Positions 1 to 64,000 of a stretch of DNA of 64,000 bases are shown in pieces (position 1 is the stretch's first letter; each line of letters starts with the position of its first letter). Origin of the DNA: Effusibacillus dendaii (lineage in GTDB: Bacteria; Bacillota; Bacilli; Tumebacillales; Effusibacillaceae); NCBI RefSeq assembly GCF_015097055.1, contig NZ_AP023366.1, forward strand, positions 186,001 to 250,000, written 5' to 3'. The notes beneath the pieces were generated by a model. The model did not search any database, was not told where the DNA came from, and saw only the letters and a program-made list of their open reading frames with translations. Both the position numbers and the translations under genes were made by a program.

Positions 1-390
1 ATGACGACCGTCAATTTTATTCAGGCGATCTTTTTTCAGGATGGCGGCATCACGGCATTAGGTGCAAACATTTTTAATATGGGAATTGTAACCTCCCTGC
101 TTGCCTTCGTTCTCTATCAGCCGATTCGCAGAATGAAAGATGGGTATCTGAAATTGACAAGCACCTTTCTGGCAGCCTGGGCGGTTGTCGTTATCTCCTC
201 CGTATTTGTTGCGCTGGAACTGGCAGTTTCCGGTACAGTTCCACTCGCCCCCGCAATCAAGTCGATGGCGGGCTGGCACTCGATTATTGGAATCGGAGAA
301 GGAATTGTTTCTACAATTCTTCTCCACTATCTGGCAGAAAGAAAAGTACCCTCCGCATTATCGTCTGAAGGTCAGGAGGGTGCGGCATGA
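1..390 (+). CDS. cbiM: ECF Ni/Co transporter substrate-specific component CbiM/NikM (5' end cut by window)
   Basis: C-terminal part of the CbiM/NikM integral membrane component, which binds Ni2+ or Co2+ in group I ECF importers. The reading frame is open at base 1, so the first ATG is probably internal and the N-terminal metal-binding end lies outside the window. The segment FFQDGGITALGANIFNMG and the motif AGWHSIIGIGEG are typical of the family, and several hydrophobic helices are visible. The stop overlaps the start of the next gene by 4 bases. Position directly upstream of urease genes suggests nickel as the substrate; the specificity is inferred from context only. Confidence 0.88.
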   Translation: MTTVNFIQAIFFQDGGITALGANIFNMGIVTSLLAFVLYQPIRRMKDGYLKLTSTFLAAWAVVVISSVFVALELAVSGTVPLAPAIKSMAGWHSIIGIGEGIVSTILLHYLAERKVPSALSSEGQEGAA

Positions 391-677
391 AAAGAGTCCC
401 CAAAAAACTGCTGATCGGCTTGTTGGGCTGCCTGCTGTTGGCGGGCATTGTTTCTCCGTTTGCATCGACAAGCCCTGATGGGTTGAAACGTACGGCGATC
501 CAACTGGGGTTTTCCGACAAGGAAGCAGGAATGTCTTTTTCTTCTTTATTTTCCGGTTATCATGCTTCTTTTGTCAGTATGCCAGGCTTATCGACCAGTC
601 TGGCAGGAATCATCGGAGTCGGTCTGACTCTCATCTGTTCTCTTACATGGTTTGGCTACTGGGCAAGGAGGCGGTAA
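387..677 (+). CDS. PDGLE-domain accessory component of ECF Ni/Co transporter (NikN-like)
   Basis: Small membrane protein of 96 residues with an N-terminal transmembrane helix, an extracytoplasmic segment containing SPDGLKRTA (the PDGLE domain signature, slightly altered) and a C-terminal transmembrane helix. In this family the protein, also found fused to CbiM, acts as the CbiN/NikN-like accessory part needed for metal uptake. It starts inside the last codons of the cbiM-like gene (ATGA overlap) and ends 3 bases before the cbiQ-like gene, so translation is coupled. The role is known for the family; nickel is inferred from the urease genes downstream. Confidence 0.82.
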   Translation: MKRVPKKLLIGLLGCLLLAGIVSPFASTSPDGLKRTAIQLGFSDKEAGMSFSSLFSGYHASFVSMPGLSTSLAGIIGVGLTLICSLTWFGYWARRR

Positions 678-680
678 CCG

Positions 681-1469
681 ATGTTTTGCGGCTGTTTATT
701 TGATGCAGCGAGCGGGGAAGCGAAACGGAGAGTGATCGAAAGTGACCGGTTGCGTGTAGCTTTCGTACTGGCACTGCTTGTGACTGCGGTTACGTTGCGG
801 AGCCCAATCGGATTGCTGGGCGTTTTGATCGTTTTGGCCGGCTTGATTTCCCGATCAGGTATCCGTTGGTCTTATGTAATGAGGCGGACGTTTCTTATTC
901 TTCCGTTTGGGCTGCTGACCGTTTTGTCTTTGCCGTTCGTTTTATCGGGTCCTTCGGTGGACCTGTTTGGGATGGTGACGGTCAGCCTGGAGGGGATGCG
1001 CAAGTCGGCATTACTGGTGCAAAAGTTGTGGGCAGCGAATTGGTGCATCACATTTTTGCTGGGAACGACACCGCAAGACCGTTTGTTTCGGACGTTAAAA
1101 GCAATGGGCATGCCTCCTGTGCTTGTCGTGATGATGAGTTTCACTCTCCGCTATCTGTCCGTTTTGGCGGAAGAAGTAGATAGCATGATCTTATCCCAGA
1201 AAGCAAGAGGATTTTCATTCCGTATTTTTGATTCCTGGAGCAACTACAAAAGAGCGGGGCAGCTGCTGGGAGTATTGCTGATCCGCTCGATGCAGCGGAG
1301 TATCCGGGTACACCAGGCGATGATCGCAAGAGGATATACGCTCGCGGAAGATCGGAAGAAACTTGCGGTGAAGGCAGAAGAACAAGGGGGAATGGAGTAT
1401 GCGGGTACCGGCCATCGAAGCGGAAAATCTCAATTTTTGCTATCCGGACAAAACAAAAGCTCTGCATGA
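681..1469 (+). CDS. cbiQ: ECF transporter transmembrane (T) component CbiQ/NikQ
   Basis: Membrane protein of 262 residues with about five hydrophobic helices and the conserved cytoplasmic coupling segment rich in small and basic residues (SQKARGF near residue 173 and the second helix ending HQAMIARGYT near residue 215). In ECF importers this component links the ATPases to the metal-binding protein. It lies 3 bases after the PDGLE gene and overlaps the ATPase gene downstream by 71 bases, an unusually long overlap. If the last 20 or so residues are ignored the ending agrees with relatives, so the overlap may come from a lost stop codon. Nickel or cobalt specificity cannot be read from this subunit. 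Confidence 0.88.
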   Translation: MFCGCLFDAASGEAKRRVIESDRLRVAFVLALLVTAVTLRSPIGLLGVLIVLAGLISRSGIRWSYVMRRTFLILPFGLLTVLSLPFVLSGPSVDLFGMVTVSLEGMRKSALLVQKLWAANWCITFLLGTTPQDRLFRTLKAMGMPPVLVVMMSFTLRYLSVLAEEVDSMILSQKARGFSFRIFDSWSNYKRAGQLLGVLLIRSMQRSIRVHQAMIARGYTLAEDRKKLAVKAEEQGGMEYAGTGHRSGKSQFLLSGQNKSSA

Positions 1470-2241
1470 TCTGTCTTTTTCCCTGCCTGTCGGGTCGAAA
1501 GCGGCGATTCTGGGGCCGAACGGCGCCGGCAAATCGACACTCCTGCAGCATCTTAACGGGTTGGTGATGGCGAGCGAAGGGGTAGTCCGTATTTTCGGCG
1601 AACCGGTTACCCGCAATAATATGAACCAGATTCGTAGAAAAGTAGGGTTGCTGTTTCAGGATCCGGATGATCAGGTGTTCTCGGCGACCGTATGGGAAGA
1701 TGTGACGTTCGGACCCCGAAATCTGGGGCTGCCGCAGGAAGAAATCGAACGACGCTGTGAAACGGCATTGGCGGCGGTGGGAATGCGGGAATTCAAACAA
1801 AAAGCCCCTTATCACCTGAGTTACGGACAGAAAAAACGGGTGGCGATTGCCGGGGTTTTGGCCATGCAGCCGGACATCATTCTGATGGATGAGCCAATGG
1901 CCTATCTGGACCCACGGGGAAAAGATGAAGTGGCTTCTCTCTTGCAAGGACTGCACTTGATGGGGAAAACCATATTGATTGCCACACATGATGTCGATTT
2001 TGCAGCCGCTTGGGCCGATCAGGTCATGTTGATGAAAGAGGGAAAAATGTTGGCTCGCGGCGGCACCGAATTGCTGGTGGAGAAACGTTGGATTCAAGAG
2101 GCCAATCTCCATTTGCCCAAAGTCGCCAGACCGTTTGTAATGGTTCCGGCGCTGCCGATTGACCGGCTGCCCCGCAGCGATCAAGAAGCCGCCCGATTGT
2201 TATGGCGGCTTTTCAATCGGAATGAGGTGCAGAATTCATAA
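1399..2241 (+). CDS. cbiO: ECF transporter ATP-binding protein CbiO/NikO
   Basis: ATPase of an energy-coupling factor importer, 280 residues. Walker A is GPNGAGKST (residues 39-47), the Q-loop is LLFQDPDDQVFS, the signature is LSYGQKKRVAIAG, Walker B is IILMDEP followed by a YLDP D-loop, and a switch His is in IATHD. QDPDDQ is typical of ECF ATPases. The start at ATG 1399 has a purine-rich site (AGGGGGAATGG) just upstream inside the cbiQ-like gene. Only one ATPase gene is present, as in Cbi/Nik systems that use a homodimer. It precedes ureA by 18 bases, so importer and urease genes form one transcription unit. Confidence 0.92.
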   Translation: MRVPAIEAENLNFCYPDKTKALHDLSFSLPVGSKAAILGPNGAGKSTLLQHLNGLVMASEGVVRIFGEPVTRNNMNQIRRKVGLLFQDPDDQVFSATVWEDVTFGPRNLGLPQEEIERRCETALAAVGMREFKQKAPYHLSYGQKKRVAIAGVLAMQPDIILMDEPMAYLDPRGKDEVASLLQGLHLMGKTILIATHDVDFAAAWADQVMLMKEGKMLARGGTELLVEKRWIQEANLHLPKVARPFVMVPALPIDRLPRSDQEAARLLWRLFNRNEVQNS

Positions 2242-2259
2242 AGCAAGAGGGGGATACAA

Positions 2260-2589
2260 ATGCATCTGACAGAACGGGAAAAAGAAAAACTGTTGATTGT
2301 GCTTGCCGCTGATTTGGCGCGGCGGAGGCAGCAACGGGGATTGAAGCTGAACTATCCGGAAGCGATGGCGATTCTGACATATGAAATCCTGGAAGGGGCG
2401 CGCGATGGAAAATCGGTGACCGAATTAATGGAATGGGGGGCTACTGTTCTGACGGAAGCGGACGTGATGGAAGGGGTTGCTTCTTTGATTGAGGAAGTGC
2501 AGGTAGAAGCCACGTTTCTTGACGGAACGAAACTGGTCACCGTGCATCAGCCGATTCGGCCGGTTATCTCCAGCGTCAACAGTGAGTAA
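2260..2589 (+). CDS. ureA: urease subunit gamma
   Basis: Smallest urease structural subunit, 109 residues, a little longer than the usual 100. The N-terminus ([20 protein letters not shown]) and the segments [21 protein letters not shown] and VTVHQPI are hallmarks. It packs with the beta and alpha chains to form the urease trimer of heterotrimers that hydrolyses urea to ammonia and carbamate. RBS AAGAGGGGG lies 8 bases before the ATG. It is separated from the fused beta-alpha gene by 51 bases containing AAAAGGAGG. Confidence 0.97.
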
Positions 2590-2640
2590 GACGCGCTCCA
2601 TAAGTCACCTGATCGTTTCAGAAAAGGAGGCAACCGAACA

Positions 2641-4698
2641 ATGAAACCGGGCGAGTATATGAGTAAAGACGAACCGATTTTGATTAATGCCGGGAGAAAA
2701 ACGGTGACTCTCACAGTGATGAATTGTGGGGATCGACCGGTTCAGGTCGGCTCTCATTTTCATTTTCATGAAGTGAACAAAGAGTTGGAATTTGACCGGG
2801 AGAAAGCGAAAGGAATGCGGTTAAACATTCCTGCCGGAACAGCGGTTCGGTTTGAACCTGGGGAACAGAAATCGGTTGTTTTGGTAGCTATCGCAGGACG
2901 GCAGGAAGTTTACGGTCATAATGATCTTGTATCCGGGTCAGTAAAACAAGTGTTAGACCAGAATCCGGCATCTGCACAGGAAGGGCTACCGGTATCCCGT
3001 GAGGCATACATCGCCATGTTCGGTCCAACGACGGGAGACAAGGTTCGTTTGGCTGATACGGAACTTGTGATCGAAGTGGAAAAGGATTTCACAGTATATG
3101 GAGATGAATGCAAGTTTGGAGGAGGCAAAGTGCTGCGTGACGGAATGGGCCAATCCTCTCGGGCGACTCGTGCGGAAGGCGTGTTGGATCTGGTCATTAC
3201 CAACGCGTTGATTCTGGATCATTGGGGGATTGTAAAAGCGGACATCGGGATAAAGGACGGATGCATCATTGGCATCGGAAAATCCGGGAATCCGGATATT
3301 ATGAATGGCGTACATCCCGATTTGGTAATTGGCGCTTCAACGGAAGTGATCGCCGGGGAAGGCATGATCGTAACAGCCGGTGGAATTGATACGCATATCC
3401 ATTTTATTTGCCCGCAGCAGATTGATACCGCCCTTTCCTCCGGCATCACCACAATGATTGGAGGGGGAACCGGCCCCGCTACGGGAACAAATGCAACTAC
3501 CTGTACCCCTGGAGCTTGGAATATTCATCGCATGTTGGAAGCGGCTGAAGCATTTCCCATGAACCTTGGATTCCTGGGAAAAGGGAACGCTTCTGGAAGG
3601 GAGGCCCTGGAGGAACAAATTCAGGCAGGCGCAATCGGTTTGAAATTGCATGAAGATTGGGGAACAACTCCGGCAGCTATCGATACCTGTCTGTCAGTCG
3701 CCGATCAGTATGACGTCCAAGTGGCTATTCATACGGATACTTTAAATGAAGCGGGCTTTGTTGAAGATACAATCAAGGCGATAGCCGGTCGAACCATCCA
3801 TACGTATCACACGGAAGGGGCCGGAGGGGGACATGCGCCTGACATCATTCGTTTGGCCGGCGAAACCAACGTAATTCCATCGTCCACCAATCCGACCCGC
3901 CCTTTCACAGTAAATACGATTGAGGAGCATCTGGACATGTTGATGGTATGCCATCATCTGGACAGCAGAATCCCGGAGGATGTGGCTTTTGCAGATTCCA
4001 GGATACGACCGGAGACTATAGCAGCGGAAGACGTCCTTCACGACCTCGGGGTTTTCAGCATCATCAGTTCGGATTCTCAGGCCATGGGCAGGGTGGGTGA
4101 AGTGATTCTCCGCACATGGCAGACAGCTGACAAAATGAAAAAGCAGAGAGGGGCACTTCCGGAAGAGCAGGGAGAGAACGACAATTTTCGGGCAAAACGG
4201 TATGTGGCCAAATACACGATTAATCCTGCCATCGCTCATGGAATTTCGGAATATGTGGGTTCCGTTGAGAAGGGAAAATGGGCGGATCTTGTCTTATGGA
4301 AACCGGCTTTCTTTGGAGTCAAACCGGAGTTGGTATTGAAAGGCGGTTTTATCGCCTATGCGGCAATGGGCGATCCGAATGCCTCTATCCCTACTCCACA
4401 GCCGGTTATGGGACGCCCCATGTTCGCTTCTTTCGGGTTGGCCGCCAAGAGCCGTTCCATAACTTTTGTGTCCACGTCGGCCTTTGAGGCAGCCGTACAT
4501 GAACAGCTGGAACTCAAGAAGAAGGTGCTGCCCGTTAAAAATTGCCGCAATATCGGCAAAAAGGACATGATTCATAATCATGCAACGCCCCGAATCGAGG
4601 TGAATCCGGAAACCTACGAAGTAAAGGTGGATGGCAACCTGGTGACCTGTGAGCCGGCAGAGACAGTGCCGATGGCCCGTTTGTATTTTCTGTTTTAG
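2641..4698 (+). CDS. ureC: urease beta-alpha fusion protein (UreB-UreC)
   Basis: A single 685-residue frame carries a complete urease beta subunit (about residues 1-110, with the [10 protein letters not shown] motif) joined to a complete alpha subunit (from about residue 119, [20 protein letters not shown]). All alpha active-site residues are present: His252 and His254 (THIHF), the carbamylated Lys335 and His337 (LKLHED), His364, His390, flap Cys437 and His438 (VCHH), and Asp478 (SDSQ). Each equals the classical Klebsiella number plus 118. Beta and alpha are normally separate chains, or gamma and beta are fused in Helicobacter, so this arrangement is unusual. No stop or good internal start was found at the junction. 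Ni2+ insertion would need UreDFG, encoded next. Confidence 0.95.
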
Positions 4699-4733
4699 GC
4701 TGTTTTAAAGGCTGTTTTATAGGAGGGATTGGG

Positions 4734-5453
4734 TTGAACGATCTGTTGGCCGTCATGCAATTGACCGATTCCGCTTTTCCGACAGGCGCTTTCACCCATT
4801 CATTCGGGCTTGAAACAGCCGTTCAAGAGGGGTGGGTGGCAAACGGCAACCAACTGACCGAATGGCTGGTAGCGTATATAAAGGGCAGTCTGATTCCGAT
4901 GGAGGGGGCGGCGCTTGTCTGGGCGCGGCATTATGCGTCCAAACGGTTGCAGGATCGGTCGCGCAGCGTTAAACCGTTTGACGATCAGCTGCAAATGATC
5001 GATCAACGATTAACCGTTTCCCGTATGGCGAGAGAATCGCGGGAAGGGGCGATAAAAATCGGCCGTCGCTACTTACAAATCGCTCAGGAATTGTATCCGC
5101 TGGCCGGTTTGCAGGAATATGCACGCTGGATTGAGGAGAAAGTCTGTCATGGCAGTTCTCCGGTAGTACATGGATGGATTTGTTCCTTTCTTGGCGTATC
5201 GCCGCGCATAACAGCCGTCAGTTTTATCTACGGCGGGGTCAATAGCCTTATTCAAAACGCGATTCGTTTGATGCCAATCGGTCAGACGGAAGGGCAGAAA
5301 GTGCTGGCTCGTTTGCTGCCGGTTGTAGAGCAGGAAATAGATCGGCTGCTTGCCGATTTGCCGCAGCCAGATCAGATTTTTCAACGGACCATACGGCAGG
5401 AAATCGCATCGATGCGTCATGAGCAGCTGTATTCCCGTTTGTTTATGTCTTAA
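4734..5453 (+). CDS. ureF: urease accessory protein UreF
   Basis: Urease maturation factor of 239 residues. The N-terminal signature MQLTDSAFPTGAFTHSFGLET is characteristic. UreF forms a complex with UreD on apo-urease and recruits the GTPase UreG for nickel insertion. TTG at 4734 is chosen as start because AGGAGGG sits 7 bases upstream and no ATG precedes the signature. The intervening bases 4699-4733 carry a short repeat of GCTGTTTTA. It is followed by ureG after 39 bases. Confidence 0.95.
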   Translation: MNDLLAVMQLTDSAFPTGAFTHSFGLETAVQEGWVANGNQLTEWLVAYIKGSLIPMEGAALVWARHYASKRLQDRSRSVKPFDDQLQMIDQRLTVSRMARESREGAIKIGRRYLQIAQELYPLAGLQEYARWIEEKVCHGSSPVVHGWICSFLGVSPRITAVSFIYGGVNSLIQNAIRLMPIGQTEGQKVLARLLPVVEQEIDRLLADLPQPDQIFQRTIRQEIASMRHEQLYSRLFMS

Positions 5454-5492
5454 AATAGCCACTCGGCAGAGTGTTGTCAGGAGGAATCGGAG

Positions 5493-6170
5493 ATGTGTCA
5501 AGGACATGGTCATCACCATCATGAGTGGTCACACCGCAGTTTTCAAGGAGGCAGACCGATGCGTGTCGGCATCGGCGGACCGGTAGGATCGGGCAAAACG
5601 GCACTGGTTGAAAGTTTATGCCGGGCCATGAAAGACACATACAGTCTGGCGGTCATTACAAACGACATCTTTACGAAAGAAGATGCAGAAATATTGTTGC
5701 GTACGGGTGTTTTGCCGGAGGAACGGATCATTGGGGTCGAAACGGGCGGCTGTCCGCACACCGCCATTCGTGAAGATGCGTCCATGAACTTTGCGGCCAT
5801 CGAAGAATTGGAAAATCGGTTTGCCGATCTCGATATTCTTTTTATTGAAAGCGGCGGAGACAATTTGGCGGCCGCTTTCAGTCCAGAGTTGGTGGATCTG
5901 TTCATCTATATTATTGACGTGGCGCAGGGGGAAAAGATTCCCCGTAAAGGGGGGCCGGGCATTACCCGATCCGATTTGCTGGTGATTAACAAAATTGACT
6001 TGGCGCCTTTTGTGGGAGCCAGTTTGCAGGTCATGGAACAGGATTCCCGAAAGATGCGGGGCGGGAAACCGTTTGTATTCAGCAACCTGTTCGGAAATGT
6101 GGGAGTAGAGGAAATTGTCCGGTTCATCTTGCAAACGTACCACGAAGGTTCTGTGCGGGTGGCAACGTGA
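5493..6170 (+). CDS. ureG: urease accessory GTPase UreG with His-rich N-terminus
   Basis: SIMIBI-class GTPase of 225 residues that drives nickel delivery to urease. P-loop [11 protein letters not shown] lies near residues 28-38, the metal-binding CPH motif is in [11 protein letters not shown], and the guanine-specificity motif is NKIDL. The N-terminus begins [12 protein letters not shown], a His cluster with an adjacent Cys. In other bacteria a His tail belongs to UreE, the nickel chaperone that is missing from this cluster, so this extension may store or receive nickel; that is inference. The stop overlaps the ureD start by 4 bases (GTGA). Confidence 0.97.
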
Positions 6171-6982
6171 GAGTGAGCGGCAAATGGGCAGGAGAAGCTT
6201 GCATCCATCAGGGCAGAACCGTACTGACGAAATCGGCCCAGCAGGCTCCTTTAAAACTCGCCAAACCGTTTGCGGGTCCTGGCGGGAAACTGTTGGTATA
6301 CTTGATGGATTCTTCACCCGGCCTGTTTAACGGGGATCGGCAAGACATTTTTTGCACATTGCAAGAAGGGTCCAACCTCTATTTGACCAACCAATCATCC
6401 TGTAAACTGCACCCCTCCCTGATTAGGGAAAGCAGCATTCAAACCCAATCCTTTTTTATAAAGCAAGGGTCTTTATTGGAATATTTTCCGGAACCGTTGG
6501 TTCCTTATCGGGGAGCCAACTATCAAGGGGAAACGGTGGTCTGCTTGGAATCGGGCGGGAAAGCGTTTATTGCTGACATCGTCACACCCGGCAGAGCGGG
6601 ACGCGGCGAATTTTTCGAATACGAACGGCTGTCCAGCCGATTTTCCGTCTATTGGGATGAAAGGCTGACCGTTTGGGATTCGATTGTTTTAGAGCCGGAG
6701 GATCAGGAGTCCATGCGGATGTTTTTCGGGGAATACACACATTTGGGAACTTTATGGGTGCTTTCCGAGAGAGTTACGCAAGAACATGTCAGAATGCTGC
6801 AGGATATGTTGGTCAGTGATGGGGATTGCGTCTACGCCGGAGTAAGCTTGCTCTCCTGCAATGGACTGGTTGTCCGAATGCTTGGATATTCGGCGGACCG
6901 TTTGCAAGCAGTAATTGCGGACTGCTGCGATTTGATTTTTCCCGCATTAACAGATACCCCGTTCAACCGGATCCGAAAATAA
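6167..6982 (+). CDS. ureD: urease accessory protein UreD (UreH)
   Basis: 271-residue UreD/UreH scaffold protein that binds apo-urease with UreF and UreG and channels nickel to the active site. Family features include the early [16 protein letters not shown] segment, [12 protein letters not shown] and the central [19 protein letters not shown]. The GTG start overlaps the ureG stop, giving translational coupling. It is the last gene of the importer-urease unit; a terminator hairpin follows at 7026. Confidence 0.95.
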
Positions 6983-7025
6983 TGCAACCAAACAAACAGA
7001 TTATGAATTATTTCCACGAGCAACG

Positions 7026-7058
7026 GGACAGGTGAATGTTTTAATAACCTGTCCTTTT
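7026..7058 (+). terminator. intrinsic terminator of the nickel-urease unit
   Basis: Perfect 8-bp inverted repeat GGACAGGT / ACCTGTCC around a 13-base A/T-rich loop, followed by TTTT. It lies 43 bases after the ureD stop, separating the urease unit from the broken aromatic cluster. Confidence 0.8.
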
Positions 7059-7216
7059 CCAATCATCTGCCAGAGTCTATTCTTTTGACATTCCATAAAT
7101 TTTTTTCGAAAAGTTTTGGTTTTTAAAAATGTTTGATTGGATTTCCTCCTCTTTACTTCGTAGAATCAAGATACAACGATAGATACTACAGACAATACTG
7201 AAAAGGAGAGTGAAGT

Positions 7217-7753
7217 ATGGGGGAGCTGCAAGAAAAGTATCTGAACACTAACGGGATCGCCACACACTATTGGGAAATCGGTTCCGGAGAAGCAATGATC
7301 CTGTTGCACGGGGGTGGGGCCGGGGCGGATGCGTTTGGCAATTGGAGCCGGATCATGCCAAAATTTGCAGAAACAGGATTTCGGGTGATCGCGTTTGATG
7401 CTGTCGGATTCGGCAAGTCGAATAAACCGGATCCGCAGCGGTTCGAATACAACCTGAACGCACGGGTTGACCAGTTGATCAGTCTGATTCGATCTCTCGA
7501 ACTGGACAACGTGACACTGATCGGCAATTCCATGGGAGGAGCGACTTCGCTGCGGGCCGCCAAGCAGCAGCCGGAACTGGTTCAAAGATTAATTCTGATG
7601 GGGACGGCAGGCCGTCTGAAACAGGCGCAAAAATCTGACCGAAACCATGAATTTCCGGGTTTCCGATTATATGGAAGATTCGTTTGCGTTTATGCGCTGT
7701 TTCCCGAATCCCTATCATCATTCGTTTGCACTCGGCAAATCCACTCGGGATAA
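7217..7753 (+). pseudogene. truncated alpha/beta hydrolase (BphD/CumD-like), remnant
   Basis: The first 135 or so residues match a meta-cleavage-product hydrolase: the oxyanion-hole motif LLHGGGAGADAFGNW and the nucleophile elbow GNSMGG are present, and a good RBS (AAAAGGAG) precedes the ATG. After LILMGTAGRLKQAQ (about base 7620) the homology stops and the frame runs through out-of-frame sequence of the next gene to a stop at 7753. The catalytic Asp and His, which lie in the C-terminal half, are lost. A deletion has joined this gene to the middle of an extradiol dioxygenase gene. Confidence 0.85.
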
Positions 7754-8060
7754 TCTCAACCATATTAACTTCATGGTGACGGACATCAATGATATTGGAA
7801 TTGCCCGTAACAGGATGATTGACCACAACATTCCAATCGTGTTCGGACCAGGGAGGCACGCGCCTTCAGACAGTATTTTCCTGTATTTCCTGGATCCGGA
7901 CGGACTTACCAATGAGTACAGTTTTGGCATGGAAGAATTCCCGGAACAGGATGCACGCAAGCCGCGCATGCTGGAAAAAAGTCTCGATATCCTTGACACA
8001 TGGGGCGGTCGGACAGATCCGCGGTTTGGAACAACCGGCAAGATCGAAACGGTAAGTTAA
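7623..8060 (+). pseudogene. extradiol (VOC-fold) dioxygenase, C-terminal half only
   Basis: The frame opens just after the hydrolase remnant and encodes only the second domain of a two-domain vicinal-oxygen-chelate dioxygenase of the 2,3-dihydroxybiphenyl/catechol type. NHINFMV carries one expected iron-ligand His and DPDGLTNEYS carries the expected ligand Glu. The N-terminal domain and the start of the C-terminal domain, including the first ligand His, are missing. The only ATG (7647) lies inside the domain and has no RBS. Family assignment is good; exact ring substrate is unknown. Confidence 0.8.
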
Positions 8061-8068
8061 AGCCGAAA

Positions 8069-9164
8069 ATGCGTTTGGGGGCTGGTTCGATGAGTGCTGT
8101 AAATACGATACCTACAAACTGATTCAGGTTGACCAAGCGAAAGGCAAGTTCAAAGTATGGCGGAAATCGTTTGCGAATTCTGACATTCTGCAGCAAGAGA
8201 GGGAAATAATCTTTAACCGCTGCTGGCTGTTTCTCGGCCATGAAACGGAGCTGCGCCATCCGGGGGACTTCAAGACGCGTCGGGTGGGTGGTCGCAAACT
8301 GATTTTCAATCGGGACAGCGACGGAGGAATCCATGCATTTTTTAACAACTGTCCGCACCGCGGTGCGCTTGTTTCAAGGGAACGGGAAGGCAATTCGAAG
8401 ATTTTCCAATGTTTCTATCATGCGTGGACATTCAACAATTGCGGTGAACTGATCGGTCAACCGGGATCCAAAGAGGGCGGTTATCCGAAAGAATTCAACT
8501 GTGACGGCGCCATGAATTTGAAACAAGTGCCACGTCGGGAAAACTACCGTGGGTTCATTTTCGTCAATTATGATTTGAACGCGATTTCTCTGGAAGAGTA
8601 TCTGGGGAATGCGAAGGAATTTCTGGATCTGGTTGCCGACCAGTCGTCCATTGGTATGGAAGTGGTGGGAGGGAGTCAGCATTACAGCGTGCGGGCCAAC
8701 TGGAAACTGCTGAGTGAAAACAGCAACTGGATGAGGTTCGCAAACAACTGGTGAAACGGTTCGGCGAGGAACGGGCTGCCCGCATCTGCGACAAAAACCG
8801 CAACCTTTTGATTTTCCCGAATCTGATCATCAACGATATTATGGCGATTACGATTCGCACGTTCGAACCGCTTGCACCCGATTACATGGAGGTTACCGGT
8901 TGGGCGTTGGCTCCCATGGAAGAGAATGAAGAGTTTCGAGGCAGGCGCTTGTCCAATTTTTTGGAATTTCTGGGGCCGGGCGGATTTGCCACACCGGATG
9001 ATGTGGAAGCGTTGGAACTTTGTCAGGAAGGCTATGCAAACTGTGATGAACTACATTGGTATGATGTGTCAAAAGGCATGCTGCGTGTCGTCCCCCATGC
9101 GGATGACGAAGAACATATGCGCGCCTTCTGGCTGCAGTGGAACCGGTTGTTGACCGGCAGATAG
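8069..9164 (+). pseudogene. Rieske ring-hydroxylating dioxygenase alpha subunit, disrupted
   Basis: Two fragments in different frames. Fragment one, readable from about 8092 to 8754, carries an intact Rieske [2Fe-2S] motif, CPHRG followed after 15 residues by CFYHAW. It has no in-frame ATG at the expected N-terminus: ATGs at 8069 and 8090 are in another frame, suggesting an early frameshift. It runs to NWKLLSENS and then stops. Fragment two (from about 8727, annotated ATG 8751) resumes at the helix [17 protein letters not shown] and continues to the C-terminus at 9164. The missing stretch normally holds the mononuclear-iron ligands (D-x2-H-x4-H), so no active oxygenase can be made. Confidence 0.85.
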
Positions 9165-9175
9165 GGGGAATGGAG

Positions 9176-9656
9176 ATGACGTTTACGAGGGAGCAGGTGG
9201 AGGATTTCCTCTACCTTGAGGCAGATCTGATGGATCAGTGGAAACTGATAGAATGGTCCGAGTTGTTTGCCGAAAACGGACAGTATCTGGTACCGCCCAT
9301 CGGCTATCCGGATGCGGATCCAAACAGCACCCTGTTCCTGATTGCGGACGACCGATTCCGTCTGATCGAGCAGGCCAAAAGGCTGATGAAACGGACTGCC
9401 CACGTGGAATATCCGCATTCAACCACTCGTCACATGATCAGCAATGTACGGATTGAAAAAATAACGGACGGTGTGGCCCAGGTGAAGTGTAACTTTGTGG
9501 CGTATCGGACAAAGCGGCAAGTGCTGGACGTTTGTCGGCCATACTAGGTACAAACTGCTGCAGACAGACGACAGCCAGATCAAGATTCTGGAAAAACGTG
9601 TGATTCTTGACCTGGACGCTCTGCGTCCGCATGGCAAACTCAGCATTCTTGTGTAG
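9176..9656 (+). pseudogene. ring-hydroxylating dioxygenase beta subunit, frameshifted
   Basis: Small beta subunit of a Rieske dioxygenase (SnoaL-like cone fold). Residues from MTFTREQVEDFLYLEADLMD to KRQVLDV match the family; the frame then hits a stop at 9547. The true C-terminus continues in another frame from about 9533 to 9656 (RYKLLQTDDSQIKILEKRV, ending GKLSILV). A single frameshift near 9532 therefore splits the gene. ATG 9176 is preferred because of GGGGAATGGAG upstream. It follows the alpha remnant by 11 bases. Confidence 0.82.
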
Positions 9657-9746
9657 CGGGCGTTTTCAGGTGAACATGTGAATCTGTGTCTGACACACAT
9701 TCAATTGGTGTGGCAACCGGGTGTGTGTTCGGGAAGGGGAGACAGT

Positions 9747-10412
9747 ATGGGGAAAAATCGGCCTGCAGACAGGGCCCAATCAGCGGACAAAGTGGCGATT
9801 GTAACTGGCGGAGCAAATGGCATCGGCAAAGAGATCTGTATTCGGTTGGCGGAAGCGGGTACCTGCTTGCTGATTGCCGATGTACAGGAGCAAGTGCAGG
9901 AAACAGCGGAATCTGTTGCGGCGCAGTTTGAGGTTGCGAGCGATTTTTACATGGGGGACCTAAGCCGTGAAGAACACGGACTGGCAATGATGGAACGGGC
10001 AATTGCCCGATTTGGAAAGATTGATGTACTGGTTAACAATGCAGGCGGTGGTGTGATCCTGCCGTTTCTGGAACATACCAGCGAAACACTGAAAACGACG
10101 ATCGATCGAAACCTGTGGACGACGATCTGGGCGTGTCACGCCGTACTGCCGCACATGGTCGGACAAAATTTTGGCCGGATTATCAACATAGGCGCCGATT
10201 CGGTTCGAACCGGCTTGTATAACCATGCGGCATACAACGCTGCCAAGGGGGGCGTACACGCGCTGACAACCGGCCTTGCGCGTGAATTTGTCGACTCTCT
10301 GGTACATCAGGAGAGTATTTATCTTATTATATTTCAGAATAGTGTGATAAAAAAGTGTCGCTCTGTCTTTTTGCGAAAAATCGATCACTTTACAAACCAA
10401 ATCTGGATATAA
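9747..10412 (+). pseudogene. cis-dihydrodiol dehydrogenase-type SDR, C-terminally truncated
   Basis: Short-chain dehydrogenase with the cofactor motif TGGANGIGK, NNAG near residue 100, the catalytic Ser region (NIGADS) and YNAAK. Such enzymes rearomatise the cis-dihydrodiol made by ring-hydroxylating dioxygenases. Homology ends at GLAREF (about base 10290), roughly 180 residues in; relatives have about 250. The remaining 40 residues are basic, hydrophobic and unrelated, which marks a deletion or insertion junction. ATG 9747 has GGGAAGGGGA upstream. It is the fifth and last broken gene of the aromatic cluster. Confidence 0.8.
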
Positions 10413-10420
10413 ACAAATAA

Positions 10421-10447
10421 AAAAGATGGGGGGCACCCCATCTTTTT
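10421..10447. terminator. bidirectional terminator between SDR remnant and efflux gene
   Basis: Inverted repeat AAAAGATGGGG / CCCCATCTTTT with a short GGCA-type loop and flanking A and T runs, so it can work on both strands. It ends within the stop region of the minus-strand transporter gene. Confidence 0.8.
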
Positions 10448-12003
10448 CATTCCATAATCACCGGCTTTTCACCACGCGGCGCTTTTGTGTCTTTCAAGAA
10501 GAAGGCGAAAACGATCGCTACAATAACCACCCATGTGACAACCCAGAATACATCATCCATCGCCTGAACGGTAGAGACTTTTTGAAGTTGTGACATCAAC
10601 CAGGATGTGGCGGCGCTGTTTGCCAGGTTGCCTGTCAAACCGCCGCTCGAATAAAACTGACTGAGCTGCGACAGGGCACTCGTAACCGCGTAACCGCCAA
10701 CCGGCATCTGTTCGGAGTTAATGGTAACGTGATAAAATTGGCGCTCCGATAGCAGATTGGACAACCATGCAATCCCAAACGCGGAGCTGACCTGTCGGAC
10801 CGTGTTGGTCAGTGCGCTGGCCTGTCCGAGGTTTTGCATCGGTACTGTATTCATTCCGGCTGTTGACACCGGCATCATCACGCTTCCAATGCCAATCGCC
10901 CGTATTATTAACCACCATGAGACTGTCGAAAAGCTTGTGGCGATATCCAACGATTGAATCAAATAAAAAGAATAGGCGGTTATCGTCAAGCCCGTGATCG
11001 CCAACCATTTCACACCGAATTTGTCAAACAGCATTCCGGAAATCGGCATCATAATACCGGCGGCAATCCCTTGCGGCAATAGGACGAGTCCAGTTTCGAC
11101 AGCAGACAGACCGGAAATGTTTTGCAGAAACACAGGCAGCAAAAACAGGCTGGCAAACAGTGCAATGCTGGCAATACTGGAGATCACCAGAGAGATGGTA
11201 AACATTGAATTTTTCATGACACGCAGATCAATCATTGGATGTTCGACTATAAATTCGATCAGCACAAACAATACCAGGCAGCAGAGGCCGACCGAGATAT
11301 AGAAGATCACCTCGATGTCAGTCCAGCCCTTATCCCCGACAATACCCAATCCATACAGCAAACTGGCGAATCCGGCAGAAGAAGTCAAAAAGCCAAAAAA
11401 ATCAAATCTTTTCTTTTCGTCCTGCTTAAATTCTTGCAAAACCATTAGAGCGAGTAAAGTATCGAGAATACCGATCGGCACGTTGATGTAGAAAATCAGC
11501 CGCCAATCGAGGTATTCCGTGATGTATCCGCCTAATGTCGGTCCAAAGGCGGGCGCAAACATGATCGCAATGCCAAATATCCCCATCGAAAGTCCGCGGC
11601 GTTCCGGCGGGAACAGGCGGAACATCATGGCCATCGCCACCGGCATGATGGCTCCTCCACCAATCGCTTGCAGGATACGAAAGATGATCATCGCATTATT
11701 GTTCCAGGCCATCCCGCACAATGCCGAACCGATCGTAAACAGGATAACCGAATACACAAAAATCCGTTTGTAACCAAAATTGTCTCCCAGATATCCGGTG
11801 ATCGGAACGAGCGCACCGACTACCAACGAATAGGCGGTAACCACCCATTGAATATCAGACGTGCCCACCCCAAATACGGACATCATTTTCGGAATCGATA
11901 CGTTAATAATCGTCGTGTCCAGGACTGACATAAAAGTAGCCAGGATCAGAACGATCATGGGAAGCGCGACTCCCTGTTGCGCAGCTTGTTGCTGATTTTC
12001 CAT
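10447..12003 (-). CDS. DHA2-family (EmrB/QacA) MFS drug efflux transporter
   Basis: Major facilitator of the 14-helix DHA2 subfamily, about 518 residues from ATG 12003. Seen directly: the N-terminal helix with LDTTIINVSIP (motif D1), the loop GYLGDNFGYKRIF (motif A), FRILQAIGGGAIMP (motif B) and GPTLGGYITEYLDWRLIFYINVPIG (motif C region). It would export drugs or toxic organics by proton antiport. ATG 12003 is preferred because GAGAGGGG lies upstream; ATG 12042 in the same frame has no clear site. It points toward the broken aromatic cluster and might once have exported its substrates, which is speculation. Confidence 0.92.
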   Translation of the reverse strand: MENQQQAAQQGVALPMIVLILATFMSVLDTTIINVSIPKMMSVFGVGTSDIQWVVTAYSLVVGALVPITGYLGDNFGYKRIFVYSVILFTIGSALCGMAWNNNAMIIFRILQAIGGGAIMPVAMAMMFRLFPPERRGLSMGIFGIAIMFAPAFGPTLGGYITEYLDWRLIFYINVPIGILDTLLALMVLQEFKQDEKKRFDFFGFLTSSAGFASLLYGLGIVGDKGWTDIEVIFYISVGLCCLVLFVLIEFIVEHPMIDLRVMKNSMFTISLVISSIASIALFASLFLLPVFLQNISGLSAVETGLVLLPQGIAAGIMMPISGMLFDKFGVKWLAITGLTITAYSFYLIQSLDIATSFSTVSWWLIIRAIGIGSVMMPVSTAGMNTVPMQNLGQASALTNTVRQVSSAFGIAWLSNLLSERQFYHVTINSEQMPVGGYAVTSALSQLSQFYSSGGLTGNLANSAATSWLMSQLQKVSTVQAMDDVFWVVTWVVIVAIVFAFFLKDTKAPRGEKPVIME

Positions 12004-12107
12004 CTGTTTTGAAATTCCCCTCTCAAGTCGCGTTTCAAGCATCTCGATTAGAGCGGTTATATTTTAACAGAGAAAAATCAAATGGGGGAGAAGAAAGGAT
12101 TGGAATT

Positions 12108-12135
12108 AATGACAAAATTTTGACACTTTGTCATT
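12108..12135. promoter_or_regulatory. inverted repeat, possible operator of the efflux gene
   Basis: Perfect 9-bp inverted repeat AATGACAAA / TTTGTCATT separated by 10 bases, about 105 bases upstream of the transporter start. The size and symmetry suit a TetR- or MarR-type repressor. No regulator gene is adjacent, so the binding protein is unknown. Confidence 0.45.
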
Positions 12136-12172
12136 CGCCCCAATCTTTTGAACCTGCTGTTATTTTACGAAT

Positions 12173-12355
12173 CTACAGGAAGATTAACTCGTTTTCTGCC
12201 ACGTACGAAATCTTTTCTTGGTACAGCGGTAGTTTTAATTTATGGAAGCGGCCTTCTGAAATTTCAACAAATTGGGCGGTTTCACCGTATTTATACCTTT
12301 TTCGAATGACCATATAGTATTTGTCGGCATGGATCGTTTTTTCACAATAAAACAT
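12173..12355 (-). CDS. hypothetical small protein, third gene of PII-like operon
   Basis: 60-residue basic and aromatic-rich protein from ATG 12355 (RBS GAAAGGGG, 9 bases upstream; a TTG at 12364 is too close to that site). It begins MFYCEKTIHADKYYMVIRKR and has no motif I recognise. It lies 19 bases after the second PII-like gene on the same strand and is likely co-transcribed, so a role linked to nitrogen sensing is possible but unproven. The spacing and RBS support a real gene. Confidence 0.5.
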   Translation of the reverse strand: MFYCEKTIHADKYYMVIRKRYKYGETAQFVEISEGRFHKLKLPLYQEKISYVAENELIFL

Positions 12356-12374
12356 AGTGGTCAACCCCTTTCCG

Positions 12375-12641
12375 TTATATCGCTTTTACGCTTTGTTCGC
12401 CTGTTCGAATACGGTACACATTATCGAGTGGAACCAATCGGAAACAGGGTTTTTCAGGGGCCAAGGTTTGTGACAATTGAACGATTAGCGGCTTGACGGT
12501 TTCATTTTGTACGACAACTTCCACTGTGTAGCAGGCAGTCGTTTCATTTTCCAGTAGGGTCATGCCTGTTACCCCGTTTCGGGTCAACACCGCTTTGATT
12601 GCACGCAAATCTTTCTTGACATCAAAAATGAGCTTCATCAT
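12375..12641 (-). CDS. divergent PII-like signalling protein, second copy (T-loop lacking)
   Basis: 88 residues from ATG 12641, which follows GAGGAGGCG by 7 bases and overlaps the upstream PII-like gene by 20 bases. The fold pattern (beta strand MMKLIFDVKKD, helix, strand, helix, strand) and the ending YRIRTGEQSVKAI match the C-terminal ligand-binding end of GlnB/GlnK proteins (RIRTGExGxxAI). The segment between the first and second beta-strand pairs is short, so the T-loop that carries the uridylylated Tyr and docks into AmtB is essentially missing. It may form mixed trimers with its neighbour. PII superfamily membership is likely; function is inferred. Confidence 0.7.
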   Translation of the reverse strand: MMKLIFDVKKDLRAIKAVLTRNGVTGMTLLENETTACYTVEVVVQNETVKPLIVQLSQTLAPEKPCFRLVPLDNVYRIRTGEQSVKAI

Positions 12642-12939
12642 AAGCAATCGCCTCCTCATCGGAAATAAAGATTTTCCCATCCCCCAGATTACCGGTTTGC
12701 GCGGAATATATGATCGATCGGACCAGTTTTTCCACCAACTGATGATCTACCACAATCTCCAATTTGATTTTCGGCAACGGATAAAAGAACTCCCTTTCTT
12801 TACGTTGAACGGTTGATATATGGGAGTAACCAATACCCGACACTTTTGTCATCTGATACGCGATGTCTAGATCGGAAAGTGCTTTGGCTACGGAATCGAC
12901 TTGATCCGGACGAATAATCGCCTCCACGATTTTCTTCAT
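12622..12939 (-). CDS. divergent PII family protein (GlnB/GlnK-like)
   Basis: 105 residues from ATG 12939 (AGGGG 10 bases upstream). The N-terminus MKKIVEAIIRPDQVDSVAKAL and the segment QTGNLGDGKIFIS are hallmarks of PII proteins, which sense 2-oxoglutarate and ATP/ADP. The T-loop region (HISTVQRKEREFFYPLPKIK) is shorter than in GlnK and lacks the RGAEY Tyr modified by GlnD. The C-terminal RIRTGE motif, missing here, is instead present in the next gene. The pair is divergent from narK and shares its upstream region with a GlnR/TnrA-type box. It could control nitrate or ammonium uptake; this is inference. Confidence 0.8.
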   Translation of the reverse strand: MKKIVEAIIRPDQVDSVAKALSDLDIAYQMTKVSGIGYSHISTVQRKEREFFYPLPKIKLEIVVDHQLVEKLVRSIIYSAQTGNLGDGKIFISDEEAIAYDEAHF

Positions 12940-13009
12940 CACGACTCAACCCCTATCGTTTTATGTTAGGACCATTGTAAAAGGAAATAAGGTTTATTGT
13001 GAGAGCAAT

Positions 13010-13026
13010 TGTCAGGTTACATAACA
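13010..13026. promoter_or_regulatory. GlnR/TnrA-type box between PII-like genes and narK
   Basis: TGTCAGGTTACATAACA matches TGTNA-N7-TNACA at every fixed position, although the centre is less A/T-rich than usual. Its centre lies about 79 bases upstream of the PII-like start codon, a position suited to nitrogen control of that operon. Confidence 0.6.
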
Positions 13027-13103
13027 CAAAAAGAAATTTTGTTATCGAAAAACAAGCCATTCGTCTCGGAAATGAAAATTTACAATAAAAATGCAGAATT
13101 TTA

Positions 13104-13120
13104 TGTCAGGTATTCTTACG
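13104..13120. promoter_or_regulatory. near-match GlnR/TnrA box upstream of narK
   Basis: TGTCAGGTATTCTTACG matches the TGTNA-N7-TNACA pattern except for the last base and shares its first eight bases with the exact box at 13010. Its centre is about 80 bases upstream of the narK start codon, mirroring the distance of the other box to the PII-like gene. Confidence 0.4.
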
Positions 13121-13191
13121 TATTTTGTAGGAATTTTCCTGTCCTCTGTTTATATTGTAGTTATGCTGATTTTGCAAAGGAGGCGAATTAG

Positions 13192-14421
13192 ATGACCGGC
13201 AAAGGTTTTTTGAAGAGTGGGCATACCCCGTCTTTATTCAGTGCGTTTCTCTATTTTGACGTCAGTTTTATGTTGTGGGTGCTGTTGGGACCGTTGGCGG
13301 TGGTTATCGGCAATCAGTTTCATTTGGATGCGGCGCAAAAAGCGAACCTGGTGGCCCTGCCGACGTTGGGAGGCTCCCTGTTGCGACTCGTGCTTGGTTG
13401 GATGACCGATTCGATTGGTCCCAAAAAGACCGGACAGATTGGCATGCTGGTTTCGATGATTCCCTTGATCTGGGGATGGCAATTTGCTGATTCTGTCAAC
13501 CAGCTTTATTTTGTTGCGCTTTTGCTTGGTGTGGCCGGTGCCAGTTTTGCGGCTGCCCTGCCGCTTGCAAGCAGATGGTATCCGCCCCAATACCAAGGGT
13601 TGGCAATGGGAATCGCCGGTGCCGGAAACAGCGGGACGATTTTTGCTACTCTGTTTGCCAACCGGATTGCGGAGTACTATGGAGGTTGGCATGCTGTGTT
13701 TGGGATTGCGTTGATTCCGCTTGCGCTGACATTTTTGGTGTTCACCCTGCTGGCAAAAGACAGCCCGAATCAACCTGTTCCGCAGACACTGACTGATTAC
13801 GGACGTGTTTTAAAAGAAAGGGACGCCTGGCTGTTTTGCGTTTTTTACAGTGTAACGTTTGGCGGCTTTGTCGGAATGTCCAGCTACCTGACGATTTTCT
13901 TTAATACCCAATATGGGTTAAGTCCGGTCAAAGCGGCTGACTTTACAACGCTGTGTGTGATTGCGGGAAGTTTCTTCCGTCCTGTCGGCGGTTGGTTGGC
14001 TGACAGATTTGGCGGGGTTCGCATGCTTGCGATCCTGTATACGTGCGTGGCGGCTATGATGGCGGGAATTTCCACGTTGCCGGGCCTTAGCGTTACAACA
14101 GCGATGTTGTTTGTCGCCATGATGAGCTTGGGAATGGGGAACGGGGCCGTATTCCAATTAGTGCCCCAACGTTTTCAAAAAGAAATCGGCATCATGACGG
14201 GTGTTGTGGGTGCGGCAGGCGGACTTGGTGGGTATTTCCTGCCCAAGATTCTCGGCAATTTAAAATTGCTGACAGGTTCCTTCACATGGGGATTTTTGAT
14301 TTTGAGCGGCATCGCGGTCTGTGCGCTGGTGATTTTATACGTCGTACAGGGGAAATGGAAAAATACCTGGATTGGCGAAGGCGGTCGAGTCAAAACGGCT
14401 CAGGTTAAGATTAATGTGTAA
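13192..14421 (+). CDS. narK: nitrate/nitrite transporter, NNP family (NarK/NasA type)
   Basis: Twelve-helix MFS permease, 409 residues. The NNP signature is seen in the fifth-helix region (GIAGAGNSGTIF) and again in helix 11 (MTGVVGAAGGLGGYFLP), and the loop motif GWMTDSIGPKK follows helix 2. It would import nitrate or exchange it for nitrite. ATG 13192 is preceded by AAAGGAGG. No nitrate reductase gene is in the window, so assimilatory or respiratory use cannot be told. The GlnR/TnrA-like boxes and neighbouring PII and amtB genes favour assimilation. Confidence 0.92.
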   Translation: MTGKGFLKSGHTPSLFSAFLYFDVSFMLWVLLGPLAVVIGNQFHLDAAQKANLVALPTLGGSLLRLVLGWMTDSIGPKKTGQIGMLVSMIPLIWGWQFADSVNQLYFVALLLGVAGASFAAALPLASRWYPPQYQGLAMGIAGAGNSGTIFATLFANRIAEYYGGWHAVFGIALIPLALTFLVFTLLAKDSPNQPVPQTLTDYGRVLKERDAWLFCVFYSVTFGGFVGMSSYLTIFFNTQYGLSPVKAADFTTLCVIAGSFFRPVGGWLADRFGGVRMLAILYTCVAAMMAGISTLPGLSVTTAMLFVAMMSLGMGNGAVFQLVPQRFQKEIGIMTGVVGAAGGLGGYFLPKILGNLKLLTGSFTWGFLILSGIAVCALVILYVVQGKWKNTWIGEGGRVKTAQVKINV

Positions 14422-14487
14422 GAAAATATAACATGTTATGAAAAAAGAAGAAAACAAGAGGGAAAGCGTTATCATTTGAAACTATTA

Positions 14488-14504
14488 TGTAATAAAAGAT
14501 AACA
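14488..14504. promoter_or_regulatory. GlnR/TnrA box 1 upstream of ANTAR-amtB
   Basis: TGTAATAAAAGATAACA fits TGTNA-N7-TNACA exactly with an A/T-rich core. The core of this site is repeated at 14559. A plausible -10 element (TAAAAT, 14535-14540) would place this site near -50, the activating position for TnrA or GlnR. Confidence 0.75.
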
Positions 14505-14558
14505 TCAAATGTTTCCTTTTTGTTTTTTTTATCATAAAATACAGACACAAGTATTTCA

Positions 14559-14575
14559 TGTAATAAAAGTTAACA
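14559..14575. promoter_or_regulatory. GlnR/TnrA box 2 upstream of ANTAR-amtB
   Basis: TGTAATAAAAGTTAACA fits the consensus exactly and differs from box 1 at one base. Centres are 71 bp apart, close to seven helical turns. If the -10 at 14535 is right, this box lies just downstream of the transcription start and would act as a block. Confidence 0.75.
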
Positions 14576-14602
14576 TCTATCTGTGGAAGGAGGAAGCGCT
14601 GC

Positions 14603-15187
14603 ATGCAGGCGGTTGTTGTAGGTGCAGATGCAAAGTCGGCTGAATGGGTGAGAGCTATCCTGAAGGATACCCCGTATTCGTTTCAATTTCATCCGGTGAA
14701 TGTACAGACATCTCCTGCAACAACCTCGATTGTTCCTGAGTCTTATGCCAAGACTGTCATTCTGATGGAAGATCTCCTTCAGCTGCAGGAATGGACCAGG
14801 CAATTGGTATCGTGTGGGATAGGCCCCGTGTTATGGGGAGTCACCAAAAAATTTGATGAACAGGCCTGGGATTTGGCGATTCAGGCTGGGAGTCACGGAA
14901 TTGTTTCATCCAATCATGACAGAACTACAGTGCTGGGATCTATCAAAATGGCAATGGCGAACTGGCAAAGGGAACTTGCCTATCGGAAGAAAATCGAAAA
15001 GGCTTTGACCGATCTGGAACACCGCAAAACGATTGAAAAGGCGAAGGGGCTGCTGATGGATCGGCTTCACCTGACCGAATCGGAAGCGTTTGGCAAAATC
15101 CGGTCGGAGGCGATGTGCCAACGGAAGACCATGGCGCAAATTGCGGAAAGCATCTTACTGATGGAACGCATGACGGGGTTTTCGTAA
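14603..15187 (+). CDS. ANTAR-domain RNA-binding regulator with degenerate receiver domain (NasT/AmiR type)
   Basis: 194 residues. The C-terminal part from about residue 135 (KTIEKAKGLLMDRLHLTESEAF, then the conserved Ala and Met positions in SEAMCQRKTMAQIAESIL) is an ANTAR domain, which binds paired hairpins in leader RNA and prevents termination. A short coiled coil (REL AYRKKIEKALTDLEHR) precedes it. The N-terminal receiver-like region lacks the usual acidic pocket and phospho-acceptor Asp, so control by binding rather than phosphorylation is likely. It is followed 31 bases later by amtB, and two GlnR/TnrA boxes precede it. Its RNA target is not visible here. Confidence 0.85.
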   Translation: MQAVVVGADAKSAEWVRAILKDTPYSFQFHPVNVQTSPATTSIVPESYAKTVILMEDLLQLQEWTRQLVSCGIGPVLWGVTKKFDEQAWDLAIQAGSHGIVSSNHDRTTVLGSIKMAMANWQRELAYRKKIEKALTDLEHRKTIEKAKGLLMDRLHLTESEAFGKIRSEAMCQRKTMAQIAESILLMERMTGFS

Positions 15188-15218
15188 TCAATCTGAATAG
15201 GAGAATGGAGGGTTTTCA

Positions 15219-16610
15219 ATGAAGAAAATGCTTCTGATGCTGACTGCGATTTACTTTGCATTAACGGGTAACGCGTTTGCGGCGGATGAGCCGACTGTCA
15301 CCGATGCGATTCATGCGGTTGACGCGATGTGGGTAATTGTGGCGGGAGTTCTGGTGTTTTTCATGCAAGCCGGTTTTGCCTTGCTGGAAGCAGGCGCTAC
15401 CCGGATGAAAAACGCCGGTCATATCGCAGGCAAAAACATTCTTAGCTTTGCGATTGCAACGCTCGTGTTCTGGGCCGTCGGATTTGCTATCACATTTGGC
15501 GCAGGAAACAGCATTATCGGAACAAGCGGCTGGTTTTTAAACGTTGCCGAGGATCAAGTTAAAGACGTGTTCAGTTCACTTGCATGGACGGATACGCCGC
15601 TGGCTGCTAAATTCCTTTTCCAACTGGTGTTTGCGGGTGTTTCGCTCGCCATCTTCTGGGGAGGTATTGCGGAACGGGCAAAATTGATTGTCTACTTCGT
15701 ATTTGGAGCATTGTTTATCGGCTTTGTCTACCCGGTTGTCGGTCACTGGATTTGGGGCGGTGGCTGGTTGTCGACGCTTGGCATGCAGGATTTTGCCGGT
15801 TCGACGGTTGTGCATTTGGCAGGTGGAACGGCCGCGCTCGTGGGCGCATTGCTGCTCGGCCCAAGAATCGGAAAATACAACAAGGATGGCACGTCGAACA
15901 ACATTCCGGGTCATAACACGGTCTACTCCGTGCTTGGTGTAATTATCCTCTGGTTTGGCTGGTTCGGTTTCAATCCAGGTTCCACAATGGCAGCAAACGG
16001 AACGTTCTTCACGTACGTCGCGATGACGACCAATTTGGCGGCAGCTGCCGGTGCTGTTGCAGCGCTGATCACGGCTTGGGCGGTACTTGGCAAACCGGAT
16101 ATCGGTTACATGTTAAATGGAGTATTGGCAGCACTCGTTGCAATTACCGCGTCCTGCGCGTTCGTAAAACCTTGGGCGGCTGTTGTCATCGGTGCGATTG
16201 CCGGAATTATTATGGTATTCTCGGTAATCTTCTTTGACCGGGTGGTGAAAGTGGACGATCCGGTAGGCGCCTTTTCGGTGCACGGTGTGGCAGGCATTTG
16301 GGGAACACTTTCGACCGGATTTTTTGCGGCTCCTGATTTGGTGGAAAAAACGGGTGTCGGCAAACCGGGACTGTTTTACGGCGGCGGGTTGGAGCAGTTA
16401 TGGGTGCAATTTTTAGGAGTGGCGGCTTCCTTCGCTTATGTGTTTATCGCCTCCCTGATCATTCTGTTAGTGATTAAAGTGACGGTAGGACTTCGGATCA
16501 GCCGGGAAGAAGAAATTATCGGTCTGGATGTCAGCGAACACGGGGCGTCCGGTTACCCGGAACAACTCCCCAACGGAGGTTCCTACGGCAAGGCAACGGA
16601 AGCTTTCTAA
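15219..16610 (+). CDS. amtB: ammonium transporter AmtB with signal peptide
   Basis: 463-residue Amt/MEP/Rh channel. It begins with a cleavable signal peptide (MKKMLLMLTAIYFALTGNAFA) and then the family start AMWVIVAGVLVFFMQAGFALLEAG. The Amt signature region (GGTAALVGALLLGPR), the twin-His core (GHNTVYSVLG and FSVHGVAGIWG) and about 11 helices are seen. It mediates ammonium uptake when nitrogen is poor. Usually a glnK gene is next to amtB; here the partner position is taken by the ANTAR gene, and the PII-like genes lie 2.3 kb away on the other strand. A terminator follows. Confidence 0.97.
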   Translation: MKKMLLMLTAIYFALTGNAFAADEPTVTDAIHAVDAMWVIVAGVLVFFMQAGFALLEAGATRMKNAGHIAGKNILSFAIATLVFWAVGFAITFGAGNSIIGTSGWFLNVAEDQVKDVFSSLAWTDTPLAAKFLFQLVFAGVSLAIFWGGIAERAKLIVYFVFGALFIGFVYPVVGHWIWGGGWLSTLGMQDFAGSTVVHLAGGTAALVGALLLGPRIGKYNKDGTSNNIPGHNTVYSVLGVIILWFGWFGFNPGSTMAANGTFFTYVAMTTNLAAAAGAVAALITAWAVLGKPDIGYMLNGVLAALVAITASCAFVKPWAAVVIGAIAGIIMVFSVIFFDRVVKVDDPVGAFSVHGVAGIWGTLSTGFFAAPDLVEKTGVGKPGLFYGGGLEQLWVQFLGVAASFAYVFIASLIILLVIKVTVGLRISREEEIIGLDVSEHGASGYPEQLPNGGSYGKATEAF

Positions 16611-16633
16611 AACAGGATTCCGTACATGCGGGT

Positions 16634-16656
16634 GGGGCAACAACTGTTGCCCCTTT
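16634..16656 (+). terminator. intrinsic terminator after amtB
   Basis: Perfect stem GGGGCAAC / GTTGCCCC with loop AACT, followed by TTT, 23 bases after the amtB stop. Confidence 0.8.
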
Positions 16657-16695
16657 CGCTATTTTCAAGAGAGAGATTAGTGCCAAGAAGGGAGA

Positions 16696-17388
16696 GTGAC
16701 GACTTTGATGTCTACAGCATTGGAACTCCATCTCACTTTTCTTTTACGGCTTTGCTTAAGTATATTGTTAGGCGGCGTACTGGGATGGGAACGGGAGCGC
16801 AAAAATAAATCCGCAGGTATAAAAACTCACATTCTTGTTTCCGTCTCCGGATGTTTGTTGATATGGCTCTCCACCTATTCGTTTATTGATTTTACAGATC
16901 ATCCAAACGCAAGATTTGATCCTGCGCGGCTCGCGGCGCAAGTCGGCGGAGGTATCGGTGGATTTCTGGCGGCCGGGATTGTACTTCGGAATGATAAGTT
17001 TGCGATTAGCGGATATTCGACCGCCGGGATGTTACTTTTAGCCATGATTATCGGGTTCGCAGTCGGCAGTGGTCAATATTTTGTTTCGATTGTGACGGTA
17101 GGGGCTGTTATGCTGTGCATGATTTGGATTCCTGCGTTGCAGAGGCGGATTCAGAAACCGCAACGGAAACAGTTGGTATATGTCTCTGTGGATCGGCCGG
17201 CGCTGCTCGCCGAAATAACAGCAATTTTAGGTAGAAATGGGATTAATATCACCAATGTATCCATGCAGTCGGATGATGATGTTTTTACCACCACGATTGA
17301 ATTTTCCTGCCCTGCTGCTCTTGATTGGCAGGAACTCATACAGACAATCTCAAAAGTAGATAGTGTTTTATCGGTAAATTTAGAATGA
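16696..17388 (+). CDS. MgtC/SapB family membrane protein with C-terminal ACT domain
   Basis: 230 residues. The N-terminal half has about four or five helices with the family motifs LGWERERKNKSAGIKTH and AAQVGGGIGGFLAAGI, as in MgtC/SapB proteins linked to Mg2+ stress and ATP synthase control. The C-terminal 75 residues (from VYVSVDRPALLAEITAILGRNGINITNVSM) form an ACT-type ligand-binding domain. GTG 16696 sits almost on top of AGGGAGA; ATG 16708 in frame is an equally good start. The stop overlaps the next gene by 4 bases, suggesting joint function. Ligand and role are unknown. Confidence 0.8.
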   Translation: MTTLMSTALELHLTFLLRLCLSILLGGVLGWERERKNKSAGIKTHILVSVSGCLLIWLSTYSFIDFTDHPNARFDPARLAAQVGGGIGGFLAAGIVLRNDKFAISGYSTAGMLLLAMIIGFAVGSGQYFVSIVTVGAVMLCMIWIPALQRRIQKPQRKQLVYVSVDRPALLAEITAILGRNGINITNVSMQSDDDVFTTTIEFSCPAALDWQELIQTISKVDSVLSVNLE

Positions 17389-18449
17389 AAATGACAGGAA
17401 GTGATGGGGTGGAGGCAGACCGGAAATTAAGCTTGACGTGGATCAAAAATGAAGTGGGAAGCGCGAATGATGTCCGTACTCTGCGAGCGATTCATGACCA
17501 GATGCCGGATATGGCCCTTGCATGGCAGAAACAGGGAATGCACTCTACCGAAATCCACTCATCTATCAACTGTTGGCACGATACGCTGATCGGCCGGGTC
17601 ATCGAATTGGTGCTCGCGGATATGGAACAGGCTGGCTGGGGTACTCCTCCGTCCCCTTTTTGCTGGCTTTTATTAGGCAGCGGCGGACGGCGAGAACAGA
17701 CCTTGCAACCCGATCAGGACAATGCACTGCTGTATCTGGGTGGATCCGCCGCAGAACAGGACGAAGTAAAGCTGTATTTCAAGTCATTAGCCGAGAGGGT
17801 TGTCACCCGTTTGGCCGAGATTGGATACCCTTATTGTCCGGGCTTTGTGATGGCCACCAACCCAAGATGGAATCTGTCGTTGCAAAATTGGCAGGAGCAG
17901 ATCCAATCCTATACGGATGTTCCAAACTGGGACCACACAAGGTTCCTGATGATGGCAGCCGATATCCGGGCCGTTTTTGGCGATCCGGATTTGCCTCGTC
18001 AATTTCGGGGATGGTTGATTGAACATTTGCGTTGTCAACCGTTCGTGCATTGGCAGGTCGCCAGTCACGGTTTGCAGCAGTCGGTTCCGCTCGATTTCAG
18101 AGGCCGTTTTCTGGTCGACAAATGGGGCGAGCATGCAGGCGAGTTCCATTTAAAAGACACCTATCTGCAATTGGTCAACTGTGTCCGGCTCTGGTCGATC
18201 GCAAACGGAATCGAGGCTGTTGCCACCCTAAGCCGGATTCAGGAACTGCATCAGCGGTGTATTTGGGAGCCGGTCACGGCCGATGGGATCGCGAATGCGT
18301 TTCTGGTTTTGATGGGCCATCGGCTCTGGAGCAATTATGTTCCAACAAATCGTTTATCTGACGCAGACAAAACGGAACTCGCAAATGCAATCAAGCGAAT
18401 CCGTGCGTTGCAAAAACTGACAGCCAAAAAATTTCGCAAGCCGGAGTGA
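17385..18449 (+). CDS. DUF294 nucleotidyltransferase-like protein (GlnD-related fold)
   Basis: 354 residues. The segment LLGSGGRREQTLQPDQDNALLY is the nucleotidyltransferase core (GSxGRxE then DxD-like) of the DUF294 family, followed by a helical C-terminal substrate-binding domain. The family resembles the uridylyltransferase end of GlnD. CBS and cyclic-nucleotide domains, common at the N-terminus of relatives, are absent. It overlaps the MgtC/ACT gene by 4 bases and is followed 6 bases later by an exonuclease gene, a pairing common in this family. Uridylylation of the nearby PII-like proteins is a possible but untested role. Confidence 0.82.
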   Translation: MKMTGSDGVEADRKLSLTWIKNEVGSANDVRTLRAIHDQMPDMALAWQKQGMHSTEIHSSINCWHDTLIGRVIELVLADMEQAGWGTPPSPFCWLLLGSGGRREQTLQPDQDNALLYLGGSAAEQDEVKLYFKSLAERVVTRLAEIGYPYCPGFVMATNPRWNLSLQNWQEQIQSYTDVPNWDHTRFLMMAADIRAVFGDPDLPRQFRGWLIEHLRCQPFVHWQVASHGLQQSVPLDFRGRFLVDKWGEHAGEFHLKDTYLQLVNCVRLWSIANGIEAVATLSRIQELHQRCIWEPVTADGIANAFLVLMGHRLWSNYVPTNRLSDADKTELANAIKRIRALQKLTAKKFRKPE

Positions 18450-18455
18450 GCAGGC

Positions 18456-19199
18456 ATGAGTCAAGATCGCAGCGGATTTTTCCGCAGATTGTTACAAACC
18501 CGTTCCCATAATGTACTGCCAGCCTTGTCTGCCGTTTCGCCGGAAAAAATGCAGGGGGAAGCGTTTATTCGCCAACTGCTGAAAGAGGCAAAATCGGAAG
18601 ACGGCTGGGACGCGCCTCTTCTGCAGACTCGCTTTGTGGTAGTCGATACGGAAACGACCGGGTTCAATCCTTCGTTCGATGTTCTGATTTCGATCGGGGC
18701 GGTGGAAATGCATGGAGATCGCATCGAATTGGGCAATCCGTATCATTCTCTGATTCGACCGGAATTTGACCGGTTCATTCCGGCGGTGGTCACGAAACTG
18801 ACCGGTATTACAAACGAACAGGCCGCTGCGGCACCTGATATCAAACTGGTGCTGCAGCAGTTTTTGGAATATGCCAAAGACGGCGTATTGGTGATGCATC
18901 ATGCGAGCCACGACATTCGCTTTCTAAACGCCGCTCTGTGGCGGTTCTCAAGAGCGCACCTGACACACCGAATCCTTGATACGCACGATGTAGCCAAATG
19001 GCTGCATCCGAGATGGAATCAATACGGATTGGACGATCTGCTGCAGACCTACCAAATTCCTGTTCTGGGGCGTCACACGGCACTCGGTGACGCGAAAATG
19101 ACGGCGGAGTTGTGGAAACGATTGCTGACCGAGTCGATTGCCAAAGGAATCGAAACGTTTGGGGAACTTCGGGAACAAATGGTGTTGGCAAACAGGTGA
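18456..19199 (+). CDS. DnaQ-like DEDDh 3'-5' exonuclease
   Basis: 247 residues. Exo I motif VVDTETTGFNP, Exo II region HHASHDIRFLNAAL, and Exo III HTALGDAKMTAELW (His followed by Asp) identify a DEDDh exonuclease of the PolC/DnaQ epsilon type, here as a free protein. About 60 residues precede the domain. It ends the four-gene unit with amtB region genes and is followed by a terminator. In other bacteria the same exonuclease accompanies DUF294 proteins; its substrate there is not established. Confidence 0.88.
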   Translation: MSQDRSGFFRRLLQTRSHNVLPALSAVSPEKMQGEAFIRQLLKEAKSEDGWDAPLLQTRFVVVDTETTGFNPSFDVLISIGAVEMHGDRIELGNPYHSLIRPEFDRFIPAVVTKLTGITNEQAAAAPDIKLVLQQFLEYAKDGVLVMHHASHDIRFLNAALWRFSRAHLTHRILDTHDVAKWLHPRWNQYGLDDLLQTYQIPVLGRHTALGDAKMTAELWKRLLTESIAKGIETFGELREQMVLANR

Positions 19200-19226
19200 G
19201 ATATGTATTTCATCCAAACGTGTTTC

Positions 19227-19254
19227 GTGCTACCCTTTTAGGTAGCACTTTTTT
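19227..19254 (+). terminator. intrinsic terminator after the exonuclease gene
   Basis: Perfect stem GTGCTACC / GGTAGCAC, loop CTTTTA, then six T. It lies between the exonuclease stop and pcrA. Confidence 0.85.
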
Positions 19255-19288
19255 ACTACCTCAGAATGCATAACTTTCGGAGGCGTTT

Positions 19289-21433
19289 ATGTCTACAGAA
19301 TCACATTCGTTGCAAATTGACATCGATTCCATTACACAAGGCCTCAATCCGCAGCAGAAGGAAGCGGTGGAGACGACAGAGGGCCCGTTGCTGATTTTAG
19401 CCGGGGCCGGCTCTGGAAAAACGAGCGTGATGACACGCCGGATTGCGTATCTGATGGGTCGCCGGGGCGTGCAGCCGTGGAATATTTTGGCGATCACGTT
19501 TACCAATAAAGCGGCAAAGGAAATGAACGAGCGGGTCGAGAAATTGGTCGGCGAAGCGGCTGGCGACATCTGGATGAGCACGTTTCATGCCATGTGTGTG
19601 AAAATCTTGCGGCGGGAAGCGGAGCGGCTTGGCTACCAGAACAATTTTTCGATCCTCGATGCGGACGATCAGATGTCCGCCATTAAGCAGTGCATGCTCG
19701 ATCTGAACTACGATCTGAAAAAATTTGACCCGAATTTGATCCATTGGAAAATTTCCGCCGCCAAGAACGAACTGCTGACCCCCGACGAGTTTCGAAAATC
19801 GGCGGGGCGCTCGCTGGCCGATTCGGTCGCGGCCGACGTATACCGGGAATATCAATTTAAATTAAACAGCGTGAATGCGCTCGATTTTGACGATCTGATT
19901 TTCAAAACGGTGCAGTTGTTTGAAGAGCAGCCGGACGTTCTGGTCGCCTATCAGGACAAATTTCGCTACATTCATGTGGACGAGTATCAGGACACCAACC
20001 GGGCCCAGTACAAACTGGTCAGCCTTTTGGCGGCCAACTATCGAAATATCTGCGTGGTGGGCGATGCGGATCAGGCGATTTACCGTTGGCGGGGCGCGGA
20101 CATCTCAAACATCCTGAATTTTGAGCGGGACTATCCGGAAGCAAAAGTCATTCTGTTAGAGGAGAATTACCGTTCGACCGGTATGATTCTGGATGCGGCG
20201 AACGCCGTGATCCGTCACAACACCATGCGGAAAGAAAAGAATCTGCGCTCCGTCAAAGGGCCGGGCGAGAAACTGTCCGTTTACGCGGCGCTCGACCAGG
20301 CGGATGAGGCGGCGTACGTGGTGGCAAAGGTGCAGGAGTACATTGCAAACGGCGGCCAATTCCGTGACTGCACGGTCCTGTACCGGGCCAACGCTCAGTC
20401 GCGCGCGATTGAGGAAGTCTTTCTGCAGGCGGCTATTCCTTACAAAATCATCGGCGGTATGACATTCTACGACCGGCGCGAGATCAAGGACGTAATGGCC
20501 TACCTGAAAGCGATCTCCAACCCGCAGGACGAAATTTCCCTGCTGCGGATTGTCAACGTTCCGAAACGAAGTATTGGCGAGGGCACGATCAAACGGCTGC
20601 TCGACTATGCGCGTGACCAAGATCTTTCCCTGCTGCAGGCGATGGGCGAGGCGGAGAAAGCGGATATCGGCGCAAAGGCGCTGGAATCGGTCAAAAAATT
20701 CCACTTGCTGATGAGCGACCTTCACTTTGCGCAGGAAGGCCTGTCGGTCACCGAATTTTTACAATTGATGCTGCACCGCACCGGCTACCGGGAAATGTAT
20801 GAGGCAAGCGGCAAAGAAGAAGATCAGAGCCGGTTGGAGAATATAGACGAACTGCTGACCGTGACCCGTGCATTTGACAAGAGACGGCGCGGTTCATTGG
20901 CCGATTTTTTGGCGGAGACGTCGCTGTTGTCCGATACGGACAAGGAAACGGGGAAGAAAGACAACGCCGTCCACATGATGACCATGCACGCCGCAAAAGG
21001 ATTGGAGTTTCCGGTCGTGTTTGTGATTGGCATGGAGGAGACGATTTTTCCGCATGCGCGCTCGATGGACAGCCCGGAGGGAATCGAGGAGGAGCGCAAC
21101 CTGTGCTATGTGGCGATTACGCGGGCACAGGAGAAACTGCATCTGACGTACTGCTCGGAACGGACAATTTACGGGGAGCTGCAAATGAACGATCCGTCCC
21201 GTTTCCTTGCTGAAATACCGGAAGAGTACACGGAGAAATCGGGGGCCGATTTTCAGGTCGTCCCCCGCTGGGACATCGGTCTGCGCGTCCGTCACCCGCA
21301 GTATGGCGTAGGGGTCATTATGGACATGAGCGGCAAAGACGACGAACTCGAATTGGAGATCACCTTCCAATCCAAGTACGGTACCAAAAAGGTCAAGCCG
21401 AGGACCACCAAGCTGCGGGTGATTGAGAAGTGA
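19289..21433 (+). CDS. pcrA: ATP-dependent DNA helicase PcrA (UvrD/Rep family)
   Basis: Superfamily 1A 3'-5' helicase, 714 residues, close to the usual 720-740. Motif Q/I: LNPQQKEAV and LAGAGSGKTSVMTRR; motif Ia ITFTNKAAKEM; motif II DEYQDTN; motif III VVGDADQAIYRWRGA; motif V TMHAAKGLEFPVVF; motif VI CYVAITRAQEKL. The C-terminal 55 residues (HPQYGVGVIMDM) form the Tudor-like domain that contacts RNA polymerase. It acts in repair and in removing stalled transcription. The usual pcrB and ligA neighbours are absent: ligA would follow, but a repeat and a terminator do. Confidence 0.95.
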   Translation: MSTESHSLQIDIDSITQGLNPQQKEAVETTEGPLLILAGAGSGKTSVMTRRIAYLMGRRGVQPWNILAITFTNKAAKEMNERVEKLVGEAAGDIWMSTFHAMCVKILRREAERLGYQNNFSILDADDQMSAIKQCMLDLNYDLKKFDPNLIHWKISAAKNELLTPDEFRKSAGRSLADSVAADVYREYQFKLNSVNALDFDDLIFKTVQLFEEQPDVLVAYQDKFRYIHVDEYQDTNRAQYKLVSLLAANYRNICVVGDADQAIYRWRGADISNILNFERDYPEAKVILLEENYRSTGMILDAANAVIRHNTMRKEKNLRSVKGPGEKLSVYAALDQADEAAYVVAKVQEYIANGGQFRDCTVLYRANAQSRAIEEVFLQAAIPYKIIGGMTFYDRREIKDVMAYLKAISNPQDEISLLRIVNVPKRSIGEGTIKRLLDYARDQDLSLLQAMGEAEKADIGAKALESVKKFHLLMSDLHFAQEGLSVTEFLQLMLHRTGYREMYEASGKEEDQSRLENIDELLTVTRAFDKRRRGSLADFLAETSLLSDTDKETGKKDNAVHMMTMHAAKGLEFPVVFVIGMEETIFPHARSMDSPEGIEEERNLCYVAITRAQEKLHLTYCSERTIYGELQMNDPSRFLAEIPEEYTEKSGADFQVVPRWDIGLRVRHPQYGVGVIMDMSGKDDELELEITFQSKYGTKKVKPRTTKLRVIEK

Positions 21434-21504
21434 CGGAGAAAATCGGGAAGTAACGGAGAAAACGGGGAAATGAAGAAACCTGGGGAAACGGAGAAACTTG
21501 GGAG
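21431..21504 (+). repeat. short tandem repeat after pcrA
   Basis: About four degenerate copies of an 18-20 base unit of the form TRACGGAGAAAAYCGGGRAR begin at the pcrA stop codon. Units start at 21431, 21451, 21471 and 21489. The first two copies differ at few positions. No gene is read from it. Confidence 0.6.
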
Positions 21505-21510
21505 GATAAA

Positions 21511-21545
21511 AGGGGGCAACGGCATCTGGGCTGACTGCCCCTTTT
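21511..21545 (+). terminator. probable terminator of pcrA
   Basis: Stem GGGGCA / TGCCCC, extendable by flanking A and T pairs, with a 17-base loop, followed by TTTT. Confidence 0.65.
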
Positions 21546-21819
21546 CAGTGTTTGTTAGGACTTGAAGATCACTAACGTTACATCGACGACGTCATGGAGA
21601 GCCTGTTTTCTTTTTGTAAATGCTCGCAAACTCGGTCATCCTATCGGTATATTACCCGAGCAGATCCGAAGAGGTATTTAGGTCTCTCTTAGCCTGCTTT
21701 AAGATGGAGTTAAATGTGCCAGTGGGTTACTGAGGTTATCTTCTCCTAACAACCTGGGAACTAAAAGTTTAATGCAAGCACTTGATGAAAGATTTTAGAG
21801 TGATGAATTGTCCCATCAT
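21546..21819. other. gene-free stretch between pcrA and the GNAT gene
   Basis: About 270 bases with no frame of convincing length or RBS, no tRNA-like fold and no clear insertion sequence ends. It may contain a decayed gene, but I recognise none. Confidence 0.5.
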
Positions 21820-22479
21820 TTAAAGCTTCTTAGCAAACACCAACGTTTTATAGTCCGGAACATTACTCCAAAACGTATCCTCTTTCTCGAGCAGTAAGTC
21901 ATATCCTTTTTTGCGGTAAAAGGGAATTGCTTTCAAATTCCGGTTGGACGTGGACAAATGGATGCCTGCCACGCCGCTTTTTCGCACATGCTGTTCAAAT
22001 CGATCCAATAATTTGGAACCGATTCCACAGTGCTGATATTCGGGCAGCACATTAATATGCAGATGGGCCGGATACACCTTATAGAGGGGATTTGGCTCGA
22101 TTTTGGAACGGGCGCCCTTTAGAAAGAAGATGACTTCGCGAAAAGACTCGGTATATCTCCATCCGGTATAGAACAGAAGTCGGAGGGCAATTCTCCATCC
22201 CATTTTCCAGGCAAACTGTCTGTTTTGATTGCGGGTGTCCAGGGTTCCCAAAATATATCCCACCACTTTGTCGCCATTTGATCGATCGACAGCGACAAAA
22301 CAGTGTTCCGTTTCGTAACGCAGATAAAACAGACAGAACAGGTAACCGAAAAGCTTGCGGTCGTTAAACCGGTTTGTCCCTGATAAATCCTGTCCCATAA
22401 ACCCGGTCCGATAACAGATTTGCAAGACGCTTTGTTCATCTGCATGTTGATAAGGCCGTATATAAATGTCTGGCATCAA
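21820..22479 (-). CDS. GNAT family N-acetyltransferase
   Basis: 219-residue acetyltransferase. The N-terminal strand (YIRPYQHADEQSVLQICYRTG) and the acetyl-CoA loop region (VLPEYQHCGIGSKLLDRFEQHV, with the Q-x-x-G-x-G/A pattern) fit the GNAT fold, as does the late FYRKKGYDLL segment. The central part of about 60 residues is longer than in minimal GNATs, like those acting on bulky or lipid-linked substrates. ATG 22479 is preceded by AGGGATCG. It is a single gene, opposite in direction to its neighbours. Substrate unknown. Confidence 0.85.
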   Translation of the reverse strand: MMPDIYIRPYQHADEQSVLQICYRTGFMGQDLSGTNRFNDRKLFGYLFCLFYLRYETEHCFVAVDRSNGDKVVGYILGTLDTRNQNRQFAWKMGWRIALRLLFYTGWRYTESFREVIFFLKGARSKIEPNPLYKVYPAHLHINVLPEYQHCGIGSKLLDRFEQHVRKSGVAGIHLSTSNRNLKAIPFYRKKGYDLLLEKEDTFWSNVPDYKTLVFAKKL

Positions 22480-22574
22480 CGATCCCTCAATCTTTCAGTG
22501 GTTTTGGCGGTGTTGGAATTATATAAAGCAGCACCAGTTGTTTTTCCTTTTACCCTGTGTTAAAATGTCATTTG

Positions 22575-22640
22575 TTAATCAAGGCGGTCCGCTGTCAGCC
22601 TGAATATGTGGCATGAACGCCTGCAGGGAAGGAGGAAATC
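22575..22640 (+). ncRNA. probable L19 (rplS) autoregulatory leader
   Basis: A nested hairpin precedes the rplS start: AGGCG (22582-22586) pairs with CGCCT (22618-22622), and inner GCC (22598-22600) with GGC (22610-22612), leading directly into the AAGGAGG site. Location and layout resemble the L19 leader known in Bacillaceae, in which L19 represses its own translation. Recognition is from memory of the family, not from a search. Confidence 0.5.
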
Positions 22641-22643
22641 AGC

Positions 22644-22991
22644 ATGAACCAAGAACTCTTGCGTCAAATTATCGACGAACAGCTTCGCAAGGACATCCCA
22701 AGTTTCCGTCCTGGCGATACGGTTAAAGTACACGTGAAAGTAAAAGAAGGAAACCGCGAACGGATTCAGTTGTTCGAAGGTGTTGTGATTAAGCGCCGGG
22801 GAAGCGGCATTTCCGAAACGTTTACTGCTCGCAAAATTTCGAACGGCGTTGGCGTGGAACGTACATTCCCGCTCCACTCCCCAAAGATCGAGAAGATCGA
22901 AGTCGCTCGCCGCGGTCGGGTACGCCGCGCGAAACTGTACTACCTGCGGAACTTGACAGGTAAGGCAGCTCGCATTAAAGAAATTCGCTAA
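22644..22991 (+). CDS. rplS: 50S ribosomal protein L19
   Basis: 115 residues, standard length. It contains the family segments [29 protein letters not shown] and [19 protein letters not shown]19 sits at the 30S-50S interface. It has a strong RBS (GGAAGGAGG) and a structured leader. The usual upstream rpsP, rimM and trmD are not next to it; a GNAT gene on the opposite strand is. A terminator follows at 23006. Confidence 0.98.
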
Positions 22992-23005
22992 ATAGATATT
23001 GAGAG

Positions 23006-23032
23006 GGGACTTGTGGAAGCAAGTCCCTTTTT
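23006..23032 (+). terminator. intrinsic terminator after rplS
   Basis: Stem GGGACTTG / CAAGTCCC, loop of six, then five T. Confidence 0.88.
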
Positions 23033-23076
23033 CATAAACACGTTTTCGTTTAAGAGTTGGGCGGGAGGGAAACGCT

Positions 23077-23619
23077 ATGGCAGAAAATCATTCCGAAAAC
23101 AAGAAGAACGAAACATGGGAATGGATTAAATCACTGGGAATTGCCATAATCTTGGCGCTTGCCATTCACCAATTCGTATTTGCCCAATTTATGGTGGACG
23201 GCGAATCCATGATGCCGACTATGCAGAACCAGGAACGTCTGATCGTCAACAAGCTGATTTACCATATCCATTCTCCACAACGGGGAGAAATCATCGTGTT
23301 TCAATACCCGTCTGACACAACCAAAGATTTTATCAAGCGTGTAATCGGACTGCCCGGTGACACGATCGAAGTAAAGGGCGGCAAGGTGTACCGGAACGGG
23401 CAGGCGTTAAACGAGCCTTATTTGGGCGAACCGACCTTTGGTGCCTATGGCCCGGTGACAGTTCCGACAGGTAAGGTGTTCGTGATGGGAGACAACCGCA
23501 ACAATTCAAAGGACAGCCGGGATCCTTCCGTCGGTTTCGTACCGGATAATCTGGTGGTGGGCCGTGCGGATCTGATTTTCTGGCCGGTCTCCAACATGAA
23601 ACTTTTCCCGTTTAAGTAG
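23077..23619 (+). CDS. lepB: type I signal peptidase (SipS/LepB)
   Basis: 180-residue Gram-positive signal peptidase with one N-terminal membrane anchor (about residues 17-37). The catalytic Ser is in VDGESMMPTM and the general-base Lys in FIKRVIGLPGD; GDNRNNSKDSR is the conserved box E. It removes signal peptides outside the membrane. It lies between rplS and rbgA, as in several Bacillales, with 16 bases to rbgA. Confidence 0.95.
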   Translation: MAENHSENKKNETWEWIKSLGIAIILALAIHQFVFAQFMVDGESMMPTMQNQERLIVNKLIYHIHSPQRGEIIVFQYPSDTTKDFIKRVIGLPGDTIEVKGGKVYRNGQALNEPYLGEPTFGAYGPVTVPTGKVFVMGDNRNNSKDSRDPSVGFVPDNLVVGRADLIFWPVSNMKLFPFK

Positions 23620-23635
23620 ACAAGGGGGAAGCAAG

Positions 23636-24532
23636 ATGACAATTCAATGGTTTCCCGGCCATATGGCAAAGGCCCGGCGGGAAGTCACGGAAAAATTAAA
23701 GCTGGTGGATGTAGTGTATGAACTGGTGGACGCCCGCATCCCGCTTTCCAGCCGGAATCCGATGATGAACGAAATTACGCAGCAGAAACCGCGGATTGTT
23801 CTATTGAACAAAGCCGATTTGGCCGATTCTGAGATTACGAAAGAATGGATTCGCTATTTTGAAAAAGCAGGTACCCCTGCCGTTCCGGTCATCGCCACAC
23901 AGGGCGAAGGGTTCCGCAAACTGGAATCGGAAGCCAAACGTCTGGTGGCACCAAAAATGGAAGCGATGATGAAAAAAGGGATCCGTCCCCGCGCCGTGCG
24001 TGCCATGATCTTAGGTATTCCAAATGTCGGCAAATCGTCACTGATTAACCGGATGGCAAACCGGAACATCGCCAAAACAGGCGACAAGCCGGGGGTTACG
24101 AAGGCGCAGCAGTGGATCAAGGTAGGGAAAGATTTTGAACTGCTTGATACACCGGGGATTCTCTGGCCGAAGTTTGAAGATCCGGAAGTCGGCGTCAGAT
24201 TGGCGTTGACGGGTGCCATTAAAGACGAGGTGCTGGAAACGGACAAACAGGAGGTCGCCTATTTCCTGGTGAAATGGCTGCGGGATACGTACCCGGGCGT
24301 TTTGGAATCCCGTTACAAACTGGAAAATTTGCCGGTGGAAGCATGGGACATCGTGCTCGAAATTGGCCGCAAACGCGGCGCTGTTCGATCTGGCGGCGTA
24401 ATTGACGAAATGGCCGCCTGCGATTTGATTTTACGCGAGTTTCGCGGCGGACTGCTTGGCAAAATTTCGTTGGAACGGCCCAGCCTCACACCCGATTCAA
24501 CCATCAAACAAAAAGAACCGGAAAACGTGTGA
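23636..24532 (+). CDS. rbgA: ribosome biogenesis GTPase RbgA (YlqF)
   Basis: 298-residue circularly permuted GTPase. Motif order G4-G1-G3 is seen: NKADL near residue 60, GIPNVGKSSLINR near 128 and DTPGI near 175. The N-terminus WFPGHMAKARRE carries the catalytic His region used in 50S maturation. The C-terminal domain binds rRNA. It follows lepB closely. In Bacillus, rnhB comes next; here two unrelated genes intervene. Confidence 0.96.
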   Translation: MTIQWFPGHMAKARREVTEKLKLVDVVYELVDARIPLSSRNPMMNEITQQKPRIVLLNKADLADSEITKEWIRYFEKAGTPAVPVIATQGEGFRKLESEAKRLVAPKMEAMMKKGIRPRAVRAMILGIPNVGKSSLINRMANRNIAKTGDKPGVTKAQQWIKVGKDFELLDTPGILWPKFEDPEVGVRLALTGAIKDEVLETDKQEVAYFLVKWLRDTYPGVLESRYKLENLPVEAWDIVLEIGRKRGAVRSGGVIDEMAACDLILREFRGGLLGKISLERPSLTPDSTIKQKEPENV

Positions 24533-24559
24533 ATCGAGAAAATCGGTTCACACGTTTTC
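24521..24559. terminator. terminator hairpin shared by rbgA and the metallo-hydrolase gene
   Basis: Perfect 13-bp inverted repeat GAAAACGTGTGAA / TTCACACGTTTTC, which includes the rbgA stop codon. A and T runs at both ends would allow use in both directions. Confidence 0.75.
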
Positions 24560-24602
24560 AGTTTTCACCTCTCTGTTGTCGGACCAGTCGTCTCCCCGCT
24601 GC

Positions 24603-25361
24603 TTATTCCCCGATTTGCAGCCGGTCCCCCGGTTTCATGAGACGAACCGGAACATCCAGCTCTTTTGCGCGGTTCGTTAATCGTACCAACAAATTGGGCG
24701 TTTCACAGTAGAGAGGCGGATTATCAAATTCCTGATAGTGGATCGGAACCAATTGTCCGGACCGCAATATAGAGGCGGCTGACGCGGCCTGTTCAGGCGT
24801 CAGGCAGGCTTCCACTCCGCTCGGAATTAATCCCGGATACTGGACAACGGCCCCGTTCACCGGCAGACAGGCGGCATCGAACGGACCGTATTTTTGGGCA
24901 ATGCGCCACCAATGCCCGTGCCACAGCGTATCTCCGCAATGAATCATCTTTTTGCCTCCTCCTTCCACGATCCAGGCGACTTGCGGAAATCCGAATCCGT
25001 CAGCCGAATACACGGCGGTTATCTGCAGGGAACCGATTTTCTCCTGCTGGTCGAAAGCCATCCCGTTTACGTTTTGCAGAGAAGTTTTTGGGGCGCCAAG
25101 AACAGCCTCGTTCGGCAGATAAACAGGGATATGATCGCCGAACATTCCCGCAATCAGCTGCGGATCAAAATGGTCCGGATGCAAATGGGTAACCAGTACG
25201 GCAGAAACGGATCGCATCTGCTCCAGGGATACTAACGGTGCAAGTGGATGGCCCATTAACTGCGCAAATTCCGGTGTGACATTTGCAATCGGATCGATCA
25301 AAATGCTCGTGTCGCCAGACTGAACGAACACGCCTGCCCAAGACAACCGCTGTAAAATCAT
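24603..25361 (-). CDS. MBL-fold metallo-hydrolase (UlaG/YtxJ-like)
   Basis: 252 residues from ATG 25361 (GGGAGG 10 bases upstream). The metal motif THLHPDHFD, a later HCGDTLWHGHW and PIHYQEFD give the His/Asp ligands of a metallo-beta-lactamase fold of the UlaG-like type. It starts with LQRLSWAGVFVQSGDTSILIDP, typical of this subgroup. It is divergent from an HxlR regulator gene, and the two share an 89-base spacer, so the regulator likely controls it. The substrate is unknown. Confidence 0.85.
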   Translation of the reverse strand: MILQRLSWAGVFVQSGDTSILIDPIANVTPEFAQLMGHPLAPLVSLEQMRSVSAVLVTHLHPDHFDPQLIAGMFGDHIPVYLPNEAVLGAPKTSLQNVNGMAFDQQEKIGSLQITAVYSADGFGFPQVAWIVEGGGKKMIHCGDTLWHGHWWRIAQKYGPFDAACLPVNGAVVQYPGLIPSGVEACLTPEQAASAASILRSGQLVPIHYQEFDNPPLYCETPNLLVRLTNRAKELDVPVRLMKPGDRLQIGE

Positions 25362-25392
25362 ATGTATACAACCTCCCAATGTGATTTTAAAG

Positions 25393-25417
25393 TTAATATA
25401 TAATACTTAATATATAA
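25393..25417. promoter_or_regulatory. direct repeat in the HxlR/metallo-hydrolase spacer, possible HxlR operator
   Basis: Two identical copies of TTAATATATAA start 14 bases apart (25393 and 25407). They lie between the divergent start codons, 32 bases upstream of the metallo-hydrolase start. HxlR-type regulators often bind such repeats near their own gene. Confidence 0.5.
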
Positions 25418-25488
25418 AAACAACTAACTATGCAAAATGTAATTATGCTATGATATTCGTAAACATCCAACCAAAAAAGGTGAAACGT

Positions 25489-25920
25489 ATGAGCAAGCAA
25501 TATAACTTACCGTGCAACATCGCGAGAACATTGGAAATTGTGGGGGACAGGTGGACGCTGCTGATCGTTCGCGATCTGCTGTTTGGGGTCCGCAAGTTTA
25601 GCGACTTGAAAAAATCGCTTGACGGCATTTCGCCCAATATCCTGTCGGAACGTCTGCAGGAGCTGGAACAGCAGGGGCTCGTAACATCCAGTCTGTATTC
25701 GGCGCATCCGCCTCGTTACCAATACGAATTGACTGCAAAGGGGAGCGATCTCCGACATGTGCTGAATGCATTGGCGATTTGGGGAAATCGTCATCTCACC
25801 CCGAAATACAAAAAATTGGTGCATGATACATGCGGACACGAAGTGAAAAGTGCTTATTATTGCCCTGATTGTGACGAGTATGTGAAAAACATCTCGTATC
25901 AGGACAACCAATCGGAATAG
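25489..25920 (+). CDS. HxlR-family transcriptional regulator with C-terminal Cys cluster
   Basis: 143 residues from ATG 25489 (AAAAAAGG 8 bases upstream; an earlier in-frame ATG at 25450 has none). NIARTLEIVGDRWTLLIVRDLLFG and the winged helix FSDLKKSLDGISPNILSERLQELEQQGLV are the HxlR signature. The C-terminus carries CGHEVKSAYYCPDC, a Cys/His group that could bind zinc. It probably regulates the divergent metallo-hydrolase gene. The pair interrupts the usual rbgA-rnhB order, which suggests insertion. Confidence 0.9.
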   Translation: MSKQYNLPCNIARTLEIVGDRWTLLIVRDLLFGVRKFSDLKKSLDGISPNILSERLQELEQQGLVTSSLYSAHPPRYQYELTAKGSDLRHVLNALAIWGNRHLTPKYKKLVHDTCGHEVKSAYYCPDCDEYVKNISYQDNQSE

Positions 25921-25946
25921 CAGGAAGTAGGCACGCCTCTGCCGAA

Positions 25947-26765
25947 ATGGTAAGTAACTTAGAAGGAGAGGCTTGCATGAACGATCTGCGTAAATTGACA
26001 ATCGACCAACTGAGAAACTGGTTGGCCTCACAGACCGAATTATCCGAAACAGACATAAAGCAACTGAGACAAGACACAAGAGCGGGTGTGCGGGCACTGG
26101 TGGAGTCCCAGCTGCGCAAACGGGCAGCCATTCAGGCGGAAGCGGAGCGCATGGAACGATTGTGGGACTATGAACGATCGCTTGCCGCAAAAGGGTTCCG
26201 GCTGATTGCCGGGATCGACGAAGCGGGACGCGGTCCGCTGGCCGGTCCGGTAGTGGCGGCTGCCTGCATCCTGCCAATCGGCATTGTCATACCGAAATTG
26301 AACGATTCCAAGCAGATCAGTCCGCAGCAGCGGGAAGAACTGTTCCACCAAATACGGGAACAAGCGGTTGCGTATGGGATCGGGATGGCAGATGTTGACT
26401 ATATCGACACCTATAACATTTTGCAAGCTACATATGCAGCAATGCGGCGGGCGATCCGCGCGATCGGTACGGAACCGGACCATCTGCTCACCGATGCGGT
26501 CACGATTCCAGATGTCGCCGTCCCGCAACAGGCTGTAATAAAAGGGGATGCAAAGAGCCATTCGATTGCGGCCGCATCGATATTGGCCAAAGTGACACGA
26601 GATCAGATGATGATCGAATATGGACGCATGTATCCGGAGTACGGATTTGAGCAGCACATGGGGTACGGTACGCCGGAACACATCGCGGCTTTGCAAAAAT
26701 ACGGCGTTTGTCCGATTCACCGCAAGTCGTTTGCCCCGGTCACAGCCCTGTTGTCAACCCATTGA
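25947..26765 (+). CDS. rnhB: ribonuclease HII
   Basis: 272 residues with the RNase HII start GIDEAGRGPLAGPVVAAA near residue 78, containing the first two acidic residues, and DAVTIPDV further on. An N-terminal extension of about 75 residues is common in Firmicutes. It nicks RNA-DNA hybrids and single ribonucleotides in DNA. ATG or an in-frame start at 25947 precedes a stretch MVSNLEGEA; ATG 25977 with AGAAGGAGAGG upstream is the better start, giving 262 residues. Confidence 0.93.
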   Translation: MVSNLEGEACMNDLRKLTIDQLRNWLASQTELSETDIKQLRQDTRAGVRALVESQLRKRAAIQAEAERMERLWDYERSLAAKGFRLIAGIDEAGRGPLAGPVVAAACILPIGIVIPKLNDSKQISPQQREELFHQIREQAVAYGIGMADVDYIDTYNILQATYAAMRRAIRAIGTEPDHLLTDAVTIPDVAVPQQAVIKGDAKSHSIAAASILAKVTRDQMMIEYGRMYPEYGFEQHMGYGTPEHIAALQKYGVCPIHRKSFAPVTALLSTH

Positions 26766-26844
26766 TCGGGGGGCCGTTTTTTCAGCAGGCAACCGGGTTC
26801 ATACAGGCACGCAGGGCATTCCGGCCGTGAGGGAGGGGATTCTG

Positions 26845-28647
26845 ATGAATATTTTGCCGTCGCTGTTGCAGGTTTTGGGGCAAACATTGCGTCCGGATAC
26901 CTCTGCCAAACGGATCGAACTGGCAGTCGGCGAAACGTTGAATGGCATTGTGCTGGATGTGCTTGACCGTGAAACCGCGTTGGTGGACATTAAAGGGCTG
27001 ACAGTCAGAGCGCAAACGGATACTGCCGTGACAAAAGGCGCCGTATTGCCGTTGGTGGTGGTCGGTACAACCGATAACGGCCTGTTCGAACTGAAAATCA
27101 ATTCGTTTGCAATGGCACATACAGAGAATCAGGCGCTTCCAGCCCGGGGGGACACGACAGGCTCGGAAACAGCGCTTCCGCTTGACAGGCTGCTGCAAAA
27201 TTTACAGGTTAAAGATTCCGCTTTTACCCGCCAGGTTGCCAGTCGCCTGCTGTCAGCCGGGATTTCTGTTACCCCTTCTCTTTTGCAATCGATTGAGCAG
27301 CTCTATTCCAAGGTGGAACAGGCGGGACAAAGTCAGTCTGCGCTGGACACCATTTTGCAAATGGTACAGAAAAAGATTCCGCTGACCGAATCCGCTTTTC
27401 GCGCGCTCGATTCCTTGCAGCAGGGGCCATCGCTCAGCGAAATGGTCTCCCGGCTGCTGTCGCAACCGATTGCGCCATCGGTCGAGAATCAAAACGAGCA
27501 GGGGGGCGGAACGTCTCTCTTAAAAGCGGAAACGTCCCTTCCGAAAGCCGGACCCCCTGATTCGAAAGTGGGAATTCCCGATCCAAAAGCCAACATTCCG
27601 AATCGTGCGGACGGCAAACCGGATCAAACGAGAGAGCCCATCGTGCGGGAGGGAGCAGATGCAAAGGGAGCAGAGGCAAATCCCATGGCGAATCGGCCAT
27701 CATCCTCGGAAATCGGCCAAACCGCAGCGCGGGCAAATACGGCGGCACAGCAAAGCACGGTCGTACAGGCAAATACGGCGGAAGAGATAAACCTGGCAGC
27801 AGACAGAATACCGTCTGCGTGGAGACAAGCCTCTGCGGTTCCTGACGGCCAGACCCGTTCTCCGCGCCAGTTGGAAGCGGCAGACAACCGGATGCAGATG
27901 TCGGCGGCTGCTGACCTTTTTGGCAAAACCAAGCCGGAAGATGCTGCCAAACTGGCCGATCGTTTGGCAGCTTCCTTCCCGCTTACAGATATGCGGATTG
28001 AACTGGATCGCTTGGCCGATCTGTCGCCAGGTGAACGGGGAGCGGCAGTGAAGGCTGTTGTAGAAAAATTGGGATTGTCGCACGAACAGCATGTCGCCCA
28101 ACTGGTGAAAACGGATTTTGCCGGAGCAGTGCCGGAAACGCTCAAATCGCTTTTGCTGGCCGAGGTTCAGTCGGGTACGGCACAGCCGGTTGCGGAACAG
28201 ATTCTCACCCATTTAACAGGGCAGCAGTTGATGCATTCTGCAAAAGACGACAACAGCCCGTTTCTTTATCAGTATTTGACGCTTCCTGTTTTGGTAGGCA
28301 AACAGACGTCAGACGCCAAGGTTCACCTGTTGACCCGGCGCAAAAAAGGGCGCGAATTAGACCCTTACAATTGTTTTCTTTATTTTCATCTGCAACTGCC
28401 GTCATTGGGGGATCTGGGCATTCATGTGCAAATCGTCGAGCGAATCGTTTCCCTCCGTTTTATTACGGAGCGGGAAAAAAATCTCTCGCTTGCCGATGAC
28501 ACATTGGCTCCTTTGCGGGATGGATTAAAACAGATCGGCTATCAGTTGGGCGGTGTCCGCCAGGAGGCGGGACAGGCAAACACAAGGCAGCCGTTCGCCA
28601 ACCTCTCTCCCATTTTGACAAATGGGCTGCTGGATCTGAAAATCTGA
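26845..28647 (+). CDS. ylqG: FliK-like hook-length control domain protein (YlqG type)
   Basis: 600 residues from ATG 26845 (GGGAGGGG 7 bases before). The N-terminal domain has a strand-rich pattern (LNGIVLDVLDRETALVDIKG), the middle is Ala/Pro/Lys/Asn-rich and repetitive (KAETSLPKAGPPDSK), and the C-terminal domain resembles the Flg_hook domain of FliK (PYNCFLYFHLQLPSLGDLGIHVQIV). In Bacillus the equivalent gene lies between rnhB and the FlhB-C-like gene. Its function is not established; the pairing suggests an export-ruler and gate pair. Low complexity in the middle suggests disorder. Confidence 0.75.
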   Translation: MNILPSLLQVLGQTLRPDTSAKRIELAVGETLNGIVLDVLDRETALVDIKGLTVRAQTDTAVTKGAVLPLVVVGTTDNGLFELKINSFAMAHTENQALPARGDTTGSETALPLDRLLQNLQVKDSAFTRQVASRLLSAGISVTPSLLQSIEQLYSKVEQAGQSQSALDTILQMVQKKIPLTESAFRALDSLQQGPSLSEMVSRLLSQPIAPSVENQNEQGGGTSLLKAETSLPKAGPPDSKVGIPDPKANIPNRADGKPDQTREPIVREGADAKGAEANPMANRPSSSEIGQTAARANTAAQQSTVVQANTAEEINLAADRIPSAWRQASAVPDGQTRSPRQLEAADNRMQMSAAADLFGKTKPEDAAKLADRLAASFPLTDMRIELDRLADLSPGERGAAVKAVVEKLGLSHEQHVAQLVKTDFAGAVPETLKSLLLAEVQSGTAQPVAEQILTHLTGQQLMHSAKDDNSPFLYQYLTLPVLVGKQTSDAKVHLLTRRKKGRELDPYNCFLYFHLQLPSLGDLGIHVQIVERIVSLRFITEREKNLSLADDTLAPLRDGLKQIGYQLGGVRQEAGQANTRQPFANLSPILTNGLLDLKI

Positions 28648-28659
28648 GGCGGTGGAACA

Positions 28660-28953
28660 ATGAGTGACCAACAGCGCAACAAAAATCGGGTCCCGCGTGC
28701 CGCTGCCCTGACCTACAATCCGGAGACTGATCAAGCGCCGCGTGTGGTAGCCAGCGGCCAGGGAGAAATCGGCCGCAAAATCATCGAAGCGGCCAAACAG
28801 AACGGGGTACCTGTGCATGAAGACCCTGTTTTGGTGGAAACATTGCTGGCTTTTGAGATCGGTCGCGAAATTCCGCCGGAACTGTACCAGGTGGTGGCAG
28901 AGGTGCTGGCATTCGTCCAATCTATGGAGCGCAGATCGAACCATTCGAAGTAA
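28660..28953 (+). CDS. ylqH: FlhB C-terminal-like export switch protein (YlqH type)
   Basis: 97 residues matching only the cytoplasmic C-terminal part of FlhB/EscU (RVVASGQGEIGRKIIEAAKQ and GREIPPELYQVVAEVLAFV). The self-cleaving NPTH sequence is replaced by YNPETDQAP, so no autoproteolysis is expected. No membrane part is present. It lies 12 bases after the FliK-like gene. A full flhB starts at 63502. Relatives are widespread in Bacillales and Clostridia, but their role is unclear. Confidence 0.88.
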   Translation: MSDQQRNKNRVPRAAALTYNPETDQAPRVVASGQGEIGRKIIEAAKQNGVPVHEDPVLVETLLAFEIGREIPPELYQVVAEVLAFVQSMERRSNHSK

Positions 28954-28989
28954 TGCATGCTTCGCTTCTTGGTGTCAGGAGTGATACGA

Positions 28990-29352
28990 ATGAAAGACCA
29001 ACGGCTCCAAACAGGTCGACAAGGGGAACAGCTTGCAAAACGTTATCTGGAGTCGCAAGGTTGGCACATCGTGGCAACCAACTGGCGGTGCCGGGCAGGC
29101 GAAATCGATATTGTGGCGCAAGACGGCAATTGTCTCGTATTTGTCGAAGTACGAACACGAACCTCAAATCGGTTTGGTTCGCCTTCCGAATCGGTCGATT
29201 GGCGAAAGCAGAAGAAGATTCGGCAAGTAGCGTCCATTTTTTTGTCGATGAATACGGTTTGCGTATCACGCATCCGATTTGATATGATCAGCATACGGAT
29301 GGTTGAGAACGGACAAACTCCGGCGCTCGAACATATAGAGAATGCATTTTGA
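28990..29352 (+). CDS. yraN: YraN family endonuclease-fold protein (UPF0102)
   Basis: 120 residues from ATG 28990 (CAGGAG 8 bases before). TGRQGEQLAKRYLESQGW, NWRCRAGEIDIVAQDG and VFVEVRTRTSN give the YraN/UPF0102 pattern of a restriction-endonuclease-like fold (GEIDxxxxD, then VEV). The function is unknown, though natural competence and DNA repair have been suggested. It follows the ylqH gene by 36 bases, as in many Bacillales. Confidence 0.92.
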   Translation: MKDQRLQTGRQGEQLAKRYLESQGWHIVATNWRCRAGEIDIVAQDGNCLVFVEVRTRTSNRFGSPSESVDWRKQKKIRQVASIFLSMNTVCVSRIRFDMISIRMVENGQTPALEHIENAF

Positions 29353-29364
29353 GGAGTGGATCAA

Positions 29365-29607
29365 ATGGTGTGGTATTGGGTAACCGGAATAGTGGCTCTT
29401 TTAGTCGGGATTGTCGCCGGATTTTACATAGCGGTGCAATATATGAAACGGCAAATGGCAAATATGACGATGTCTGATGAGGACATTCAAGCAATGGCAA
29501 GAAGCATGGGGCGCAATTTGAATCAAAAACAGTTGGCTCGCATTTCACGTCAAATGAAAAATGTCAACGCAAAAGCGTTGGCCAACCAGTCCAAAAAGAA
29601 AAAATGA
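29365..29607 (+). CDS. yneF: YneF family small membrane protein (UPF0154)
   Basis: 80 residues from ATG 29365 (GAGGAG 8 bases upstream). One N-terminal transmembrane helix (about residues 3-24), then MKRQMANMTMSDEDIQAMARSMGRNLNQKQL and a basic tail (KKKK), the YneF/UPF0154 pattern. Function unknown. A terminator with a TTCG loop follows. Confidence 0.85.
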   Translation: MVWYWVTGIVALLVGIVAGFYIAVQYMKRQMANMTMSDEDIQAMARSMGRNLNQKQLARISRQMKNVNAKALANQSKKKK

Positions 29608-29624
29608 CGCTTTGAATGGCGGTG

Positions 29625-29648
29625 CCCCTGACTTCGGTCGGGGGTTTA
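29625..29648 (+). terminator. intrinsic terminator after the YneF-type gene
   Basis: Stem CCCCTGAC / GTCGGGGG (one G-U pair) with a stable TTCG loop, then TTT. It ends the operon that begins at rnhB. Confidence 0.8.
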
Positions 29649-29673
29649 TGGTTTAGGAAAAGAGAGGTCAAGC

Positions 29674-30624
29674 ATGATAAAAAGTGGTGTTTTGTTTCTT
29701 TCTTTCCTGCTTGCAGTGGGTGTGTCAAGCGGATGTGGACCGGCTGGACAGGCCGTTCCGGAACAGGGGGCCCCGCACAGTCAAACGGGACAAACCGTTT
29801 ATCCGCTCACACTGCAGGATGCGACAGGAAATCAGGTAACGATTCAATCGGAACCGCAGAGGATCGTTTCCTTGCTGCCGAGCCAGACTGAAATTCTGTT
29901 CGCTTTAGGCTTGGGCGACCGCGTGGTAGGGGTTGATAAATGGTCCGACTATCCGCCGGAGGCGAAGAAAAAGCCGGTTGTCGGAGCGATGACAATAGAT
30001 CCCGAATTGGTATTGGCGCAAAAACCGGATCTTGTTTTAGGCGGTGCAACAGCCGATCCGCAAGGGGTCGCCAAACTTCGTTCGCTGGGGCTGACCGTTT
30101 TTGCCACAGAACCGACCAACATGGCGGAAACGGAGCAGGCTATCGAGACGATAGGGAAGTTGACTAACCGGAGTCAAGCGGCTGTTTCCGTCATCCATTC
30201 CATGCAGGAAACGGTTCGTTCGATTCAGGATAAACGTACAGCAGCAGCGAGCCAGAAAGAGCCGGTCGTCTATCTGGAAATTTCGCCGGATCTCTATACA
30301 GCCGGAAAAAATACGTTTCTCGATGAACTGGTGACGCTGGCGGGTGGCCGCAACGCATTCGGTGAACAATCAGGCTGGCTGAAAACAGACGGAGAGACGG
30401 TTGCCGCCAAAAAGCCGGACGTGATTCTAACCACAACGATGGGAAATCCGCAGGAGATCGTGCAGGATATTTTACAACGGCCCGGTTGGCAAACGATCCC
30501 AGCCGTTAAAAACAAGAGAGTGATTGCTTTGGATCCGAACCTCGTTTCCAGGCCGGGCCCCCGTTTACCGGAGGGGTTTGTGGCAATTGCCAAAGCGATC
30601 CATCCTGACTGGTTTGCGAAATGA
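29674..30624 (+). CDS. btuF: cobalamin-type ABC transporter substrate-binding lipoprotein (BtuF family)
   Basis: 316 residues. A lipoprotein signal peptide ends VSSGC (Cys at about 21). The two-lobe fold has RIVSLLPSQTEILFALGLGDRVVGV and the long spacer helix (NMAETEQAIETIGKLTNRSQAA). This is the BtuF/FepB-like type that captures cobalamin or a similar chelate outside the cell. ATG 29674 has AGAGAGG before it. No cobalamin riboswitch is visible in the 66-base gap upstream, so vitamin B12 as substrate is likely but not proven. Confidence 0.85.
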   Translation: MIKSGVLFLSFLLAVGVSSGCGPAGQAVPEQGAPHSQTGQTVYPLTLQDATGNQVTIQSEPQRIVSLLPSQTEILFALGLGDRVVGVDKWSDYPPEAKKKPVVGAMTIDPELVLAQKPDLVLGGATADPQGVAKLRSLGLTVFATEPTNMAETEQAIETIGKLTNRSQAAVSVIHSMQETVRSIQDKRTAAASQKEPVVYLEISPDLYTAGKNTFLDELVTLAGGRNAFGEQSGWLKTDGETVAAKKPDVILTTTMGNPQEIVQDILQRPGWQTIPAVKNKRVIALDPNLVSRPGPRLPEGFVAIAKAIHPDWFAK

Positions 30625-31685
30625 AGAGCGGGACGCGGAGCCTCCACAAAAAACGGAAATTTATAGGAGGTATCAGTTTGCTTTTGGCAGTTTTGTGTTT
30701 AACTGTCGGATTTGCCGTGTCCGTCGGAAGCACAACGATCCCATTTTCCCACTCGGTATCTTATTTGCTGTCCAGAATGCCTGTCGTGGGCTCGCTGCTG
30801 CCTGTCAATTGGACGGAAACAGAGGCGTCGATCCTCTGGCAGATTCGCCTGCCCCGCGTTACGTTGGGGCTGTTGGTTGGCGCATTGCTTGCATTGGCCG
30901 GCACCGCCTTGCAGGGATTGTTGCGAAATCCATTGGCCGATCCCTATATTTTAGGTGTGTCGGCGGGAGCTTCGGTCGGAGCGGCCTCTGTGATCGCGGT
31001 TGTGGGCGGTGGACTGGCGGCAGCCGGATTTTTGCTTCCGCTGGCTGCCTTTGTTGGTGCGCTGTTGGCTGTTTTTGCAATGTTTGGGGTGGCAAGCGCC
31101 GCACGCAGCCTGCGGACAGAAACCCTTCTGTTGTCCGGGGTGGTCGTGAACTCGTTTTTTTCTGCTGCCTTGACCTTTCTTCTTTCGTTGTCGTCAGGCA
31201 ACCAGACCCAGCAAATCGTGTTCTGGATGTTGGGAAGTCTTGGCCTGCGCAGTTGGCATCATAATCTGATTCTGTTGCCCTTTTTCGCCGTAGGTTTTCT
31301 GGTCATTTGGGCGTTTGCGAGAGAACTGAACACATTCGGGATGGGGGAGGAAGGGGCTGCAACGCTTGGCGTTCCTCTTACACCCACAAAATGGGTGCTG
31401 CTGCTGACCGTTTCGTTAGTGACAGCGGCCGCTGTTTCCGTGGCGGGAATCATCGGCTTTGTCGGTCTTGTGATTCCGCATATGATGCGGCGGATGATCG
31501 GTTCCGATCATCGTCTGCTGATTCCTTTCGCTGCATTGGCAGGCGGAATTTTTCTTGTGCTTTGTGATACGGTTGCCAGAACGCTGTTGGCGCCTGTTGA
31601 ACTTTCGATTGGAGCCGTGACAGCGGCTATCGGGGCTCCTTTTTTTGCGTGGCAATTGCAGAGGAGCCGGAGGGGAGAAAGATGA
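30621..31685 (+). CDS. btuC: FecCD-family ABC permease (BtuC type)
   Basis: 354-residue permease with about ten membrane helices. LPRVTLGLLVGALLALAGTALQGLLRNPLADPYILGVSAGAS is the FecCD/BtuC signature region, and the cytoplasmic coupling helix region GFVGLVIPHMMRR is near residue 285. It forms the import channel dimer with the ATPase. The ATG overlaps the btuF stop by 4 bases and the stop overlaps the ATPase start. Confidence 0.9.
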   Translation: MKSGTRSLHKKRKFIGGISLLLAVLCLTVGFAVSVGSTTIPFSHSVSYLLSRMPVVGSLLPVNWTETEASILWQIRLPRVTLGLLVGALLALAGTALQGLLRNPLADPYILGVSAGASVGAASVIAVVGGGLAAAGFLLPLAAFVGALLAVFAMFGVASAARSLRTETLLLSGVVVNSFFSAALTFLLSLSSGNQTQQIVFWMLGSLGLRSWHHNLILLPFFAVGFLVIWAFARELNTFGMGEEGAATLGVPLTPTKWVLLLTVSLVTAAAVSVAGIIGFVGLVIPHMMRRMIGSDHRLLIPFAALAGGIFLVLCDTVARTLLAPVELSIGAVTAAIGAPFFAWQLQRSRRGER

Positions 31686-32455
31686 TCCAACTGCAGGAAG
31701 TATCCGTATCGTTTGGCGGCCGGTCGATTTTGCAGAAGATCAGTTTGCAAGCAGAGAAAGGGCAAAGCATCGGAATTATAGGGCCAAACGGAGCAGGCAA
31801 ATCCACATTGTTGAAAGTGATTGCAGGGCAATGGATGCCGTCGCAGGGGGAAGTGACGTTTGCCGGGAAACCGATCCAATCCTATGGCAAAAAACAGTTG
31901 GCCCGGCACATCGCTTTCATGCGGCAAAATGTGGTTTACGAACTGAACGATAGGGTCTATGATACGGTGATGCTTGGCCGATATCCGTTTTTAAAGCGTT
32001 TTTCGTCTGAACAGCCGCTGGATCATGAAATCTGCCGCCAATCCTTGCAGCGGACCGATACATGGGAATTGCGCAACCGCTATCTGGATCAACTGAGCGG
32101 CGGGGAGCGGCAGCGTGTTTTGCTTGCGCAAGTATTGGCGCAACAGCCGAAACTGCTGCTGCTCGATGAGCCGACCACGTACCTGGACCTTCACCGCCAG
32201 GTGGAACTGCTTTCTTTTTTGAAACAGGAGCAGCAAAATGGATTGGCGTGGATTGCCGTTTTGCATGACTTGAACCTGGCGGCACAGTTTTGCGATCAAT
32301 TGGTATTGCTTGACGCTGGAAAATTGGTTCAAATGGCCGCCCCGGCCATCATGCTCCGTTCCCCCGCAATCGAGGATGTTTTCCAGATCCGTACCGTTGT
32401 TCTGGACATCCCGTCCTTGCATGTGCCGCAGATTGTGGTAACAGGCAACAAATAA
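31682..32455 (+). CDS. btuD: ABC transporter ATP-binding protein (BtuD type)
   Basis: 257 residues from ATG 31682, which overlaps the permease stop (ATGA). Walker A is GPNGAGKST, the signature is LSGGERQRVLLAQ, Walker B is LLLLDEP and the D-loop TYLDL follows. The family imports cobalamin or ferric siderophores. It ends the three-gene transporter unit, followed by a two-way terminator. Confidence 0.9.
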   Translation: MIQLQEVSVSFGGRSILQKISLQAEKGQSIGIIGPNGAGKSTLLKVIAGQWMPSQGEVTFAGKPIQSYGKKQLARHIAFMRQNVVYELNDRVYDTVMLGRYPFLKRFSSEQPLDHEICRQSLQRTDTWELRNRYLDQLSGGERQRVLLAQVLAQQPKLLLLDEPTTYLDLHRQVELLSFLKQEQQNGLAWIAVLHDLNLAAQFCDQLVLLDAGKLVQMAAPAIMLRSPAIEDVFQIRTVVLDIPSLHVPQIVVTGNK

Positions 32456-32475
32456 GTGGAAAAGGCAATAAATAA

Positions 32476-32506
32476 AATGGCCCGCCGATATTCAGGGGCC
32501 AATTTT
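32476..32506. terminator. terminator between btuD and the minus-strand hypothetical gene
   Basis: Inverted repeat TGGCCC / GGGCCA with a loop of 12, flanked by AAAAT and by six T, so it can act in both directions. Confidence 0.75.
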
Positions 32507-32512
32507 TTACGC

Positions 32513-32827
32513 TTATTTGGGTTTTCGATTCGGGATGTCGGACATTTTCCAGGACGTTACATCGATTCGGTTCTCCACCAGCAGGGAGAAAAATTCCTGA
32601 ACCAGCGCATGGAACCCGTTTTTTTCCAACATTTCGCAGATATCGAACAAAAGCATCGGTTCGCTGTCCGAAATGTCGATCTGAATGGAAGGCAGTTCCT
32701 GTCCGTAGACGGCACCATACAAATCCGGTACGCCAATGTCGATGTTGATCGTGTCAAGATAGACGTCCAACCATGCAAAACCTTTCAGTACCAAAGGAAG
32801 ATTCAAAGCTGGTTGTTGGTTCGCCAA
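32513..32827 (-). CDS. hypothetical protein
   Basis: 104-residue acidic protein with hydrophobic helices but no signal peptide or membrane segment. It contains LVLKGFAWLDVYLDTINIDIGVPDLYGAVYG and a Lys-rich end (PNRKPK). I recognise no family. RBS GGAGGAG lies near ATG 32827 on the minus strand. It is a separate gene between the transporter operon and comM, with a hairpin just past its stop. Confidence 0.7.
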   Translation of the reverse strand: MANQQPALNLPLVLKGFAWLDVYLDTINIDIGVPDLYGAVYGQELPSIQIDISDSEPMLLFDICEMLEKNGFHALVQEFFSLLVENRIDVTSWKMSDIPNRKPK

Positions 32828-32953
32828 TTAGAACTCCTCCTTCCGATTCTTAACATTCTATTCGTCAGTCGGGAGGCTGTGTCCTGCATGATTTGTCGCG
32901 TCTCAAATGGTTATGTTAGTAAAATATGCGGTGAATGTCTGAATAGCACGCAA

Positions 32954-34537
32954 TTATTTGAAATATTTCCGGTCTAGGGTCCTGTATTGGACCGCTTCCG
33001 CCAGGTGATGTTGCTGGATTTCGCTTTCTCCGGCCAGGTCGGCGATGGTTCGGGCCACTTTTAGAATCCGGTCGTGTGAACGGGCGGACAGGGCCAATTT
33101 TTCGAATGCATGGCGGAGCAGTTCGGCGGATGGCCGGTTTAACCGGCAGTGTTGTCGTAAATCCGCGCTGCTCATCGCGGAATTGACGGGCATAGGACGG
33201 CCCGCAAAACGTGATTGCTGAACAAATCTTGCCTTTTGGACGCGGGCAGATACATCTGCAGATGTTTCGGCGGGCGTGGTTTGTTGCATGTCTGCAAACG
33301 TTACGCGCGGCACTTCCACGTGCAGATCGATGCGGTCAAGCAGCGGACCGGAAACCCGGTTGTGATAGCGTTGAATCATGAACGGACTGCAGGTGCAGGG
33401 ACTGTTGCCCGTCTCGTCCATTTGCCCGTAAAATCCGCACGGACAAGGATTCATTGTGACCACAAGCAAAAATCGGGCCGGATATGTAAGAGAGGCGTTG
33501 GCGCGCGCGATTGTTACCCGCCCCTCTTCCAACGGCTGCCGGAGAGCTTCCAGGGCAGTCCGGTGGAATTCAGGAAACTCATCAAGGAACAAAATTCCGC
33601 CGTGTGCAAGCGATACTTCACCAGGACGGGGAATGGTACCGCCGCCGATTAAACCGGCGCTTGAAATGGAATGATGGGGAGCACGAAACGGCCGTCGGGT
33701 AAGCAAGGAAACAGTGTCTTTCAAAACGCCTGCTGCACTGTGGATCATGGTTACGGAAAGCGATTCCTGCGGCAAAAGGGGAGGCAGCAAGGAAGGGAGG
33801 CGGCGAGCCAACATGGTTTTCCCGGAACCCGGCGGTCCAATCAAGAGCAGGTTGTGGTTGCCGGCGGCTGCAATTTCCAGCGCCCTTTTCACATGAGGCT
33901 GCCCCTTTACATCTGATAAATCATCCTGAATGGGAGATTCGGCAGAATCGGCTGACGATCGGTGCAGTACGTCGGCAAGGGAAACATTGGCATCCGGGCC
34001 GGGATCATGCGCCGGTTCGGGCCAAGCGTCGTCCCGAAAATAAGATACGGCCTGTCTCAGATTTTCGATTGCAACTACTTTGACACCTTCTACCAATACC
34101 GCTTCGCTGCGATTGCCGGCTGGCACCACTACGTTTTGGAGGCCAAAAGTTTTGGCGGCTGCCACCATCGGCAGAACTCCGGTGAGAGGGCGAACCGTCC
34201 CATCAAGCGCCAGTTCGCCGATAATGGCATAGCCTTGTGCGTTTGCGGCTGGCAGCGCTCCGTTGGCAGCCAATATACCGAGCGCCAGGCAGAGATCATA
34301 ACCTGGCCCGTCTTTTCGCAAATCTGCCGGTGCCAAGTTGGCCGTTATGCGGCCGAGCGGAAATTCAAATCCGGAATTGCGGATGGCGGCGCGGACCCGT
34401 TCTTTTGATTCACGAACGGACGAACTGGGCAGACCGACGAGATCAAAACAGGGAAGGCCATTTGCAATGTCCACCTCGACGGTGACCGGCTCACCTTCAA
34501 TACCGAGCAGCGCAATACTCGAAAAAGACGCATACAT
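32954..34537 (-). CDS. comM: ComM/YifB family Mg-chelatase-like AAA+ ATPase
   Basis: 527 residues from ATG 34537 (AGGAGTG upstream). The N-terminal ChlI-like part (MYASFSSIALLGIEGEPVTVEVD) is a Lon-type S5-fold, then Walker A GPPGSGKTML and the AAA+ core with GEVSLAHGGILFLDEF, and a C-terminal helical lid. ComM is a branch-migration helicase for natural transformation. The open frame reaches back to 34723, but the upstream part is not conserved. Together with dprA 4 kb away, it hints at competence; other competence genes are not in the window. Confidence 0.92.
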   Translation of the reverse strand: MYASFSSIALLGIEGEPVTVEVDIANGLPCFDLVGLPSSSVRESKERVRAAIRNSGFEFPLGRITANLAPADLRKDGPGYDLCLALGILAANGALPAANAQGYAIIGELALDGTVRPLTGVLPMVAAAKTFGLQNVVVPAGNRSEAVLVEGVKVVAIENLRQAVSYFRDDAWPEPAHDPGPDANVSLADVLHRSSADSAESPIQDDLSDVKGQPHVKRALEIAAAGNHNLLLIGPPGSGKTMLARRLPSLLPPLLPQESLSVTMIHSAAGVLKDTVSLLTRRPFRAPHHSISSAGLIGGGTIPRPGEVSLAHGGILFLDEFPEFHRTALEALRQPLEEGRVTIARANASLTYPARFLLVVTMNPCPCGFYGQMDETGNSPCTCSPFMIQRYHNRVSGPLLDRIDLHVEVPRVTFADMQQTTPAETSADVSARVQKARFVQQSRFAGRPMPVNSAMSSADLRQHCRLNRPSAELLRHAFEKLALSARSHDRILKVARTIADLAGESEIQQHHLAEAVQYRTLDRKYFK

Positions 34538-34562
34538 GGAAATCACTCCTGACTTTTTTGGT

Positions 34563-34592
34563 CGATAGGAATTTGGAAATTTTATCCTATCG
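34563..34592. promoter_or_regulatory. inverted repeat upstream of comM
   Basis: 8-bp perfect inverted repeat CGATAGGA / TCCTATCG with a 14-base A/T-rich spacer, 26 bases upstream of the comM start codon and between divergent genes. It may be an operator or a hairpin in the comM leader. Confidence 0.35.
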
Positions 34593-34693
34593 ATATAAGG
34601 GCAAGAGGGTGAGGGAAATGGAATCATAGAGGAAAACAAGCAGGGAAAGATAAACTTGGCAATTGAGAACAGGCAAGCAGAAAGGGGATTCGT

Positions 34694-34912
34694 ATGATAC
34701 AGGTGGAAATGAATCAGGAACAATTTGCACGTTTACCGGAGCAGGATACACAAAAATGGGGGTTTCAGGCAAAAGAAGGCAACCGTTTGACGGCTGCTAT
34801 GAGTGTTGAGCAATTTTCAGCCTTTTTGCGGGACAACAATCTGATCGTTTACAAACAGCACATCAAGGATTACGAACATGGGACGATTTATGGTGAATTT
34901 AACCTCGCTTGA
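34694..34912 (+). CDS. hypothetical small protein
   Basis: 72 residues, starting MIQVEMNQEQFARLPEQDTQ, with a good RBS (AAAGGGG, 7 bases upstream). No recognised family, no membrane segment. Its last 14 bases overlap the 3' end of the convergent minus-strand gene, so both must be translated to their stops on opposite strands. Coding pattern and RBS support it as real. Confidence 0.6.
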   Translation: MIQVEMNQEQFARLPEQDTQKWGFQAKEGNRLTAAMSVEQFSAFLRDNNLIVYKQHIKDYEHGTIYGEFNLA

Positions 34913-35309
34913 CACCTAACAGACTGCGAAACATCTGAAGACGTTCGACCAGTTCGTTATACCACGCCTGGTCGTTCTGCTGTTTGGCCGTAATCATCAA
35001 ATCGAGCGTCGCATCGATTTGTTCCGGCAGCACCCTTTGGTTGCTTCGAATCCGCTCATCCTCCGGATACTTTTCAAGGATTTGCAGGATTTTCTCATCT
35101 CCAACCGCATCCGACAAACTGGCGGAACGAACTCTATCTGTCTCGCAATTGTGCGCAAACAGATGGAAATCCATTTCAATGTCAGGCGCAATTTCTGTAT
35201 GGAGACATGTTGGACAGAACAAAACCGGTACGTCCTGTATCAGAACGCCGCCTTCCGTGTAAATATGCTGCAGTCGGGCCACCATTGACAAACCGCAACA
35301 AAGATCCAA
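34899..35309 (-). CDS. hypothetical protein with Cys pairs (putative zinc-binding)
   Basis: 136 residues from TTG 35309; the open frame is longer but its first 88 residues overlap the nitroreductase gene and look like a shadow. An RBS-like AGGTGATG precedes the TTG, and TATAAT lies further upstream. Features: LDLCCGLS near the start, FCPTCLHTE with a Cys pair, then long charged helices (ILEKYPEDERIRSNQRVLPEQ). I do not recognise a family. The start could also be the ATG at 35288. Confidence 0.6.
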   Translation of the reverse strand: MDLCCGLSMVARLQHIYTEGGVLIQDVPVLFCPTCLHTEIAPDIEMDFHLFAHNCETDRVRSASLSDAVGDEKILQILEKYPEDERIRSNQRVLPEQIDATLDLMITAKQQNDQAWYNELVERLQMFRSLLGVKRG

Positions 35310-35362
35310 ACGGACATCACCTGCCTTTTGTTTTTGTCTTACGATTATACCATATGTTTGTC

Positions 35363-35860
35363 TTAAGGCAGATATTTTATTTTCTGTTCCATTGGCGTCC
35401 GCTCTTTGGGAGACGGCACTTCTGCCGGATACCCGACGGGCAGCAAACCTACCACTTTGGTGCCTTCCTGTACGCCAAGCAGTTCGCGTACATGTTGGGA
35501 AGCGGCCAAGGACGACCAACCGGTACCGATTCCTTTTTCCCAAGCGGCCAACATAAAATTGGTGATAAAACAAGCGACAGCCGCATAATGTTCTTCCTGG
35601 TCAATTTCCGTTTTACCCGGCTCGCAAAGAATGGCCAACAAAACGGGTGCGCCGCCAAAATCGGTTTTGTGGTGGAGTTTTGCTCGTGTTTCCGGACCGA
35701 CAAACAGAACCTGCCAGGGTTCGGTCATCCGGTGGTTCGGCGCCCAACTGGCAGCGTTGAGAAGTTCCTGCAGCAGTTCACGGGCAACCGGGTCCGGTTT
35801 GAATGTTTTGATCGTACGCCGCGTACGGATAGTTTCAAGAACGTTGCCGGTTTGACTCAT
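35363..35860 (-). CDS. nitroreductase family protein
   Basis: 165 residues, a short member of the FMN-dependent nitroreductase fold. TIRTRRTIKTFKPDP and LLNAASWAPNHRMTEPWQVLFVG are the typical N-terminal FMN-binding pattern; GIGTGWSS and GLLPVGYPAE match the later FMN-binding loop. It would use NAD(P)H to reduce nitroaromatics, quinones or flavin-linked substrates. Single gene with neighbours on the same strand downstream. Substrate unknown. Confidence 0.9.
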   Translation of the reverse strand: MSQTGNVLETIRTRRTIKTFKPDPVARELLQELLNAASWAPNHRMTEPWQVLFVGPETRAKLHHKTDFGGAPVLLAILCEPGKTEIDQEEHYAAVACFITNFMLAAWEKGIGTGWSSLAASQHVRELLGVQEGTKVVGLLPVGYPAEVPSPKERTPMEQKIKYLP

Positions 35861-35981
35861 AAGATTCTCCGCTCCTCAAAATCTGGTTAGTTTTACTATA
35901 CACAACATTTGGAATTAGGGAAAGAATCGCCTGTGTTTGTGTCAATACTATATATATCCAAAACAGGAAGGAATGAAACCG

Positions 35982-36143
35982 ATGGGAGATTATCTTCTCC
36001 ACTGCAGTTTGTGCGGCATCGCTAACGCGCCGGCTGAAACCGATATGAATCTGCTGCAGACGGCAAAACAGAATCAGGTTTATATTTGCCCCGCCTGCGA
36101 AGCGAAAGTCAAGTATGAAAGCGACCAAAAATTTAAGCCCTAA
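35982..36143 (+). CDS. small zinc-ribbon protein (DUF2197-like)
   Basis: 53 residues from ATG 35982, which has GGAAGG 10 bases upstream; ATG 35973 is also possible. CSLCG and CPAC form two CxxC knuckles about 33 residues apart, so one zinc site. Similar small proteins (YlaI type, DUF2197) occur in Bacillales with unknown function. It precedes sucC by 108 bases. Confidence 0.65.
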   Translation: MGDYLLHCSLCGIANAPAETDMNLLQTAKQNQVYICPACEAKVKYESDQKFKP

Positions 36144-36251
36144 TATTGTGAAAAATATTTGATTTTTTCCAGACACGGAGTTAAAGTAACTAGGTAGACA
36201 AAACGGCAGCGTTAGATTTTTCCATTTAACATGTCAAGGGGGATACGTCAG

Positions 36252-37409
36252 ATGAATATCCACGAATATCAAGGTAAAGAGGTGCTGAGAAAGTACGGCG
36301 TAGCCGTCCCGCAGGGACAAGTTGCTTTCTCGGTGGATGAAGCGGTTCGCATTGCCGAGAAATTGGGCGGCAAAGGAGTCGTCAAGGCGCAGATCCACGC
36401 AGGTGGACGCGGCAAAGCTGGCGGTGTAAAAGTTGCCAAAAGTTTGGATGAGGTTCGTACATACGCAGAGCAAATTTTAGGAATGACGCTGGTCACGCAT
36501 CAGACGGGACCAGAAGGAAAAGTGGTCAAGCGGCTTCTGATTGAAGAGCTGTCGGATATCAAAAAAGAATACTATGTCGGTGTTGTGGTAGACCGTGCCA
36601 GTGGCCGCGTAGTCATGATGGCATCGGAAGAAGGCGGTACCGAAATCGAAGAAGTGGCTGCCAAAACACCTGAAAAAATCTTTAAAGAAGAAGTGGATCC
36701 GGCTGTTGGCCTGATGCCGTTCCAGGCCCGCAAATTGGCATACGCGATTAACATACCGAAAGAGCTTGTGAATCAGGCGGTCAAATTTATGACCGGTCTG
36801 TATCAAGCATTTGTTGACAATGATTGCTCGATTGCCGAAATTAACCCGCTGGTGGTTACGGGTGACGGCAAAGTGGTAGCGCTCGACGCGAAGCTGAATT
36901 TTGATTCGAATGCTCTGTTCCGCCATAAAGACATTTTGGATATGCGCGATCTGGATGAGGAAGATCCGAAAGAGATTGAAGCGTCCAAGTTCGATCTGTC
37001 CTATATTGCGCTGGATGGCAACATTGGCTGTATGGTGAACGGTGCCGGTCTTGCGATGGCGACGATGGATACGATCAAATATTACGGCGGTCAACCGGCC
37101 AACTTCCTCGATGTGGGGGGCGGTGCGACAGCCGAAAAAGTGACTGCTGCGTTCAAAATTATTCTGTCCGATCCAAATGTAAAAGGCATTCTGGTAAACA
37201 TTTTCGGCGGCATCATGAAATGTGATGTAATTGCAGACGGTGTGATTACGGCGGCGAAAGAAATTGGCCTGGATAAACCGCTGGTGGTTCGTCTGGAAGG
37301 AACGAATGTGGAACTCGGTAAAAAAATGCTGAACGAATCCGGGCTGAATATTGTAGCGGCCGATTCTCTTGCCGACGCGGCCGAGAAAATCGTCGGCCTT
37401 GTGAAATAA
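36252..37409 (+). CDS. sucC: succinyl-CoA synthetase beta subunit (ADP-forming)
   Basis: 385 residues from ATG 36252 (AAGGGGG 9 bases upstream). [17 protein letters not shown] starts the ATP-grasp domain; [16 protein letters not shown] is the nucleotide-binding loop and [13 protein letters not shown] lies in the CoA-ligase part. With SucD it converts succinyl-CoA to succinate with ATP formation in the TCA cycle. It is 22 bases from sucD. Confidence 0.97.
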
Positions 37410-37431
37410 TAAGGGGGACGGAGGGAAAACC

Positions 37432-38361
37432 ATGAGCATACTTGTCAACAAAAACACGAAAGTGATCACGCAGAATATGACCGGCAAAACCGGTATGTTC
37501 CATACCAAAGGAGGTTTGGACTACGGCACTCAAATGGTAGCGGGTGCTGTTCCCGGCAAGGGTGGCACAAGCGTCGACTTCGCGCTGGAAAATGGCCGCA
37601 CGGTAACTTTGCCGGTTTATGACACGGTGGCAGAAGCGAAGGAAGCTACCGGCGCCAACGCTTCCGTCATCTATGTTCCACCGGCCGGTGCAGCGGACGC
37701 CATCATGGAAGCTGTAGACGCAGACCTTGACCTGGTGATCTGTATCACAGAAGGAATTCCTGTCCTCGATATGGTAAAAGTGAAGCGTTATATGGAAGGC
37801 AAACGCACCCGTTTGATCGGGCCGAACTGCCCTGGCGTAATTACCCCGGGCGAATGTAAAATCGGCATCATGCCCGGTTATATTCATACTCCCGGCCGTG
37901 TAGGCGTTGTGTCCCGTTCCGGTACCTTGACCTACGAAGCGGCTTTTCAGTTAAGCAACCGTGGAATCGGTCAATCCACTGTCGTTGGAATCGGCGGCGA
38001 CCCTGTAAAAGGAACCGAATTTATCGATGTTCTGAAAATGTTTAATGAAGACCCGGATACAGATGCATTGATCATGATCGGTGAAATCGGCGGTACGGCA
38101 GAAGAAGAAGCGGCTCACTGGATCAAGCAGAATATGAAAAAGCCGGTTGTCGGTTTTATTGCCGGAGTAACCGCGCCTCCTGGAAAACGGATGGGTCATG
38201 CCGGTGCCATCATTTCCGGCGGTAAAGGAACGGCGTCTGAGAAAATCGCGACCATGAAAGAGTGCGGCATCCGCGTGGCTCCGACCCCGTCCGAAATGGG
38301 CTCGACCCTGGTTGAACTGTTGAAAGAAAAAGGCATGCTCGAAAAAGTAACCGTTAAATAG
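37432..38361 (+). CDS. sucD: succinyl-CoA synthetase alpha subunit
   Basis: 309 residues. The CoA-binding Rossmann part ([23 protein letters not shown]) and [20 protein letters not shown] are the family signatures; the phosphorylated His is in [27 protein letters not shown] precedes the ATG. A strong terminator follows. Confidence 0.97.
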
Positions 38362-38371
38362 CAGGCACCCA

Positions 38372-38394
38372 GGGAGGCGGCAGCGCCTCCCTTT
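38372..38394 (+). terminator. intrinsic terminator after sucCD
   Basis: Stem GGGAGGCG / CGCCTCCC with loop GCAG, then TTTAT. Confidence 0.85.
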
Positions 38395-38449
38395 ATATCC
38401 TCTTTGCTTCTCACCCTCCAGAACCCAATCCCCGTAAGGAGTGTTCCAT

Positions 38450-39541
38450 TTGCCAACCGAAAAAGAATATGTCCAATGGCTGCTTGCTGTCCCGCAGATC
38501 GGCCATGTCCGCTGTCAAAAGCTGCTCGAATCGTTCGAAAGCGCGGCAGCCGTCTGGGAGGCGTCGTCTGAAGAACTGCGGCAGATTCCCTCGATGACCG
38601 CCAAAACAGCAGACGAAATCCAACGTTCAAAGAGAGTCTATTCGTTTCAACAGGAAGCTGATTTTTTAAAACGGAACGGCATTACCGTCATTCACCGCAC
38701 AGACCCCGACTACCCGCAAGCATTGCTTTCCATCTTCGATCCTCCTCACATTCTCTACGTAAAAGGAAAGCTCACCGCTCAAGACCATCGTTCGATTGCA
38801 GTCGTCGGCACCCGTAGCCCAACTTCTTATGGCATACTGGTCACCCGCAAAATCTGTTCCGAACTGTCGGCAGGCGGTATCACGATCGTATCGGGACTTG
38901 CTTACGGAATAGATACGGTCGCCCATGAAGCGGCGATCCAATCTGGCGGTCGGACCCTTGCGGTTTTGGCAGGCGGCCTTGCCCGTATTTATCCCGTTCA
39001 AAACCAGCCGCTTGCACGTCAAATTATTCAACAGGGCGCTCTCATCTCCGAATTCCATCCCCTGACCCCCGTACAGCCCAATTTGTTTCCCGTACGCAAC
39101 CGTATCATCTCCGGTCTTTCCCGCGGTGTATTGGTAACGGAAGCCGCGCGCAAAAGCGGTTCCCTGATCACTGCCGATCTGGCTTTGGAGCAGGGACGGG
39201 ACGTATTTGCCGTGCCTGGCCCGATTACTTCACCGCAAAGCTTTGGAACGAATGATCTTATCCGCCAAGGGGCAAAAATTACAGGGGGGAGTCAGGATAT
39301 TTGGGAGGAATATCCCGAATGGGAAACGAATGATTCAAAAAAAGATTTGCAGTCGGTTTCGCTCACCCAACTGGAAAGACAGATCGTCGAAATCATCGGC
39401 TACGGCGGTGTTAGCCTGAATCAGTTGCTGAACAGCTGCCGCATCCCATCTGCCGATCTTTATCAAATTTTGCTGGCGATGGAACTGAAGGGGGTTGTGA
39501 AAAGACTGCCTGGGCAGATGTATATGAGAGACAACGTTTGA
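38450..39541 (+). CDS. dprA: DNA-processing protein DprA (Smf)
   Basis: 363 residues from TTG 38450, chosen because AAGGAG lies 8 bases upstream (GTG 38441 is too close to it). An N-terminal helix-hairpin domain is followed by the Rossmann-like core with VVGTRSPTSYG, VSGLAYGIDTVAHEAA and TDLALEQGRDVFAVPG-like segments, then a C-terminal winged-helix (DprA_WH). DprA loads RecA on incoming single-stranded DNA in transformation. Position between sucD and topA is the Bacillus order. Confidence 0.95.
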   Translation: MPTEKEYVQWLLAVPQIGHVRCQKLLESFESAAAVWEASSEELRQIPSMTAKTADEIQRSKRVYSFQQEADFLKRNGITVIHRTDPDYPQALLSIFDPPHILYVKGKLTAQDHRSIAVVGTRSPTSYGILVTRKICSELSAGGITIVSGLAYGIDTVAHEAAIQSGGRTLAVLAGGLARIYPVQNQPLARQIIQQGALISEFHPLTPVQPNLFPVRNRIISGLSRGVLVTEAARKSGSLITADLALEQGRDVFAVPGPITSPQSFGTNDLIRQGAKITGGSQDIWEEYPEWETNDSKKDLQSVSLTQLERQIVEIIGYGGVSLNQLLNSCRIPSADLYQILLAMELKGVVKRLPGQMYMRDNV

Positions 39542-39594
39542 CAATAAATGTTTTAGCGGTTTAGTATTAGAAACATGACAAAAGAAGGTAAACC

Positions 39595-39623
39595 TTGACA
39601 TACACTATTTTTTAAAATATATC
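39595..39623 (+). promoter_or_regulatory. sigma-A type promoter of topA
   Basis: TTGACA (39595-39600), 17-base spacer and TATATC (39618-39623), about 49 bases before the topA start. The -35 is a perfect consensus match. Confidence 0.65.
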
Positions 39624-39671
39624 GATTTACGTTTTGTCGCCAAGTTTTCTTTATGAAAGGAGGAGACTCCG

Positions 39672-41798
39672 TTGGCAGATTACCTTGTAATTGTCGAGTC
39701 ACCCGCAAAAGCGAAAACAATTGGCAAATACCTCGGCAAAAAATATGTGGTAAAAGCTTCGATGGGGCATGTCCGCGATTTGCCGAAAAGCCAATTGGGT
39801 GTTAATGTAAAGGAGGATTTTTCTCCTAAATATATCACAATCCGCGGCAAAGGGGACGTCATTAAAGAGTTGCGGGACCAGAGCAAAAAGGTAAAAGCTG
39901 TCTATCTGGCAGCCGACCCTGACCGGGAAGGGGAAGCCATTGCTTGGCACCTGGCCAATGTGCTCGAAATCGACCCAACCAAAGAATGCCGCGTGGTGTT
40001 CAATGAAATTACAAAAGATGCGGTGCAGGAATCGTTTAAGCATCCGCGCAAAATCAATATGGATCTGGTCAACGCCCAACAGGCAAGACGGATTTTGGAC
40101 CGTTTAGTCGGCTACCAAATCTCTCCCTTGTTATGGAAAAAGGTGAAAAAGGGGCTTTCTGCCGGCCGTGTGCAGTCTGTTGCCGTGCGTTTGATCGTCG
40201 ACCGGGAAAACGAGATTCGCAATTTCAAGCCGGAAGAATACTGGACGGTAACCGCCCTTTTTGAATCGAATAAGCAGAAGTTTTCTGCCAAATTCTACGG
40301 CTATGCCAAAAATGGCCAGGCACAGAGCGCGGAACTGCACAACGAGCAGGAAGTCAACGAGTTGTTGGCGCATCTGAAAGGCGCCAAGTACCAGATCGTT
40401 GAGGTCAAGAAAAGCGAGCGAAAACGCAACCCGTCTCCGCCGTTTACGACCAGTACCCTGCAGCAGGAAGCGGCCCGCAAACTGAATTTCCGCGCAGGAA
40501 AAACGATGTCGATTGCCCAGCAGCTGTATGAAGGGATCGATATCGGAGCGGAAGGAACGGTCGGTTTGATTACCTATATGAGAACCGACTCGACGCGTAT
40601 TTCTCCGACCGCACAGGCAGAAGCGAAAGAGTTTATCACACATAATTACGGGGATGCCTATTACCCGAAAACAGTCCGTCAGTATACGGCGAAAGAAGGA
40701 GCGCAGGACGCTCACGAAGGGGTTCGGCCTACGTCCGTTCATTACCATCCGGACAAAATCAAAGAACATCTGACGCGTGATCAGCTCCGCTTGTACCGCC
40801 TGATTTGGGAGCGGTTTGTGGCGTCGCAAATGGCGCCGGCTGTTCTGGATACGATGACGGTTGATATTCAGGCAAACGATGCGATTTTTCGGGCAACCGG
40901 TTCAAAAATCAAATTTCCTGGTTTCATGACGCTCTACATTGAAGGAACTGACGAAGGGAAGGAAGAGGACGAAAAGTTCCTGCCGCCGCTTGAAAAGGGC
41001 GAATCGTTGAAAGCTCCGAAGCTCGATCCCAAACAGCATTTCACACAGCCGCCGCCCCGCTATACGGAAGCGCGGTTGGTGAAAGCGATGGAAGAATTGG
41101 GCATCGGCCGTCCCAGTACGTATGCCCCGACGCTTGAAACGATCCAAAAAAGAGGCTATGTGCTGCTGGAAGACAAACGGTTTGTGCCGACCGAACTGGG
41201 CGAAATTGTGGTGCAATTGATGAAAGAGTTTTTCACGCAAATCATCGACGTGGATTTCACCGCGCAGTTGGAAGAAAATCTGGACGGCGTGGAAGAGGGG
41301 CAAGTCGACTGGGTCATGATGCTTGACCAGTTTTACGGGGATTTTGAGAAGGAACTGCGCGTCGCGGAAGAAGAGATGAAACACGTGACGCTGGAAGAAG
41401 AGGTATCCGATATCCCTTGTGAAAAATGCGGTCGCATGATGGTTTACAAACACGGCCGATTTGGCAAGTTTCTGGCCTGCCCCGGCTTTCCGGACTGCCG
41501 CAACGCGAAGCCGATTTTGAAAGAAGTGGGAGTTGCCTGTCCAAAATGCAAAACGGGCAAGATTGTGGAACGGCGCGGCAAACGCCGCCGTGTGTTTTAC
41601 GGGTGTGATCAATATCCGAACTGCGATTTTATATTGTGGGACCGTCCTGTTGGCCGTGATTGTCCAACATGCGGACAACCGCTTGTCAGCAAGCGGAGCG
41701 GCAAAGGGGAAGGAAAGGAAATGTGGGTCTGTTCCAACACCGAATGTTCCCATAAAGAAGAACCGGCTGTTCTTATCGAGAGCGGTGCGGCAGAATAA
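39672..41798 (+). CDS. topA: DNA topoisomerase I
   Basis: 708 residues from TTG 39672 (GAAAGGAGGAG upstream), a common start here. [23 protein letters not shown] and [14 protein letters not shown]; the catalytic Tyr is in [14 protein letters not shown]. Three Cys4 zinc ribbons lie at the C-terminus ([24 protein letters not shown]). It relaxes negative supercoils. Length is normal for Firmicutes. Confidence 0.97.
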
Positions 41799-41876
41799 GC
41801 AAAGAATTAACGGATAGGCTGGGGGTTCTGCGGAAACCTGGCCTTTCCGCCATTCTGGAGAAGGAGGGCTCGACAG

Positions 41877-43205
41877 ATGGCTGAACAGGTGACGGTAATC
41901 GGCGCAGGGCTGGCTGGTTCGGAAGCGGCCTGGCAGATTGCCCGACAGGGAGTAAAGGTACGGCTGTACGAGATGCGTCCCAATGTCAGGACTGCTGCCC
42001 ATATCTCAGCCAATTTCGCCGAATTGGTGTGTTCCAATTCGTTGCGTGCGGCAGGTTTGACGAATGCGGTGGGCCTCTTAAAAGAAGAAATGAGACGGTT
42101 GGATTCGGTGATCATGGCGTCTGCCGACCAGACGGCTGTTCCGGCTGGAGGTGCTTTGGCGGTTGACCGAGACCGATTTTCCGAACTGGTGACAGAGCGT
42201 GTTTCCAACCATCCGCTGGTGGAAGTGATACGGGAAGAACTGCCCGTCATTCCGGAAGACGGAATCGTAGTGGTGGCAACAGGACCGCTCACATCCGATT
42301 CTTTGTCAAAAGCGATTGCGCGGCTGACTGGCGAGGAATATCTTTATTTTTTTGATGCGGCGGCGCCGATTGTTCATAAGGATTCGATCGATTTTGACAA
42401 GGTGTATCTCGCTTCCCGCTACGGCAAAGGGGAAGCTGCGTACATCAACTGCCCGATGACGGAGGAGGAGTTCGGTCGGTTCTATGAAGCGTTGATTACT
42501 GCCGAAACGGCGCCGGTGGAAGAGTTTGAAAAAGAAATTTACTTTGAAGGATGCATGCCGATCGAAGTAATGGCCAAGCGAGGACGTCAAACGATGTTGT
42601 TCGGTCCGCTCAAGCCGGTTGGACTGCCTGATCCTCGCACCGGCAAAACGCCGTTTGCTGTCGTCCAGTTGAGGCAGGACAATGCGGCCGCCACTCTCTA
42701 CAACTTGGTGGGGTTTCAGACACATCTCAAATGGGGCGAACAGTCGCGTGTGCTTCGCATGATCCCAGGCTTGGAAAACGCGGAATTTGCCCGCTTTGGT
42801 GTGATGCATCGCAATACTTACATCAATTCCCCGCGTGTTTTGCGGCAAACGTATCAGGTAAAACAGCGGGACATGCTCTTTTTCGCCGGTCAAATTACCG
42901 GTGTGGAAGGCTATGTGGAGTCAGCAGCAGCCGGTTTGATTGCGGGAATCAATGCCGGGCGCCTGGCGAAGCAGCAAGACCCTTTGATTTTTCCTACCGA
43001 CACGGCAATTGGCGCAATGGCTTATTATATTACGCATGCGGCACCCGACAATTTTCAGCCGATGAACGCCACGTTCGGATTGCTGCCGCCATTGTCTGAG
43101 AAAATTCGGGACAAGCGGCTGAAGAACGAAAAGATATCGGAACGGGCGCTTGCTTCCTTAAGCCGTTTTATCACTGAGACGTTTGGCGAACCTGTTTTGA
43201 GGTGA
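41877..43205 (+). CDS. trmFO: methylenetetrahydrofolate-tRNA (uracil-5-)-methyltransferase TrmFO
   Basis: 442 residues; FAD-binding start [21 protein letters not shown], then YEMRPN and the catalytic Cys region ([12 protein letters not shown]). It makes ribothymidine at position 54 of tRNA using methylene-THF and FADH2. RBS AGAAGGAGG precedes the ATG. Order topA-trmFO-xerC as in Bacillus. Confidence 0.97.
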
Positions 43206-43209
43206 AGAT

Positions 43210-44121
43210 ATGAATTCACAGCAGGCGATCGATCTGTTTCTTGAATATCTCCGCATCGAAAAAAACGCTTCCGCGTACACGGTCGATTCCTATCAAAGCG
43301 ACCTGCAACAATTCTGCGAATTTCTGGAAAAAGAGGGAATCCAATCGCTGCAACAGGTGACGCATGTCATCATACGGACGTTTCTGTCGCAATTGCACTA
43401 TGCAAAAGCAGCCAGAAAAACGATTGCCCGGAAGGTGTCCTGCTTGCGTTCATTTTACCGTTTCTTGATGCGGGAGGGGATTGTCGATCACAATCCGGCC
43501 AAATCCGTTTCCACACCCAAACTGGAGAAGCGGACACCGAAGTTTCTCTATATTGAAGAAGCGAAACGGCTGGTGGAAGCGCCCTCTCTTTCCGACCCCT
43601 TGGGGATACGGGACCGCGCCATTCTGGAAACACTGTATGCGACGGGTATCCGGGTGAGCGAATGTATGGGGCTATCTGTGGGGGATGTGGATCTTTCCCT
43701 CGGAACGGCCCGTGTGTTCGGCAAAGGGGCGCGTGAACGGATCGTGCTGCTTGGGCAACAGGCGTGCGATGCGATTCGGATGTATCTGGAGAAAAGCAGG
43801 CCGCAGCTTTTGGCGGAAGCGGATACTCAGACGTCTGGCGAAACGGATGCGCTTTTTCTCAATTACCGGGGGCAACCGTTAAACGTTCGTTCGGTACGGC
43901 GAATCGTCGACAAATATGTAAACCAACTGGCGGTGCAGTACCAGATTTCTCCGCACGCTCTCCGGCATACGTTTGCCACTCACATGCTCGATGAGGGGGC
44001 CGATCTAAGGGTGATCCAAGAATTGCTGGGGCATGTAAGTCTTTCCAGCACGCAAGTTTACACGCATACGACTAAAGAGAAACTTTTGCGCGTATATATG
44101 AATGCACATCCGCGCGCGTAA
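43210..44121 (+). CDS. xerC: tyrosine recombinase XerC
   Basis: 303 residues. N-terminal core-binding domain ([19 protein letters not shown]) and catalytic domain with Arg in [12 protein letters not shown], Lys in [19 protein letters not shown] (His and Arg), LGH and the Tyr nucleophile in [10 protein letters not shown]. With XerD it resolves chromosome dimers. It is 4 bases after trmFO and overlaps no other gene; hslV starts 13 bases later. Confidence 0.95.
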
Positions 44122-44134
44122 TGGAGGGGTTCTA

Positions 44135-44677
44135 GTGGGCAGCGAGTTTCATGCGACAACCATATTCGCCATTCAGAAAGACGGACAATCGGCGATGGCC
44201 GGTGACGGACAAGTTACGTTTGGCAACAGTATGGTAATGAAAAACGGAGCGAAAAAAGTGAGGCGTCTCTACCGGGGGGAAGTAGTGGCCGGTTTTGCCG
44301 GTTCGGTGGCGGACGCTTTTACACTGTATGAAAAATTCGAAACGAAACTGGAGGAGTATCACGGCAATCTGCAGCGGGCGGCCGTAGAATTGGCAAAGGA
44401 ATGGCGTTCCGACAAAATTCTCCACAAGCTGGAAGCCATGCTGATTGTCATGAACAAGGAACATCTGCTGTTGATTTCCGGAAATGGGGAAGTGATTGAA
44501 CCGGATGACGGCATTCTTGCGATTGGTTCCGGAGGTACGTATGCGCTGGCGGCAGGCCGTGCGCTCGCCAGACATTCCTCTTTATCGGCTAAAGAAATTG
44601 CCGAACAGGCATTGAACATTGCGGCTGAAATTTGTGTATTCACCAACTCGAACATTGTAGTGGAAGAGATCCGATAA
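44135..44677 (+). CDS. hslV: ATP-dependent protease proteolytic subunit HslV (ClpQ)
   Basis: 180 residues from GTG 44135 (GGAGGGG 7 bases upstream). [25 protein letters not shown] places the catalytic Thr after a six-residue N-terminal extension; extensions of this kind are common in Firmicutes. Cylindrical protease partner of HslU. Spacing to hslU is 23 bases with GGAGGAGGGGG. Confidence 0.96.
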
Positions 44678-44700
44678 AACGGAGGAGGGGGAAACCGAAC

Positions 44701-46089
44701 ATGCAAAAGAATCTGACGCCCAAACAGATTGTAGCCGAACTGGACCGCTACATCGTCGGCCAGAAGGAGGCGAAAAAGATGGTAGCGGTGGCGCTTCGCA
44801 ACCGTTACAGGAGAAGTCTTCTGCCGGAAGAGATGCGGGATGAAGTGACGCCCAAAAACATTTTAATGATCGGTCCGACCGGAGTCGGCAAAACGGAAAT
44901 TGCAAGACGCCTGGCCAAACTGGTAGGCGCCCCGTTCGTGAAAGTGGAGGCCACCAAATTTACGGAAGTGGGTTATGTGGGGCGCGATGTGGAAGCGATG
45001 GTTCGCGATCTTGTGGAAACCGCAATTCGCATCGTCAAAGAGGAAAAAATGGCCAATGTGGAAGACCGTGCCCGCCAAATGGCAGAAGAACGGTTGGTGC
45101 ATATGATTGTTCCCAGTCCGGCCAAAGAAAACCAATTCAAAAATCCGTTTGAAATGTTGTTTCAGGGAGGCGGTCAGCAGAAGCAACAGGATGCGGAAGA
45201 ACCGGACCATATTAAGGCTAGGCGGCGCGACATTCGGGCGGCGTTGGCGCGCGGTGATCTGGAAGAAACAATTGTGGAAGTGGAGGTCGAAGATTCTTCG
45301 CCTGCGATGTTGGATCTATTGGGAGGCGGCGGAAATCAGGAAATTGGCATGAATATCCAGGAAATGCTCGGCAACTTCATGCCAAAACGGCGCAAAAAGC
45401 GCAAACTGCCGGTAAAAGACGCGCGAAAGATTTTGATTCAGGAAGAAGCCCAGAAGCTGATCGATATGGACGAGGTTACGCAGGATGCGATCAACCGGGC
45501 GGAACAGTCGGGCATCTTGTTTATCGACGAGATCGACAAGATAGCTGGCAAAGACCACCGGGGTCCTGATGTGTCGCGGGAAGGCGTGCAGCGTGACATC
45601 CTGCCAATCGTCGAAGGCTCGACTGTCATGACCAAATATGGGCCTGTCAAAACGGATCATGTTTTGTTTATTGGCGCGGGCGCCTTTCATATTTCCAAAC
45701 CGTCCGACTTGATCCCCGAGTTGCAGGGCCGATTTCCAATTCGTGTGGAATTGCAAAGTTTGACTGCTGACGATTTCCGTCGTATCTTGACAGAACCGCA
45801 AAATGCGCTGTCCAAGCAGTATATCGCGCTTCTCAAAACGGAGGGCGTTGAGGTCGAGTTTACGGAGGAAGCCATCCAAAAAATTGCCGAACTGGCAACC
45901 ATCGTCAACCAGCAGACGGAAAACATCGGGGCCCGCCGCTTACACACCATTCTTGAAAAGTTGCTGGAAGACCTTTCCTACGAGGCGGCGGACATCGGTC
46001 CGCAGAAAGTGGTGATTACACCCGCTTATGTTGAGGAAAAGCTCTCGGGAATCGTCAAGAACCGCGATCTAAGCCAGTTTATTTTGTAA
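44701..46089 (+). CDS. hslU: ATP-dependent protease ATPase subunit HslU (ClpY)
   Basis: 462 residues from ATG 44701. AAA+ ATPase: [17 protein letters not shown], Walker [10 protein letters not shown], pore loop region GYVGRD, the intermediate domain with its acidic helices and Walker [12 protein letters not shown]. It unfolds substrates for HslV. In Bacillus codY follows; here a terminator and other repeats follow and the next gene is flgB. Confidence 0.97.
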
Positions 46090-46112
46090 AACCTGAACAG
46101 TCAAAATGATTA

Positions 46113-46142
46113 CCCCTGAAGTGTGGCTTCAGGGGCTTTTTT
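46113..46142 (+). terminator. intrinsic terminator after hslU
   Basis: Stem CCCCTGAAG / CTTCAGGGG, loop TGTGG, with a C then six T. Confidence 0.88.
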
Positions 46143-46152
46143 AACAGCTTAA

Positions 46153-46194
46153 AAAGTATAAAAATGTGATATTCCATCACCATTTTTATACTTT
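46153..46194. repeat. long A/T-rich inverted repeat between hslU and flgB
   Basis: Perfect 14-bp arms AAAGTATAAAAATG / CATTTTTATACTTT around a 14-base centre that can add a few pairs (TGAT / ATCA). It could be a second terminator-like hairpin or an operator ahead of the flagellar operon. Confidence 0.6.
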
Positions 46195-46205
46195 CGGCTG
46201 TCGAA

Positions 46206-46264
46206 AAAGGCTTCCTCTATTAGACGCTGTTTCTTCTTGAATATGCTTCGGTAGAAGCCTTTTT
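46206..46264 (+). terminator. second terminator-like inverted repeat before flgB
   Basis: AAAAAGGCTTC (46207-46217 region) and GAAGCCTTTTTT (from 46253) can pair over a loop of about 36 bases and end in a T run, resembling a terminator. It isolates the flagellar operon from hslU. Confidence 0.5.
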
Positions 46265-46294
46265 TACTCCTGTTTTGTCGAAAGGTGCAGGATT

Positions 46295-46322
46295 TTGAAA
46301 GACCCTGACGAACTAGTAAAAT
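46295..46322 (+). promoter_or_regulatory. sigma-A type promoter of the fla/che operon
   Basis: TTGAAA (46295-46300), 16-base spacer, TAAAAT (46317-46322), 25 bases upstream of the flgB start. No sigma-D-like element (TAAA-N15-GCCGATAT) was seen nearby. Confidence 0.6.
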
Positions 46323-46346
46323 AAACCTCTTGTGGAGGGAACCGTA

Positions 46347-46757
46347 GTGAGTTTTTTTGATACAAAATCCATGCAGATTTATGAGCGGTCCTTGGATGCC
46401 GCAAGTTTGCGCCAGAAAGTGTTGGCCAATAACATCGCCAACATTGATACCCCCAATTTTAAACGGAGCGATGTATCGTTTGACGATGTTTTGCTGGACT
46501 ATTTAAACGGTGCTTCCGCGTTGCCCGGAATGATCACAAATCCTCGCCACATTCCGATCGGAGTCCAATCCTTCAGTCAGATTCAACCGGAGATTGTTGT
46601 GGAGAATTCGACAACGGTGAACAACAATGGCAACAATGTGGATGTTGACTCGGAAATGACTCAACTTGCTGTCAACCAGATCAAGTATAACTTGCTGGTT
46701 CAAGAGTTAAACGGCCATCTGTCGAGATTGCGGACCGCTATTCAAGGAGGGCGTTAA
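46347..46757 (+). CDS. flgB: flagellar basal-body rod protein FlgB
   Basis: 136 residues from GTG 46347 (TGGAGGG 8 bases before); the frame opens earlier at 46332 but the extra residues are not conserved. N-terminal heptad-rich part with VLANNIANIDTPNFKRSDVSFDD, the rod-protein signature, and a C-terminal amphipathic helix. Rod subunit next to the MS ring. First gene of the fla/che operon; overlaps none, flgC starts 3 bases later. Confidence 0.95.
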   Translation: MSFFDTKSMQIYERSLDAASLRQKVLANNIANIDTPNFKRSDVSFDDVLLDYLNGASALPGMITNPRHIPIGVQSFSQIQPEIVVENSTTVNNNGNNVDVDSEMTQLAVNQIKYNLLVQELNGHLSRLRTAIQGGR

Positions 46758-46759
46758 AA

Positions 46760-47224
46760 ATGGGGTTGTTTGATGGCATTAATATCAGCGCATCCGGTTT
46801 GACCGCACAGAGGTTGCGGATGGACGTGATTGCAAACAACATTGCGAATGCGGAGTCTACCCGTTCGGTGGATGACCCTGCGCGTCCTTACCAAAGAGAG
46901 CAGGTAATCTTCGAGGCTGTTCAGCCGGGAACGAATTTTGCGTCAGTGCTGCAAAATCAGTTGCAAGCTCCGGGTCAGGGGGTTCGCGTTGCGGCCGTTC
47001 AAAAGGATGAAGAAACGCCTTACAAGTTGGTTTACGATCCGAAACATCCGGATGCTGTTAAGGATCCGACGGATCCGATGTACGGGTATGTGAAAATGCC
47101 GAATGTAGATGTTACAACCGAAATGGTGGATATGATTTCGGCGTCGCGTTCTTATGAGGCGAACGTGACAGCGGTAAATGCCTCAAAAGCGATTGCGATG
47201 CGGGCGTTAGAAATTGGGAAATAG
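46760..47224 (+). CDS. flgC: flagellar basal-body rod protein FlgC
   Basis: 154 residues. Signature GLTAQRLRMDVIANNIANAESTRS near the N-terminus; C-terminal helix with EANVTAVNASKAIAMRALEIGK. Proximal rod subunit. RBS AGGAGGG overlaps the flgB end; the ATG is preceded by GGCGTTAAAA. Confidence 0.95.
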   Translation: MGLFDGINISASGLTAQRLRMDVIANNIANAESTRSVDDPARPYQREQVIFEAVQPGTNFASVLQNQLQAPGQGVRVAAVQKDEETPYKLVYDPKHPDAVKDPTDPMYGYVKMPNVDVTTEMVDMISASRSYEANVTAVNASKAIAMRALEIGK

Positions 47225-47234
47225 GTGATCGAGC

Positions 47235-47525
47235 ATGATGAATCCGGTGTCAAACATGTTTCCGGTGATGGCTGGAACATCTGATAATAAACCGTCTGCA
47301 ACAGAAAACTCTTTTTCGAAAGTGTTAGGCGACGCGTTAAACAAAGTGGCCGATTTGGAAACGGAATCGGCGAATATCGGGGAGCAATTGGCTGCCGGAC
47401 AAGGGCCTGATTTGCATACGGCCATGATTGCCGGTGAAAAAGCGTCGCTAGCCGTTCAACTGACCGTCCAGGTTCGTAACCGGGCGGTGGAAGCGTATCA
47501 AGAAATCATGCGCATGCAGATGTAA
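47235..47525 (+). CDS. fliE: flagellar hook-basal body protein FliE
   Basis: 96 residues. Conserved C-terminal VQLTVQVRNRAVEAYQEIMRMQM and central SFSKVLGDALNKVADLE. Adaptor joining MS ring and rod. Spacing of 10 bases after flgC. Confidence 0.95.
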   Translation: MMNPVSNMFPVMAGTSDNKPSATENSFSKVLGDALNKVADLETESANIGEQLAAGQGPDLHTAMIAGEKASLAVQLTVQVRNRAVEAYQEIMRMQM

Positions 47526-47561
47526 AATCGTTAGTTCAAGACATGGTTATGAGGTGGCAAA

Positions 47562-49082
47562 GTGAACCAACAAATTCGTGAACTGATTGGGCGCCTTTCG
47601 GAGTATTGGAAACAACTGGAGCCTCATCAACGCCGGAATCTGATGATTGCCGGGATCTTCTTTGTCATCACGGTTGCGCTTCTCAGTTGGTTCGCGTTTC
47701 GTCCGAATTATGTGGCGGTCTACTCGAATTTGGAAGCAAATGCAGCGGGAGAAATTGTCGCAAAACTGGATGAGATGAAGATTCCAAATCAAGTCCAGGG
47801 GACGAGTGTTTTGGTGCCGGAACAATATGCGGACCGTGCGCGTGTTCAACTGGCCATGAACAATTTGCCGCAAACCGGGTATATCGATTTTGGGATTTTT
47901 AATCAACAAAGCGTAATCGGCATGACAGAAAACGAGTTTAATGTGAAATATTTAAACGCTTTGCAGGGAAGCATTGCGAACACGATCCGTTCGGTTCAGG
48001 GCATTCAGGACGCACAGGTACATATCGTCATGCAGGATCAAACGCTGTTTCTGAAACCGGACCGGCAGGATGCCAAAGCGTCTGTTCTCTTGAAAGTGGC
48101 TCCCGGAGTCAAGCTTACGCATGAACAGGTTCTTGGAATTCGACAATTGGTATCCGGTTCTGTGCAAGGATTAAAACCGGAAAACATAACGATCATTGAT
48201 CAAAACGGAGTCCGTCTGCTGGAAGACGGGGAGCAGCCGAACAACCAGACAGGTCCAGGCGCCGATAAAGAATTGCAAGTTCGCAAGCAGATTCGACAGG
48301 ATTATGAGCAAAAAATCCGCAATGCGTTGGAACGAATGTACGGGTATGGAAACGTGGAAGTAATCGTCAACCCGGAAGTTTCGTTTGATAAAGTGCAGCG
48401 GACGGATGAACAGTATGCTTCTCCGATCCAGGGAAGCGATCAGGGAATTGTTCGCTCGGAGCAGAGAACGAGCGAATCGACTCAGAATACTGCGGCTCCT
48501 GTCACAGGTCCAGCCGGCAATGCGACAAACAACGTCAATTCACAAACGAAGTCGGCGACAGGCAGCAACAGCAGCACTGACAAACGGACGCAAACGACCA
48601 ACTATGAAATTAATAAATCGATCATCCAAACCGCCGGACAAGCGTTTACCGTCAAAAAAGTCTCCGTATCCGTACTGCTGAACGGAACCGTCAACAATCA
48701 ACAGAAACAGGATATTACCAATCTGGTAGCGACGGCGATAGGATACAAAAATGACGGAACCAATAACACGGATATTACGGTTATGGGCTCAACCTTCCAG
48801 GCGCCGCAGAATCCTTTCCAGCCCGCTTGGTATCAGAATCCTTGGGCGATTGGCGGTATCGTGGCAGGCTTGCTGTTGCTGGGCGGCGGAGCGTATGTGA
48901 TTGCCCGCAGACGGCGAGCGGCCAGCGAAGAGGAGGATCTGCAGCCGGTTCCGGTCTCACAAGTTCCTGTTCTGCCGGAAGAAACATCTCAACAACGCAT
49001 GAGAAAACAACTGGAAAAAATGGTCAACCAAAAACCGGAAGAATTCACCAATCTGCTGCGGACATGGCTTGCAGAAGAGTAG
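47562..49082 (+). CDS. fliF: flagellar MS-ring protein FliF
   Basis: 506 residues. Two membrane helices (about residues 27-47 and 426-446) flank the large periplasmic-side region of the ring; a Gln/Ser/Thr-rich stretch lies about residues 310-350. C-terminal tail (QKPEEFTNLLRTWLAEE) binds FliG. GTG 47562 has GAGGTGG upstream. Confidence 0.96.
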   Translation: MNQQIRELIGRLSEYWKQLEPHQRRNLMIAGIFFVITVALLSWFAFRPNYVAVYSNLEANAAGEIVAKLDEMKIPNQVQGTSVLVPEQYADRARVQLAMNNLPQTGYIDFGIFNQQSVIGMTENEFNVKYLNALQGSIANTIRSVQGIQDAQVHIVMQDQTLFLKPDRQDAKASVLLKVAPGVKLTHEQVLGIRQLVSGSVQGLKPENITIIDQNGVRLLEDGEQPNNQTGPGADKELQVRKQIRQDYEQKIRNALERMYGYGNVEVIVNPEVSFDKVQRTDEQYASPIQGSDQGIVRSEQRTSESTQNTAAPVTGPAGNATNNVNSQTKSATGSNSSTDKRTQTTNYEINKSIIQTAGQAFTVKKVSVSVLLNGTVNNQQKQDITNLVATAIGYKNDGTNNTDITVMGSTFQAPQNPFQPAWYQNPWAIGGIVAGLLLLGGGAYVIARRRRAASEEEDLQPVPVSQVPVLPEETSQQRMRKQLEKMVNQKPEEFTNLLRTWLAEE

Positions 49083-49094
49083 GAGTGACCTGAC

Positions 49095-50105
49095 ATGGCG
49101 CGTGCACCGAAATTGTCCGGTCGCCAAAAGGCCGCGATTCTGCTGGTATCTTTAGGTCCGGAAATTTCCGCGAAAATTTTTAAGCATCTGCGGGATGATG
49201 AAGTGGAGCAGTTGACACTGGAAATTGCAAATGTTCGTAGGATTGAGCCGGAACAGAAAGAACAAGTTTTGGAAGAGTTCCACCAAATTTGTATAGCGCA
49301 AGAATATATTTCGGCAGGCGGTATTGATTACGCCAAGGAAGTGTTGGAGAAAGCGCTGGGAAACCAGAAGGCAATCGAAATCATTAACCGTTTGACAGCA
49401 TCTTTGCAGGTAAGGCCTTTCGAGTTTGCCCGCAAGGCAGATCCGAATCAGATTTTGAACTTTATTCAGAATGAGCATCCGCAAATTATTGCATTGGTGT
49501 TGTCCTATTTGGAGCCTCCTCAGGCTGGCATGATTCTATCGGCGCTGCCGCAGGAATTGCAGGTTGATGTGGCAAGACGGATCGCTTTGATGGACCGCAC
49601 TTCGCCTGAAGTGGTAAGTGATGTAGAACAAGTTTTGGAAAACAAACTGTCGCAAATGGCTGTTCATGACTTTTCGGCAGGCGGTGGCATCGACGGTATC
49701 GTACAAGTGCTTAACGGTGTCGACCGGGCGACGGAAAAAACGATTCTGGAGGCTCTGGAACTGCAGGATCCGGAACTGGCGGACGAAATCAAGAAGCGGA
49801 TGTTTGTGTTCGAGGATATTGTGCTGCTTGATAACCGAGCGATTCAGCGAGTCATTCGCGATGTGGAAACATCCGATCTGCAATTGGCGTTGAAAGTGGC
49901 CAGCGAAGACGTACAGGGATTGGTGTTCAAAAATATGTCGAAACGAATGGCCGAAACATTCAAGCAGGATATGGAATTTATGGGGCCTGTCCGATTGCGT
50001 GATGTGGAAGAAGCGCAGCAGCGGATTGTAGGTGTGATCCGCCGCCTGGAAGAAAGCGGCGAAATTGTGATTGCCCGTGGCGGAGGTGATGACGTCATTG
50101 TCTAA
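49095..50105 (+). CDS. fliG: flagellar motor switch protein FliG
   Basis: 336 residues. LSGRQKAAILLVSLGPEISAKIFKHL opens the N-terminal domain; the middle-domain EHPQ motif is NEHPQIIALVLSYL; the C-terminal domain carries the charged torque helix (RVIRDVETSDLQLALK). It links FliF to FliM and generates torque. RBS AGGAG overlaps the fliF stop region. Confidence 0.97.
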   Translation: MARAPKLSGRQKAAILLVSLGPEISAKIFKHLRDDEVEQLTLEIANVRRIEPEQKEQVLEEFHQICIAQEYISAGGIDYAKEVLEKALGNQKAIEIINRLTASLQVRPFEFARKADPNQILNFIQNEHPQIIALVLSYLEPPQAGMILSALPQELQVDVARRIALMDRTSPEVVSDVEQVLENKLSQMAVHDFSAGGGIDGIVQVLNGVDRATEKTILEALELQDPELADEIKKRMFVFEDIVLLDNRAIQRVIRDVETSDLQLALKVASEDVQGLVFKNMSKRMAETFKQDMEFMGPVRLRDVEEAQQRIVGVIRRLEESGEIVIARGGGDDVIV

Positions 50106-50892
50106 GATCGTGAAATCTTTTTATGCCACAGTCAATGGTCAGCGAAGGATTGATACGATTCCGGTGGTAACGTACGTCACGCCGCCTGTTTCGGGAACGG
50201 ATTCGACAGATACAAACGACTGTTTACCAGTCGCCCTTACACCGGAAGAACTGTTGCAAGAGGCGAAGGAACAGGCCGAAAAAATTCTGTCGGACGCGCG
50301 TACGGAAGCGGAGCGCATTTTGCGGGAGGCGGCAGATCAAGCGGAAACGATCCGTTTGCAGGCGAAAGCGCAGGCGGAACAATTGTTAGACGACAGTCGG
50401 CGAGAAGGGGTCGAACAAGGGGTACAAGAAGGCCGATTCGCCGCGCAGGCTGAATATCAGGAGCAGGTGGAACATCTGTTGCAATTGATCCGGCAGACGG
50501 AGGAAGACCGACAGCAATATCTCCTGCAAACAGAGCCGCAGTTGCTGCAGCTTGCCTGCGAGATTGCCCGCAAAATTATTGGACAAGAATTGGCGACAGA
50601 CCCCGGTTGGATAGAGAATACAGTGAAAGCGGCAATCGCAGAACTGGTCGACCGGTCTGTTGTTGAGCTGTATGTACACCCGGAAGATGCGGTTCGTTTG
50701 CTGGACAAAAAAGACGATCTGATCGCTCAATCGTCGGGCAAAGTCAACCTGCAGATACATGCGGATCCGACAATCGAGAAGGGCGGCTGTGTGCTGCGGA
50801 CACCGCTTGGGACAGTGGACGGACGCATCGATACTCAACTTCAAGAGGTGAAACAGGCGTTGTTGGAGGCTGCAGCAACCCGTCTGCCATGA
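50089..50892 (+). CDS. fliH: flagellar export stator protein FliH
   Basis: 267 residues from ATG 50089, which overlaps the fliG end by 17 bases (GGAGG 2 bases upstream; TTG 50098 is the other choice). Long charged helices (EEAKEQAEKILSDARTEAER) suggest a coiled coil; the C-terminal half LLQLACEIARKIIGQEL resembles the V-type ATPase stator E subunit. It regulates FliI and stops before fliI by ATGA overlap. Confidence 0.9.
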   Translation: MTSLSKIVKSFYATVNGQRRIDTIPVVTYVTPPVSGTDSTDTNDCLPVALTPEELLQEAKEQAEKILSDARTEAERILREAADQAETIRLQAKAQAEQLLDDSRREGVEQGVQEGRFAAQAEYQEQVEHLLQLIRQTEEDRQQYLLQTEPQLLQLACEIARKIIGQELATDPGWIENTVKAAIAELVDRSVVELYVHPEDAVRLLDKKDDLIAQSSGKVNLQIHADPTIEKGGCVLRTPLGTVDGRIDTQLQEVKQALLEAAATRLP

Positions 50893-52214
50893 AACAATTC
50901 CCTTTGCAGCATTATTTGCAAATCATCAGACAATCGTCTCGTTTTGTTCATTATGGAAGAGTCAAACAGGTCATTGGACTGACGATTGAAGCACATGGTC
51001 CAGCTGCCAAAATGGGCGATGTTTGTTGGATTTATCCGGCGAATCATAATGTGCCCTGTATGGCGGAAGTGGTTGGGTTTCGAGATGATCGCGTGTTGCT
51101 CATGCCGCTTGGCGATTTGGGAGCGATTGCGCCTGGCAGCGAAGTGAGGGGTACTGGCAGAGCGCTGCATGTCACCGTCGGTGCGCAGTTGTTGGGGAGG
51201 ATTTTGAACGGACTCGGCGAGCCGATTGACGAGTTGGGACCGCTGGCAAGCAGCGACGAACGGCCGACCGAAAACGAACCTCCCAATCCTTTGGCCCGAC
51301 CCGTCATCCGTTCCCCCTTAAGCGTCGGGGTAAGATGCATTGACTCGTTGTTAAGCGTAGGACGGGGACAACGGATCGGGATTTTTGCCGGCAGCGGGGT
51401 TGGCAAAAGCACTTTGCTGGGTATGATTGCCCGCAATACATCAGCCGATGTCAACGTGATTGCGTTAATCGGTGAACGGGGCAGAGAAGTCCGCGAGTTT
51501 ATCGAAAAAGACCTTGGGCCGGAAGGTCTGGCTCGTTCCGTTCTGGTTGTCGCCACCTCTGATCAACCGGCGCTTGTTCGCATTAAGGGAGCTTCTGTGG
51601 CAACCGCTATCGCGGAGTATTTTCGAGACCAAGGGTTGCATGTCAATTTAATGATGGATTCCATTACCCGTTTCGCAATGGCAAAAAGGGAAGTCGGACT
51701 CGCGGTCGGGGAACCGCCTGCCACAAAAGGCTATCCCCCTTCCGTTTTTGCCGTTTTACCGAAACTTTTGGAACGGGCCGGGACAAGTTCAAAAGGTACG
51801 ATTACCGGTTTTTATACCGTATTGGTGGATGCGGATGACCTTAATGATCCGGTCGCCGATGCGGTCAGAGGAATCCTGGATGGACATGTCGTATTATCTA
51901 GAGAACTTGCAAATAAAGGTCATTTTCCGTCAATTGATGTCTTAAGCAGTGTCAGCCGGGTGATGAACGATCTCGTTTCACCGGATCACCGGAAAGCAGC
52001 GGCGAATTTTAAAAAATTGGCGGCTGCCTACCGGGAGGCGGAGGATTTGATCCATATCGGGGCGTATCGCACCGGTTCAAATCCGATTATAGACAAGTCG
52101 ATTCAGTACCGGGCGCTGATGGACCAGTTTTTGGTTCAAACAGTTGATGAAAAGGCGGATTACGAGACAGCCGTTGAATCGCTTATCGAGTTGTTTGGGG
52201 GAATGGAACTGTGA
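50889..52214 (+). CDS. fliI: flagellar export ATPase FliI
   Basis: 441 residues; Walker A GIFAGSGVGKSTLLG, ERGREVREF and VVATSDQPALVR, which are FliI/F1-beta type. Hexameric ATPase that helps protein export. Start overlaps fliH by 4 bases; end overlaps fliJ by 4. Confidence 0.97.
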   Translation: MKQFPLQHYLQIIRQSSRFVHYGRVKQVIGLTIEAHGPAAKMGDVCWIYPANHNVPCMAEVVGFRDDRVLLMPLGDLGAIAPGSEVRGTGRALHVTVGAQLLGRILNGLGEPIDELGPLASSDERPTENEPPNPLARPVIRSPLSVGVRCIDSLLSVGRGQRIGIFAGSGVGKSTLLGMIARNTSADVNVIALIGERGREVREFIEKDLGPEGLARSVLVVATSDQPALVRIKGASVATAIAEYFRDQGLHVNLMMDSITRFAMAKREVGLAVGEPPATKGYPPSVFAVLPKLLERAGTSSKGTITGFYTVLVDADDLNDPVADAVRGILDGHVVLSRELANKGHFPSIDVLSSVSRVMNDLVSPDHRKAAANFKKLAAAYREAEDLIHIGAYRTGSNPIIDKSIQYRALMDQFLVQTVDEKADYETAVESLIELFGGMEL

Positions 52215-52657
52215 ACGACAAATTGCGGACCACCCATAAAATCGGTTCCTTGAAAGAATCGCTGGCTCGCCAAACAGAACTCGATCTGGCGGAGGCGATC
52301 CGGCAATTGGAGCAGGCGGAATTGGAGCTGCAACAACTGCAAAACGAGTATTATCAACTGGCAGCCGATTTTGACAGGGAACGGCAAACCGGGATTTCTG
52401 GCCAGCAATGGCAGTCCTGGATTCTATGGCTGAATCAGAAACGGCATCAGATCGAACTGAAGCAACAGGTTTGCCGCCATGCGGACGAACATGTAAATCG
52501 GATGAAAGAACTAATGCTGGAACGTCACCGTGAGAAACAAATCTGGCAGCGCTTGTATGAAAAACAGTTGCAGATATGGAAGGAAACGGTCGGCAAACTG
52601 GAGCAGACGGAACTTGACGAAGTGAGCATACGGCAATATCGCGCACAGAATGTTTAA
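52211..52657 (+). CDS. fliJ: flagellar export chaperone FliJ
   Basis: 148 residues from GTG 52211, almost entirely coiled coil (LAEAIRQLEQAELELQQLQNE). FliJ is a general chaperone and part of the FliI hexamer stalk. Overlap with fliI (GTGA) indicates coupling. Confidence 0.88.
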   Translation: MNDKLRTTHKIGSLKESLARQTELDLAEAIRQLEQAELELQQLQNEYYQLAADFDRERQTGISGQQWQSWILWLNQKRHQIELKQQVCRHADEHVNRMKELMLERHREKQIWQRLYEKQLQIWKETVGKLEQTELDEVSIRQYRAQNV

Positions 52658-52710
52658 TAAAGGTTTGCACACACCGGATTTTACCAGTAATCGGAAAGGA
52701 GAGAGAGATA

Positions 52711-54174
52711 ATGGCGGAACAAACGGAACGCAATTACGGAAAGATGGAATGGTTGTTTTACATGATTATCCTTCCGTTGCTGTTTACGAGTGTAATGGTG
52801 GGGTTAGTCCTTCAGTTGATGGGATATAACGTAACCGGAAAGTTGTTGACGGTAGCCCGTCATACCCCGGGGCTGAGCGCCATTATTCCGCCGGACGAAG
52901 CGACAAAACAGGAACAATCGCAAGTCAGCAAATTGCAAAAAATGTTGGAGGATGTAAAACAGGCGTTAGGTATGTCGCAACAGACGAACGACTTGCTGAA
53001 GGCTGATTTGGATACGAAAAATTCGGAACTGGCGAAATTGCAGCAGCAGGCAGCCGATAAATTAAAAGCGGATCAGCAGCTGCAGCAAAACATGGCGCAG
53101 TGGAAACAACAGGCCAAAATGTACAGCAATATGTCGCCGCAAAACGCAGCTTCCATCCTTTCTCAAATGCCTGTGGCTGATGCGAAAAACATCCTGAGTG
53201 TCATGAATGCGGACGCGAAAGCGTCAATTCTCGAAAAAATGGACCCGCAAAAAGCGGCAGGCATTGAATCTGGCGTAGCGGTTCAGAATGCGGCTGCAGC
53301 CAGTCCTTTCACTACGAACCAGGCGAAAGTTTATGGCTTGATGAATCCCGCCAAAGCGGCAGCCGTGTTGTCTTCCATGCCCGTTGCGGATAGCCGCCAA
53401 ATTTTGAGCGGTATGAATCCGGAAAGCCGGGCGCCGATTCTGGAAAACATGGATCCGAAATATGCGGCCAGCATCGAAACGGGTCTGCCGCTGCAAACGT
53501 CAACGCCGACATCAACGCCAACGGCTTCTGCGCCTGTGGCAGGCCCGCCAATTCCAAGTTCGGTTGCTTCTGCGAATGCGAAATCAAGTCCGTATTATAC
53601 AGAAGCTGCCAGAATATACGGTTCGATGTCGCCTGATAAAGCGGCAAGCATTTTATCGCAACTCCCGTTAAAGGAGATTCGTGATGTGATGTATGGAATG
53701 GAACCGGAAGCCCGTTCCAAAATCCTTGAAAAATTGGACCCGAATCTTGCGGCTAGGGTGCAATCCAGCAACGTCAATGAACCTTTCCCTGCACAAGGGC
53801 CGACAAACGTCTACGATGCTATGGATCCTGCAAAAGCGGCAAGTATACTTGCCCAACTGCCGATTGAAACAACTACAGAAAAGTTGATGGAAATGGGGAT
53901 GGACAAACGGGCCGAGATTTTATCGAAGATGAAACCGGAGGATGCAGCGCGCATCTCGATTGAAATGGATAAAGATTATTGGCCGTCCATCAGCAATTGG
54001 AGCACACAGGCAAATATTTATGAGCGAATGGATCCTGCGGCGGCCGCTAAAATCGTTCAGAGTATGCCGCCTGCACAGGCAAAACAGGTAGTGGATGAGA
54101 TGGATCGGGACAAGCGGGATGAAATGATCAAGTATATGGATCCAAAGAAAGTGGCGCAAATCATGCAACAATAG
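52711..54174 (+). CDS. MotE/YlxF-like protein with five MgtE_N-type repeats
   Basis: 487 residues. An N-terminal membrane helix (about residues 13-37) is followed by a coiled coil (residues 70-130). Then come five copies of an about 45-residue MgtE_N-like unit starting near residues 138, 208, 303, 368 and 437. Each has the pattern Y-x2-M-x-P-x2-AA-x-I/V with a later M-D/N-P-x2-A-A. MotE proteins of other Firmicutes usually have one such unit. A Pro/Thr/Ala-rich linker (about 265-295) separates copies two and three. It lies between fliJ and fliK, the usual place of this gene in Bacillus. Role as stator-associated or assembly chaperone is inferred. Confidence 0.88.
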   Translation: MAEQTERNYGKMEWLFYMIILPLLFTSVMVGLVLQLMGYNVTGKLLTVARHTPGLSAIIPPDEATKQEQSQVSKLQKMLEDVKQALGMSQQTNDLLKADLDTKNSELAKLQQQAADKLKADQQLQQNMAQWKQQAKMYSNMSPQNAASILSQMPVADAKNILSVMNADAKASILEKMDPQKAAGIESGVAVQNAAAASPFTTNQAKVYGLMNPAKAAAVLSSMPVADSRQILSGMNPESRAPILENMDPKYAASIETGLPLQTSTPTSTPTASAPVAGPPIPSSVASANAKSSPYYTEAARIYGSMSPDKAASILSQLPLKEIRDVMYGMEPEARSKILEKLDPNLAARVQSSNVNEPFPAQGPTNVYDAMDPAKAASILAQLPIETTTEKLMEMGMDKRAEILSKMKPEDAARISIEMDKDYWPSISNWSTQANIYERMDPAAAAKIVQSMPPAQAKQVVDEMDRDKRDEMIKYMDPKKVAQIMQQ

Positions 54175-54254
54175 CGGGTTTCCGGGTATTGGGAATATCT
54201 ATAAGCCTTCGGGAATTGGCAATTTGGCAATGTCTTTGAGAGGAGGTGATAACG

Positions 54255-55856
54255 ATGAATACGATGGGAAGTATGGCTCCGCAAATGGCGGTAACGGCGG
54301 TTCCGCAAACGGCACAAACATCTGTTGCGGCGTCTGCTGGTAATGCAAGCAGGAGTTCCGTTAGTAGTGCAAAGAATTCCAATTTGTTCCAGAAGTTGTT
54401 TGCCGATCAATTGGCGCAGGATTCGGCGACCGATAGAGCACCTGCCCTGAATCGGTTGAAGCAATTGCTGTCCGGCCTGGACCCGCAGCAAATGGCCGAT
54501 GTGTTGGCGATGCTCGGGATGAGCGCGAGTCAGTTGCAGAGTTTGCTTGGGGCTTCTCTGGGAACTGCTGAGCCGATAGGTGCAGGCGGAACAACTCAGA
54601 ATGCCGTCATGAGTCAGATTGGCGCTTCAAATGCAGGCATGCTGGCGCCTTTTTCGTCCAACTTGGTTGTTTTCGGGCAATTGTTGGCTGCCTCCGGTCA
54701 AGCATCTGTTGGGTTAAACGGACAGACGGCGACAGAAACGCCATTGGATCGATCCGGAAATCTATTGACCATCCTGCAGGATAAATTGGCCAAGGTATTG
54801 GAAGCTGCTGGAATCCCTGTGGAAACGGCTGTTGCCAAAATGAAACAGGCAATGGGTCAAGACAAGTCCCTGGTGGAAACGATCGCTCAGCTTTTGCAAT
54901 CCGCTGATTCGATGCAGCCAGTCAATACAGAATTGGAATCCGTGAATGCCGTTCAAACAGCCGGTCAGACCGCGCAATCGGTCAACTCGATCCAGACGGC
55001 ACAAGGTGCCTTCTTGACATTCGTTGCAGGAGGCAGCAGTAAAGCTGCAGCAGTCGATTCGAAAACAAACGGCAAGCAAGATCTGCCCAAAACCGGCAAG
55101 TCACAACCGGTTGGCATGCAGCAACCCGCTCAGATACGTCCGGAACTGGACAGTTTGCAGTCAGCTGTTTCACAGACTCAACCGGATGCAAAGCAGGCGG
55201 GCCAAGACCAGACAAACGGTTTGGGAAATCCTGATCGGGGAACGAATCCGAATCTTTCGGCAAAAACTGCTGATTCCGATTTGAATTCGCTGTTGCTGTT
55301 CCAAATGGCAACTGGCAAGCCTGCTGACGGAGCGAGCCAATCGGTTGGACAAACTGCTCAACGGCCGATACAGGTTACGATCCCTGCGGAACAGTTTAAA
55401 ACCGATTTTGGCGGCATGTTGTTAAAACAGGCTACTTTGGTTCAGCAGGGTGGAATGAATGAAATGCGGATTACGTTGGTGCCGGAGGGGCTCGGTGAAA
55501 TGCAGGTTCGAATTGCCGGTGAGAATGGTCGGATTTCTCTGCAGATCTCGGCTGATACACAATATGCCAAAGGGTTGCTCGATTCCGGAATCGGTATGCT
55601 GAGGCAGCAACTTGAATCGCAAGGCATCCAAGTCGTCCGGCTGGAAGTGGTTTCCTCTTCTGCCAACAACAATACATCAGCCAGTCCGCAAGGCATGTTC
55701 AGTGGTCAACAGAATCCGCAGCAGCAGACTGGATCGGGAACCCATAATCCAAACCGTGGTCAACAGGGAAATGCTCCTATTTCAATTGAGGACAGCGCTT
55801 TCTTGACAGGGGATTGGGGTGAGAAAGCAAACGGGCAATTTGATATGACAGCATAG
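54255..55856 (+). CDS. fliK: flagellar hook-length control protein FliK
   Basis: 533 residues from ATG 54255 (AGGAGGTG 8 bases upstream). The N-terminal and middle parts are rich in Gln, Ser, Ala and Thr and probably disordered; the C-terminal Flg_hook domain has MRITLVPEGLGEMQVRIAGENGRISLQ. It measures hook length and switches export through FlhB. The extended length fits Firmicute FliK. Confidence 0.9.
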   Translation: MNTMGSMAPQMAVTAVPQTAQTSVAASAGNASRSSVSSAKNSNLFQKLFADQLAQDSATDRAPALNRLKQLLSGLDPQQMADVLAMLGMSASQLQSLLGASLGTAEPIGAGGTTQNAVMSQIGASNAGMLAPFSSNLVVFGQLLAASGQASVGLNGQTATETPLDRSGNLLTILQDKLAKVLEAAGIPVETAVAKMKQAMGQDKSLVETIAQLLQSADSMQPVNTELESVNAVQTAGQTAQSVNSIQTAQGAFLTFVAGGSSKAAAVDSKTNGKQDLPKTGKSQPVGMQQPAQIRPELDSLQSAVSQTQPDAKQAGQDQTNGLGNPDRGTNPNLSAKTADSDLNSLLLFQMATGKPADGASQSVGQTAQRPIQVTIPAEQFKTDFGGMLLKQATLVQQGGMNEMRITLVPEGLGEMQVRIAGENGRISLQISADTQYAKGLLDSGIGMLRQQLESQGIQVVRLEVVSSSANNNTSASPQGMFSGQQNPQQQTGSGTHNPNRGQQGNAPISIEDSAFLTGDWGEKANGQFDMTA

Positions 55857-55896
55857 TGACGATCCGGAGACAAATCATGACAGGGAGATGAGCGGT

Positions 55897-56304
55897 ATGG
55901 CAGTAAGTGCGACAAGCGGTACAACATCATCGACAAGCAACTCGCTCTCGCAGGCGGTCAACAAAACGCTTGGCAAAGATGATTTTCTGAAGTTGTTGAT
56001 GACCCAGTTGCAGTATCAAGATCCGTTGCAGCCGACTGATAATGAGCAATTTATCGCGCAGATGGCACAGTTCAGTTCGCTCGAACAGATGACAAACATG
56101 ACGAGCGGACTTGAGAAATTGCAGAGTGTAATGACGATGGGGGTTGCCGCGCAATTACTGGGAACGACTGTGACTTACAAAAGTGCGGATGGAAGCAACG
56201 TACAGGGGGTAGTCAGCGGTTCCCAAATGAAGGACGGGACCATGCAGGTTCAGGTAGGTAACCAACTGGTTCCGCTGGACTCTATCATCAGTATGAGCAA
56301 GTGA
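55897..56304 (+). CDS. flgD: flagellar hook capping protein FlgD
   Basis: 135 residues from ATG 55897 (AGGGAG 9 bases upstream; ATG 55888 is too close). Signature GKDDFLKLLMTQLQYQDPLQPTDNEQFIAQMAQFSSLEQM. The C-terminal domain is short, as in Bacillus FlgD. Cap for hook assembly. Confidence 0.95.
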   Translation: MAVSATSGTTSSTSNSLSQAVNKTLGKDDFLKLLMTQLQYQDPLQPTDNEQFIAQMAQFSSLEQMTNMTSGLEKLQSVMTMGVAAQLLGTTVTYKSADGSNVQGVVSGSQMKDGTMQVQVGNQLVPLDSIISMSK

Positions 56305-56314
56305 GGTGGGGGGT

Positions 56315-56701
56315 ATGAGCCAGGATTGGCTGTTTAAGGTTCGTGGACCTTTGCCGACAAGCAAGCTGCCGACACAATCGGCGGAGCGTCGTTCGGTGGC
56401 CAAACCGGGAGCGTTTCAGGCGCAGTTGGACAAACAATTGCAGCAATCTGATGTGATTGTCTCCAACCATGCGAAACAACGATTGCAAAAACGGGATATT
56501 CGTCTCAACGAATCGGATCTCGGCCGCATCGGAGAAGCGATTAACCAGGTAGCGGCAAAAGGCGGTCGGGAATCGCTGATTCTCTACAAGGGTAACGCGT
56601 TTGTCGTAAATGTTCCGAATCGGACTATTATCACGGCGGTCGATCAAAGTTCGATGCAAGAAAATGTATTCACCAATATTGACAGTGCGTTAATTCTCTG
56701 A
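56315..56701 (+). CDS. flagellar operon protein, TIGR02530 family
   Basis: 128 residues from ATG 56315 (GAGGTGGGGGG upstream). SNHAKQRLQKRDIRLNESDLGRIGEAIN and GGRESLILYKGNAFVVNVPNRTIITAV are the family pattern. The gene always lies between flgD and flgE in Firmicutes; its function is unknown. Confidence 0.85.
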   Translation: MSQDWLFKVRGPLPTSKLPTQSAERRSVAKPGAFQAQLDKQLQQSDVIVSNHAKQRLQKRDIRLNESDLGRIGEAINQVAAKGGRESLILYKGNAFVVNVPNRTIITAVDQSSMQENVFTNIDSALIL

Positions 56702-56782
56702 AAATGGGCCGGCCCACTTGTTGGAGGCCCCGAAACGCCGAATGACAGAGGCGTTTCACAACTACAAGGAGGCGAGTTTTAC

Positions 56783-57586
56783 ATGCTTCGTTCAATGTAT
56801 TCAGGAATTTCAGGCATGCGGGGTTTTCAGACCAAACTGGACGTGATCGGCAACAACATCGCAAATGTCAACACGGTTGGCTTCAAGGCAGGGCGGGTAA
56901 TGTTCAAAGACATCTTGAGCCAGACGGTGGGAGGTGCGACTGCACCTGGCGGCGGCGCGGGTCTTGGCGGTATCAACCCGAAACAGATCGGACTGGGCAG
57001 CGCAACGGCTTCGATTGATACGCTCCAAACGCCAGGCAGCGCCCAGACCACCAATGTTCCGACAGATGCGATGATTAACGGTGATGGATTTTTCGTTGTA
57101 ACCGATGGCGCCAGCGATTTTTATACAAGAGACGGCAACTTTAAAATAGACGCAGCTGGAAACTTAGTGCTTGCTTCTAACGGTATGCGGGTAAAAGGAG
57201 TAACCACTCAGCTGCCGGCCACCGCGCAGTCGTTTTCGATCGACAGTCTGGGGAATGTAAAATACGTAGATAATACTGGAACCACGCAGTCTATGGGACA
57301 GATGGAGATTGCGAAGTTTCAGAATCCGGGCGGTCTCATGAAAGTTGGCGACAATTTGTATGTGCCGACTAATAACTCTGGCAGTGCAGGTAACAATCCA
57401 TTGATTACAACTGCCGGTCAGAACGGCGCAGGCCAACTGATCGTCGGTGCGCTTGAAATGTCGAACGTCGACCTGACGAACGAATTTACCGAGATGATCG
57501 TGGCTCAGCGCGGTTTCCAGGCAAACTCGCGGATTATCACGACATCTGATGAGATTTTGCAGGAAGTTGTCAACCTGAAACGATAG
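56783..57586 (+). CDS. flgE: flagellar hook protein FlgE (FlgE/FlgG family)
   Basis: 267 residues. LRSMYSGISGMRGFQTKLDVIGNNIANVNTVGFKAG is the rod/hook N-terminal signature and VDLTNEFTEMIVAQRGFQANSRIITTSDEILQEVVNLKR the C-terminal one. A short hook protein as in Bacillus, where the same gene was once called flgG. RBS AAGGAGG upstream. Confidence 0.93.
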   Translation: MLRSMYSGISGMRGFQTKLDVIGNNIANVNTVGFKAGRVMFKDILSQTVGGATAPGGGAGLGGINPKQIGLGSATASIDTLQTPGSAQTTNVPTDAMINGDGFFVVTDGASDFYTRDGNFKIDAAGNLVLASNGMRVKGVTTQLPATAQSFSIDSLGNVKYVDNTGTTQSMGQMEIAKFQNPGGLMKVGDNLYVPTNNSGSAGNNPLITTAGQNGAGQLIVGALEMSNVDLTNEFTEMIVAQRGFQANSRIITTSDEILQEVVNLKR

Positions 57587-57689
57587 TAAGTGATAAGAGT
57601 TGCCGGATTTCTTCTCCCGCCTAACGAATATATAGGATAAACAACTGTTGGCGGGAGGAGAGCCCGGTGCCTCCGCAGGAGGGATGTAG

Positions 57690-57920
57690 ATGATCCGTGT
57701 TACACGTTTTAACGGGTCTGAGCTGGTGGTTAACGCCGCATTGATTGAAGTGGTGGAAGGGACGCCTGACACGGTGATCACGCTGGTGACTGGCAAAAAA
57801 GTCGTGGTCAGGGAACCGGTTGACGATGTGATACGTCTGGTGACCGAATACTATCAAAAAATCGGACTGATGGGCTTGCAAGTTGGTCGTATACGAGGTG
57901 AACAAGGTGTTTCAGAATAG
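57690..57920 (+). CDS. swrD: FlbD/SwrD family flagellar protein
   Basis: 76 residues; start IRVTRFNGSELVVNAALIEVVEGTPDTVITLVTGKK and a C-terminal helix match FlbD/SwrD, which raises swarming power in Bacillus. RBS GAGGGATG lies before the ATG. It overlaps fliL by 14 bases. Confidence 0.9.
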   Translation: MIRVTRFNGSELVVNAALIEVVEGTPDTVITLVTGKKVVVREPVDDVIRLVTEYYQKIGLMGLQVGRIRGEQGVSE

Positions 57921-58347
57921 ACTGTTTAATATCGCACTGATTATCATCATATCAATTGCCATGCTGGGCGTTGTTGCTATCGTAGGCTTGCAGTACATAG
58001 GCAGTGCGCAAAACCAGCCGAAAGCCCCTAAGCCGGTAGCAGCGGACAAATTGGCGGCGACGCAGTTTCAAGTCGAGAAGATTACGACAAATTTAGCCGG
58101 TTCCAGCCTGATTCAAATCCAAGTTTACCTGCAGGTCGATGGAAGCAAAGCGATGGATGAGTTGAATTTGCGTAAAGTGCAGGTCAAAGACACGATTACA
58201 CAGATTCTTCATACGACCACCCATGTGGATCTGCAAAAAACGGAAGGGGTCCAACTCTTGAAGCAGCACATCAAGGACGCAGTCAACCAGTACTTGCAAA
58301 ACGGCAAAGTGATCGATGTCTACATTCCGGATATTGTGATCCAGTAA
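57907..58347 (+). CDS. fliL: flagellar basal body-associated protein FliL
   Basis: 146 residues from GTG 57907 (GAGGTGAA 8 bases before; the frame opens earlier). One membrane helix near the N-terminus (LFNIALIIIISIAMLGVVAIVGL), then the stomatin-like FliL domain. Stator stabilisation. Overlaps the SwrD gene; followed by fliM. Confidence 0.9.
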   Translation: MFQNRLFNIALIIIISIAMLGVVAIVGLQYIGSAQNQPKAPKPVAADKLAATQFQVEKITTNLAGSSLIQIQVYLQVDGSKAMDELNLRKVQVKDTITQILHTTTHVDLQKTEGVQLLKQHIKDAVNQYLQNGKVIDVYIPDIVIQ

Positions 58348-58379
58348 CACGTATTTTGGATGAAAGGGGGTGATTCTGT

Positions 58380-59378
58380 ATGGCGGAAGTGTTGTCACAA
58401 AGCGAGATTGATGCTCTGTTATCGGCGCTGTCGTCCGGTGAGTTGTCAGCCGAAGAGATTCGTAAAGAAGAAACGGAACGAAAAATCCGAAATTACGATT
58501 TCAAGCGGGCCATGCGATTTTCGAAAGACCAGATCCGCAGCATAACCCGGATTTACGAAAATTTCTCCCGGCTGCTCACCACTTATTTTTCCGCTCAATT
58601 GCGTACGTATGTTCAAATCCAGGTCGTTTCGGTGGAACAGCTTCCTTATGAAGAATTTATCCGCTCGATTCCGAAAGTGACGATCCTGAATGTATTTGGG
58701 GTCAATCCATTGGATGGAAAATTTGTAATGGAGGTTAACCCCAACATCGCATATGCGATGCTGGACCGGCTGCTGGGCGGTCCGGGAGTCGGACAGGATG
58801 ATTTCCGCAATTTGACGGAAATTGAAATGACTGTCATGATGCGGATGTTTGGCAAGTCGTTGGACTATTTGAGGGAAGCTTGGAAAGGGGTTACAGACCT
58901 GAATCCGGAGCTGGACCTTCTGGAAGTCAATCCGCAGTTTATGCAATTGGTTTCACCAAATGAAACGGTGGCTGTCGTTTCACTCTCTTCCAAAATCGGG
59001 GAAACGACGGGAATGATCAACGTTTGTATGCCGCATGTCGTGCTGGAGCCGATCATGCCCAAATTGTCCGCCCATTATTGGATGAATGTAAAAAAACCTC
59101 GTGACAATACAAAAGGTCAGGAGGCGCTCGAACAGTCTTTGAAAAAAACCAATTTGACGGTGGCTGTCGAACTGGGTACATCGTCGATCTCAGTCGGTGA
59201 ATTCCTGCAACTGGCTGTAGGTGATGTCGTGAAACTCGATCAGGATGTCAACCAGAAAGTTCATATCAATGTGGGTGAAAACCGGAAGTATCTGGGTCAA
59301 CCGGGAATCAGCCGGGGGCGTGTTGCTGTACAGATCACTCATGTACTTGAGGAAGGGCTGATAGAAGATGACAGGTAA
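58380..59378 (+). CDS. fliM: flagellar motor switch protein FliM
   Basis: 332 residues. N-terminal CheY-binding peptide LSQSEIDALLSAL; middle CheC-like domain; C-terminal FliN-like domain. Binds phospho-CheY and changes rotation. Start follows AAAGGGGGTG; end overlaps fliY by 11 bases. Confidence 0.97.
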   Translation: MAEVLSQSEIDALLSALSSGELSAEEIRKEETERKIRNYDFKRAMRFSKDQIRSITRIYENFSRLLTTYFSAQLRTYVQIQVVSVEQLPYEEFIRSIPKVTILNVFGVNPLDGKFVMEVNPNIAYAMLDRLLGGPGVGQDDFRNLTEIEMTVMMRMFGKSLDYLREAWKGVTDLNPELDLLEVNPQFMQLVSPNETVAVVSLSSKIGETTGMINVCMPHVVLEPIMPKLSAHYWMNVKKPRDNTKGQEALEQSLKKTNLTVAVELGTSSISVGEFLQLAVGDVVKLDQDVNQKVHINVGENRKYLGQPGISRGRVAVQITHVLEEGLIEDDR

Positions 59379-60645
59379 AGATTTTCTGTCGCAAGAAGAA
59401 ATTGATGCGTTGCTCAAACAAGGGGGTGGCGGTGGCGAACCGGAGGCCGAATCGTCATACAGTCTGTCAGATTTTGAATCGGACGCGTTGGGGGAGATTG
59501 GCAATATATCGTTTGGTACGGCAGCTACCGCTTTGTCCACTTTGCTCCGACAAAAAGTCGAGATCACGACTCCGACTGTCACCATTGTGAAACGGGAGGA
59601 ATTGCAGCACGACTTGCCAATTCCCCATGTGGTTGTGAAAGTGGACTATTCGGAAGGATTCATCGGGGCAAACGTGCTTGCTATGCGAATGGAAGACGCG
59701 CAAATTATTGCCGATCTGATGCTTGGCGGCGAAGGCAAAGTGACTCCCGGCGAGCTGAATGAACTCCATTTGAGCGCTGTGGCAGAGGCAATGAATCAGA
59801 TGATGGGATCTGCTTCTACTTCCATGTCGACGATTTTTAACATGTTGGTCAACATTACGCCTCCGCAGGTGGAAGTTATGGAGTTTGACGAACAGCGGGC
59901 CGCAGCGTTGTTTCCTGGCGATGAATCGCTGGTGAAAATTTCGTTCCGTTTAACGGTAGGCGATCTGATTGATTCGCAAATTATGAACCTTGTGCCGTTT
60001 GCTTTTGCCAAAACGATGTTAAGCAAACTGACCGGCAAGACGGAAACGGAAGATACGGTTGGACAACCGGCACCGGAAATGGCACCCTCTCAGTCAGTTC
60101 CTACTTCTAACATCCCGCAGCCAACTGCGCAAGAGCCGATCGCGGCTTCACCCGTACAGCAGCCTTCTGCACCGATGCAGCAACCAATGATGACACCACC
60201 TATGCAGCAACCTGGTGTGCCGTATCAATCCCCGATGGCTGGCGGAGCTATGCCGATGCCAAATGCGTATCCGTCTGCACCCGTTTACGGGATGCCTCCA
60301 GGCGGTTACATGTCGCCGCCCGCTATCAACGTACAGCCAGCCCAATTTTCTTCGTTTGGCGCAGCCGATCCGAACGTTATGGGGCATGGAAACCTGGGGC
60401 TGCTGTTGGATATCCCGCTGCAGGTTACAGTTGAATTAGGCAGAACGCGTAAGCAGATACGGGAAATTCTTGAGTTGGGCCCCGGTTCGATACTGGAATT
60501 GGACAAGTTGGCTGGGGAACCGGTTGACATTTTGGTAAACAATAAACTGGTTGCCAAAGGTGAAGTCGTAGTCATCGATGAAAATTTCGGGGTGCGTGTA
60601 ACAGACATCATCACTCCAGAAGAACGTATCACTAAACTCCAATAA
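59368..60645 (+). CDS. fliY: flagellar motor switch phosphatase FliY
   Basis: 425 residues. CheY-binding peptide LSQEEIDALLKQ, CheC domain with two phosphatase motifs (GEIGNISFGTAATAL and AEAMNQMMGSA), a long Pro/Gln/Met-rich linker (about residues 230-325) and a C-terminal FliN domain (LDIPLQVTVELGRT). It dephosphorylates CheY and builds the C ring. Confidence 0.95.
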   Translation: MTGKDFLSQEEIDALLKQGGGGGEPEAESSYSLSDFESDALGEIGNISFGTAATALSTLLRQKVEITTPTVTIVKREELQHDLPIPHVVVKVDYSEGFIGANVLAMRMEDAQIIADLMLGGEGKVTPGELNELHLSAVAEAMNQMMGSASTSMSTIFNMLVNITPPQVEVMEFDEQRAAALFPGDESLVKISFRLTVGDLIDSQIMNLVPFAFAKTMLSKLTGKTETEDTVGQPAPEMAPSQSVPTSNIPQPTAQEPIAASPVQQPSAPMQQPMMTPPMQQPGVPYQSPMAGGAMPMPNAYPSAPVYGMPPGGYMSPPAINVQPAQFSSFGAADPNVMGHGNLGLLLDIPLQVTVELGRTRKQIREILELGPGSILELDKLAGEPVDILVNNKLVAKGEVVVIDENFGVRVTDIITPEERITKLQ

Positions 60646-60664
60646 TCAACTAGGGGGATCTACC

Positions 60665-61027
60665 ATGGCTAAAAAAATCTTAATTGTCGACGATGCGGCT
60701 TTCATGCGAATGATGATCAAGGAGATACTCAGCAAAAACGGTTACGATGTTGTAGGCGAAGCACAGGATGGAAAAGAGGCGGTGGTCAAATATAAAGAAC
60801 TGAACCCGGATCTGGTGACGCTCGACATTACAATGCCTGAAATGGATGGTCTTGGGGCCTTGAAAGAAATCCGCCAATTTGATCCAAACGCAAAAGTCAT
60901 TATGTGTTCTGCGATGGGGCAGCAGGCAATGGTCATTGACGCCATTCAAGCGGGGGCGAAAGATTTCATTGTAAAACCCTTTCAGGCGGACCGTGTGCTG
61001 GAAGCGATCAATAAGGTGCTCGGGTAA
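60665..61027 (+). CDS. cheY: chemotaxis response regulator CheY
   Basis: 120 residues. Acid pair in IVDDAAFMRMM, phospho-acceptor Asp in LVTLDITMPEMDG, and Lys in FIVKPF; Tyr/Phe switch near IMCSAMGQQ. It binds FliM when phosphorylated. Preceded by AGGGGG. Confidence 0.97.
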   Translation: MAKKILIVDDAAFMRMMIKEILSKNGYDVVGEAQDGKEAVVKYKELNPDLVTLDITMPEMDGLGALKEIRQFDPNAKVIMCSAMGQQAMVIDAIQAGAKDFIVKPFQADRVLEAINKVLG

Positions 61028-61047
61028 CGGGTGAGGGGGACAGGACA

Positions 61048-61608
61048 GTGCGTCTTTTGGCACTAGGAAAAACGGTGCAGGAGATGATTGAACAGGGGAA
61101 TAACCCGGCTAACACGCAACAGGTTTCATCTACGGTTGGAAACGGGAATGATTGGTCCCTGCTGTTTGGAATTCTACAGATGATCGTTGTGCTTGGGCTG
61201 GTAGTCGGTGTCGTGTATCTATTCATTAAGTTCCTGGCTATGAAAACAAATGCCGGTCAAGCAAATTCCTTGATGCGCAGTATTGCCGTTCACCCGCTGG
61301 CAACAAACCGATCCATTCATCTGGTACATTTTGAAGATCGTGTCTACGTGATCGGGGTAGGCGAAGATGTTACGCTGTTGGATACGATTCTGGATGAGGA
61401 ATCGGTGGCACGCTTAAAACAGCACGCTCCTGCTGCAACTCGATCCGAATTGCCAAGTTGGTTGACGAAATGGTTGCCTGTCCAGCTAAAACAGGATGTG
61501 GAAGAACCAGTTGAATCCGTTCCTTTCCACGATGCATTGCAGGAAAAACTGCGGCAATTGAAAGAGCAGCGGAGAAAGATCACAGAATGGGAATCGGAAG
61601 ATAAATGA
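61048..61608 (+). CDS. fliO: flagellar biosynthesis protein FliO (FliZ)
   Basis: 186 residues from GTG 61048 (AGGGGGACAGG before). One membrane helix (about residues 38-63, FGILQMIVVLGLVVGVVYLF), then the FliO domain with MRSIAVHPLATNRSIHLVHFEDRVYVIGVGEDVTLL. Helps assemble the FliP ring. Overlaps fliP by 4 bases. Confidence 0.9.
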   Translation: MRLLALGKTVQEMIEQGNNPANTQQVSSTVGNGNDWSLLFGILQMIVVLGLVVGVVYLFIKFLAMKTNAGQANSLMRSIAVHPLATNRSIHLVHFEDRVYVIGVGEDVTLLDTILDEESVARLKQHAPAATRSELPSWLTKWLPVQLKQDVEEPVESVPFHDALQEKLRQLKEQRRKITEWESEDK

Positions 61609-62363
61609 TGAAACTAAAACTGCTGCTTATCCTCACCGTGTTGATTGGTAGTGTGTTGTACGGTACGACGGCAAATGCGGAGCAAGTGGTAATTCCGGGC
61701 ATCGACCTGAACGTAAGCAGTTCGCAAAGCCCGCAAAACGTTGCGACCAGCGTGCAGATTATTTTGATGCTGACTGTGCTTTCGCTGGCACCGTCGATCT
61801 TAATTCTGATGACCTGCTTTACACGCATCATCGTGGTGTTTTCGTTTGCGAGAAATGCGCTTTCCATTCAGCAAATGCCGCCAAATCAAGTGCTTATCGG
61901 GTTGGCTCTTTTCATGACACTGTTTGTGATGACTCCAACGCTTTCGCAGGTCAATCAAAAGGCGGTACAACCATACCTGGCCGGACAGCTTACACAAACG
62001 GAAGCGTTAAATCAGGCGGCGATTCCTTTCAAGCAATTTATGGCCAAACAGACAAGGGAAAAGGATTTAATGTTGTTTATCGAATACCGAAAAGATCCGG
62101 TTCCGAAAACGATTGAAGAAATTCCGTTGACCACGTTGGTGCCTGCTTATGCGATCAGCGAACTGAAGACCGCTTTTCAAATTGGTTTTATGCTCTTTAT
62201 ACCGTTTCTGATTATAGACTTGGTTGTATCGACTACATTGATGTCGATGGGGATGATGATGCTTCCCCCTGTAATGATCTCTTTGCCGTTCAAAATTCTA
62301 TTGTTCGTAATGGTAGACGGTTGGTATCTGATAGTCAAATCCTTGCTGCAAGGATACCAGTAA
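61605..62363 (+). CDS. fliP: flagellar export protein FliP
   Basis: 252 residues with a signal peptide (LLLILTVLIGSVLYGTTANA) and about four helices; family motifs LILMTCFTRIIVVFSFARNALSI-type region and MGMMMLPPVMISLPFKILLFV. Core of the export gate. Confidence 0.96.
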   Translation: MMKLKLLLILTVLIGSVLYGTTANAEQVVIPGIDLNVSSSQSPQNVATSVQIILMLTVLSLAPSILILMTCFTRIIVVFSFARNALSIQQMPPNQVLIGLALFMTLFVMTPTLSQVNQKAVQPYLAGQLTQTEALNQAAIPFKQFMAKQTREKDLMLFIEYRKDPVPKTIEEIPLTTLVPAYAISELKTAFQIGFMLFIPFLIIDLVVSTTLMSMGMMMLPPVMISLPFKILLFVMVDGWYLIVKSLLQGYQ

Positions 62364-62431
62364 TGTACCCAAAGGGCACAAGTCTCGCCTTGGCGCTTAC
62401 GCGCTAGGTCTCGCTGTGGAGGTTTTAAAAC
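62364..62431 (+). repeat. palindromic/direct-repeat spacer between fliP and fliQ
   Basis: 68 bases, where most neighbours in this operon overlap or are near. It holds the direct repeat GTCTCGC (two copies, 24 bases apart) around the hairpin GCGC-TTAC-GCGC, and ends with the GTGGAGG of fliQ. No coding function seen. Confidence 0.5.
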
Positions 62432-62701
62432 GTGGGAACCGGTTTTGTCATTCAATTAGGGCAGCAGACGATGTGGACAACCCTTAAAATCGCCGCGCCC
62501 ATCCTGATTTTTGGACTGGTGGTCGGGCTGATCGTCAGCATTTTTCAAGCCACCACTCAAATTCAAGAACAGTCGTTGTCTTTTATCCCCAAAATTCTGG
62601 CGGTTGTTATCGCTTTGGCTGTTTTTGGTCCCTGGATGCTTTCGGTGATGCTTGATTTTACAAATGGTGTTCTGGGCAATTTGATGCAATTCGTGCGATA
62701 G
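62432..62701 (+). CDS. fliQ: flagellar export protein FliQ
   Basis: 89 residues from GTG 62432 (GGAGG 12 bases upstream). Two helices with GLIVSIFQATTQIQEQSLSFIPKILAV, the typical loop. Gate subunit. Confidence 0.96.
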   Translation: MGTGFVIQLGQQTMWTTLKIAAPILIFGLVVGLIVSIFQATTQIQEQSLSFIPKILAVVIALAVFGPWMLSVMLDFTNGVLGNLMQFVR

Positions 62702-62713
62702 GCGGAGATATTT

Positions 62714-63505
62714 GTGAATTACGATCAACTGCTCATGCAAGCGGAAACGTTGTTGCTCATACTGACACGTGTCAGCAGCATGTTTATGGTTGCACCCGTT
62801 TTTGGCATGAAAGGCGTGCCTGCCCCATTTAAAATCGGTTTGTCCTTTTTTGTAAGTCTGATTGCTTTCACGGCGGCTCCCGACTTGCAAAACCAAACGG
62901 CAGGATTGTCAAGCCCGTTGCTGCTGCTTTTGGCTGTTGTCAAGGAAGCGCTGGTAGGGCTGATGATCGGGTATACGTGTTTGCTTCTTTTCTCGGCCGT
63001 GCAAATGGCGGGGCAGATCATCGACATGCAAATCGGATTTTCGATTGCGAACGTATTTGATCCGCAGACGGGAGCGGCCGTACCGATTCTCGGAAGTTTT
63101 AAAAATCTGCTGGCCATCCTTCTGTTCCTGGGATTGAATGGGCACTATGCCCTGATTACGGCCGTTTTGCAAAGCTTTCAGTTTGTTCAGATTAACCATT
63201 TTGTGATGACAGATGGGTTGATTGAGTTCTTCTTTAAGGCGATGTCCGTTCTTTTCCTGCTGGCTGTTAAAATCGCAATGCCTGCTGTTGCAACGCTATT
63301 CCTGGCCGACGTTGGTTTTGCGGTATTGGCCAGAACCGTACCGCAGATGAATGTTTTTGTGGTCGGAATGCCAGCCAAAATTTTTTTGGGGTTGTTTATG
63401 CTGATTCTTGCAATGCCGGTGTTTGTTTATTTTCTGCAGGATATGTTTCAGCTGATTTTTCGGCAAGTGGACATGCTGCTTCAGTTGCTGGGAGGTTCGC
63501 CATGA
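62714..63505 (+). CDS. fliR: flagellar export protein FliR
   Basis: 263 residues from GTG 62714 (GCGGAG upstream). About six helices; VFGMKGVPAPFKIGLSFFVS and the GQIIDMQIGFSIANVFDPQTGA loop are typical. Gate subunit. Its stop overlaps the flhB start by 4 bases. Confidence 0.95.
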   Translation: MNYDQLLMQAETLLLILTRVSSMFMVAPVFGMKGVPAPFKIGLSFFVSLIAFTAAPDLQNQTAGLSSPLLLLLAVVKEALVGLMIGYTCLLLFSAVQMAGQIIDMQIGFSIANVFDPQTGAAVPILGSFKNLLAILLFLGLNGHYALITAVLQSFQFVQINHFVMTDGLIEFFFKAMSVLFLLAVKIAMPAVATLFLADVGFAVLARTVPQMNVFVVGMPAKIFLGLFMLILAMPVFVYFLQDMFQLIFRQVDMLLQLLGGSP

Positions 63506-64000
63506 TACGGTGGGATTTGCAGCAGTTTGCGGGTGAAAAGACAGAAAAACCCACGCCAAAAAGACTGCAGGATGCCCGTAAAAAAGGACAAATTCCGCGC
63601 AGCCCCGAACTGTCTTCGGCGGTTATTCTGTTAAGCGCCATTTTGCTTTTAAAGATGATGAGCGGTTTCTATATCACGAATCTGACTGATTTTACGAAAA
63701 ACAGTTTGACCACTGATTTGATGATGTGGCTGACAGAGGGAAATACACACCGGCTGTTTTTGAATCTGATGCTGGTAACGGCGAAATTGGTTTTGCCGAT
63801 TTTGGCGGTTGTTTTAATAGTAGGTTTCTTGGCGGTCTATCTTCAGGTCGGCGGCATTTTTACAATCGAGCCGATTACTCCCAAATTTGAAAAAATCAAT
63901 CCGATAGCCGGATTTAAAAGAATATTCTCGGTGCGCACTTTGGCCGAATTGGCCAAATCGCTGATGAAAGTCGTCTTGATTGGGTATGTGGTTTACGATA
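63502..64000 (+). CDS. flhB: flagellar export switch protein FlhB (3' end cut by window)
   Basis: First 166 residues of FlhB from ATG 63502 (GGAGG 8 bases upstream). EKTEKPTPKRLQDARKKGQIPRS is the family start, followed by three hydrophobic helices. The remaining part, including the NPTH site, lies outside the window. It selects hook or filament export; the orphan C-terminal-like gene at 28660 is separate. Confidence 0.93.
   Translation, partial: MIRWDLQQFAGEKTEKPTPKRLQDARKKGQIPRSPELSSAVILLSAILLLKMMSGFYITNLTDFTKNSLTTDLMMWLTEGNTHRLFLNLMLVTAKLVLPILAVVLIVGFLAVYLQVGGIFTIEPITPKFEKINPIAGFKRIFSVRTLAELAKSLMKVVLIGYVVYD

Follow-up and report, generated by a model that had tools for sequence, protein, structure and literature searches.

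The window, the 64,000-nucleotide stretch of Effusibacillus dendaii DNA analysed here, belongs to a genome assembly of a single contig (G000). It carries a flagellar gene cluster in the order fliF, fliG, fliH, fliI, fliJ, a five-unit gene and fliK (Table 1). Pfam was run on the products of fliH, fliJ and fliK, and the other cluster genes were named by sequence and place. The five-unit gene is flanked by fliJ and fliK, as expected for the genes of E-ring proteins. Plasmid records gave no match.

Table 1 Features of the five-unit gene and its flagellar neighbours. Positions are those of the window, residues those of the encoded protein.
Feature	Position	Strand	Basis
fliF (MS-ring), presumed binding partner, 506 aa	47562..49082	+	named by sequence and place
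Separate fliG-like ORF	49095-50105		ORF list of the window
fliJ, upstream neighbour	52211..52657	+	Pfam FliJ 9.7e-13; TIGR02473 51.5 bits, cut-off 50.45
ylxF/flgY/motE-type gene, 487 aa, five ARM-like (MgtE_N) units	52711..54174	+	ATG start; ORF, Pfam, unit HMM, AlphaFold2
N-terminal membrane helix, residues 11-36	52741..52818	+	AlphaFold2 helix, hydropathy
Long single helix into unit 1, presumed dimeric coiled coil, residues 64-139	52900..53127	+	AlphaFold2; coiled-coil-type Pfam/PDB matches
Unit 1, residues 135-185, site of the relatives' single head	53113..53265	+	unit HMM, self-alignment, tree
Linker 1-2, 19 residues	53266..53322	+	pLDDT <50 at 190-196
Unit 2, residues 205-255	53323..53475	+	unit HMM, self-alignment, AlphaFold2
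Linker 2-3, 44 residues, Pro/Thr/Ala/Ser-rich, no counterpart in G002	53476..53607	+	pLDDT <50 at 264-275, 280-291
Unit 3, residues 300-350	53608..53760	+	unit HMM, self-alignment, AlphaFold2
Linker 3-4, 14 residues	53761..53802	+	unit spacing, AlphaFold2
Unit 4, residues 365-415	53803..53955	+	unit HMM, self-alignment, AlphaFold2
Linker 4-5, 18 residues, partly helical in the model	53956..54009	+	unit spacing, AlphaFold2
Unit 5, residues 434-484, pairs with G002 unit 5 (support 93)	54010..54162	+	unit HMM, self-alignment, tree
fliK, downstream neighbour	54246..55856	+	Pfam Flg_hook 8.7e-17

FliK had 536 aa here, and the ORF in the same place had 439 aa in the congeneric one-head genome G001; no link with head number is claimed. 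A second FliK-like protein, of 675 aa, was encoded upstream of the flagellar cluster and separate from it (26620-28647, + strand), with a Flg_hook score of 29.3 bits, slightly below the cut-off of 29.8. Elsewhere in the window, a 685-aa ORF (2641-4698, + strand) was a fused UreB-UreC, with Urease_beta at residues 3-99 and Urease_alpha plus amidohydrolase at residues 118-571.

The repetition within the five-unit gene was visible in the protein only, and Tandem Repeats Finder detected no repeat in its DNA. Pfam MgtE_N matched the protein with an E-value of 2e-41, in five stretches that each passed individually, and a unit HMM gave five matches (E 2e-18 to 3e-14); this HMM was trained iteratively on these loci and is therefore in-sample, with Pfam providing the independent count. 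In a self-alignment, the best ungapped 51-residue score was 146, whereas 200 shuffles of residues 135-487 averaged 26.3 (sd 5.4, maximum 43). The units were about 50 residues long. Their pairwise identities were 29-57% in protein and 45-60% in DNA, and their charge varied, reaching for example a net -8 in unit 5 of G002, the other five-unit genome of the genus.

An earlier note, made from this DNA alone, had proposed a MotE/YlxF-like protein with five MgtE_N-type repeats. The repeats were confirmed, with more than one real unit in the Pfam result, and the identity was borne out by the MgtE_N match, the place between fliJ and fliK, the helices and the heads. The note had the units start at residues 138, 208, 303, 368 and 437; their number stood, and each core begins three residues earlier. 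Its wording that the units are well conserved with each other was too strong, given the identities above. A Pro/Thr/Ala-rich linker was present after unit 2, as it had said, and this linker is also Ser-rich; G002 has only 12 residues in its place.

The AlphaFold2 model of the full protein (46 sequences) had a mean pLDDT of 84 and a pTM of 0.57. All five units were folded, mostly with pLDDT >90, so that the structure prediction suggested in the earlier note came out in its favour, and the mutual placement of the heads was left unpredicted at this pTM. Before the units, the membrane helix claimed there was recovered, as was a long helix at the place of its coiled coil. The model has the membrane helix, a short helix (41-51), the single long helix running into unit 1 and then units of short helices. 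The membrane helix was called from this model and hydropathy. The long helix spans 76 residues, with pLDDT block means of 85-97 from residue 71 onward.

Modelled alone, unit 1 reached a pLDDT of 93.6 (19 units aligned). Its best Foldseek match was chain B of 9a67 (E 5.1e-03, probability 1.00, TMq 0.86, rmsd 1.0 over 51); magnesium-transporter and FliG/C-ring chains ranked next. With the whole model, Foldseek returned mainly long helical repeat proteins (E >0.01, rmsd 12-15), with MgtE and FliG lower down; neither the whole-protein nor the unit 1 model had a match reaching E 0.001. VIA-align gave the unit 1 model a Z of 8.9 with 9a67, 8.3-9.3 with seven FliG/C-ring chains, 6.0-7.7 with MgtE chains and 4.4-7.2 with further FliG chains, values that are modest for a small helical domain and are backed by sequence matches to the same families. 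Superposed on the YlxF of 9a67, the unit 1 model had an rmsd of 1.0-1.1. The entry is titled 'Integrative model of FLIF-YLXF by crosslinking MS and deep learning', and a FliF-YlxF contact rests here on that title. We take PMC11383924 to be its source paper and its YlxF, judged by the gene name, to be from Bacillus subtilis. In that paper, 135 B. subtilis pairs were modelled from in-cell crosslinks, and the main text names neither FliF nor YlxF (PMC11383924).

Only recently could the E-ring be traced to a protein; according to a 2026 review, it consists of FlgY and homologues such as MotE and FlbB (PMC13023049). Such homologues, B. subtilis ylxF among them, are detectable with the MgtE_N model, and their genes most often adjoin fliJ or fliK (PMC13023049). 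The members studied make up the E-ring, which encircles the MS-ring (PMC13023049, PMC11870540), and are extracytoplasmic (PMC13023049). FlgY has a long helix and a four-membered superhelical head, and it forms dimers (PMC11870540). Because of the MgtE_N match, the fliJ-ylxF-fliK order, the membrane helix, the 76-residue helix and the heads, we assign the five-unit protein, from its sequence and predicted structure, to the FlgY/MotE/FlbB/YlxF family, the E-ring subunit type. A four-helix MgtE_N/ARM-like head lies C-terminal to the long helix according to Pfam, the model helices and the fold match. The match to the NCBIfam FlbB model was weak (29.4 bits, cut-off 110).

Two other identities were considered and rejected. 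The protein is not an MgtE magnesium transporter: CBS and the MgtE membrane domain were absent from the 14 Pfam families listed to E 1, and TIGR00400 scored 27.9 bits against a cut-off of 232.75. Neither is it a full-length FliG, as TIGR00207 reached 17 bits against a cut-off of 226.7 and the FliG C-terminal domain was absent from the same Pfam list. Pfam FliG_M (63 bits) and FliG_N (37.8 bits) did pass their cut-offs of 25, because the ARM-like fold is shared; their best stretches fell inside units already counted as MgtE_N.

Head number was counted in 100 family proteins, namely the window's protein and 99 proteins from fetched loci that passed a membrane-helix and spacing filter, with units counted at E <1e-3. 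One head was found in 80 proteins, two in 18 and five in 2. A few organisms are doubled in the set of 99 through two collections (e.g. L031 and L138). Three loci had been excluded beforehand. L143 and L146 have two units each, but the frame lacks a membrane helix in L143 and shows no clear one in L146; L034 has no ylxF-type gene. At L143 (G060:C1:943000-949500), the YlxF-type gene spans two frames of 155 and 168 aa with three matches, and it may be broken or mis-sequenced. Thus the statement that relatives usually have one copy held for most of them, and two copies were common in some families. The second heads of L012, L016, L017, L022, L023, L027, L029, L144 and L145 formed a type of their own, marked by a short central insertion; those of L147 and L148 grouped with their own first head.

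Whole-genome searches with the family profile extended the count. These counts were made at E 1e-5, so that weak second units may be missed and some matches are other proteins; the class and phylum samples overlap and together make up less than the whole phylum. In the class sample, 302 of 398 genomes matched, and five matches were found only in G000 and G002. G158 had four matches and G036, G057 and G060 had three, and all four genomes had two units each on reading. The phylum sample had 235 matching genomes out of 398, with five matches only in G000. Three or four matches were found in 13 of these genomes; the seven that were read had one or two units. Outside this reading were G548, G571, G665, G688, G709 and G729, five of which are congeneric with the two-unit genomes G545 and G595. 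All 39 genomes in the order of G034 matched, none with more than three matches, and in the six three-match genomes the third match lay elsewhere in the genome.

Five heads are apparently a rare variant of a known flagellar protein, ordinary in its identity and noteworthy for the number of heads and its lability. In a literature search, no title or abstract dealt with multi-head E-ring proteins or with head number, supplementary tables and subscription papers lying outside its scope. A search combining MgtE_N with the flagellar motor found both terms in the two E-ring papers only, and a passage search of the FlgY preprint found no statement on tandem or multiple ARM heads (PMC11870540). PMC10090944 and PMC12199754 gave no hit for any of the terms looked for.

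Four genomes of the genus were sampled, and Pfam counted five units in G000, five in G002, two in G003 and one in G001. Each of the other 10 genomes of the order had one unit in the gene; G007 showed a second, unplaced profile match in the whole-genome search. An expansion relative to relatives, as the earlier note had claimed, is thus seen within the genus and in 2 of the 100 family proteins, and five units are not the norm in the order. The one-unit gene of G001 ended about 40 bases before fliK, without a remnant of further units. In G003, the gene ended about 60 bases before the next ORF (fliK by place), and in G002 its stop codon lay about 110 bases before the contig end.

In a species tree built from the first 395 positions of TopA and from FliI, G003 branched first in the genus (SH-aLRT 94.2, UFBoot 93), and the order of G000, G001 and G002 was poorly supported (12.8/46). 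Trees of the units were noisy, with about 50 columns and odd groupings, such as unit 1 of G003 with the single unit of G007, from another family (81). The fifth units of G000 and G002 paired (93), joined weakly by the second unit of G003 (69), which in an earlier tree with fewer units had grouped with unit 2 of G000 (0.81). Units 3 and 4 of G002 were mutually closest (98), and the tree placed them closer to unit-1 types (63) than to their namesakes, units 3 and 4, in G000.

The plain reading of these trees suggests an ancestor with about two heads, later gains with a separate duplication in G002, and probably the loss of heads in G001; a one-head ancestor with more gains would be an alternative. 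Head number is labile in evolution within the genus. The expansion looks like an event of its own, because 9 of the 11 two-head proteins from elsewhere have second heads that cluster apart. For the same reason, an origin of the extra heads from the second head of other two-head families was not supported.

Third codon positions of the window's units were 24-39% identical, and first and second positions 56-72%. The duplications are old, because third positions are near saturation. Between G000 and G002, units 3, 4 and 5 were 42, 38 and 40% identical, and unit 1 was 52-68% identical within the genus. The pN/pS values for units 1-5 of the two genomes were 0.30, 0.39, 0.62, 0.43 and 0.54, rough figures since synonymous change is near saturation. 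The ten units of G000 and G002 had domain scores of 52.0-66.2 bits, and one-head orthologues had a median of 56.4 bits (range 23.9-66.9, n=80). No unit looked degraded. By these sequence measures, the units are old and each keeps the pattern of the fold under constraint.

For one-head relatives, published work points to the MS-ring of the rotor as the partner (PMC13023049, PMC11750108). Over its whole length, FliF aligned with 71% identity and 4 gaps to that of G001 and with 68% identity and 12 gaps to that of G002; the comparison covers these three genomes, the FliF of the two-head G003 lying outside the pieces fetched. A larger MS-ring is not suggested, because FliF is of nearly the same length. 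MotB-type frames had 245-269 aa in G000 (two), G001, G002, G007 and G010. A change of partner was therefore rejected, since the lengths of FliF and MotB-type proteins, where found, do not follow head number. Nothing tying the extra units to the stator was found among the MotB-type frames or in a non-systematic look at partners. The larger binding surface, or longer reach toward stator or rotor, that the earlier note had put forward is conjecture. G000 had two MotB-type genes (G000:C1:2784345-2784518, L249; G000:C1:2864158-2864319, L252), G001 and G002 had one match each, and the fragmented G003 had none.

Our preferred reading, which we hold with a probability of about 0.55, is that the gene encodes an E-ring subunit in a five-head version, its extra heads lying outside the membrane in the same ring. 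From sequence and prediction, the chain consists of the membrane helix, the long helix and head 1, fused to this helix as in one-head relatives; linkers of 14-44 residues then lead to four further heads. By analogy with relatives, the chain would dimerise and its heads would stack to encircle the MS-ring, with unit 1 as the head that stacks there, and the ring might serve as a bearing. The extra heads, also outside the membrane, might fill further positions of the ring, so that fewer chains would be needed, or they might build a second tier; either arrangement would make the ring more cohesive. A ring with the 34 head positions of C. jejuni could be filled by about seven five-head chains. If 17 dimers were kept, there would be 170 heads, which would need tiers or free heads. 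It counts against this reading that no E-ring has been demonstrated in a monoderm in the literature examined. Five heads also seem unnecessary for a kept gene, because the close relative G001 has one, and the faster divergence of the extra heads is what weak constraint would give. Further points against it are the weak topology signal from the charges of this protein, the unpredicted placement of the heads and Foldseek matches that fell short of E 0.001.

One rival is a neutral or nearly neutral expansion and contraction, in which one head does the work and the extras are tolerated passengers, gained and lost by recombination. We regard this as possible, though on balance unlikely. It would fit the scatter of head numbers over four genomes of one genus, the faster divergence of the extra heads and the lengths of FliF and MotB, which show no matching change where found. 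The close pair of units 3 and 4 in G002 is in line with it as well, as the equal count of five seems to have been reached partly separately. Against it, all ten heads of the five-head genomes score within the range of the 80 one-head orthologues, pN/pS is below 1 for all five unit pairs, if only roughly given synonymous saturation, and duplications this old have left no degraded-looking unit. More doubtful is a longer reach, in which the tethered extra heads would bind something other than the MS-ring, for instance the stator, the rod or parts on the wall side, and connect it with the E-ring. The linkers, two of which contain stretches of pLDDT <50, and the differing charges of the units would suit such tethers, and E-ring proteins of other phyla do touch additional scaffold proteins, which in turn connect to stators (PMC13023049, PMC11870540). 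Against this, the MotB-type frames are similar in length, no partner specific to five-head genomes was seen in our non-systematic look, and the long linker is present in only one of the two five-head genomes.

With the opposite topology, the heads would be cytoplasmic and work together with the FliG/FliM switch, which has ARM domains similar to them. The closest solved folds do include FliG and the cytosolic MgtE domain, and the FliG_M and FliG_N matches are above their cut-offs, a resemblance that the shared ARM-like fold leads one to expect in any case. The charge bias of the window's protein is weak, with 2 K+R before the membrane helix and 1 after it (net charge -1 and +1). Across the family the bias is clear, 76 of the 100 proteins having more K+R before the helix, 13 equal numbers and 11 fewer; studied relatives are moreover extracytoplasmic (PMC13023049), and we consider a cytoplasmic location very improbable. 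An artefact of assembly or gene calling has a close to negligible chance. Contigs of the draft genomes G002 and G003 do end near the gene, but the window comes from a one-contig genome, and an independent draft genome also has five units. With units 45-60% identical in DNA and no repeat reported by Tandem Repeats Finder, collapse or expansion during assembly is unlikely, and the one-unit gene of G001 is closely followed by fliK without a remnant.

How ARM-like heads stack given differing symmetries, and why the effect on motility varies by species, are open questions about the E-ring (PMC13023049). A genus whose proteins are otherwise alike but carry one, two or five heads provides a natural series for studying head function. 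It does so in monoderms, where the E-ring is least known, and FliF hardly varies in length among the three genomes in which it was seen. If the E-ring reading is right, a genus that gains and loses heads between one and five would imply a ring that can accommodate, or even make use of, neighbours joined covalently, in contrast to the one-head rings known from published work. As a tentative and rather improbable extension, the number of ARM heads per chain may be an evolvable setting of the E-ring, giving a monoderm motor another chain-to-head stoichiometry or tiers of unlike heads.

Among known systems, the YlxF of Bacillus (9a67 chain B) shares the place by fliJ/fliK, the membrane helix, the long helix and the ARM-like head, and it differs in head number, since the chains in the counted Bacillus loci have a single head, against five here. 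FlgY of Campylobacter and Helicobacter, FlbB of Borrelia and MotE of Sinorhizobium and Cereibacter likewise have a long helix and a four-helix, right-handed MgtE_N/ARM-like head (PMC11870540, PMC13023049). Unlike the window's protein, they have a single C-terminal head as described, and their hosts are diderm. Their rings differ in size: 34 FlgY heads from 17 dimers surround the MS-ring in C. jejuni (PMC11870540), and 16 FlbB dimers, or 32 heads, were reported in Borrelia burgdorferi, together with a pull-down with FliF and a proposed bearing role (PMC11750108). The N-domain of MgtE and the ARM domains of FliG share the fold and a detectable sequence likeness, whereas the window's protein lacks the CBS and MgtE membrane domains and falls far below the cut-offs of the NCBIfam mgtE and fliG models. 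More than one head is also found in the two-headed proteins of the YlxF/FlgY type, 18 of the 100 counted, which come from other Bacilli and from some named records such as Heliobacterium mobile (L037). However, 9 of the 11 placed in the tree have a second head of another type, marked by an insertion that the extra heads of the window's protein do not have.
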